Below are positions 1-29,269 of a DNA stretch of 29,269 bases, in pieces. The notes under the pieces were generated by a model. It did not search any database and was not told the DNA's origin. It saw nothing but the letters and a program-made list of their open reading frames with translations. The translations under genes were made by a program, and so were the position numbers. Positions within the stretch are counted from its first letter, which is position 1, and every line of letters begins with the position of its first letter. This stretch comes from a virus, in IMG/VR virus record IMGVR_UViG_3300035698_015258, positions 1 to 29,269 of that record; one strand, 5' to 3'.

Positions 1-2
1 TA

Positions 3-1070
3 CCGGATTTAGCTGAGTACCTGGCCGGAATAGTCCAGGACGTTGCCACGTCTACGGGGTGGGAGTACCACGTTAAGCGGCTTGTTGAGACCCGGACAAA
101 GCAAAGCCTGGTTGAGCTTGCCGACATGATAAAGGGTGGTCTTGAGAGCAAAAGCACGTCAGCGCAGATTCTATCCGACATAAAAAAGCGTGTCACAAAG
201 CTAGGCGATACGGGTGGACGAACAACTGAGTCCATTGCGGACGTTCTACCGGGCGTCATTGCCAGCCTTGAAAAAGGGTCAGTCAAACCGGGGGTTAAAA
301 GCGGGTTCTATGATATCGACAAAATCACGGGTGGCTGGCAGAACGGCGAACTGATTATCATTGCGGGCAGGCCGGGACAGGGAAAATCGTTATTGGCTAA
401 AGATTTCGCTGAAGCCGCTGGTGTGCCGACGCTGATATTTAGTCTTGAAATGAGCAAGGCCGAACTCGTCAAGCGTCAAATAGCGGGTGTGTCAAGGGTG
501 GATTTTGAGTCTATAAGAACGTCAAACGTAGCTGATAGCGACTGGCCCGCAATAGCAAAAGCCGCGAACAAGCTGTCTGATTTGCCGATTTATTACAACG
601 ATTCCGGCAAGCTCACAATAGACGAACTGTGCGCCATAGCTGAAACAAAAAAGCTCACCAAAAATATCGGCCTGATAATTATCGACTATTTACAGCTTAT
701 CAGGTCCGTTGAACGCGCCGACCAGCGAGAGCGCGAAGTGGCGAACCTTTCCAGAGAGCTTAAAACCCTGGCGCGGTCCCTGGATATCCCTGTCATTTGC
801 TTGGCGCAGCTTAACCGTGAGTGCGAAAAAAGAGTACCGCCACGTCCACGCCTATTTGACTTACGAGAGTCCGGCGCCATTGAGCAGGACGCGGATATCG
901 TGGGGTTTCTTTTCAGGCCGATAGTCTATAACCGCGACGCAGATCCGCATGAAGCGCACTTCATTATCGCAAAAAGTAGAAATACGAGAACCGGGACTAT
1001 TAAGTTGGTTTTCGACGGGGCAATCCAAAGGTTCGATAGCGTGGTACGGGGGAACGATTATGAGCGGTAA
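3..1070 (+). CDS. dnaB: DnaB-type replicative DNA helicase, 5' end cut off by window
   Basis: Replicative helicase that unwinds duplex DNA at the phage fork as a ring hexamer using ATP. The frame is open from base 3 with no stop before the first internal ATG (126), so the start lies outside the window; the upstream residues (LAEYLAGIVQDVA...) look like the DnaB linker region. Numbering from the ATG at 126: Walker A GRPGQGKS at 81-88, a SLEMS motif at 106-110 typical of DnaB/RecA-like helicases, Walker B LIIIDYLQL at 183-191, AQLNREC at 227-233, and RESGAIEQDAD at 248-257 near the arginine-finger region. It is the first of a closely packed plus-strand replication operon; the next gene starts inside its last codons (ATG at 1060). 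Family assignment is secure; whether a phage loader protein exists upstream cannot be seen. Confidence 0.95.
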   Translation, partial: PDLAEYLAGIVQDVATSTGWEYHVKRLVETRTKQSLVELADMIKGGLESKSTSAQILSDIKKRVTKLGDTGGRTTESIADVLPGVIASLEKGSVKPGVKSGFYDIDKITGGWQNGELIIIAGRPGQGKSLLAKDFAEAAGVPTLIFSLEMSKAELVKRQIAGVSRVDFESIRTSNVADSDWPAIAKAANKLSDLPIYYNDSGKLTIDELCAIAETKKLTKNIGLIIIDYLQLIRSVERADQREREVANLSRELKTLARSLDIPVICLAQLNRECEKRVPPRPRLFDLRESGAIEQDADIVGFLFRPIVYNRDADPHEAHFIIAKSRNTRTGTIKLVFDGAIQRFDSVVRGNDYER

Positions 1071-1392
1071 TTTTTTTGACAGGACGGACGGGTATGGTCT
1101 CAAGCTGGACGAGTACAATGGCAAATACAAACTCGTATCAGCCAGGCAAAAGGACGACAAGGTTTACATGGATTGGGTGTTCTTGAGCAAATGGAACGCT
1201 GAGATAGGTGGACCCGAACCGGACGAAAAGAAAAGACCCATGGGTGCCTATTTGGGGAGCAAGGAAGACGCTATCAAGGCCCTACGGTTTTTTCTGGCGG
1301 AACTCACTGGGAACGCCGAAGATCGCGGACCGGAAGGGACGAACCCCGGTGATCCGGTGCAGGGCGAACCTGATAGTTTAATTCCATTCTGA
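1060..1392 (+). CDS. Small replication-associated protein with SSB-like C-terminal tip
   Basis: Predicted 110 residues. I chose ATG 1060 (GGGGGAAC about 6 bases upstream, overlapping the helicase end) rather than the longer frame from 949, whose first 37 codons only shadow the helicase. The body (about residues 1-80) is mixed charged and aromatic, with a conserved-looking VYMDWVFLSKW segment; I do not recognise a named family. The tail from about residue 85 is glycine/proline/acidic and unstructured-looking, and ends EPDSLIPF. Bacterial SSB proteins end in an acidic stretch followed by IPF, the docking tip for SSB partner proteins. Position directly after a helicase supports a role in fork or ssDNA metabolism. 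Whether it is an SSB itself or only mimics the tip is inference; no OB-fold is obvious by eye. Confidence 0.75.
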   Translation: MSGNFFDRTDGYGLKLDEYNGKYKLVSARQKDDKVYMDWVFLSKWNAEIGGPEPDEKKRPMGAYLGSKEDAIKALRFFLAELTGNAEDRGPEGTNPGDPVQGEPDSLIPF

Positions 1393-1401
1393 GGTGACGA
1401 C

Positions 1402-1596
1402 ATGGGCCAGATCATGAAAGCCAGGAAAGCCTACAAGTGTGATTGCTGTGAAGGTCCAATTTCACATGGGGATGAATACAAATTCGGGAAAGGCCGGGGA
1501 CCAGACTTTGATGAAGACTATAAACAGTGTGGGATACGGTACTACCAATACCGGCTATGCTTAAACTGTTATATTGAGCAGGAAGAACCTTTTTGA
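1402..1596 (+). CDS. Small zinc-finger-like protein
   Basis: 64 residues, unknown function. It has two cysteine clusters: C-D-C-C near residues 13-16 and C-L-N-C near residues 53-56, a four-cysteine arrangement typical of a small zinc-binding fold. The KAYKCDCCEGPISHGDEY opening resembles small treble-clef or zinc-ribbon proteins in phage replication operons. The start is ATG 1402 behind GAGGTGACG, the same nine-base ribosome site used by four other genes here, and that site overlaps the previous stop codon, which points to coupled translation. The next gene is linked in the same way. A role in nucleic-acid binding is inference. Confidence 0.7.
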   Translation: MGQIMKARKAYKCDCCEGPISHGDEYKFGKGRGPDFDEDYKQCGIRYYQYRLCLNCYIEQEEPF

Positions 1597-1605
1597 GGTG
1601 ACGAA

Positions 1606-1875
1606 ATGAGAAGGTGTCCATACTGTAATTCGATCTGGGTATGCTGGAATTGGCTTCATGCGTTTGGCGGCGACAGGGCAGCCTATGAATTAGCAAACCC
1701 CCATGTCGACCCAAAGAATCTTAAAGAGTGGTGTCATGAATGTTGGGATTGTGGGAGTGCTATAGAGACGCAAAAGAAGGTTGAAACCGGGATTCCATAT
1801 CATGCTCTGAGATTATTTTACCGTTCATCGAAGCTATTGTTATCCATATTGCAGAAAGCGAAACGGTCCAAGTGA
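1606..1875 (+). CDS. Small cysteine-rich (zinc-binding-type) protein
   Basis: 89 residues, not recognised. The N-terminus MRRCPYCNSIWVCW has a CPYC knuckle, and residues about 43-49 hold WCHECWDCG, so a zinc ribbon is likely in the first 50 residues; a basic, hydrophobic C-terminal helix ending KAKRSK follows. The start at 1606 is fixed by GAGGTGACG two bases upstream, overlapping the stop of the previous gene. The following gene begins two bases after this stop. Function unknown; DNA or RNA binding would fit both composition and place. Confidence 0.65.
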   Translation: MRRCPYCNSIWVCWNWLHAFGGDRAAYELANPHVDPKNLKEWCHECWDCGSAIETQKKVETGIPYHALRLFYRSSKLLLSILQKAKRSK

Positions 1876-1876
1876 A

Positions 1877-2137
1877 ATGGAAAAAACGAAACCCATAAAT
1901 CCGTCTGATATTGTGTGCAACTGCCACGAATGGGCCGAGCTTGGGTCGTATCGTTGCCGGGTCCACGGGAACCAAAACATTTACAGGTATCCAGAACGTG
2001 AAAAAGAAACCACAACTCTGTCATTACCCGACAAAAGGGTGGGGGTTGGTGTCAAGGGTTGTAAATTCGGAAGTATGCCGTTGGCACAGGGAAATGAAAG
2101 ACCCATCATGTTTATTGTGCAGCCACTACACACATAA
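1877..2137 (+). CDS. Small hypothetical protein, C-terminal half doubtful
   Basis: 86 residues in this frame. The first 40 residues (CNCHEW, then YRCRVHG) look protein-like and give a possible Cys/His metal site, and the start sits one base after the preceding stop. From about residue 42 the composition becomes low-information, while the frame one base further on (from GTG 1998) becomes clearly protein-like with its own C/H pairs. So the true product may end early, may be read by a +1 shift in the A-rich stretch at 1999-2008, or there may be two overlapping genes. I cannot separate a sequencing error from real biology. Confidence 0.45.
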   Translation: MEKTKPINPSDIVCNCHEWAELGSYRCRVHGNQNIYRYPEREKETTTLSLPDKRVGVGVKGCKFGSMPLAQGNERPIMFIVQPLHT

Positions 2138-2162
2138 CCCAAAGAAAACACTTGACAAATGA
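1998..2162 (+). CDS. Overlapping small cysteine/histidine-rich ORF (GTG start)
   Basis: 54 codons from GTG 1998 with an AGG about 10 bases upstream. The product KKKPQLCHYPTKGWG, later EVCRWH and then CLLCSHYTH shows a Cys-His / Cys-X2-His / Cys-X2-Cys pattern consistent with a zinc-binding miniprotein like its upstream neighbours. It overlaps the preceding gene in another frame by 140 bases. Either an independent gene, or the real C-terminal half of the gene starting at 1877 joined by a frameshift. The protein-like quality of this frame is what I see; expression is inference. Confidence 0.45.
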   Translation: MKKKPQLCHYPTKGWGLVSRVVNSEVCRWHREMKDPSCLLCSHYTHNPKKTLDK

Positions 2163-2311
2163 AGGTGACAAGGGAGTTGGTCCCTCACCACCTTCTAACC
2201 AAAACGATATCTTGTCTGGAGAGTTGTCATTGCTAGGGCAGAGAATGACCAATGGAACGGAATACGTTGGAGTAGAGCGCAAAGACAATTTTTGCATTAC
2301 GGAGTGTGATC

Positions 2312-2524
2312 ATGGGCGAAGCAAGAAGACGCGGAACATTTGAGGAACGCAAAGCTCAGGCTATCGCAGCCGGTAGGGTGAAGGGGTTGAAGGTTCCTAG
2401 AGCTGAATTGGAAAGGGAGTTCTTTAATCGCATTCTTGGCCAACACCTGCCCTGGTATATGGATTATTTTCTTGAGCCTGATGCAGTACGGCGCAATAGA
2501 GGCGAAAAACAATGGACCAACTGA
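2312..2524 (+). CDS. Small basic hypothetical protein
   Basis: 70 residues from ATG 2312 (MGEARRRGTFEERKAQAIAAGR), with GGAG at 2301-2304 as ribosome site; the in-frame GTG at 2306 has worse spacing. The MGEARRRGTFEER opening is a form I recognise from many phage and bacterial hypothetical proteins, with a very basic, probably helical N-terminus and an aromatic C-terminus (LGQHLPWYMDYFL). No catalytic motif is visible. The next gene starts inside it (ATG 2512), so the two are probably translated together. Function unknown. Confidence 0.7.
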   Translation: MGEARRRGTFEERKAQAIAAGRVKGLKVPRAELEREFFNRILGQHLPWYMDYFLEPDAVRRNRGEKQWTN

Positions 2525-2946
2525 ACGGCGCTTTCTATCCCTGCCCTAAACCAGAGCCAAGGTGGGTAAGCCGGGAGTATCTTGACATGGTTGCAGCGGA
2601 GGGGTGTTTCTTTTGCGGTTTAGCCAGTGGACCACCTCACCACGTCAGGCGGCTGAGTGACTGTGGCTTCAACGGGCGACCTCATGACCACCTCACAATC
2701 GGTGCCTGTTTATCGTGCCATGACGCTTGTCATAACCCGTTCGGATTCGCTTGGAGAAATTATGTTGGGCATAAAACCCTTGATGATATCAAAGCGGAAG
2801 TAATCCGGCTCATGAGGGTTTGGATATACGAAAAATGCCAACATGGGGCCTCGATTGATGGGTTTGTAGAATTTTTCATGTCGTTCCATGAAAACGATAA
2901 GGGTGCCTTGTTAGAGACGCTGGGGCACTGGATAAGGGAGCAATAA
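2512..2946 (+). CDS. HNH-like zinc protein, probable phage recombination/nuclease factor
   Basis: 144 residues. It has CFFCG at about residues 32-36, PHHVRR at 42-47 and a C-L-S-C-H-D-A-C-H cluster at about 66-74. This C2 / HH / C2H layout is the beta-beta-alpha-metal core of HNH-type nucleases and of phage Ref, NinG or DUF968-like proteins, which sit in replication/recombination operons. The second half (residues 85-144) is a helical extension without a motif I know. ATG 2512 follows GAGG nine bases upstream and overlaps the previous gene by four codons; the next gene starts two bases after its stop. Nuclease activity is inferred from the motif only. Confidence 0.65.
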   Translation: MDQLNGAFYPCPKPEPRWVSREYLDMVAAEGCFFCGLASGPPHHVRRLSDCGFNGRPHDHLTIGACLSCHDACHNPFGFAWRNYVGHKTLDDIKAEVIRLMRVWIYEKCQHGASIDGFVEFFMSFHENDKGALLETLGHWIREQ

Positions 2947-2947
2947 A

Positions 2948-3400
2948 ATGACGGAACTCTTGATGCAGAAAGCGGCAAACGGCGTCTTTGTCCCATATGA
3001 TCCCGATTCAGTAGATTCGGCAAGGGAGATCATCGAGAATCGGATCATCACGTTTAGGGTAGTCTCGCAGAATGTCCAAAAGAAACGGTCCGTTAAGCAA
3101 TTCAATTTGTTTCATGCGGCGCTCAGGGTTGTGGCGTTTAACGCACTTGACAGGGATTGGAACACCCTTGACCAAGCAAAAATCAGTTTAAAAGTTAAGC
3201 TCAAATATTACGATAAAAACCTAATCGTGGTGTTGCCAAACAAGAAGGTTGTCATCCCGTTTAGGTCATTTGGTTTTAAATATCTTAAACATATGGAATC
3301 TTGCGAAGTGTTCTCACGTTCATGGCCTATTTTAGCGGAGGTAATTGGAACCACAGAACAGGAACTAATTCAGGCTGCTAAAGAAAAACGATACAAATAA
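2948..3400 (+). CDS. Conserved phage protein, RSxxQ-motif (DUF1367/NinB-like?)
   Basis: 150 residues. Residues about 46-62 (KKRSVKQFNLFHAALRVVA) match the RS-x-x-Q-N/F-x-L-h pattern seen in NinB- and DUF1367-like phage recombination-region proteins, followed by WNTLDQAK and a basic C-terminus ending IQAAKEKRYK. Cysteines are scarce here, unlike its neighbours. Its place, right after an HNH-like protein and before a VRR-NUC nuclease, suits a recombination accessory or ssDNA-binding role, but the family match is by motif shape only and I hold it loosely. Start ATG 2948 follows a GGGAGCAAT ribosome site that overlaps the upstream stop. Confidence 0.6.
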   Translation: MTELLMQKAANGVFVPYDPDSVDSAREIIENRIITFRVVSQNVQKKRSVKQFNLFHAALRVVAFNALDRDWNTLDQAKISLKVKLKYYDKNLIVVLPNKKVVIPFRSFGFKYLKHMESCEVFSRSWPILAEVIGTTEQELIQAAKEKRYK

Positions 3401-3412
3401 AGGGGGATAATA

Positions 3413-3553
3413 ATTTCTACAGAAGACGGAATCTCTTGTATCGCAACTATAGCAGGGCCAGATTTAAAAGATATTCCAGGCGGCGGACCGATACCAAGGG
3501 GTTATGTGATTTGCGAAAAAGTAAGCGCCCATATCAAATATATTGAGAGGTGA
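3413..3553 (+). CDS. Candidate 46-residue protein with a non-standard AUU start
   Basis: Between 3401 and 3553 one frame is open and gives a convincing peptide (STEDGISCIATIAGPDLKD, then IPGGGPIPRGYVICEK), ending in a TGA that lies inside the GAGGTGACG ribosome site of the next gene, exactly the coupling used elsewhere in this operon. No ATG, GTG or TTG is available near its beginning. A strong AGGGGG at 3401-3406 sits six bases before ATT 3413 (alternatively ATA 3407 or 3410). AUU is a known rare start, for example in infC. A base error at the start codon is the main alternative; the internal GTG at 3506 would give only 15 residues. Confidence 0.5.
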   Translation: MSTEDGISCIATIAGPDLKDIPGGGPIPRGYVICEKVSAHIKYIER

Positions 3554-3557
3554 CGGA

Positions 3558-3821
3558 ATGAACGCATTGCTTGAAGAAGCAGATGAGCTAGATAATTATA
3601 TCAGGGTGTTATCAAGCCAGGTTTTAGCGTTAAGGCATGAATACCTGTTCGGCAAGGGGTGGGTTATCGCCAGCCAGATCATAGGCCCGTCGGTCACACA
3701 TGTCTATAGGAAAGACGACAATGCCTTTACTTGTGAGCATGATGCGGTTGAATATGAGACGGAAACGGTTATGGAAGCTGAGTGCCCCCGTTGTGATCAT
3801 GTTTTTGAATTTCAGATTTGA
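3558..3821 (+). CDS. Small hypothetical protein with C-terminal zinc knuckle
   Basis: 87 residues from ATG 3558 behind GAGGTGACG; the longer frame from 3543 would start inside that ribosome site. The N-terminal half (NALLEEADELDNYIRVLSSQ) is a likely helix or short coiled coil. The C-terminal half has CEHD and then ECPRCDHVFEF, a Cys-His / Cys-X2-Cys site of zinc-ribbon type. Not recognised as a named family. Its own stop overlaps the ribosome site of the nuclease gene that follows, so these products are probably made in step. Confidence 0.65.
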   Translation: MNALLEEADELDNYIRVLSSQVLALRHEYLFGKGWVIASQIIGPSVTHVYRKDDNAFTCEHDAVEYETETVMEAECPRCDHVFEFQI

Positions 3822-3830
3822 GGTGACGGA

Positions 3831-4217
3831 ATGAGGTGGTCAGAAGACAAATGGAACGAATACAAAGCCCGCTGGATCTCAGGATTAACGAATACCGATG
3901 CTACGAAATCCCTGGGCGATGAAACCCCGGACACGGGACTTGAATCAGGGTTGCAGGCGAAATGCATGGCTTACTGTAAAGAACAAGGGTGGCCCGTGTT
4001 CCACGACAGGTCACGAAAGAAAAATCAACCGGGCTGGCCGGATCTGTTTATTTTCGTGAAAAGCGGTGTTGTTCTGGTGGAATTAAAATCAGCGTGTGGG
4101 AAGCTGCGGAAAGAACAGAAAGAATTGAGGCTGGCTTTGAAGTGGTTAGGGCACACAGTCCATTTATGCAAAAGCTATGCCAGGTTTATTCGGATTATGA
4201 CGGAGGGAGAGAAATGA
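3831..4217 (+). CDS. VRR-NUC domain nuclease
   Basis: 128 residues. A PD-(D/E)XK nuclease of the VRR-NUC family, found in phage replication and recombination modules and in FAN1-type structure-specific nucleases; phage members are thought to act as Holliday-junction resolvases. Visible core: E39 in a helix with LQAKCMAYCKEQGWPVFHDRS, then GWPDLF at 68-73 (D71), VELKS at 83-87 (E84, K86) and EQKE at 95-98, a complete active-site set. The first 35 residues are a short extra segment. Start ATG 3831 is fixed by GAGGTGACG; the following membrane-protein gene starts at ATGA inside the stop. Expected role: processing branched replication intermediates before packaging. Family call is firm, substrate is inference. 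Confidence 0.88.
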   Translation: MRWSEDKWNEYKARWISGLTNTDATKSLGDETPDTGLESGLQAKCMAYCKEQGWPVFHDRSRKKNQPGWPDLFIFVKSGVVLVELKSACGKLRKEQKELRLALKWLGHTVHLCKSYARFIRIMTEGEK

Positions 4218-4456
4218 AAAAGAACGGCAGTACGGTCAAATGCGTAATCGAGGCAGCGGCTAACGGTGTCCTGTTTGCAGCGGCGGTTGTCCTGTTCGTA
4301 GCGGCGGTTGCCCTGTTCGTTATGTCGGAAGGGATTCGTTTGACGGCGAAGTGGGTGAACGGGGGGAAGAAACAAACCACAAAAACGCTTCCAGGTGAGC
4401 AAAACAGCCCCGTGGCGGCACGATCAGGCGAAAAGCATACGGATGGCCAAGGGTAA
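4214..4456 (+). CDS. Small single-span membrane protein
   Basis: 80 residues from ATG 4214, which overlaps the nuclease stop. Residues about 9-37 form one long hydrophobic helix (VIEAAANGVLFAAAVVLF followed by VAAVALFVM), preceded by a basic start MKKNG and followed by a basic, polar tail ending HTDGQG. The hydrophobic part is built from a 21-base tandem repeat (4268-4321), giving heptads VLFAAAV, VLFVAAV and ALFV. One membrane span with positive ends could fit a holin-like or superinfection-type protein, but the position in a replication operon gives no support, so I leave function open. Confidence 0.6.
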   Translation: MKKNGSTVKCVIEAAANGVLFAAAVVLFVAAVALFVMSEGIRLTAKWVNGGKKQTTKTLPGEQNSPVAARSGEKHTDGQG

Positions 4457-4526
4457 AGGCACGGTAAGCACACAAGACGATGTTAAGAGGGCGTGGGCGA
4501 AAAATGAGAAAACCCGTTCTGAATGA
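4443..4526 (+). CDS. Possible 27-residue basic peptide
   Basis: ATG 4443 to TGA 4526, starting inside the end of the membrane protein gene and overlapping the next gene. The product begins MAKGKGTVSTQDDVKRAWAK and is short, basic and helix-compatible. The ribosome site is weak (AGGCGAAAAGCATACGG upstream). It bridges the gap between two better-supported genes, which is the reason to list it; chance remains a serious alternative. Confidence 0.3.
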   Translation: MAKGKGTVSTQDDVKRAWAKNEKTRSE

Positions 4527-4695
4527 AATCGTGATATGCTATAGGTGTGGTTATTTTTTGAGTTGGAGCGTGGGGCACTCTGGCAGACCTATCCGCTATA
4601 TTGACGGCTGCAAACATTGCGAGGGTGGGCATGGCGTGAGCGTAGTCCAGGAGGTGTCGGGCCCGGTGCATTGGTCCGGGTGGGTTAAAAGGTGA
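4504..4695 (+). CDS. Small zinc-ribbon-like protein
   Basis: 63 residues from ATG 4504 (MRKPVLNEIVICYRCGYFL). AGAGGG lies about 12 bases upstream; the in-frame ATG at 4480 has no ribosome site. Two knuckles, CYRCG at about 12-16 and CKHCEGGH at about 37-44, give a four-cysteine zinc ribbon of usual spacing. It is the last gene before the terminator at 4700-4728, so it closes the plus-strand replication operon. Function unknown; it resembles the other cysteine-rich miniproteins of this operon in size and composition, not in sequence. Confidence 0.6.
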   Translation: MRKPVLNEIVICYRCGYFLSWSVGHSGRPIRYIDGCKHCEGGHGVSVVQEVSGPVHWSGWVKR

Positions 4696-4699
4696 AGAA

Positions 4700-4728
4700 G
4701 CCCCAGCAATTACGCTGGGGCCGCTTTT
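4700..4728 (+). terminator. Intrinsic terminator between convergent operons
   Basis: Perfect 8-base-pair stem GCCCCAGC (4700-4707) / GCTGGGGC (4714-4721) with a 6-base loop, followed by CGCTTTTCTT. It ends the plus-strand replication operon. On the minus strand the same hairpin is followed by TTCTTCACC, so it is weaker there, but the convergent gene ends at 4730, and it may stop leftward transcription too. Confidence 0.85.
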
Positions 4729-4729
4729 C

Positions 4730-4930
4730 TTATTTTGGAGACAGCTCGCTCGGGTTAATGTCTTCCAGGTGCCGCCCTATCAGCATCATCAAATAATTGC
4801 TGACTGACCGACCCTCCCCTTGAGCCGCCCGTTTTAGTTTCGTAATCTTCGCGTCTGACAGCCGGAATGTGACTCGCTCGGTTTCTTCGCCTGTCCCAGG
4901 TTTCCTGCCGCTATTCTTGTTTCCTGCCAT
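4730..4930 (-). CDS. Ribbon-helix-helix DNA-binding protein
   Basis: 66 residues beginning MAGNKNSGRKPGTGEETERV. Start at 4930 is set by AGGAGGAATT directly upstream on the minus strand; an earlier in-frame ATG lies before that site. The middle reads TERVTFRLSDAKITKLKRAA, then GEGRSVSNYLMMLIGRHL: a beta strand followed by two helices with the S-x-S-x-Y/L-x-x-x-L/I pattern of ribbon-helix-helix (Arc/CopG/plasmid-type) regulators, and a basic N-terminal arm. Such dimers bind short operator repeats. It is the last gene of the leftward operon and a candidate for controlling it or the divergent rightward promoter; that target is inference. Confidence 0.75.
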   Translation of the reverse strand: MAGNKNSGRKPGTGEETERVTFRLSDAKITKLKRAAQGEGRSVSNYLMMLIGRHLEDINPSELSPK

Positions 4931-4955
4931 AATTCCTCCTTTCAATTTCGCTCGT

Positions 4956-5168
4956 TTACTTTATAAAATGTAAATATGGGTTAAATCCCTCGGCAAATTT
5001 AACGATTATCTGTGTGTGATCGTCTTTGCCGTCTTCTTTGATATTTAAAATATCAGTGTGGTTTCTGAATTTTCCCATAACTGTAAATATTGTCCCTTTA
5101 CATTTCGGGAAAATATCATCGAATTTATAAAGGAGCTTTTCCCCCTTCCTTGGCATTCGGTCTATCAT
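4956..5168 (-). CDS. Hypothetical protein, 70 residues
   Basis: Begins MIDRMPRKGEKLLYKFDDIF. Start at 5168 is supported by AGGAGG seven bases upstream. It contains PKCKGTIFTVMGKF and DHTQIIVKFAEGF, a beta-rich pattern with alternating hydrophobic residues such as a small barrel might show, but no family I can name and only one cysteine. It follows a small acidic protein and precedes the ribbon-helix-helix gene by about 25 bases, so the two are co-transcribed. No function assigned. Confidence 0.65.
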   Translation of the reverse strand: MIDRMPRKGEKLLYKFDDIFPKCKGTIFTVMGKFRNHTDILNIKEDGKDDHTQIIVKFAEGFNPYLHFIK

Positions 5169-5248
5169 CGCTCGCCCTCCTTCTTCATCGCGTCTATCCT
5201 TTTCACCCGACGCCGGGAAGCGCCGGGGGTTGTTCGGGGTTGAGGGTG

Positions 5249-5395
5249 TTAGATTTCTTCATCAGATTCTTCAAATGTTTCCGAAAACCAGTCTTTAAAA
5301 TCTTTATATGTACCAGATTTGCCAGCCGCGAAGGCCGCTTTGAAGTCTTCAATGCTGTAGTCCTGTAAATATTTTTCTTCCCAATGTTCTTCCAT
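5249..5395 (-). CDS. Small acidic hypothetical protein, 48 residues
   Basis: Begins MEEHWEEKYLQDYSIEDFKA and ends ESDEEI. Start at 5395 is behind AAAGGAGATTTATC, an optimal ribosome site. The protein is strongly acidic and rich in aromatic residues (W, Y, F), looks helical, and could act as a DNA mimic or a decoy like other small acidic phage proteins; that is speculation from charge alone. Its untranslated leader (5396-5429) is nearly identical to that of the next gene upstream, including a GNRA-capped hairpin. Good codon structure and ribosome site make it a real gene in spite of its size. Confidence 0.65.
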   Translation of the reverse strand: MEEHWEEKYLQDYSIEDFKAAFAAGKSGTYKDFKDWFSETFEESDEEI

Positions 5396-5413
5396 GATAA
5401 ATCTCCTTTTATT

Positions 5414-5429
5414 GCCCCCTTGCGGGGGT
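5414..5429 (-). promoter_or_regulatory. Leader hairpin with GCAA tetraloop, copy 1
   Basis: Minus-strand RNA reads CCCCCGCAAGGGGG: five G-C pairs closed by a GNRA (GCAA) tetraloop, about 8 bases before AAAGGAG and the start at 5395. The whole leader from this hairpin to the start codon is almost identical to copy 2 at 5658-5673. No U-run follows, so it is not an ordinary terminator. Confidence 0.6.
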
Positions 5430-5445
5430 GGGTTGGTTTGTTAGA

Positions 5446-5640
5446 TTATCCCCAGTATTTGCGCGGGAGCCGAAAGGATTTGATTTCAAATCCGTTATAG
5501 GCCAGGCGGTACTCGTTGAGCAGATAATCCTTTTCTGTTTTGTCTTTCGCATAATCACAGTGTTCCCATTCTATGTTATTGCGACACAAAAGCTGGTATT
5601 TGTATCCGTATCTAGGCTCGTATGCTTTCGGGTATGCCAT
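5446..5640 (-). CDS. Hypothetical protein, 64 residues
   Basis: Begins MAYPKAYEPRYGYKYQLLCR and is rich in tyrosine and in both charges (KDKTEKDYLLNEYRLAY). Start at 5640 is set by GAAAGGAGATTTATC, the same ribosome site as the gene below it, preceded by the same GNRA-capped hairpin. Not recognised. It lies between an ArdC-like antirestriction gene and a small acidic protein, so a counter-defence role is a reasonable guess but nothing in the protein shows it. Confidence 0.65.
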   Translation of the reverse strand: MAYPKAYEPRYGYKYQLLCRNNIEWEHCDYAKDKTEKDYLLNEYRLAYNGFEIKSFRLPRKYWG

Positions 5641-5657
5641 GATAAATCTCCTTTCAT

Positions 5658-5673
5658 GCCCCCTTGCGGGGGC
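5658..5673 (-). promoter_or_regulatory. Leader hairpin with GCAA tetraloop, copy 2
   Basis: Minus-strand RNA forms GCCCCCGCAAGGGGGC: six G-C pairs and a GCAA loop, just after the stop of the ArdC-like gene and before the ribosome site of the gene starting at 5640. Same sequence and spacing as copy 1 (5414-5429). Confidence 0.6.
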
Positions 5674-5682
5674 GGTTAGTGG

Positions 5683-6543
5683 TTAAGCCGCTTGCTGCAT
5701 TTCGGTGCTGGTCGCTGTTGTGATAATCAGGTCAACCGCTTTACATATCCGGTCTATCAGGTCAAAGCACTTTTTTACCGCTTTGCCTTTATCGTCTTTG
5801 GAATACGCTTTCACATAATCCCAGGCGCCGCCCAGGTCAGCTTCTTTGTCGTGGCCCATAATCTTGAGGAGGACCGCCCCGCCGAGCTCCGCCACTATTT
5901 CATTCCCTGGGTTTTGGCCGCTGCCCTTTATGATGGTGCCGTTCTTATCATCGGCTGCATGGATGAGCTCATGCGTCCAGGTGGATAGGTTTTCAGTGCC
6001 TAGGGCAATGCTCTGACCGTGTGAATAACGCCCCAAGGTCCCGCAGTTTTCGCCGTTGTAGCTCGTAACTTTCAAGCCCCAGGCGAGCGCAACGTCAGCC
6101 AGAGGCAGGTTTTTAAGCCTGTCTTCTTCGTCCTGGTCAACGCCACCGGCCTTTTCCCACTGCTTTTCGTCGGTCACTTCGGTTGATTCCAGGGCAAACA
6201 CCGGAATGGATTTGAAGCCGTAAAGGAAGGATTTCTTGATTGTTTTCCCGGTGTCCTCGTCGGTCATGTCCTTTTTGGCTATACAAGGCCCTAAGATGTG
6301 AAAGCACCTTGACCCTTTGCTAACCCTGCGCCCGGCCTCCTTCCACTGTTTAAAGCCCCGAGCATCCGCCGTTCCATTAATAGCGGTCAAAAACTGGTTT
6401 CTCCATGACCACGAAGCCGATGGGATATTATCGGATCTATTGACAAAGATTTGGCTCAATGCCTGCGGTACATCACCGGATTCAAACATTTCAATTACCT
6501 TCTCAGTAACTTCTTGACTTTTCCCATAAAATTTGATACCCAT
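5683..6543 (-). CDS. ardC: ArdC-like antirestriction protein (ssDNA-binding + zincin domain)
   Basis: 286 residues. N-terminal half (about 10-115) matches the ArdC ssDNA-binding domain: WSWRNQFLTAINGTADARGF, then KQWKEAGRRVSKGSRCFHIL. C-terminal half is a zincin metallopeptidase-like domain with HELIH at 191-195 (H191, E192, H195) and EIVAE at 215-219 as the likely third ligand. ArdC proteins, first known from conjugative plasmids, protect incoming single- or double-stranded DNA from host type I and some type II restriction. It is the largest gene of the leftward operon and, by position behind the operon's promoter, probably made early in infection. Start at 6543 has AAAAGGAGTTAATATC upstream. 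Family call is strong; which host enzymes it blocks is unknown. Confidence 0.88.
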   Translation of the reverse strand: MGIKFYGKSQEVTEKVIEMFESGDVPQALSQIFVNRSDNIPSASWSWRNQFLTAINGTADARGFKQWKEAGRRVSKGSRCFHILGPCIAKKDMTDEDTGKTIKKSFLYGFKSIPVFALESTEVTDEKQWEKAGGVDQDEEDRLKNLPLADVALAWGLKVTSYNGENCGTLGRYSHGQSIALGTENLSTWTHELIHAADDKNGTIIKGSGQNPGNEIVAELGGAVLLKIMGHDKEADLGGAWDYVKAYSKDDKGKAVKKCFDLIDRICKAVDLIITTATSTEMQQAA

Positions 6544-6570
6544 GATATTAACTCCTTTTCTTCCGTTTGG

Positions 6571-6598
6571 GGTTTACATCCTGCGCCCTGGGGTTGCC
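6571..6598. other. Intergenic inverted repeat
   Basis: GCGCCC and GGGCGC arms enclose a direct repeat of CGCCCTGGGG. It lies between the ArdC-like gene and the gene upstream of it in the leftward operon. No U-run, so more likely an RNA-stability or partial stop element than a terminator. Confidence 0.35.
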
Positions 6599-6620
6599 GC
6601 CCTGGGGCGCTTTGTTTGTT

Positions 6621-7019
6621 TTAGCGGTAGGTTTCGTCTAAAATCCTTGCCAGGGCGTTCGACAATTCAAGAGCGTGGTCTAGACCCATGAAAGTTTTCC
6701 CGAGCATTATGTTTTCCATTTGTCCGTCCATCTTCTTAATGTCCAGGTGGATATAATGCCCCTCACTCCCTCCTGGGCAGGCAAAGGCAAAAACGCGTCG
6801 GTATAAAGCAGGCCAGGTGGTTCTCCCATATTCCAGGGCTGAGAAATAGTCATACTCTTCCAAGTCTATCCCGGTCTTCGTGATTTCAGCAGTTAGAAAT
6901 TGCCGGACCTCCTGTAGTGGTTTCCCTGTTTCGTTTTGCACATATCCACGGTCGTCTACGTCCCATTTGGTGTATTCGTCTTCGTTTGATTTTACGATTT
7001 TTGAAGCTGTTGTTTTCAT
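6621..7019 (-). CDS. Hypothetical protein, 132 residues
   Basis: Begins MKTTASKIVKSNEDEYTKWD. I use the start at 7019 because GAGGAGGGCAGAAA precedes it; the frame's earlier ATG (7046) reads through that site. The middle contains ALEYGRTTWPALYRRVFAFA, then GHYIHLDIKKMDGQ, then a C-terminal helix ending ALARILDETYR. Mixed alpha/beta, soluble, no signal or membrane segment. No family recognised. Its start overlaps the stop of the 33-residue gene upstream (ATGA), so the pair is translationally coupled. It precedes the ArdC-like gene in transcription order. Confidence 0.7.
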   Translation of the reverse strand: MKTTASKIVKSNEDEYTKWDVDDRGYVQNETGKPLQEVRQFLTAEITKTGIDLEEYDYFSALEYGRTTWPALYRRVFAFACPGGSEGHYIHLDIKKMDGQMENIMLGKTFMGLDHALELSNALARILDETYR

Positions 7020-7117
7020 TTTCTGCCCTCCTCGAACTTTATCCATCGTTTAATCATCTCCAGCAGGGCCGGAGCGCTTCTGATTGTTTGTGCAATGACG
7101 TGTTGTGATTTGGTCAT
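7016..7117 (-). CDS. Small helical protein, 33 residues
   Basis: Begins MTKSQHVIAQTIRSAPALLE and ends KFEEGRK. It starts two bases after the stop of an even smaller ORF and its own stop overlaps the next start as ATGA, the usual sign of real coupled genes. The ribosome site is GAAGG in the preceding coding end. The peptide is amphipathic and probably one or two helices. Function unknown. Confidence 0.5.
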   Translation of the reverse strand: MTKSQHVIAQTIRSAPALLEMIKRWIKFEEGRK

Positions 7118-7119
7118 GG

Positions 7120-7173
7120 CTAGCCTTCACTTTGAAAATGGGCCAATAACTCTGTTGCGCGTTCTGTTTTCAT
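7120..7173 (-). CDS. Micro-ORF, 17 residues
   Basis: MKTERATELLAHFQSEG, with a very strong ribosome site (AAGGGGGACACC) almost the same as the one before the operon's first gene (AAGGGGGACATC). Stop and the next start are two bases apart. It may be a tiny protein or a coupling ORF that delivers ribosomes to the next gene. Confidence 0.4.
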   Translation of the reverse strand: MKTERATELLAHFQSEG

Positions 7174-7187
7174 GGTGTCCCCCTTGG

Positions 7188-7841
7188 TTAAGCTGTTGTC
7201 GCAAATGTGGGATAAAGTTCGTATCTCGTGGCGATGTCCGCTTGTCTTGTTTCTTTCACTTTGTCTTCCGCTTTCAGCTTGTCCCGTTCTTCCGCCATGT
7301 AATCAGCCTGCCCTTTCGCTTCTTCCATGCAGGCGTCCGACCCGAAAAAACCCCAGCAAGAATCTTCTTCAACATATCCTTCAGGATCTTCAACCGTGAA
7401 TCCCCAAATATCACCGGTCAAATATTGGTCGTAGTCTTTAACCTCACCATGAAGATATTTAATGGGGTCGGGGGTTTCCTTGTCCGCTAACTCTTTCATG
7501 GCGTAAATAAAACCCACTTGCCCACTATCCCATTGGCAGGAAAAAGAGCTTGTTGACATCGTAAGCCCTGAATGGTCATAGAGATAAAGGGGCAAAACAT
7601 ATGCGATTTGATCCAGACGAGCAAAAAGCTCGTCAATACTCAGTTCGTCCATGGCCTCTTCATCTTCATCAATATCAAGGATGGACATAAGCGCGTCTTC
7701 AGGATCGGAATAATTGTGCTTGTCCCCTAAGTTGTAACCGTCGTGGAAACATACCATTGTGCCTACGTTGTCCCATTCTCTTGGGCTTTCTGCGTCTTCG
7801 TCTTGCTCTATTGTGATTTTAAAACCTTTGTACGTTTCCAT
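7188..7841 (-). CDS. Conserved phage/plasmid protein of unknown function
   Basis: 217 residues, the first gene after the leftward promoter, behind AAGGGGGACATC. I recognise the shape of a widespread mobile-element family of unknown function: an N-terminal YKGFKITIEQDEDAESPREW, then NVGTMVCFHDGYNLGDKH, and in the middle YVLPLYLYDHSGLTMSTSSF followed by CQWDSGQVGFIYA. The SFSCQWDSGQVGFIY stretch is the hallmark. The C-terminal third has DIWGFTVED and CWGFFGSD, then a charged helix. Acidic overall. No catalytic site can be pointed to with confidence. Being first in an operon with an ArdC-like protein suggests an early host-takeover or counter-defence role, which is inference. Confidence 0.78.
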   Translation of the reverse strand: METYKGFKITIEQDEDAESPREWDNVGTMVCFHDGYNLGDKHNYSDPEDALMSILDIDEDEEAMDELSIDELFARLDQIAYVLPLYLYDHSGLTMSTSSFSCQWDSGQVGFIYAMKELADKETPDPIKYLHGEVKDYDQYLTGDIWGFTVEDPEGYVEEDSCWGFFGSDACMEEAKGQADYMAEERDKLKAEDKVKETRQADIATRYELYPTFATTA

Positions 7842-7882
7842 GATGTCCCCCTTGAATTTGGTTTGTCGTTGAACTTGATTAC

Positions 7883-7911
7883 AAGATATACCGTTTGTTT
7901 CTCTTTGTCAA
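7883..7911 (-). promoter_or_regulatory. Leftward sigma70-type promoter
   Basis: Minus strand: -35 TTGACA (7906-7911, perfect), 17-base spacer, -10 TATCTT (7883-7888). The predicted start near 7876 leaves a leader of about 35 bases to the first leftward gene (start 7841). No other promoter of similar quality is seen for this operon. Confidence 0.75.
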
Positions 7912-8089
7912 GGAAAAAATGGATAATAATGAAAGTAAATGAGAACTGAAGTAAAACCGCATAGTTATCACCGGGCTAAACTCCAAAGTATAACCGGAGA
8001 ACGTCTAAAACAGCTTCACAGGATCCCCCACACTGCACGATCTCTAAAGGGTTAATGTCTGGGTGTGGACTATTTTATTAAAAAAACCC
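7912..8089. other. Divergent intergenic region, no gene seen
   Basis: Together with the flanking promoters this makes a 312-base gap between divergent operons. No ORF with a ribosome site is visible. It holds an A-rich start, and CCACAC (near 8026) facing GTGTGG (near 8063), a six-base inverted pair 30-odd bases apart that could be a looped operator. Nothing else recognisable. Confidence 0.4.
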
Positions 8090-8118
8090 TTGATTTGCAT
8101 ATAATCTTAGGTTATAAG
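8090..8118 (+). promoter_or_regulatory. Rightward sigma70-type promoter
   Basis: -35 TTGATT (8090-8095), 17-base spacer, -10 TATAAG (8113-8118), about 35 bases before the HNH gene start at 8154. A second TATAAT hexamer at 8100-8105 lies within the spacer. The -10 falls inside the palindrome at 8102-8122. Confidence 0.6.
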
Positions 8119-8122
8119 ATTA
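8102..8122. promoter_or_regulatory. Palindromic operator candidate over the rightward promoter
   Basis: Perfect 8-base arms TAATCTTA (8102-8109) and TAAGATTA (8115-8122) separated by GGTTA. It covers part of the spacer and the whole -10, so a bound dimer would block RNA polymerase. Candidate binders in this window are the ribbon-helix-helix protein (4730-4930) and the HTH-like C-terminus of the HNH protein itself. Confidence 0.6.
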
Positions 8123-8153
8123 ATAATCGTAAAACTTATGGGAGGATGTTGCT

Positions 8154-8606
8154 GTGGAAAGTTTAGAGTTAGATACCAGCGGGATGTCTTGGAAAAATCT
8201 ACGACAGGTGATTTTGCTTAGAGATAAAGACAAATGCTGTGAATGTGGGCGTGTTGATAAATATAGGAATAGAACCCATATACATCATAAGGACAGAGAT
8301 AAATCGAACAATCGGTTGGATAATTTGGTTACATTGTGCGCGTATTGTCATGGTAAGATGCATTCTGATATACAACCAAACGGTGGAACACATATGCTTT
8401 TTATTAAAAGGTTGATCCAAACAGAAGGGATATCCATTAACAGCGAACTAGCCCCAGCGATAGGGATATCACAGCCAGGTGTAACGAATTATATTAATTC
8501 AATACCCGATGGATTAAAGCGGCTTTTGCAGTTTAAAGCGTTCATAAACGAAAGGCTAGGGACAGAATATACCATCGAAGAACTTTTTTCAGTGGTAGAG
8601 GCCTAA
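8154..8606 (+). CDS. HNH endonuclease with C-terminal HTH-like domain
   Basis: 150 residues from GTG 8154, with GGGAGG eight bases upstream. The ATG at 8138 runs into an early stop. HNH core at residues 28-70: CCEC, HIHHKDRDKSNNRLDNLVTL, CAYCHGKMH, with both zinc knuckles and catalytic HH present. Residues about 94-120 (INSELAPAIGISQPGVTNYI) read like a helix-turn-helix, unusual for the short packaging-type HNH proteins. In many cos-type phages an HNH protein encoded beside the terminase (such as HK97 gp74) is needed for DNA cleavage during packaging, and here the small terminase follows directly. Alternative: a free-standing homing endonuclease. The active-site call is secure; the role is inferred from neighbours. 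Confidence 0.85.
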   Translation: MESLELDTSGMSWKNLRQVILLRDKDKCCECGRVDKYRNRTHIHHKDRDKSNNRLDNLVTLCAYCHGKMHSDIQPNGGTHMLFIKRLIQTEGISINSELAPAIGISQPGVTNYINSIPDGLKRLLQFKAFINERLGTEYTIEELFSVVEA

Positions 8607-8621
8607 AAGGCGTAAAAACAC

Positions 8622-8650
8622 TTGACAAGGGTTTCATGGTATGATAATGG
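8622..8650 (+). promoter_or_regulatory. Possible promoter before the small terminase
   Basis: TTGACA (8622-8627) is perfect; candidate -10 elements are GATAAT (8643-8648, 15-base spacer) or TAATGG (8645-8650, 17-base spacer). Neither combination is ideal. It lies between the HNH gene and the preferred small-terminase start. Confidence 0.35.
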
Positions 8651-8690
8651 TCGGGCTATAAGTAAACCTTATATCATATCAGGAAATCTT

Positions 8691-9269
8691 ATGGATGTAG
8701 CATCAAACCTTCCCCTTCAGCGTGACCCAGAATCCGGGCGGTTCGTGCCTGGTAACTGTCTGGCATCTAAAAAAGCCATATACCAAAGCCCTGATGTCCT
8801 TCAGGTTGCTATCGATGATTACTTTGACCAGTACCTGGAAAAAGAAATGCCAACCACTGTGACCACCATGTCGCTCTTCCTAGGCTTTACTGGAAGGCAA
8901 GGCCTTCATGATTACTTGGCCAGGCCTCCAGGTTCCTTTAATGGTGGAGCATCTCCGTATCCCGACATAATAAAAAGAGCGAAGGCCAGAATTGAAGGTG
9001 ATCGGCTCGAAAAAATGCTCACAAATAAAAATAATGTAATCGCTGGCATCTTCGATTTAAAGAACAATTTCGGGTACATAGATAAGCAGGTCTCAGAGGC
9101 CTCTATCAAGGTCTCCCAGACGATAGCACCCGAGGACCGGGAAGCCCTGAAGGATCTGGCGCTTCAGATGATCGAGGCCCAGGAGGCTGAGGCGATACCG
9201 ATCGAGGCAAGTGTCTCAAGTCCCCCTGAATTGGCTGAGGTTTCAGAGGGGGAAGTCGTAAGTGGTTGA
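8691..9269 (+). CDS. Terminase small subunit
   Basis: 192 residues from ATG 8691 (AGGA 6 bases upstream). The frame extends to a TTG at 8622, but that TTG is the -35-like TTGACA and has no ribosome site. The small subunit recognises the phage DNA end and guides the large subunit. Matching pattern: MSLFLGFTGRQGLHDYLARP (helix-turn-helix-like, about 52-72), PDIIKRAKARIEGDRLEKML, then FDLKNNFGYIDKQ, as in gp3-type small terminases where a DNA-binding helix-turn-helix is followed by a long oligomerisation helix and the characteristic LKNNFGW/Y-x-D-K segment. The C-terminal 50 residues are acidic. The large subunit lies 1.9 kb downstream, an unusually large gap. Confidence 0.82.
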   Translation: MDVASNLPLQRDPESGRFVPGNCLASKKAIYQSPDVLQVAIDDYFDQYLEKEMPTTVTTMSLFLGFTGRQGLHDYLARPPGSFNGGASPYPDIIKRAKARIEGDRLEKMLTNKNNVIAGIFDLKNNFGYIDKQVSEASIKVSQTIAPEDREALKDLALQMIEAQEAEAIPIEASVSSPPELAEVSEGEVVSG

Positions 9270-9342
9270 TATGACTGCGTTTAGGGCTCAGTGTCTGATA
9301 ACATTCATTATGTAAACCTGGTGGCTTTTGTTAAGGCAACGC

Positions 9343-9495
9343 ATGGATAAGACTACAGATAAGTCATATTGCGGCACTCAGTCGGTCATGGATAGGGGGC
9401 GTACCCACCCCCACGGGCGATCAGGGCGAGGCGAAGGGGTGCATGTATATATACCCCCTAAAGCCCAAAAGAGTGTATTTTCCAAACCGCAATGA
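9343..9495 (+). CDS. Doubtful 50-residue ORF
   Basis: ATG 9343 with AAGG eight bases upstream, to TGA 9495. The product begins MDKTTDKSYCGTQSVMDRGR, is rich in G, R and H and has a VHVYIPPK segment. It would fill part of a gap, but the composition is not convincing and there is no coupling to neighbours. Confidence 0.25.
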   Translation: MDKTTDKSYCGTQSVMDRGRTHPHGRSGRGEGVHVYIPPKAQKSVFSKPQ

Positions 9496-9559
9496 TCCTA
9501 GACAGTTAGTTAACATGTCCCATGGGTGTAGAACCGAAGGAAATTGAGGTATCTGAGCT

Positions 9560-9682
9560 ATGAAGGGATTTAGTGTTTCAGAAATTTTCTTTTCAAAAAC
9601 AAAAAGGGATATAGATAATAGATGTACCCCCTATTCTGGTTCCGCTCAGGTACCAGCGGTTAGCGAGGTTGTGTTTAACTGA
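9560..9682 (+). CDS. Doubtful 40-residue ORF across repeats
   Basis: ATG 9560 to TGA 9682 with GAGG ten bases upstream. It reads through the 51-base repeat and the first CTGGTTCCGCTCAGG copy (as SGSAQVP). Because the same repeat at 10418 is noncoding in this frame, coding here is probably accidental. Confidence 0.2.
   Translation: MKGFSVSEIFFSKTKRDIDNRCTPYSGSAQVPAVSEVVFN
9565..9616 (+). repeat. 51-base imperfect direct repeat, copy A
   Basis: Begins GGGATTTAGTGTTT, then an AT-rich core with TTTTC, and ends AAAAACAAAAAGGGA plus TATAGAT. Copy B lies at 10418-10468. Few mismatches and one short length difference. Confidence 0.7.
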
Positions 9683-9729
9683 GTACGCTGGTTCCGCTCA
9701 GGGACCCTCTGGTTCCGCTCAGGTACCAG
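9636..9729 (+). repeat. Three phased copies of a 21-base iteron-like repeat
   Basis: CTGGTTCCGCTCAGG followed by TACCAG (copies at 9636-9656 and 9709-9729) or GACC (9688-9706). Copy starts are 52 and 21 bases apart, close to five and two helical turns, so all three face the same side of the DNA. The ends CTGGT/ACCAG are also inverted, so each full copy is partly palindromic. They lie 85 bases before the winged-helix gene start at 9815. Confidence 0.75.
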
Positions 9730-9814
9730 AATCGAGAAAGTCCGGGTGGTAGCTCCAGTAATTGGGGGCGGCCTGTAGCGTCCCCAGCCCGGTTTACCTT
9801 GCAGGAGGGAAGTT

Positions 9815-10159
9815 ATGGGTAAGAAGGCAGAGAAAGGGCGATTTGTATTGTTAAAACGCCAGTTACTTGAGCACCGTGCGTATAGGTTAGCGGGGCCATT
9901 GGCTAGGGATTTATACACGTGCATGTTGAATTCAGTCCAAAACGAAAACAACCGTGGGATCAACTACAGTACCAGGAAGGTTGCTTTTGGCCCGGTAGAC
10001 GCGATGTTATTTGGCATACCGAAGACAACATATTACAAGGCGGTTGATGCCTTGATTCACTACGGAATAATAGAAGAGCTCTCATCTGGTGGTCATGGGA
10101 AGAAAGCTGAATACGACTTAGAGACTTGGAAGCACAAATTAGATTTTACTAGGGGTTAA
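9815..10159 (+). CDS. Winged-helix DNA-binding protein (Rep- or regulator-like)
   Basis: 114 residues from ATG 9815 behind CAGGAGGGAAGTT. The layout follows winged-helix proteins related to plasmid and phage replication initiators: GRFVLLKRQLLEHRAYRLAG, a helix LARDLYTCMLNSV, then INYSTRKVAFGPVDAMLFGI, PKTTYYKAVDALIHYGIIEE (recognition helix and following strand) and a wing GGHGKKAEYDL. Basic overall. The phased repeats just upstream are natural candidates for its binding site, as iterons or as operators for self-control. Its place between the two terminase genes is odd for a replication initiator, so a late-gene regulator or packaging factor is the other option. Confidence 0.7.
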   Translation: MGKKAEKGRFVLLKRQLLEHRAYRLAGPLARDLYTCMLNSVQNENNRGINYSTRKVAFGPVDAMLFGIPKTTYYKAVDALIHYGIIEELSSGGHGKKAEYDLETWKHKLDFTRG

Positions 10160-10162
10160 GCG

Positions 10163-10426
10163 ATGCCGATAATTCACGGTGATCAAGAAGGTGTATATGT
10201 GTCGCATGACTTCATAGAGGATGTGATGTGGCGGTTAGACTGCGATATTATTCTTAAGAACCTAAAAGACGTTGTTCCGATGACAGGGGACATCATTCTT
10301 GATGATCAGCCGGGATTAGACGAGCTTATCACGGCAGGTATTCTCAAGAGAGTTTCTGGAAACAGATATATCTTCCCTGATAGCGTTGACGAGATTGTCC
10401 AGTATTTAGACAACAACGGGATTTAG
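10163..10426 (+). CDS. Hypothetical protein, 87 residues
   Basis: Begins MPIIHGDQEGVYVSHDFIED three bases after the winged-helix gene, with GGGG in that gene's end as ribosome site. Acidic, with many isoleucines and aspartates (DVVPMTGDIILDDQPGLDEL) and a C-terminal ITAGILKRVSGNRYIFPDS that could be a small helix-strand DNA- or protein-binding piece. No family recognised. Its last codons GGG ATT TAG begin copy B of the 51-base repeat. Probably co-expressed with, and perhaps a partner of, the winged-helix protein. Confidence 0.6.
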   Translation: MPIIHGDQEGVYVSHDFIEDVMWRLDCDIILKNLKDVVPMTGDIILDDQPGLDELITAGILKRVSGNRYIFPDSVDEIVQYLDNNGI

Positions 10427-10468
10427 TGTTTTGATATTTTTTTTCTAAAAAACAAAAAGGGACTAGAT
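10418..10468 (+). repeat. 51-base imperfect direct repeat, copy B
   Basis: Same order of blocks as copy A (9565-9616): GGGATTTAGTGTTTT, AT-rich core, AAAAAACAAAAAGGGA. Its right end supplies the ribosome site (AAAAAGGGA) of the gene starting at 10467; its left end overlaps the previous gene's stop. Confidence 0.7.
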
Positions 10469-10661
10469 GGGCATCATAGGTTGGTTAAAAGGATTTTTCT
10501 CCAAGCGAATTGAAGCCCCAAGTCCCTCCACCTATACGCGTCCCTTTGATTGGGGCCGGAAGGTAGTGATATTGAGCGTTGCGCCTAACTCTTATAAGGA
10601 GTGGGTATTCATGGAAGACCTGTACCAGGCGTTCAGGGATAGGCTCAAGGGAGAAGTGTAG
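10467..10661 (+). CDS. Hypothetical protein, 64 residues
   Basis: Begins MGIIGWLKGFFSKRIEAPSP: a short amphipathic or membrane-touching N-terminus (IIGWLKGFF) followed by a proline-rich linker and a soluble part with FDWGRKVVILSVAPNSY and a C-terminal helix EDLYQAFRDRLKGEV. The ribosome site AAAAAGGGA comes from repeat copy B. The next gene starts just after its stop. Not recognised; the N-terminus might bind a membrane surface, which is inference. Confidence 0.6.
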   Translation: MGIIGWLKGFFSKRIEAPSPSTYTRPFDWGRKVVILSVAPNSYKEWVFMEDLYQAFRDRLKGEV

Positions 10662-10662
10662 A

Positions 10663-10935
10663 ATGGAAGAAGGGTTTGATAAGCTATACCACAACCCGAT
10701 AGACAGGGACGGTCTAAAGGTTCTAATTCCTGCGCTGAGCAGGGTTTTAACTGGGAAAACCGTATGGGATTTTATAGGTGACGCTAACGGTGCTCTTGCC
10801 GAGGCTGGTTCCAAATATGGGTTCATGCTTTTTGCTGATGGCCTGAAGGCGGTTTCTTTTGAATGGTTTAAGCACCATGCCGAGAATATCCGCAAGACAG
10901 AACAAATGTACGGCAGCTCTATGGGGTGGGAATGA
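10663..10935 (+). CDS. Hypothetical protein, 90 residues
   Basis: From ATG 10663 (MEEGFDKLYHNPIDRDGLKV) with AAGGGAG upstream; a longer frame from 10579 only shadows the previous gene. It contains VLTGKTVWDFIGDANGALAE, then KYGFMLFADGLKAVSFEWFK, giving two or three helices with many aromatic residues. Soluble, no motif. The stop overlaps the next start (ATGA). Function unknown. Confidence 0.65.
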   Translation: MEEGFDKLYHNPIDRDGLKVLIPALSRVLTGKTVWDFIGDANGALAEAGSKYGFMLFADGLKAVSFEWFKHHAENIRKTEQMYGSSMGWE

Positions 10936-11081
10936 ACAAGCCACAAGCCCAGCACCTTGAAGAAGAGATAAAGCTGATATGCGCCAAAAAAGGCCTTTGG
11001 ATAACGACGGAGCATGAGTTCAAGCCTGACCTGAAGATGATACGGATAAAAGAGATCAGCATCAAGATTGAAGACAATTAA
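10932..11081 (+). CDS. Hypothetical protein, 49 residues
   Basis: Begins MNKPQAQHLEEEIKLICAKK and ends ISIKIEDN. The ATGA overlap with the previous gene, and a good GGGTGGGA ribosome site inside that gene's end, make it a real coupled gene. It looks like one helix followed by a beta hairpin. Last gene before the terminator at 11113-11151. Confidence 0.6.
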   Translation: MNKPQAQHLEEEIKLICAKKGLWITTEHEFKPDLKMIRIKEISIKIEDN

Positions 11082-11112
11082 ATAAGCACCAAGCAACACG
11101 AGCATCATTTAG

Positions 11113-11151
11113 AGCCGGTTGTATCCCAGAGGGGACGCAATCGGCTTTTTT
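11113..11151 (+). terminator. Intrinsic terminator before the large terminase
   Basis: Stem AGCCGGTTG (11113-11121) / CAATCGGCT (11138-11146), extended by an inner CCC/GGG, loop AGAG-like, then six T. A related element, with the same CACGAGCA...ATTTA lead-in, occurs at 17291-17348. It sits 15 bases before the large terminase start, so it probably works as an attenuator that is read through late. Confidence 0.85.
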
Positions 11152-11165
11152 ATTTGAGGGATTAA

Positions 11166-12827
11166 ATGCCACAATCATCAGCCATGGTAAAAGAGATAGC
11201 GCAAAGCGGGGATTTGAGTGCCTTGTTTGCTGCTGATGCCCTGGCGTGGGCGGTTCTGGGGAAGGTGCGGCTGCAAAGCGGTAAGACCTTTCAAACGGTC
11301 AAGCATGAATACCAACGAGCGATCATGCAGTGCGACCACCCGGACCAGTGTTCCAAAAAAGGGGCTCAGATGGGCCTGACGGAAATCAACGTCTTGAAGA
11401 CGATCCACGGGCACATCTATGGGAGATACCCGACTGGGACGCTGTATCTGTTCCCTACCTGGAACGATGTAAGCGATTTCTCGAAGTCCCGATTTAATCC
11501 TTTAATATACGACAATCCCCAGATAGCGGAACACGTCAAGACAATTTCTTCTGGTGGTAAGACGATGGAAGCGGCCACCATTAAGAAGATTGGGAACGGG
11601 GTTTTATACCTCCGGTCGGCCCGCCAAACGGCGAAGATTGAGGGTCTGAAGGGGGATTCTTCGGCCTTGAAGTCCATCCCGGTAGACCGGATCGTGTTTG
11701 ATGAGCGGGATGTGATGTCTGATTCTATGGTTGACCTGGCCATGGAGAGGATTAGCCACAGCGAGGTTGGGGAGGTGTTTCAGCTTAGCACACCCTCTAT
11801 ACCGGACTATGGGATTGATTTGGCTTACCAGAACAGCGACCAGCGAATTTGGGAGATCCGGTGTACCCATTGCGGGGCTCATACCTGTTTGGAGCTGGAA
11901 TTTCCTGATTGTCTAAAAATAAGAGGGGATGATGAGGTTTACCGTGCTTGCAAGAAGTGTTCCAAAGAGATTTTCCCGAAGGACGGAAGATGGACCCCAC
12001 AGCGCCCTCTTATAAAGGACAAGGTTGGCTGGTGGATTAGCCAGTTGAATTCCACCTATGTAAAACCAGGGAAGATTCTTGAAAAGTTCCAAGACCCCAA
12101 AACGAATTTGCAGGAGTTTTACAATTCCAAACTTGGCATGGCTTACATTGACGCTGAGAATCGGCTGACGAAAAATGACGTAATTTCCTGTTGCGGCCAT
12201 GACGTGATGTCGGTCCGAAGCGAAGGCCCCTGCTCGATGGGGGCGGATATTGGGAAGAACATCCATGTTGTGATCGGGAACCGGCAAGCTGGTGGGAAAC
12301 AACTGAAGGTTATTAAGGTGGCTACGGTCTCCTCTTTTAATGACCTGCACGACCTGGGGATTAAGTTCGGCGTCAAGTGTGCCGTTCTGGATCTGTACCC
12401 TGAGACCCGGAAAGTGCGAGAGTTTGCTGAAGCGGAAAGATACCCCGTATTCGGGTGCGATTATCAGGAGCGACAAAAAGGGTCTTTTGCGTGGGATGAG
12501 CGGAACAAGGTGGTTACGTGTAACCGGACTGAGGTGTGTGACGCGACCCATGAGCTGGTGGTGAACAAAGGGCGTCTTGAGCTTCCAAGGCGGTCTGATG
12601 AGTTGGGCAGTTACATCAAGCACATGACCGGGATTGTCAAGATTCTGAAAGAGGATGAGATTACGGGGTCCAGGGTTTATCGGTATTTGCGAATTGCGGA
12701 TGACCATTACCGTCATGCGACGAACTATTTTTACTTGGCTTCAACGAGGACAAGAGACGCGCGAGCTGGTGGTTTCAGGTCGTCAGAGCGGCGCGAATCT
12801 TTTAAATACCCGTATGCACCGGGGTAG
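11166..12827 (+). CDS. Terminase large subunit, lambda gpA-type
   Basis: 553 residues; the ATP-driven motor and nuclease that cuts concatemers and packs DNA into the prohead through the portal. ATPase: Walker-A-like SKKGAQMGLTE at 63-73 (the variant loop of gpA terminases), LFPTWNDVSDFSKSRF at about 95-110, Walker B RIVFDERD at 175-182, then a coupling motif LSTPS at 207-211. A zinc knuckle lies at 233-265 (CTHC...CKKC). Nuclease part: GADIGKN at 359-365 (D361), AVLDLYPE near 406-413 (D409) and a late DDHYRHATNYFYLA. Somewhat shorter than lambda gpA. Start ATG 11166 follows GAGGGA. The portal gene follows after eight bases. A gpA-type enzyme plus an HNH protein suggests cos-type ends; this is inference. 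Confidence 0.9.
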   Translation: MPQSSAMVKEIAQSGDLSALFAADALAWAVLGKVRLQSGKTFQTVKHEYQRAIMQCDHPDQCSKKGAQMGLTEINVLKTIHGHIYGRYPTGTLYLFPTWNDVSDFSKSRFNPLIYDNPQIAEHVKTISSGGKTMEAATIKKIGNGVLYLRSARQTAKIEGLKGDSSALKSIPVDRIVFDERDVMSDSMVDLAMERISHSEVGEVFQLSTPSIPDYGIDLAYQNSDQRIWEIRCTHCGAHTCLELEFPDCLKIRGDDEVYRACKKCSKEIFPKDGRWTPQRPLIKDKVGWWISQLNSTYVKPGKILEKFQDPKTNLQEFYNSKLGMAYIDAENRLTKNDVISCCGHDVMSVRSEGPCSMGADIGKNIHVVIGNRQAGGKQLKVIKVATVSSFNDLHDLGIKFGVKCAVLDLYPETRKVREFAEAERYPVFGCDYQERQKGSFAWDERNKVVTCNRTEVCDATHELVVNKGRLELPRRSDELGSYIKHMTGIVKILKEDEITGSRVYRYLRIADDHYRHATNYFYLASTRTRDARAGGFRSSERRESFKYPYAPG

Positions 12828-12835
12828 AGGAACAA

Positions 12836-14944
12836 ATGGCTGAAATAAGATCGATTGGGTCCAGGTTCGCTTCAAACGAAGAGCTTGACCGTTATGAAGC
12901 TGAGGACGCTGAAAAGAGCGCGGATGAGGTACAGAACGACCCGTTCATTACTTCCCTTGGGAGCCATATAAGGGGCTGCTGGCAAGAGGCCAGAGATAAT
13001 AAGGACGAATACCTGACCGACCGGCTATTAAAGTGCCTACGGCTTAGAAAAGGTGAGTACAGCGCTTCTGAGAAGGCAAGCATTGATCAAATAGGAGGGG
13101 ATAGCGTCCTCTTCGACAAGCTCGTTAGCGTAAAGTGCCGTGCTGCTGAAGCGTGGTTGAACTCTATGCTGTTGCCGCCTGGAGAAAGACCTTGGGGCAT
13201 AGACACGACCCCTAAGCCTGAGTTGGAGCCGGACAAGCTCCGCAAGCTAATCTTAGACTTACACGCTGAATATCAACGGATGGCATTTGCTCAGGCTCAA
13301 ATAACTGACCCTAATGATCCGATGGCAAAAGCGGAATCTGACAGAGTTATTAGGCGGGAGCTTGAGAATTTCAAGAACGAACTCCAGAAAGATATAAAGG
13401 AAAAGGCCGACAACGAGTCCGAAGCGCTTGAGTGGGACATTGACGATGGCTTAACAGAGAGCGGTTGGTACAAGGTCATTAAGGACGTTATTCCGGATAT
13501 CGTGACGTTCCCGACTGGGTTTGTAAAAGGCCCGATTGTTAGGATGAAGAAGACTCTTAGCTGGGGGCCTGACGGCACCCCGGTTATTAAAACCCTGCCG
13601 ACCCGTGAGTACGACAGGATTAGCCCGCTCGACATATACCCATCACCCACTGCGAAAACCCTCCAGGACAGCTACCTGATCCAGAAGCACCGATTTGAGC
13701 GGAAGGACCTTAATAACCTGATTGGCGTGGATGGGTACGATGAACCGTCCATAAGGAAGGTTTTGATTGAACACGGCGAGGGTGGGCTTAGAGAGTGGTT
13801 GCATGAGGATGATGAACGGGCTGATCTTGAAGACAGGCCGGACGACGACATATCTTCGAGCGATAATCCCATTGATTGCCTTGAGTTCTGGGGGAGCGTT
13901 CAGGGGGCCAAGCTGATTAGTTGGGGTCTAGAAGACATCCCGGACAAGGATATAGACTATGATATTGACGCTTTCATGATTGGCGGCACGGTGATTGGGG
14001 CCAGGTTAAACCCGGACCCATTGGGCAAAAAGCCTTATTTTTCTGCTTCTTTTACGAAAGTCACTGATTCTATATGGGGCGAGGGGGTTCCTGAGATATT
14101 GGAACCTAAGCTGAAGATAATTAATGGTTGTATCCAGGCCCTTGTATGCAACATGAGCATGTCGTCAGGCCCTATGGTGGGTCTTGATATGAGCCAGCTT
14201 GACCCGTCTAACAACCCGGACGAGATACATCCAAGAAAAGTTTGGCAATTTGATGGGTCTCCAGGTAGCGCCGGGTTCCCTATTACGTTTTTTCAACCGG
14301 ACTCTAACGCTGCGGAGCTTCAAGGTCTCTACGACTACTTCTACAAACAGGCCGGGGAAGACCCCGGTATCCCTAATTTCATGTACGGGGCAAGCAACCA
14401 GGGCGGGGCAGCTAAAACCGCGTCGGGCCTTAGTATGCTAATGAACGCGGCCGGTAAAGTTCTGAGAACGGTTGCCGCAAACATTGATGAAGGGATTGTT
14501 AAGCCGTCTGTGGAAGGGTACTGGACGCATATTATGCTGAATGAGCCTGAAAAGGCCAATGGAGATATAAAGATAGTCCCGAGGGCGTCGGAATATCTTG
14601 TTGAAGCCGAACAGATTCAGCTCCGCAGACAGGAATTCTTACAGACGACAGCCAATCAGTTTGATTTCCAGATAATGGGGTTGAAAGGCCGGGCAGAAGT
14701 ACTGCGCGAAACCCTTAAAACATTGAAAATAAGGCCGGACAAGGTAATCCCTGATGACGATTCTTTCAGGCAAAACATAAGCGAACAGGAGCTTCAGATG
14801 TTTGCTCAAAACTTGGCTCAGATGTTCCATGTGCCTCCAGCGCAAATCCTTGAGATTGCCAAAGGCGGGACACCTAGCGGTCAATCGCAACAAGGTGGAG
14901 CGTCCCCAGAGGCTTCAGGAACTCCCGTAGGAGGCCCACAATGA
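12836..14944 (+). CDS. Portal protein (head-tail connector)
   Basis: 702 residues, directly after the large terminase and before small head genes and a scaffold, the standard portal position. The portal is a 12-subunit ring at one capsid vertex through which DNA enters and leaves. Long, acidic and mixed alpha/beta: an N-terminal region with DEYLTDRLLKCLRLRKGEYS and FDKLVSVKCRAAEAWLNSML, a middle region with YDRISPLDIYPSPTAKTLQD and KPYFSASFTKVTDSIWGEGV, a helical stem near TASGLSMLMNAAGKVLRTVA, and a flexible Gly/Gln/Pro-rich tail (GTPSGQSQQGGASPEASG). Size fits podovirus portals (about 500-720). The DIYPSPTAKTLQDS segment is common in portals of short-tailed phages. Motif-level assignment; position gives most of the confidence. 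Confidence 0.82.
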   Translation: MAEIRSIGSRFASNEELDRYEAEDAEKSADEVQNDPFITSLGSHIRGCWQEARDNKDEYLTDRLLKCLRLRKGEYSASEKASIDQIGGDSVLFDKLVSVKCRAAEAWLNSMLLPPGERPWGIDTTPKPELEPDKLRKLILDLHAEYQRMAFAQAQITDPNDPMAKAESDRVIRRELENFKNELQKDIKEKADNESEALEWDIDDGLTESGWYKVIKDVIPDIVTFPTGFVKGPIVRMKKTLSWGPDGTPVIKTLPTREYDRISPLDIYPSPTAKTLQDSYLIQKHRFERKDLNNLIGVDGYDEPSIRKVLIEHGEGGLREWLHEDDERADLEDRPDDDISSSDNPIDCLEFWGSVQGAKLISWGLEDIPDKDIDYDIDAFMIGGTVIGARLNPDPLGKKPYFSASFTKVTDSIWGEGVPEILEPKLKIINGCIQALVCNMSMSSGPMVGLDMSQLDPSNNPDEIHPRKVWQFDGSPGSAGFPITFFQPDSNAAELQGLYDYFYKQAGEDPGIPNFMYGASNQGGAAKTASGLSMLMNAAGKVLRTVAANIDEGIVKPSVEGYWTHIMLNEPEKANGDIKIVPRASEYLVEAEQIQLRRQEFLQTTANQFDFQIMGLKGRAEVLRETLKTLKIRPDKVIPDDDSFRQNISEQELQMFAQNLAQMFHVPPAQILEIAKGGTPSGQSQQGGASPEASGTPVGGPQ

Positions 14945-15339
14945 AAAACATGATGCCTGAATATGTTGATGAGCTGAAAAGCTACGACACTGACATGCTT
15001 CAGCACAACCTTGAAAGGAACGCCAAAGATCATAGGGCAAGCGGCCTGGACGAAGCCGTTCTCATTATTCGGGACTTGCTTGGCAAGACGCTAAGAAAGG
15101 TCGGGGTGGAGGTTTCTGAAGATAGTTCTGCGGAAGTGGTTGATGGGCTCTTGAAGAAAAACGAGGTCAAGGTTGAACACCGGGCGAACTACCGTTTGGA
15201 CGATGCCTGGCGAAATGGGATCTACGTTTACAAGGAAATGGACCTTGTTGGGTTTATATCCGAACCGCTCTTTAAAAATCCGAGCGTGTTTGAAATTGAC
15301 AGAACGGCGCATGTTGTGGTCAGGGCGGCACTGCAATGA
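14941..15339 (+). CDS. Hypothetical head-region protein, 132 residues
   Basis: Begins MKNMMPEYVDELKSYDTDML with an ATGA overlap with the portal stop. N-terminal half helical and charged, C-terminal half beta-type (GIYVYKEMDLVGFISEPLFK, FEIDRTAHVVVRAAL). No motif known to me. Genes in this place often encode small head or portal accessory proteins, so a minor virion role is possible. The next gene again overlaps by ATGA. Confidence 0.65.
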   Translation: MKNMMPEYVDELKSYDTDMLQHNLERNAKDHRASGLDEAVLIIRDLLGKTLRKVGVEVSEDSSAEVVDGLLKKNEVKVEHRANYRLDDAWRNGIYVYKEMDLVGFISEPLFKNPSVFEIDRTAHVVVRAALQ

Positions 15340-15611
15340 TTCGATACCCATCGGACATAGATAGGAAAATAATGATACTGGAGTCCATTTCCAACCTTGA
15401 ACATAACGAAGCGTTTAAAGTAGTTACGGAATGGCTTATCGATGAAGCGGGGAGAATCGCCAAGGAAAACAATTCGGTGAAGGAAGAAACGATATTACGG
15501 TGGTCGCAAGGGCACTTCCAGATTCTGGACGATTTACTGGGCAAGATTGTCACAGCAAGAACGACATTAGAGAAACTGCGGGACCAGCCTCAGCCGAAAG
15601 GCCGCGCATAG
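15336..15611 (+). CDS. Hypothetical helical protein, 91 residues
   Basis: Begins MIRYPSDIDRKIMILESISN. Almost wholly helical and charged, with WLIDEAGRIAKENNSVKEET and LDDLLGKIVTARTTLEKLRD suggesting a coiled coil, and a Pro/Gln-rich basic end. Coupled to the gene before by ATGA. Might be a small scaffold, head-maturation or packaging helper, but there is no sequence proof. Confidence 0.65.
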   Translation: MIRYPSDIDRKIMILESISNLEHNEAFKVVTEWLIDEAGRIAKENNSVKEETILRWSQGHFQILDDLLGKIVTARTTLEKLRDQPQPKGRA

Positions 15612-15653
15612 GGCGCAGAGGCTAAACCGCTTCTATTATAAAGGAGAAATATC

Positions 15654-16526
15654 ATGGCTTGGAGAGAAAGCGCACATATTACGAAATTGAGAGTGGATGA
15701 GCTGACGACGGGTGATAGCATAGCACTGTCGGGTTTGTCCACTGGGGCGATTAATATTTCAAAAACAATTGCCAGCCAAGCAGCGTCAGCCGTTATCGAG
15801 CGTAGAGACATTACCGCCACAATTACAGGCGGCAATTATCTGATGGGTTCATACCAGACCTATGAGTCTGGAGCTACGTTCGGTGCTACCGGCTTTATGA
15901 TTGGGCAATATACCAGGCTCGAAGTGGCTCATGTGGTCCAGGACACTTATGCGATCTGGGGAAAATGTAACATCTCCGGTGCCCAGCCTGGAAATACCAG
16001 TAATCAGCATGTCGGCGTGTTTGCCACGATGTCAATCGCTGGTGTGGCCTGTGATTTAGCCGCAACTGGTGGGTGCTATGGATTGCTGGCAACAGCGAGC
16101 ATCGCATCTGGCGGGACATTGGACCAACCGCTTTACGCCGGTTACTTTGACGCCGGTAGCGTTGATAACATCGCTGGAACAGTTGATTGCATTAGAGCAA
16201 AAATGCAGAAATATTGTGACCACGGTGTTGATATCCATTGCTATACCAACAACAACGAAGCTGGAATTCGCTTCATGCCGACTGACGCGGCCAGGTTGTC
16301 TAGCGGGATCAAGTTTTATGCTTCGGCTACGGGTGGTCAGGGCTACATCCACCATGCGATGGAGTTCGTAGCGGCTGACATGAAAGACGGTGCTTATGTT
16401 GTTACCACTACAATCACTGATGCCGATAGTGCAGACGGCGTTATTAAGATCGATTGTGCCGGAACTCACTATTACATTCCATTCTATGATGCGAGTGTAA
16501 TTGACACTGAATGGGCAGATCAATAG
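15654..16526 (+). CDS. Putative virion surface/decoration protein, 290 residues
   Basis: From ATG 15654 behind AAAGGAGAAATATC. The composition is that of phage surface proteins: rich in Gly, Ala, Thr and Ser, poor in charge, with repeated short strands (GVFATMSIAGVACDLAATGG, CYGLLATASIASGGTLDQPL) and a C-terminal VIKIDCAGTHYYIPFYDASV, an ending I associate with phage head-fibre or decoration-type proteins. No membrane segment and no signal peptide. Lying between portal and scaffold supports a head-related structural role. The exact role (head fibre, decoration, spike) cannot be decided from sequence alone. Confidence 0.6.
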   Translation: MAWRESAHITKLRVDELTTGDSIALSGLSTGAINISKTIASQAASAVIERRDITATITGGNYLMGSYQTYESGATFGATGFMIGQYTRLEVAHVVQDTYAIWGKCNISGAQPGNTSNQHVGVFATMSIAGVACDLAATGGCYGLLATASIASGGTLDQPLYAGYFDAGSVDNIAGTVDCIRAKMQKYCDHGVDIHCYTNNNEAGIRFMPTDAARLSSGIKFYASATGGQGYIHHAMEFVAADMKDGAYVVTTTITDADSADGVIKIDCAGTHYYIPFYDASVIDTEWADQ

Positions 16527-16535
16527 GAGGTAATA

Positions 16536-16631
16536 ATGGCTAAGAAAAAAGGAACAAAGGTTACTAAGAAAGATAAGAACGCAAAAGGCCAGTTTCCTGA
16601 CAAATCCGTTGTGCCGAAGGAAATAGCGTAA
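16536..16631 (+). CDS. Lysine-rich 31-residue protein
   Basis: Begins MAKKKGTKVTKKDKNAKGQF. It has the best ribosome site of the region (AGGAGGTAATA) and a TAATG overlap with the next start, so it is very likely translated. Extremely basic; may bind nucleic acid or an acidic partner. Such tiny basic ORFs occur between phage head genes. Function unknown. Confidence 0.6.
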   Translation: MAKKKGTKVTKKDKNAKGQFPDKSVVPKEIA

Positions 16632-16819
16632 TGGAATTAACAAACGAAAGCAAACCTGAGATTGTTGAGTATCTTGGTAATGACATATTTGAGCTTTCTG
16701 CTGAAAAAACTTTGATGATTAAGCAGACGGGCGGTGCCGACATATTAAAGGCGAAAGTGCCTGTTGGCAAAAAGTGGGAAGTTCGTGTTCATGTCGAGAT
16801 AATTGAAAGCGATGCTTAA
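16631..16819 (+). CDS. Small beta-rich protein, 62 residues
   Basis: Begins MELTNESKPEIVEYLGNDIF. Alternating pattern (EKTLMIKQTGGADILKAKVP, KKWEVRVHVEII) suggests a small beta barrel or sandwich. TAATG coupling to the basic peptide upstream. Could be a minor structural protein that goes with the 290-residue surface protein; this is from neighbourhood only. Confidence 0.55.
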   Translation: MELTNESKPEIVEYLGNDIFELSAEKTLMIKQTGGADILKAKVPVGKKWEVRVHVEIIESDA

Positions 16820-16828
16820 AACGTACAG

Positions 16829-16883
16829 TCCTGAGATAGGGGAAACCCGAAAAGCCCAACTATCCCGGCGGGCCTTCTCAGGA
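16829..16883 (+). other. Structured intergenic RNA candidate
   Basis: Outer helix TCCTGA (16829-16834) / TCAGGA (16878-16883), second helix GATAG (16835-16839) / CTATC (16860-16864) stacked on it, inner hairpin GGG AAA CCC (16840-16848), and a CCCGG...CCGG-type GC segment after it. No U-run follows, so it is not a simple terminator. It lies in the 92-base gap before the gene at 16912. Confidence 0.45.
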
Positions 16884-16911
16884 TTTATCAGCCGGGAGCC
16901 GGGAGAGTATT

Positions 16912-17217
16912 ATGAAATTAGACGTGCTTGAAAGAATATCGGTTATCGGGTTGCTCCCTGAAAAGGGGTCTTTTACAAACCTTAAACTTGTCAGGGTCGC
17001 AAGAGAATCGCTGTCGTTTACAGAAGAAGAATCCAAGCTGTTGGCTTTTGAAGAGAACGATGGAGTTACCAGATGGCAGGACGGGGTTGTTTTGGCGAAG
17101 GATATCGAACTCGGAGAGATTGTGACTGAAATCGTCAAGAAGAAATTGAAAGAATTGGATCAAAAAGCGGAACTTATTCCGCAGCAGGTTGACCTTTACG
17201 AGAAGTTTATGAATTAA
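16912..17217 (+). CDS. Hypothetical protein, 101 residues
   Basis: Begins MKLDVLERISVIGLLPEKGS; ribosome site GGGAGAG. Contains NLKLVRVARESLSFTEEESK, an acidic helix, then VLAKDIELGEIVTEIVKKKL and KELDQKAELIPQQVDLYEKF. Such small helical proteins of about 100 residues, rich in Glu, Lys and Leu, are common in phage late regions without assigned roles. A covarying hairpin and a terminator follow it. Confidence 0.65.
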   Translation: MKLDVLERISVIGLLPEKGSFTNLKLVRVARESLSFTEEESKLLAFEENDGVTRWQDGVVLAKDIELGEIVTEIVKKKLKELDQKAELIPQQVDLYEKFMN

Positions 17218-17221
17218 CCAG

Positions 17222-17277
17222 CCTGAACCCCCACTCCTTTATATAAGGGGTGGGATCAGGTCAACTTAAAACTGAAT
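17222..17277 (+). repeat. Paired hairpin element, copy 1
   Basis: CCTGA (17222-17226) pairs with TCAGG (17256-17260); inside, CCCACTCCTT pairs with AAGGGGTGGG (one G-U). The tail TCAACTTAAAACTGAAT follows. Outer arms and tail match copy 2 (17352-17393), while the inner stem differs but still pairs. Confidence 0.65.
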
Positions 17278-17305
17278 AAATATTAGCAGCACGAGCACTA
17301 TTTAA

Positions 17306-17348
17306 GGCCGGTTGCGCCCCATGACGGGGTGACAATCGGCCTTTTTTT
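17306..17348 (+). terminator. Intrinsic terminator before the scaffold gene
   Basis: GGCCGGTTG (17306-17314) / CAATCGGCC (17333-17341) plus inner CCCC/GGGG, then seven T. Same module as at 11113-11151, including the lead-in CACGAGCA...ATTTA. It lies between the two paired hairpin elements. Confidence 0.85.
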
Positions 17349-17351
17349 ATA

Positions 17352-17393
17352 CCTGAACCCCGCAATGCGGATCAGGTCAACTTTAAACGGAAT
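17352..17393 (+). repeat. Paired hairpin element, copy 2
   Basis: CCTGA (17352-17356) / TCAGG (17372-17376) with an inner CCGC/GCGG around AAT, and the tail TCAACTTTAAACGGAAT. Ends about 20 bases before the scaffold ribosome site AAGGAGG. Confidence 0.6.
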
Positions 17394-17421
17394 CCCGCTT
17401 AGGCGGCTCCAAGGAGGCGTG

Positions 17422-18363
17422 ATGGGCATACCAGCTCAAGTTTTACAGCAGGAAGAAGAAGCGAACAAATTGATGGGGAACCCTGACGAAGAAGACCAGG
17501 AAGCCGAAGTATCGGAAGAAAGCACCGAAGAAGCTCCTGAACTCAAGGACGTATCAGCTCCCCAGGAAGAGGATTCAACAGAAGACTTAGAAGAATCCCC
17601 TGAAATTCCAAAGGAAGACGAAAAAGACCGGGCGTACTGGGAACAGCGTTTCAAGGTGATGGAAGGGAAGTTCAAGGCTGAAGTCCCACAACTTACGGAC
17701 CAAGTTCGTAATTTGATGGCTCAGAACGACAAGCTGACCAATCTCATCGCAACGATGAACCCAAAAGAAGAAAAGCCCGAGATAATGACAGGGACGTACC
17801 TGACAGACGAAGAGTTTGAGAAACTTGAAGAGGAAGGTTTTGAACGGTCCACCATTGATCTCATTGGCAGCATGGCCGAACGGGTAGCTGAAAAACGCCT
17901 ATCTCAGTATGACCAGAAAGTCGATAATCTTACCAATGATGTGGCCGCGTCTTCAAAGGACAGATTCTTCTCCAGTCTTGAAAGTAAGGTCTCTGATTGG
18001 CGGCTCATTAATGAGGATAGCACGTTCATTGAATGGCTCTCCGAACCTGACGGGTATAGCGGTAGCACGAAGCAGCAGTCCCTTGATAGAGCATACGCCA
18101 ACATGGAAGTTGACAGCGTGGCGGCTATATTTAACGCCTATAAGACGCCTTCAGCCCCCGTAGTTGGTAGCCTTGAGAAACAGGTGGCCCCTGGAAAGGG
18201 TGCCGCAGGAAAAACGCCAGTTTCGCAAAAGAAGGTTTGGTCTAAGGGTGAAATCACCAAGTTCTATTCGGATCAGATCAAAGGGAAGTACAGCGAAAAG
18301 AAGGCGAATCAACTTGAAAAAGAAATCTTCCTTGCTCAAAAAGAAGGGAGAATAACACCATGA
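17422..18363 (+). CDS. Scaffolding protein
   Basis: 313 residues from ATG 17422 behind AAGGAGGCG; the frame extends upstream only through the terminator region. Scaffold proteins guide capsid assembly and leave before or during packaging. Residues about 10-80 are highly acidic and disordered-looking (EEEANKLMGNPDEEDQEAEV, ESTEEAPELKDVSAPQEEDS), the middle is helical/coiled coil (YWEQRFKVMEGKFKAEVPQL, RNLMAQNDKLTNLIATMN), and the C-terminus is basic (GEITKFYSDQIKGKYSEKKA), the usual place for binding the coat protein. Size and composition are typical, and the major capsid gene follows 16 bases on. Confidence 0.85.
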   Translation: MGIPAQVLQQEEEANKLMGNPDEEDQEAEVSEESTEEAPELKDVSAPQEEDSTEDLEESPEIPKEDEKDRAYWEQRFKVMEGKFKAEVPQLTDQVRNLMAQNDKLTNLIATMNPKEEKPEIMTGTYLTDEEFEKLEEEGFERSTIDLIGSMAERVAEKRLSQYDQKVDNLTNDVAASSKDRFFSSLESKVSDWRLINEDSTFIEWLSEPDGYSGSTKQQSLDRAYANMEVDSVAAIFNAYKTPSAPVVGSLEKQVAPGKGAAGKTPVSQKKVWSKGEITKFYSDQIKGKYSEKKANQLEKEIFLAQKEGRITP

Positions 18364-18379
18364 TAAAGGAGAAACTATT

Positions 18380-18514
18380 ATGGCATATCCAGTTGCAGCG
18401 GGAGTAACTACCCATAGTGGCAGCTATACTCCAGAAATTTGGAGCGGAAAATGTTTAGTAAAGTTCTATAAAAGCACTGTGTTTGGCGCAATCGCTAACA
18501 CAGATTATGAGGGT
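18380..18514 (+). CDS. Major capsid protein, exon 1 (codons 1-45)
   Basis: MAYPVAAGVTTHSGSYTPEI is the start of a recognisable coat-protein family (MAYPVxAGVTxxSGxxxPEIWSGKLLVKFYxxTVxxxIxNTDYEG); I see the same phrases here up to NTDYEG. ATG 18380 follows AAAGGAG. The frame then meets AAG TAA, which is out of place for this family, whose members continue GEIKSxGDxVxIRT. That continuation is found 975 bases later (exon 2), and the bases between have all marks of a group I intron. Exon 1 is 135 bases, a whole number of codons, and its last base is T, as group I 5' splice sites require. Confidence 0.88.
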
Positions 18515-18562
18515 AAGTAACATTGCTCTCACTAAACACAGTGAATTGCTGGGACACCCTGC

Positions 18563-19210
18563 CTACTGTAACGAAGTGGGCAGAAAGGACATTACATAAT
18601 CGTGAGTAATTCGTTTGACATACGGTATGCGGACAAGAGGGATATCATGTGCCTTCAGCCAATTTTTTTTCAATATATCTGTAATAATGACTGGAGTACA
18701 TCCAGCACGTTTGACAAGGTTATTGAAATAATGATTGGTCTCTTTATGCTGGAGCCCATCGCATTCTATAACAAGAGGGATGCTTGGTATGAAAATATCA
18801 ACCCTAAGATTGGCATTGGTTCTTGGATTAATAAGGCCATGAAAAGGGTGCTCAGAGATAACAGGTTTAGGAAACAGGTGTTTTGTGACAATAGCCGTAA
18901 TAGAAGTTTGGAACTTACTGCGCGGGATCGGGACGTTAGCGTCATCCAGAACTTTGGAGTATTTAACTCCATATTTCCTAAAAGTTTTGGAAGATACACC
19001 AGCGAGTTTGCACATACCTTGAAGTGTGATAGGGTCATTTCTGTTATATGCGGCTATAACAACATCGTATGCAATAGCATAAAGTTCTTCAAATGTTCTA
19101 CCTCTTTGAGCAAGGGTTTTGCAAGATTTGCTGCAAAATTTAAAATGATGTTTTTTAGATACTTTATACCCGATGTCAATTTTTTCACCGCAATATTCAC
19201 AATTATTCAT
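18563..19210 (-). CDS. Homing endonuclease (Vsr/EDxHD-like), antisense inside the intron
   Basis: 215 residues on the strand opposite the capsid gene. N-terminal four-cysteine zinc knuckle (C4, C7, C26, C30: NCEYCG...FCSKSCK), a helix-turn-helix-type middle (ITLQGMCKLAGVSSKTFRKY, 61-80), and a C-terminal PD-(D/E)XK/Vsr-related fold: NLRVDIFIPSIPLVIECDGL at 134-153 with D138, E149, D151 and H155 (EC-D-GLQH), then VIITDILKKNW and LVRIPY. This matches the EDxHD homing endonucleases such as I-Bth0305I. It probably cuts an intronless capsid gene so that the intron is copied in. Start at 19210 behind AAAGGATATTACT, with its own promoter at 19234-19263. Its last codons overlap the P5-type ribozyme hairpin. 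Confidence 0.85.
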   Translation of the reverse strand: MNNCEYCGEKIDIGYKVSKKHHFKFCSKSCKTLAQRGRTFEELYAIAYDVVIAAYNRNDPITLQGMCKLAGVSSKTFRKYGVKYSKVLDDANVPIPRSKFQTSITAIVTKHLFPKPVISEHPFHGLINPRTNANLRVDIFIPSIPLVIECDGLQHKETNHYFNNLVKRAGCTPVIITDILKKNWLKAHDIPLVRIPYVKRITHDYVMSFLPTSLQ

Positions 19211-19233
19211 AGTAATATCCTTTCTGAGAGCCT

Positions 19234-19263
19234 ATTATACCACAACGTAGTTCGTAAGAGCAA
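19234..19263 (-). promoter_or_regulatory. Extended -10 promoter for the antisense endonuclease
   Basis: Minus strand: TGGTATAAT (extended -10, hexamer at 19234-19239), 18-base spacer, -35 TTGCTC (19258-19263, first three bases match). Predicted RNA start near 19227, about 17 bases before the start codon at 19210, with the ribosome site AAAGGA in between. Confidence 0.65.
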
Positions 19264-19489
19264 GCGTGATGGTTTGAAAAATAATAGGATAAGATGGGCA
19301 ATCAGCAGCCAAGCGGCCTGCAAACAGGTCGAAGGTTCAGAGACTAGGAGGATTACCCTAAGTCAAAAGATATGGGGAAACTCCCACGAGCGCTGTGCGG
19401 CTTTAGTTTTATAAAGTTGAAGATATAGTCCGGTCTGCATGGAAACATGCAGGGGCCTCAGATAAAGAACTGAGGACGTAAACAAAACG

Positions 19490-20275
19490 GAACTCAAAAG
19501 TAAGGGAGATACGGTCCAAATCCGTACCATCCCGGACATCACGATCAATGACTATGTGATTGATCAGAACTTGACCTACGAACGCCCGACGCCGGGTGTG
19601 GTGGATCTTCTCATTGATAAAGGCAAGTATTACGCCATGAGCATCAATGATATTGAGAAACTTCAGTCTGACCTACCGTATGTCGATAAGTGGACCACCG
19701 ATGCTGGCCAACAGCTTGCAATCGCTATTGATTACGACATCCTTTCCAACGTCTATTCCAGCGCTAACGCTTCCAACCAGGGCGCAACGGCTGGTGCAGA
19801 CAGCGGCGATATCGACCTCGGAGCAACAGGTGCTCCGGAAGCTGTAGACAAGACCAACATCCTGGATTACATCGTGGACATGGGAACGGTTCTTGATGAA
19901 CAGAGCGTGCCCGACAATGCCAGGTGGGTTGTGTTTCCCCCCATCTTTTGCGGCATGATCAAAATGTCCGACCTTAAAGACGCGAGTCTTGCCGGGGACG
20001 GAACCAGTATTCTCCGTAATGGTCGTATTGGAATGATTGATACGTTCGAGATTTATAAATCTCGTCAGATTGCCACAACCACAGATGGCGTTGATACGGT
20101 TCATAACATCATCGCAGGCCATCCTTCCGCAATTACCTTTGCGAGCCAGATGACCAAAACTGAAACCCTGAAAAACCCGAATGACTTCGGGGACCTTATG
20201 AGAGGTCTTCAGGTGTATGGTTACGAAGTAATCAAGTCAGAAGCCTTGGTTTGGTTTTACGCCAAGAAAGCATAA
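19490..20275 (+). CDS. Major capsid protein, exon 2 (codons 46-306 plus stop)
   Basis: Begins GAA CTC AAA AGT (ELKSKGDTVQIRTIPDITIN) directly after the intron's last G and continues the coat-protein family sequence to the stop at 20275: YERPTPGVVDLLIDKGKYYA, VDKWTTDAGQQLAIAIDYDI, LDYIVDMGTVLDEQSVPDNA, ending GLQVYGYEVIKSEALVWFYA. Joined to exon 1 it gives 306 residues, a usual size for this HK97-fold-type phage coat family. The only in-frame start inside exon 2 near its beginning is GTG 19556, with no ribosome site and cutting off conserved residues, so splicing is needed for a full protein. It assembles the capsid shell with the scaffold upstream. Confidence 0.92.
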   Translation, partial: ELKSKGDTVQIRTIPDITINDYVIDQNLTYERPTPGVVDLLIDKGKYYAMSINDIEKLQSDLPYVDKWTTDAGQQLAIAIDYDILSNVYSSANASNQGATAGADSGDIDLGATGAPEAVDKTNILDYIVDMGTVLDEQSVPDNARWVVFPPIFCGMIKMSDLKDASLAGDGTSILRNGRIGMIDTFEIYKSRQIATTTDGVDTVHNIIAGHPSAITFASQMTKTETLKNPNDFGDLMRGLQVYGYEVIKSEALVWFYAKKA

Positions 20276-20288
20276 GGGGGACTGAGAT

Positions 20289-20732
20289 ATGGGAACCTAT
20301 GATTATGCGATAGGAGGAACCACTCCAAAGTGGGATGATGTCGGTACGTTGATTAAGCTCCAAAGAATCATGAACGTGCCTAAAATCATTGCCTCGAATG
20401 CCACACTTACTACCGCTGCAAAGATTGCGTCAGGCGATATCATTCAGGCCATTAACGTACCGGCGGGGTTTGTTGTCCTGCATGTTGGGTACGATGTTTC
20501 TACCGTGTCTACTGCCGGTACGACATGCAGCATTGGCCTTGGAGCTGGAACCGAGGTTGTTGCCGCTCTGGATCTTGCGACTGAAGCGTACAGTGTCATT
20601 GCGAATACCGCTGACTGGGGGTGGGATTATACCAGCCAGTTGTTTTCCGCAGATGACACCATTGATGTTGCTTACCTTGCTGATGAAACTATTGGCGAGT
20701 TCACACTGACGGTGACAGGCTATCAACTGTAA
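20289..20732 (+). CDS. Virion protein paralogue 1 (likely decoration/head protein)
   Basis: 147 residues, beginning MGTYDYAIGGTTPKWDDVGT. About two thirds identical by eye, and equal in length, to the next gene. Both are beta-rich, with IIQAINVPAGFV, GWDxTSxLF and a C-terminal EFTLTVTGYQL / QFTLTVVGYQL. Directly after the major capsid gene, where decoration or head-stabilising proteins are often encoded. ATG 20289 follows AAGGGGGACTGAGAT. A tandem duplication followed by divergence is clear; the function is inferred from place. Confidence 0.72.
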   Translation: MGTYDYAIGGTTPKWDDVGTLIKLQRIMNVPKIIASNATLTTAAKIASGDIIQAINVPAGFVVLHVGYDVSTVSTAGTTCSIGLGAGTEVVAALDLATEAYSVIANTADWGWDYTSQLFSADDTIDVAYLADETIGEFTLTVTGYQL

Positions 20733-20745
20733 ACCTAAAAACTGG

Positions 20746-20769
20746 GCCGGGGAGAATTATTCCCCCGGC
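20746..20769 (+). other. Intergenic hairpin between paralogues
   Basis: GCCGGGG (20746-20752) / CCCCGGC (20763-20769), followed by TTTC only. Probably an mRNA-processing or partial stop element. A similar hairpin follows paralogue 2 at 21247-21264. Confidence 0.5.
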
Positions 20770-20787
20770 TTTCAGGAGGGATAAAAT

Positions 20788-21231
20788 ATGGGAACCTATG
20801 ATTATGCAATAGGCAACACTTCCCCGAAATGGGACGATGTTGGGAGGCTGATTAAGCTCCAGAGAATCATGAACGCACCGGCCATCATTGCGTCGAGTGC
20901 AACTCTCGTTACTGCGGCTAAGATTACTGCGGCTGACATTATCCAGGCGATAAACGTACCTGCCGGGTTTGTGCTCCTACATGCTGGGATGTATGTCTCC
21001 ACAGCGGCTACTGCTGGTAATACCGCAGACATTGGTCTTAATGGAGGGCAGGAGATTGATGCTGCGTTCGACATTGTGACGACCGGGTACACTGTCATCG
21101 AGAAAGACGCAACCTGGGGGTGGGATAATACCTCAAAACTGTTTACGGCGGCTGACACCATTGATGTCCAGTATATTGCCGATGAAGTTATTGGACAATT
21201 CACTCTTACGGTGGTCGGTTATCAACTGTAA
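20788..21231 (+). CDS. Virion protein paralogue 2 (likely decoration/head protein)
   Basis: 147 residues, beginning MGTYDYAIGNTSPKWDDVGR, aligned without gaps to the gene just upstream. The first 30 residues, the INVPAGFV core and the last 12 are most alike; the region 68-100 differs most (MYVSTAATAGNTADIGLNGG here), which might be an exposed face. Ribosome site CAGGAGGGATAAAAT. Two versions could form a mixed layer or let the particle vary its surface; both are inference. Confidence 0.72.
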   Translation: MGTYDYAIGNTSPKWDDVGRLIKLQRIMNAPAIIASSATLVTAAKITAADIIQAINVPAGFVLLHAGMYVSTAATAGNTADIGLNGGQEIDAAFDIVTTGYTVIEKDATWGWDNTSKLFTAADTIDVQYIADEVIGQFTLTVVGYQL

Positions 21232-21246
21232 CATTTAACCTAAGCT

Positions 21247-21264
21247 GGGGAGCTTAACGCTCCC
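21247..21264 (+). other. Intergenic hairpin after paralogue 2
   Basis: GGGAGC (21248-21253) / GCTCCC (21259-21264) around TTAAC. No T-run of note. Same position relative to its gene as the hairpin at 20746-20769. Confidence 0.5.
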
Positions 21265-21283
21265 AGGCTTTGAGGAAAGAAAA

Positions 21284-21595
21284 ATGCAAAAAGGGGCAAT
21301 CCTTCGTAGAGGACAAAGATATCTGAGACGAGCAAGGGACGGGTACATTTATCCATACACGGAAGCCCTGGCCAAACAAAGCCAGATGGTTGAGTTTTTT
21401 CCGTTCGATGAAGAGCCTCCGGCTGAAGTTGTCGAGATTAAGCGTGTGGAAGATGGCCTTGAGAAAAAACTTGACCTGATGACAAAACGTGAAATCAACA
21501 AATTTGCAGGGCTTGAGAAGTCTGATAAAGAGCTTCGGCTCACCAGCAAACCAAATATGGTCATCCAAGCTCTTGATAAGCTGACCTGGAGGTAA
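21284..21595 (+). CDS. Hypothetical virion-region protein, 103 residues
   Basis: Begins MQKGAILRRGQRYLRRARDG: basic N-terminus, then an acidic, proline-containing middle (FFPFDEEPPAEVVEIKRVED) and a helical C-terminus with MTKREINKFAGLEKSDKELR. Ribosome site TTGAGGAAAG. Between capsid-associated proteins and the first adaptor, so a head-completion role is possible. The C-terminal half resembles a short helical DNA- or protein-binding piece, not further assignable. Confidence 0.62.
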   Translation: MQKGAILRRGQRYLRRARDGYIYPYTEALAKQSQMVEFFPFDEEPPAEVVEIKRVEDGLEKKLDLMTKREINKFAGLEKSDKELRLTSKPNMVIQALDKLTWR

Positions 21596-21597
21596 TT

Positions 21598-22284
21598 ATG
21601 CCAACAATAGTGGGTTCGTCAATATTGGATCGCGCCTCTATTATTTTACAGGATACGACCAACATCCGGTGGCCTTCCGACGAACTGCTGGGTTGGCTGA
21701 ATGATGGACAGCGTGAGATTGTTAAAAACAAACCTGATGCCTATGCGAAATCGCTAGCTATGGTTCTTACTGCATCTGAGACAAAGCAGTCCATCCCTTC
21801 TGATGGTATCATGCTGCTTGATGTTGTCAGGAACATGGGGACTGGCGCGACACCTGGGAGAGCGATAACGCGGACTGAAAGATATATCCTTGACGGGCAG
21901 AGGCCAAATTGGAACACGGAAATAGGGTCTTCAGTGGTAAAGCACTATATGTTCGATGAGCGGAACCCAAAGGTTTTTTATGTGTATCCACCTCAAGCGG
22001 TTTCACCCGGATATGTTGAGATAGTTTATTCAGCGGCACCGGCGGACCTTGCTTCAAGCGCATCAACGCTTACGCTGGATGATATTTACGCCTCGGCCTT
22101 GTTGGATTACGTCCTTTACCGTGCCTACAGCAAAGACGCTGATATTGCGCCTTCCGCACCCCAAAGGGCTGTTGGGCATTACGGAGCGTTTATGCGGTCG
22201 ATTGGTTCTCAGGAACAGGCCGAATCCAGGTACGACCCGAATATGCCGAAACCGGCTGAGGCACCTGGGGTTCATAGGGGTTAA
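21598..22284 (+). CDS. Phage adaptor protein (head-tail, DUF6682-like)
   Basis: 228 residues. Pattern of the adaptor that joins the portal to the tail in short-tailed phages: SSILDRASIILQDTTNIRWP, then ELLGWLNDGQREIVKNKPDA (helices), a beta part with SIPSDGIMLLDVVRNMG, VKHYMFDERNPKVFYVYPPQ and EIVYSAAPADL, and a C-terminal helical bundle DIYASALLDYVLYRAYSKDA. The R-WP-s-ELLGWLNDGQREI opening is characteristic. ATG 21598 follows TGGAGGTAATT. The second connector-like protein and the nozzle follow, giving the usual portal-adaptor-nozzle series. Confidence 0.8.
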   Translation: MPTIVGSSILDRASIILQDTTNIRWPSDELLGWLNDGQREIVKNKPDAYAKSLAMVLTASETKQSIPSDGIMLLDVVRNMGTGATPGRAITRTERYILDGQRPNWNTEIGSSVVKHYMFDERNPKVFYVYPPQAVSPGYVEIVYSAAPADLASSASTLTLDDIYASALLDYVLYRAYSKDADIAPSAPQRAVGHYGAFMRSIGSQEQAESRYDPNMPKPAEAPGVHRG

Positions 22285-22287
22285 AAC

Positions 22288-22989
22288 ATGAATGTTTCAA
22301 TAGATAATTTTGTTGATAATGTGAGAGCTGATGTCCCCGGGTGCCCTGACCCTGCGATAGAAAACGCTTTCAGGGATGCTATTGTGGAGTTTTGCCATAA
22401 GACTTGGATACTTCAGAGGGAATTTGTTTACAACTCAACCGTTACAGACGCATACGATGAGCTTTCAGACGCGCCGTATCTCGAATTTGATGGCGTACGG
22501 CCAATAGTCCCCGATGTTGCCATGCGTCCTGTCGTTGTCCTGGGGGTGTTTGTGACCAAAGCTGAGGATGAGGATTATGTGCCTTTGACACTTATGCCTA
22601 AGCAAAAGGTAGCAAAAAGGCCACACGCTTATTGGGAATCCCAAACAACAACTGGCCTTCCGACCAATTATTTTGCAGTGGCAACTGATGCTATCAGGGT
22701 TTATCCAGTCCCGTCTATCGATTATTATCTCATTCTCAGGGCTGCATTCAAGCCAAAACCGTTGGCGACGGAATTTGACGAGAACCTTTATGACGATTGG
22801 CTTGAAGAAATCTCAAGCGGCGCGAAAAGCAGGTTATTTGAAATGCCGAGCAAACCATGGACGGATTATAATGTAGCGGCTTACGAAAAGATTAAGTTCA
22901 AAACCGGCATCGGAAGGGCGAGAATAATGGTCAATAACTCTTTTGGTAATCCAGGTTTATCGGTGATAACAAGAAGTTTTACTTTATAG
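22288..22989 (+). CDS. Tail tubular protein A/gatekeeper-like connector
   Basis: 233 residues, three bases after the adaptor. Begins MNVSIDNFVDNVRADVPGCP; continues IENAFRDAIVEFCHKTWILQ, a beta-rich middle (VAMRPVVVLGVFVTKAEDED) and a C-terminal WLEEISSGAKSRLFEMPSKP helix region. Similar in build to the preceding gene (helix-strand-helix), as in T7 gp11-type proteins, and lies directly before the large nozzle-like gene. The assignment rests on layout and order, so a second adaptor copy is the alternative. The next gene starts with the GAGGTGACG ribosome site. Confidence 0.65.
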   Translation: MNVSIDNFVDNVRADVPGCPDPAIENAFRDAIVEFCHKTWILQREFVYNSTVTDAYDELSDAPYLEFDGVRPIVPDVAMRPVVVLGVFVTKAEDEDYVPLTLMPKQKVAKRPHAYWESQTTTGLPTNYFAVATDAIRVYPVPSIDYYLILRAAFKPKPLATEFDENLYDDWLEEISSGAKSRLFEMPSKPWTDYNVAAYEKIKFKTGIGRARIMVNNSFGNPGLSVITRSFTL

Positions 22990-22999
22990 AGGTGACGAG

Positions 23000-23494
23000 A
23001 TGACACTTGTAGCAGGTTCTGAAATAGCTGCTGATACAATCGTTATGCGTGAATTAAAGGGATCTCCACTCAGCACTGCTGATTTTGATTGGGATCTTGA
23101 AACTCTTATGGGCGGAGTTAATACCGTCGCTGCTGGTTTAGCAGCGTTAGGTGAAGTTACCAGTTACTCAATGACAGGTGGGCAAACAATTTTAACGGTT
23201 GGGGCGGAGCTGAAGGCATCGAACCTGGAGGTGGTTTTTTTGGGAGCACTAGGTGCTGAAGAGCTGCAACGTATAAATGGCGCAGGCAGTGGTAACATTA
23301 AGGTCTTTATAGCCACGGGTGACAACCTAACGATAGTAAGGAACGATTCTTACATAAAAACGAAAAACCCTCTAGCGAATCCGAATTTCGATATGAATAC
23401 TGGGGATGTCATTGCTCTTGTCAATAATGGAGGGGTTTACGGTACGGCCGCCAACGGGTCATGGATTGAAATATTTAGAGCGCTTCAGGTGTAA
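23000..23494 (+). CDS. Putative virion protein, 164 residues
   Basis: Begins MTLVAGSEIAADTIVMRELK; Gly/Ala/Thr/Asn-rich and beta-type (YSMTGGQTILTVGAELKASN, DNLTIVRNDSYIKTKNPLAN), ending NGSWIEIFRALQV. The composition resembles small fibre or tail-tip domains. Placed between connector and nozzle. The ribosome site GAGGTGACG is the only one of this exact type outside the replication operon. No family recognised. Confidence 0.55.
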   Translation: MTLVAGSEIAADTIVMRELKGSPLSTADFDWDLETLMGGVNTVAAGLAALGEVTSYSMTGGQTILTVGAELKASNLEVVFLGALGAEELQRINGAGSGNIKVFIATGDNLTIVRNDSYIKTKNPLANPNFDMNTGDVIALVNNGGVYGTAANGSWIEIFRALQV

Positions 23495-23496
23495 GA

Positions 23497-26400
23497 ATGC
23501 CAGCGATAAAAATATCTGATTTTAAGGGAAAGTCCCCCAGGTCTTCAGAAAAGCTATTGCCGGAGGATTTCGCTCAGACGGCCAATAATTGTGGCCTTTT
23601 GAGAGGGAAAATAAGCGCTGTCAAAGACTTTGAATCAGAAGCCCAAACCGGCAACCTGATAACCGACCCCGTTACGATTTACAAGTTTGAAGACGACTGG
23701 ATGAGTTGGGACGTAGATACGGATGTTGTTAGAACCCCATTAGGGACGACTACCCCAAGAATCTATATGTCCAACGGTGCGGCGTACCCGAAGCAGTCCA
23801 GTATTCGTATGGCTACCCTGGTGGGGGCGTATTTCACAATAAACGCGCCGCACGATGCCGCTCCCGGGACCAGCTTCCAAATCGAATATTATGTTTACAT
23901 CACAGTGGATGGGGTTGGGCTTATTGGGAACCTTGACTATGATGTGACTAAGACGGTAATCACAGCCGCTATCCTTAGCACTGATACCGACATATTGGCT
24001 GCTGGTAAGATCGCCACTGCTATTAACGCCTTTGGGGATTTCGGGGCTGTGAATGGCGGTACTAATGTGGTCACTGTTACCAACGCGAATATTGGGAATT
24101 GCGTACCACCAATTTCTGAGGACTGTGGCTTCACAGCTTCAACAACCACACTGGGTGCCTTGGCCGTAGCTCAAATAACCACCATTACCGTTAATGAAGG
24201 CCCTGACCCGACATCGGGCGCAGGATACCCGAGGCTGACCTGGAGGTTGGGGGTCCCTGCCCCAGACGAGGCTCTGGAGCTGACGCTTGCTGGAGAGGGC
24301 GACGGTTATACCGTTAAATCAACGAATTGGGTTTACACCTATGTCACGGCATGGGGAGAAGAGTCAAAGCCGTCCCCTGCTACCACTACGGTCGATATAG
24401 AGGGTATTCCGCAGAAAACCCAAGTTGTATGTGAAGAAACGGACATGCTTGAAACGAATGCTGGGGTAGGGAAATATTTTACTTTCAGCACGTTCATAAC
24501 AAACTATTTTTGTTGGTACTCCATTGATAATAATGGCACGCTCCCCGCTCCCGGTGGCGGTAGGACAGGGATTGAAGTTGAGCTTTTGGGTCTCGACAAC
24601 CCTGACCAGATCGCGGATAAAATAGCTGAGGCTATAAACACGGCGATTGGCGCTGAGGGATCGGCAACCGCAGACGGTAAATTGGTTACAATTACCAATG
24701 CGGACCATGGCGGCGTTACCGATATTGCAGAGGTTGATAGTGACTTTATTCTAGCCACGTCGCAGGAAGGGACAGCCCTTTTACCGGAGATATCCACCGT
24801 CAACACAGAAAGGCTGATCCACGGCTCGTATTTCGTCGTAAACTCTACCACAGACAGTTATTATGTCTGGTATCAAATTGCTTCCGTACCCTCACTAATT
24901 ATAGATTTCACTACGGAAACGATACTCTCCGGTGATTGGTTCTATTTTTATCTACGGTATAATTTGTTGAACCCAGAGATATATGTAACAGGGACCGAAG
25001 AGAGGAAGATTGTTGTATATTTTGCACAAAAAGCGACAGAAGAATGGAAAAGCACCGAAGTTTACGTTGTAGACGACCTTGTTTGGCATTATGACAAAGA
25101 CGGTGTTGAAACTGTATATAAATGCCTGGTTGGAACGACTTTCCCCTCTTTTCCACCATGGATGTCGATTGTCTTATGGGAACCAAGCCCTGGGGAACCA
25201 GACGTATCTGACGCATACAAATCTATAAGAGCAGATTATGATCTAGGAGACATCGGTGATCCCGGACTCATGGCGAAAAATGCGTATGATGCAATGGTGA
25301 ATTCATCGACCGGACTTCTTGATGTGGCGACGTTCGAGCTAGATGACGTTGTTGATGACAGCGTAACTATAACTGGATTAGTAGAGGGGGAAACAAGCCT
25401 CCCTGATAACGGAACACTTAGCCCCACGCTTGAATTTACACCCGCCTATGGCAGCTCTGTTTCAGATGACCCAGGAGTACCTGGGAAAACTGGGGTTGAG
25501 GTGAACATTATTGTTACTGATAGCGCTGAAAAAATAGCCGAAAGGACTGCCGAAGCGATTAATGACCAGGACGCCTTTTCATGTTCAAAGCCCTACAGTG
25601 ACACCATTGTAATCGTTAATGACCGTGGTGGGATCACAGAAGACGCTGAAGACGGGAACACCGGGTTTGCGATCACAGAACTTCAAGCGGGGGGCGTTCA
25701 AACTGCATCCTTTGTTATGCCTGCTGTCCCCGCCGCTAACGATGATGTCAATATCAGCCATGTGAGGCTTTATCGGTTGGTCACAGCGGATAACGGTAGC
25801 ACGGATTATCAATATGTTCCCCCTTACGCTCCGTATGATGAGGAAACGGTTTACGCGATAGGGGATTATCTGAGTTACAACGGATATGGTTATTATTGTT
25901 TCATAGTCCCGGTTGCCGGGGTTTTGCCAACGGACGATACGAAATTTTCAAAATTAGACACGCTCGATTTGCCACTTGATGTCGCGCTTCTTGTTGGGAT
26001 TGAAGATGGGCATCCTTACGACGACACCCTTGCTGAGATCCTACCCACTGAAGAATGGGACATGCCCCCGGATGACCTGCATGGCTTAACCCTGTTCGAT
26101 AATGGGATCATGGCGGGGTTTTCAAAGAATACCGTTTACATTACCGAGCCCCTTCATCCCTATGCTTTCCCGGACATTTACTCGTTGCTGTTCCCGGAGA
26201 CTATCGTTGGTCTTGGGTATATGCCTGGTACAATAATTGTGCTGACTGAAGGCGCACCACAGGGCATCATAGGCAACGACCCAACAACATTAAGCCAGAC
26301 CCCATTCCCCTATCCCCAACCCTGTGTCTCGAAAAGGGGCATCACCATGACTGAAAATGGGGTTATCTATCCGTGCCCGGACGGTCTTTTCATGATATCC

Positions 26401-27027
26401 CAAAATGGTGGTAGCCTGGTCTCGAAGCAACTCTATACCAAGGCTCAATGGATAACCCTGGTGGCGGAGTCATTTATCGGGGTTTATTTTGATGGGAAAG
26501 CCTTTTATTCCGCAGGAAGTGCTAACACAAGCTCGTTCATAGATTTCCAGGAAACCCCGTTCATTGTTGATTTTGACCACACCTTACCAATAGTGTTGCC
26601 AGCCACGGTTGGGTTAGAAAATTACACAATAGATATCACTTCAGACGGAAATGACCTTTATTTCCTTTTCAAGCAGGAAACCGCTGACACCTACGAGATT
26701 TATAAATATCGAGGGGGCGGGACGTATGACTATAAAACCTTCACATGGAAATCCAAAAAAAACCAATGGCCTTACCAGACGAACTTCGCTTGTGGGAGGG
26801 TTATAGCTGATTGGACCGCCATCCGTACAGTACCCGCAAGCATAAATACGGTAACAGTTACGTTGTACGTTGATGGTGTTTTAAAGCAAACCATAGCCGC
26901 TACAGACAGCAGTGTATTCAGGCTGGTATCTGGATTCATAGGAAGGATTTTTGAGATAGAAATATCTGGTAATATAGACGTGGATTTCTTTGGTATATCT
27001 CAGACCCCAATGGATATTTCATTATGA
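23497..27027 (+). CDS. Very large tail nozzle-like protein with inserted repeat and CBM-like modules
   Basis: 1176 residues. The opening MPAIKISDFKGKSPRSSEKL followed by LPEDFAQTANNCGLLRGKIS is the hallmark of T7 gp12-type tail tubular B/nozzle proteins, and the last third (about 845-1176: LHGLTLFDNGIMAGFSKNTV, VYITEPLHPYAFP, SQNGGSLVSKQLYTKAQWIT) is a beta-propeller-like continuation. Between these are extra modules. Related repeats near residues 110-225, 326-425 and 444-730 share YFxxxxxxxYYVWYxID, TGxEVxIxxxDxxxxIAxxxAxAIN and VTITNADHGG / VIVNDRGG. Two segments, about 515-562 (EVYVVDDLVWHYDKDGVETV) and 776-821 (YDEETVYAIGDYLSYNGYGY), read like carbohydrate-binding CBM5/12 modules. Expected at the tail tip. 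Much longer than T7 gp12 (about 790). Confidence 0.78.
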   Translation: MPAIKISDFKGKSPRSSEKLLPEDFAQTANNCGLLRGKISAVKDFESEAQTGNLITDPVTIYKFEDDWMSWDVDTDVVRTPLGTTTPRIYMSNGAAYPKQSSIRMATLVGAYFTINAPHDAAPGTSFQIEYYVYITVDGVGLIGNLDYDVTKTVITAAILSTDTDILAAGKIATAINAFGDFGAVNGGTNVVTVTNANIGNCVPPISEDCGFTASTTTLGALAVAQITTITVNEGPDPTSGAGYPRLTWRLGVPAPDEALELTLAGEGDGYTVKSTNWVYTYVTAWGEESKPSPATTTVDIEGIPQKTQVVCEETDMLETNAGVGKYFTFSTFITNYFCWYSIDNNGTLPAPGGGRTGIEVELLGLDNPDQIADKIAEAINTAIGAEGSATADGKLVTITNADHGGVTDIAEVDSDFILATSQEGTALLPEISTVNTERLIHGSYFVVNSTTDSYYVWYQIASVPSLIIDFTTETILSGDWFYFYLRYNLLNPEIYVTGTEERKIVVYFAQKATEEWKSTEVYVVDDLVWHYDKDGVETVYKCLVGTTFPSFPPWMSIVLWEPSPGEPDVSDAYKSIRADYDLGDIGDPGLMAKNAYDAMVNSSTGLLDVATFELDDVVDDSVTITGLVEGETSLPDNGTLSPTLEFTPAYGSSVSDDPGVPGKTGVEVNIIVTDSAEKIAERTAEAINDQDAFSCSKPYSDTIVIVNDRGGITEDAEDGNTGFAITELQAGGVQTASFVMPAVPAANDDVNISHVRLYRLVTADNGSTDYQYVPPYAPYDEETVYAIGDYLSYNGYGYYCFIVPVAGVLPTDDTKFSKLDTLDLPLDVALLVGIEDGHPYDDTLAEILPTEEWDMPPDDLHGLTLFDNGIMAGFSKNTVYITEPLHPYAFPDIYSLLFPETIVGLGYMPGTIIVLTEGAPQGIIGNDPTTLSQTPFPYPQPCVSKRGITMTENGVIYPCPDGLFMISQNGGSLVSKQLYTKAQWITLVAESFIGVYFDGKAFYSAGSANTSSFIDFQETPFIVDFDHTLPIVLPATVGLENYTIDITSDGNDLYFLFKQETADTYEIYKYRGGGTYDYKTFTWKSKKNQWPYQTNFACGRVIADWTAIRTVPASINTVTVTLYVDGVLKQTIAATDSSVFRLVSGFIGRIFEIEISGNIDVDFFGISQTPMDISL

Positions 27028-28235
27028 GCCGAGACCCTAAAACAGCCAATATCCCCAAGGTCCCCGCTGGTATCGACAGAAGCCTCGCTCTTTTCTTAAC
27101 GGGGGTTAAAGAGTCAATCGAAGTTAGCAGGGGCAGGGCAGGGGAACCTGAGTCTTTTGTTACAAAAAAGGAGCTTGAAGAAAAAGGGTATGTGACCACG
27201 GGTGTTGAAACATCAGCTTCCTCGGGCAGTGTGCCAACTAGCAGGTCTTCCGGCGGCAGCACGTCGGTTAAAGCGCCTTTAGGGATACATGAAGTCCAAA
27301 CAGGCAATATCGCAGATGGGGCCGTTACCGCGCTTAAAATAGCTGAAGGGGCGGTCATAACCATGCGGGATGTGATAGCCCTGCTCCTCACCTATCCAGG
27401 GATTTACCTTCCGTTGGTCGTTGCTGACATCACTGCCCCCGTAGAATTGGCGGATTACAGTAGCACAGATGGGAACTTGATAATAGCTTATGAGGTCGAT
27501 GCAGCCCAAGACCATTACACGATATACGCCTTTGATTCGGCCAATACTTCAGGGGCAAACTCGCCCTATGTGGTAGCCGGTAATGTCGGATTCTGGGTTG
27601 CGATTGGTGGTACTTATTCTTCTGGCCTCAAGTCATTCCTTATTGATGATGGCGGCACGATTGGACAGGCTGCTGGGCCGCTGCTGACTTTTGATGATAC
27701 GAACAATTATCTTGAACTCACTGGATGTAACGTAGGCATCGGAACGACATCTCCAGCGGCAAAATTAGCGATTAATGGCGGTCTTCATGTTGGTGGGGAT
27801 TCAGACCCTGGTGATAATAACTTGATAGTTGACGGTGTTGTTACCGTAACAGGTGGCCAAATAGTTTTTCCAGCGACGGCTGTACCGAGCGCTAATGCTA
27901 ATACGCTTGATGATTACCAAGAGGATGCATGGACACCAACCGTTGCGAATATGACCGTAGTGGGTGCTGCGACATATTCAGGTGGCTATACTCAAATCGG
28001 TGATATGGTGTTTTTTGAGATTATGATAATACCAGGGACTTCAACTGCGGCTACTGCCGGGTCTACCACCATAACGCTTCCTAGTACTCCAGGTGCTGTT
28101 GCTGCGGGGTCTTGTGCTGACGCTGCGATTGATAGCCTAGGGAATGGTGTTGTTTACACAGATGGAAAGTTTTATCCACCAACATGGGCGGCCAATACTA
28201 ACCGAGTTTATATCTCTGGGGCTTATAGGGTTTAA
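27024..28235 (+). CDS. Tail fibre / receptor-binding protein
   Basis: 403 residues, overlapping the nozzle stop (ATGA). N-terminus MSRDPKTANIPKVPAGIDRS and FLTGVKESIEVSRGRAGEPE is a typical attachment part, followed by a Ser/Gly linker (about 64-82), a helical stretch with NIADGAVTALKIAEGAVITM, and a fibre body with NVGIGTTSPAAKLAINGGLH. The C-terminal domain starts at ANTLDDYQEDAWTPTV, a phrase common to receptor-binding tips of many phage fibres, and is beta-rich to the end. It probably recognises the host surface. No chaperone gene is seen right after. Confidence 0.8.
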   Translation: MSRDPKTANIPKVPAGIDRSLALFLTGVKESIEVSRGRAGEPESFVTKKELEEKGYVTTGVETSASSGSVPTSRSSGGSTSVKAPLGIHEVQTGNIADGAVTALKIAEGAVITMRDVIALLLTYPGIYLPLVVADITAPVELADYSSTDGNLIIAYEVDAAQDHYTIYAFDSANTSGANSPYVVAGNVGFWVAIGGTYSSGLKSFLIDDGGTIGQAAGPLLTFDDTNNYLELTGCNVGIGTTSPAAKLAINGGLHVGGDSDPGDNNLIVDGVVTVTGGQIVFPATAVPSANANTLDDYQEDAWTPTVANMTVVGAATYSGGYTQIGDMVFFEIMIIPGTSTAATAGSTTITLPSTPGAVAAGSCADAAIDSLGNGVVYTDGKFYPPTWAANTNRVYISGAYRV

Positions 28236-28772
28236 ATGAAAATAACTCCATATATTGAAATAGACGGGATAAGGACAATGACGGATACTTTTGTCAAGAG
28301 TCTTTATTCAAGGATGGTCGATGAAGGAACCGCCCAAATTGTTTTCAGCGAAGGCGATATAGAATCGCCAGAAGATTTCCTTGCAATTATGAAATACAAG
28401 CAAAATTACTTGTTCATCATTGAGAATGAAACTGATTTATCCGCTATCCTATGGTTCAACCGTGTTCGTTACAAGACCTGCTACGCGCATTTTTGCGGTT
28501 TCCAAGGTAGTTTTGGCGAAGGATCGGTGGAGATAGGGCGGTTCGCTGTGAACCATGTGTTCGGGGTACAAGACAATTCTGGCAATCCTTGTTTTGAAAC
28601 TGTCCTTGGATTGATTCCCTCCTGGAACATCATCGGTATCAAATGGCTGAAAAAGGTGGGTCTTGTTGAAATTGGAAAAATCCCAAACGCAATGTGGAGC
28701 AAGTCTGGAAACAAGAGCGTTGAGGGGACATTACTACACATAACAAAGGAAATTCTCGGAGGTATGGAATGA
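28236..28772 (+). CDS. GNAT-like acyltransferase-fold phage protein
   Basis: 178 residues starting one base after the fibre stop. MKITPYIEIDGIRTMTDTFV, then FIIENETDLSAILWFNRVRY, FEGSVEIGRFAVNH-like strand, and GLIPSWNIIGIKWLKKVGLV followed by EIGKIPNAMW. The last part, a helix between two strands with K-K-x-G-L-x-x-x-G, resembles the C-terminal part of GNAT acetyltransferases and of the phage DUF2824-type acyltransferase-fold proteins found near fibre genes. Whether it binds acetyl-CoA cannot be seen; a classic Q/R-x-x-G-x-G/A loop is not clear. It might modify a virion protein or only use the fold. Confidence 0.55.
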   Translation: MKITPYIEIDGIRTMTDTFVKSLYSRMVDEGTAQIVFSEGDIESPEDFLAIMKYKQNYLFIIENETDLSAILWFNRVRYKTCYAHFCGFQGSFGEGSVEIGRFAVNHVFGVQDNSGNPCFETVLGLIPSWNIIGIKWLKKVGLVEIGKIPNAMWSKSGNKSVEGTLLHITKEILGGME

Positions 28773-29269
28773 AAATATACAATTCTGTAACAATCGACAT
28801 GGCAACATGGGAAGTCGAGTATGAGGATTCCTTTGAGTATGAAGGGCCTATCTCTCATTGTAAAGGTGGTGGTAGCACAACAATTAATAGTATCGATGAA
28901 GCGTATAACCGCCGAATGGCCAATATATCAGAGAAAGAACTAGGCATGGCAGAGGAATATTTCAAGTTTTGGCAAGAATCCTACAAGCCTATGGAACAGG
29001 CACAGATTGACGCTAATATGGCGATTATCCCACAAAGAACGGCTCTTCAATCAAGGATGATGGGTCAGGCGGGGAATATCAACATAGATGATCGAATGGA
29101 CGCGGCAGGGGCCAATGCCATGAAGCAATTTGGAAACGCCAGGGGTGGAATGGAGCGCAACCTAGCCCGGCAGGGCATCCAGGTAGGCTCTGGCAGAGCG
29201 CTTGGCATGGAGCGTGACTTTGCTCTTGGGCAGGCTAAGGCAACAGCAGGGGCCAGAACACAGGCCGCA
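28769..29269 (+). CDS. Internal virion/ejection-type protein, 3' end beyond window
   Basis: 167 codons are visible and the frame is still open at the last base. Start ATG 28769 (GGAGG eight bases upstream, ATGA overlap). The first 40 residues (SVTIDMATWEVEYEDSFEYE) are acidic; a GGGSTTIN segment leads into a long helical, Gln/Ala/Gly/Met-rich region (KELGMAEEYFKFWQESYKPM, AIIPQRTALQSRMMGQAGNI, EDR... LARQGIQVGSGRALGMERDF). This helical, Ala/Gln-rich build is usual in proteins stored inside the head or tail and ejected with the DNA of short-tailed phages. Exact family not assigned because the end is missing. Confidence 0.7.
   Translation, partial: MKIYNSVTIDMATWEVEYEDSFEYEGPISHCKGGGSTTINSIDEAYNRRMANISEKELGMAEEYFKFWQESYKPMEQAQIDANMAIIPQRTALQSRMMGQAGNINIDDRMDAAGANAMKQFGNARGGMERNLARQGIQVGSGRALGMERDFALGQAKATAGARTQAA

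Follow-up and report, generated by a model that had tools for sequence, protein, structure and literature searches.

How can a homing endonuclease gene (HEG) that runs against its host gene be expressed from inside a ribozyme without breaking that ribozyme? The question is raised by a stretch of virus DNA of 29,269 nt (the window; IMG/VR virus record IMGVR_UViG_3300035698_015258, positions 1 to 29,269) whose major capsid gene is interrupted by an intron with a gene on its antisense strand. From sequence comparisons, we consider it quite probable that this is a mobile group I intron that carries an antisense and probably self-expressed HEG of the EDxHD family in a hairpin of P5, and that the cassette is spread by homing. 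The capsid gene, the intron, and the HEG are arranged as follows (all coordinates are those of the window):

18380-18514, plus strand: exon 1 of the major capsid protein gene, 45 codons (joined with exon 2, it matches the contiguous intronless relatives L003 and L008)
18515-19489, plus strand: group I intron, 975 nt (Rfam RF00028; ends from the intronless L003 and the HEG-less L002)
19490-20275, plus strand: exon 2 of the major capsid protein gene (phrog_267, E = 1.8e-44; relatives)
18563-19210, minus strand: HEG, 215 amino acids, with a zinc finger, a TetR-like HTH (residues 37-94), and an EDxHD/Vsr nuclease (residues 97-215)

The ends of the intron were set by comparing 80 capsid loci. L003, which is intronless, has exons that are 96% and 90% identical to the window's, and the window's exons rejoin in frame at TATGAGGGT|GAACTC, which matches L003. 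Furthermore, L002 (exons 98% and 95% identical) contains a 318-nt intron that lacks the HEG but starts and stops at the same places. The window's intron matches RF00028 on its 3' half (E = 1.5e-11, 54.9 bits; the cut-off is 50), and the HEG-less introns of L002 and of L261, a capsid locus of another phage, score 65.2 and 84.5 bits. The hallmarks of group I are present: a conserved core, a U.G pair at the 5' splice site in P1, a terminal G, and exact in-frame joining, with the 5' exon ending in U and the intron ending in G. Judged by these features, the phage's major capsid gene is interrupted at 18515-19489 by a group I intron. The first-pass annotation had given the intron as 18515-19230; its start was right, and the comparison with L003 and L002 moves the 3' end to 19489. 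That annotation also overlooked the hairpin into which the gene is inserted, the overlap of P5a with the -10 box, and the complementarity of the Shine-Dalgarno sequence to the gene's 3' end, which are described below. Because the intron reaches 19489 and not 19230, the putative promoter and ribosome-binding site of the HEG lie within it. (The 5' part of the Rfam alignment, at 19131-19218, passes through HEG DNA and is wrong; the true 5' strands of P1, P3, and P4 are at 18509-18552.)

Relatives of this capsid gene (L004, L005, L013-L016, L020, and L074) have introns at two other positions, near codons 27 and 18, that carry sense LAGLIDADG-like genes. At the site of the window's intron, sense HNH-type genes are found in L024 and L076. 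Directly after the window's capsid gene are two tandem paralogous genes of 147 amino acids each (20289-20732 and 20788-21231, with ~73% DNA identity).

The HEG itself is a 215-codon minus-strand frame at 18563-19210, exactly where an antisense ORF had been reported, with the intron on the plus strand. Its product had been described as a Vsr/EDxHD-like nuclease with a zinc knuckle, and both parts of this description are borne out. The knuckle is an N-terminal C4/C7/C26/C30 finger that matches Pfam's zf-FCS at 22.5 bits, which is borderline (the cut-off is 22.4). The nuclease assignment draws on PHROG matches, an invariant motif, and the fold predicted by AlphaFold2. The PHROG matches are homing endonucleases (phrog_559, E = 3.6e-11; phrog_9084, E = 5e-9), and relatives are found in Moonbeam (in two TerL introns), in ME3, in staphylococcal and other phages, and at 66 IMG/VR loci; the ME3 relative is annotated as homologous to the homing nuclease of 0305phi8-36. 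D138, E149, G152, H155, and D178 are invariant across an alignment of 52 sequences, and the E, D, H, D catalytic signature of EDxHD enzymes is present. The AlphaFold2 model (pLDDT of 83 for the whole chain and 93-97 in most of the catalytic core) contains the PD-(D/E)XK/Vsr core on which the first-pass annotation had staked its claim: it aligns with the catalytic domain of I-Bth0305I (3R3P; VIA Z = 9.4, 93 of 97 residues, rmsd 3.6), with Vsr (1CW0; VIA Z = 9.5), and with 3HRL (Z = 10.0). Residues 37-94 resemble TetR-type HTH domains (Z of ~7; the HTH is a common arrangement). Because PDB sequence searches with the HEG product (phmmer and profile) do not report 3R3P, membership in the family rests on the motif, the fold, and the annotated relatives. 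As judged from these, the product is an EDxHD/Vsr-type homing endonuclease of the I-Bth0305I kind. A single-protein query found no close relatives in IMG/VR or GTDB genomes, and an alignment query found distant ones only; the best homologue is ~37% identical over half the length.

The HEG lacks TTA, CTA, and TCA except for one TTA at its end. The sense strand has an open frame of 270 codons (18602-19414, plus strand) that is in register with the HEG's codons and ends inside the ribozyme core. We rejected this frame as a second protein: it has no PHROG match, and the chance of such an open frame is ~0.01 given the codon usage.

The HEG lies within an insert in the 5' strand of P5, and the features of the ribozyme are:

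18509-18530, plus strand: P1, exon GAGGGU (18509-18514) with the IGS GCUCUC (18525-18530) and U.G at the splice site (sequence reading)
18547-18559, plus strand: 5' strands of P4 (UGCUGG, 18547-18552) and P5 (CCC, 18557-18559), with partners at 19302-19307 and 19296-19298 (invariant in 16 introns)
18560-19223: HEG-bearing insert in the 5' strand of P5, ~664 nt, between CCC and TGAGAGCC
18561-18581, plus strand: small hairpin in the leftmost part of the insert, overlapping the last HEG codons and the stop codon (also in L261; pairing probability ~1)
19231-19238, plus strand: 5' strand of P5a, CCUAUUAU, overlapping the -10 box (covariation)
19281-19288, plus strand: 3' strand of P5a, AUAAUAGG (covariation)
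19294-19452, plus strand: the remaining ribozyme core, with the 3' strands of P5 and P4, P6, P7, P8, and P9 (Rfam alignment)

In about 16 related introns with a canonical P5, CCC passes straight into approximately T(G/T)AGAGCC, followed by P5a and two inner helices. L002, L024, and about 15 further introns have a canonical P5 that lacks the insert. P5a has compensatory changes in 8 of its 8 pairs, with 94.5% of cells paired, and for the whole P4-P5 structure 95.1% of cells are paired, versus 75.8% for shuffled controls and no more than 40% when the structure is slid. The P5 domain of the L261 intron matches the window's at 66 of 71 bases and has both of the added hairpins, with a short loop where the window has the HEG, and for this reason we place the HEG at the tip of the hairpin CAGAAAGGA.../...TCCTTTCTG. 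A HEG looped out in this way would have its ends paired with each other and would leave the ribozyme core free to close. L261 was the only further intron with an added hairpin that we found; three genome matches were not introns. Four "P5 inserts" that were found by pattern (L091, L153, L188, and L210) turned out to be pairs of separate introns or to have no HEG in P5.

Two side observations concern these introns. Ten bases of exon 1 (18475-18484) are perfectly complementary to the 5' strand of P3 (18534-18543), which is probably due to chance because L002 has two mismatches there. Also, the contig of L261 has a second group I intron match downstream (L261:9746-10023), beside its capsid gene.

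The first-pass annotation had credited the HEG with an extended -10 promoter and a ribosome site, and sequences that match both are present. TGGTATAAT is on the minus strand, with its hexamer at 19239-19234, and the Shine-Dalgarno sequence AGAAAGGA is 7 nt before the ATG:

19234-19239, minus strand: -10 box TATAAT, with the extended TG at 19242-19241 (motif match)
19258-19263, minus strand: weak -35-like TTGCTC, 3 of 6 bases, with a spacing of 18
19218-19225, minus strand: Shine-Dalgarno sequence of the HEG, AGAAAGGA (sequence reading)

Exact TGNTATAAT occurs three times in the whole 29-kb window, counting both strands, and its chance is 0.0024 per 60 nt of the same composition. The -10 box is formed by the strand of P5a, a covarying ribozyme helix. 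TG with at least 5 of the 6 bases of TATAAT is seen only in the window and in L261; 16 other introns have at most 4 of 6. In minus-strand orientation, the window has TGGTATAAT-AGGCTCTC-AGAAAGGA-TATTACT-ATG and L261 has TGGTACAAT-AGGCTCTC-AGAAAGGA-AACT-ATG; L261 also has the same stop codon. These motifs support the view that the HEG has its own promoter-like and ribosome-binding signals within the intron. (There is another minus-strand copy of TGGTATAAT at 20634, inside the first of the two tandem genes, 20289-20732.) Similarity between the homing site and the promoter, which might allow autorepression as in I-TevI, was no better than in shuffles, and no I-TevI-style autorepressor operator was found in the window's intron.

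The two ends of the insert form an inverted repeat that matches at 14 of 15 positions, which 0 of 2,000 shuffles reach:

18581-18595: left arm, which encodes C-terminal residues of the HEG on the minus strand and is complementary to the Shine-Dalgarno region
19212-19226: right arm, which contains the Shine-Dalgarno sequence of the HEG (conserved in L261)

In the HEG's mRNA, the Shine-Dalgarno arm (19226-19212) would pair with the last codons (18595-18581) at 15 of 15 positions, with one G.U. The computed probability that the Shine-Dalgarno sequence is unpaired is 0.4-0.8 as long as the transcript ends before the 3' arm and 0.01 in the full-length mRNA. Thus, the model predicts a site that is open while the mRNA is still growing and that closes after the 3' end has been made. 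This folding comes from energy models only, for a helix that spans 616 nt, and translating ribosomes could keep it open. The translation of I-TevI, from the td intron of T4, is held by RNA structure, which we count as a likeness to what is predicted for the window's HEG.

A rival account is that the hairpin and the inverted repeat serve the intron RNA only, by closing the HEG loop so that P5 can fold, with the Shine-Dalgarno pairing as a by-product. We give this account a substantial chance without preferring it. The sense RNA is predicted to pair in the same way, and L261 retains the closed hairpin with no HEG. However, the one mismatch is a C.A in the intron RNA, where the helix has 14 of 15 pairs, but a G.U in the HEG's mRNA, and the canonical P5 domain of other introns does without such a hairpin. 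The fuller scheme, in which P5a doubles as the HEG's promoter, the stem holds the HEG loop shut in the intron RNA and also acts as a self-timed off switch in the HEG's mRNA (Shine-Dalgarno against 3' end), and the P5 domain and HEG move as a module between the introns of unrelated capsid genes, is tentative, and we doubt that all of it is right.

The last part of that scheme bears on where the gene came from. On the 5' side of the insert, the window's intron is identical to that of L002 (45 of 45 bases), and the two are 82% identical 3' of P5 and 62% identical in P5. Relative to L261, the identity is 93% in P5 and 61% 3' of P5. By these identities the intron is a mosaic, with an L261-like P5 and the rest L002-like, which suggests that the P5 module carrying the HEG was probably exchanged between introns of different capsid genes.

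L261 might represent the state before invasion, with the HEG having inserted into a pre-existing hairpin whose arms offered a Shine-Dalgarno sequence on either strand. Both arms do read AGAAAGGA inward, the HEG's body is flanked by a CATA repeat, and L261 has a short loop only in the HEG's place. Against this, L261 has kept the stop codon along with Shine-Dalgarno-AACT-ATG and the near-consensus TGGTACAAT, and gene loss explains this more simply. The retention of these elements favors loss of the gene over a pre-insertion state; both are possible, and we think it somewhat against the odds that L261 is ancestral.

L261 looks like the scar of a lost HEG, with the Shine-Dalgarno sequence, ATG, and stop retained and the body gone, and the window's HEG could be a dead passenger that came with the swapped P5 module and is neither expressed nor active. 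HEGs usually decay after fixation. This is unlikely here, as the window's gene has an intact frame of 215 amino acids, every catalytic residue, a confident fold, and a consensus -10 box and Shine-Dalgarno sequence.

Still less probable is that the antisense transcript is a regulator that anneals to the intron's 5' half, blocks its splicing early in infection, and so delays capsid synthesis: a transcript from ~19227 would be complementary to the 5' strands of P1, P3, P4, and P5, and we found no convincing minus-strand terminator between the HEG and exon 1, but the conserved nuclease coding is reason enough for transcription, and antisense RNA is not needed because L002 and L007 have introns at this site that lack the HEG. 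Antisense RNA might control capsid output, and it might affect splicing as a secondary matter.

We return to a mobile intron with a probably self-expressed HEG. The HEG would occupy the loop of a hairpin that has been added to the P5 domain, and a sigma-70-type polymerase would read it from the P5a promoter, independent of the capsid transcript. Ribosomes would load on the nascent mRNA, and once the last codons had been made, the 3' end would pair with the Shine-Dalgarno sequence and close it, which would limit the output of the enzyme. The enzyme's target would be a capsid allele that lacks the intron, or an intron that lacks the HEG, and the cassette would be copied during repair of the cut; the HEG product appears to be what spreads the intron. 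This would be a compact answer to the problem of expressing an antisense gene inside a ribozyme without breaking it, with the HEG's control signals made from helices that the RNA needs anyway and that are under covariation constraint. The intronless L003, the HEG-less L002, and the hairpin-only L261 are comparators that make gain or loss of the gene, and exchange of the module, directly testable.

An antisense HEG whose start signals are built from the folding helices of its intron appears to be rare, but not unprecedented. It had been claimed that phage intron endonuclease genes mostly lie on the sense strand, which is roughly true in phages, but not absolute, as LittleE and the rDNA introns of myxomycetes show. 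In a survey of the inserts in P5, P6, and P7-P8 of 117 intron cores, about 14 carry sense-strand ORFs; this is a rough count, made from the longest ORF and by eye, because the longest-ORF rule would mislabel the window itself. Among the 56 loci that have EDxHD relatives, an Rfam intron is present at 3, each time on the same strand as the gene. The intron endonuclease genes of T4 are all sense (PMC2988022), and antisense HEGs are established in the nuclear rDNA introns of myxomycetes (PMC9548176).

The closest arrangement is in the mycobacteriophage LittleE, whose capsid intron has a bottom-strand endonuclease gene (gp14) and was shown to splice by RT-PCR and N-terminal sequencing (PMC3706429). 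Both phages have an intron in the major capsid gene (LittleE's is probably group I) with an antisense HEG. LittleE's HEG is a LAGLIDADG enzyme (annotated as HNH) near the 3' end of its intron, while the window's is an EDxHD enzyme inside P5; its putative promoter lies in a ribozyme helix, and an inverted repeat marks the two ends of the insert. LittleE has a -10-like box, GATAAT, just upstream of the annotated start of its antisense HEG (L347:1606-1611, minus strand), so an internal promoter may be common in antisense phage HEGs.

In the Didymium introns Dsq.L2066 and Dir.S956-2 (PMC9548176), an antisense HEG also lies in a group I intron and is expressed from a separate promoter; they differ in their nuclear rDNA setting, His-Cys enzymes, P9.2 location (Dsq.L2066), spliceosomal introns, and polyadenylation. 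The td intron of T4, with I-TevI (PMC2988022), similarly has a HEG inside a group I ribozyme, with an internal promoter of its own that is independent of the host gene (a putative one in the window), but that HEG is on the sense strand, in the loop of P6, and of the GIY-YIG family. I-Bth0305I (3R3P) shares with the window's enzyme the fold of the catalytic domain, the acidic/His signature, a phage origin, and separate DNA-binding modules; the window's enzyme differs in its N-terminal FCS-type finger and HTH, its antisense location, and the lack of a sequence-profile match. In summary, an antisense HEG in a phage capsid intron was already known, and what is new here is the EDxHD family, the location in P5, and the dual-use helices.
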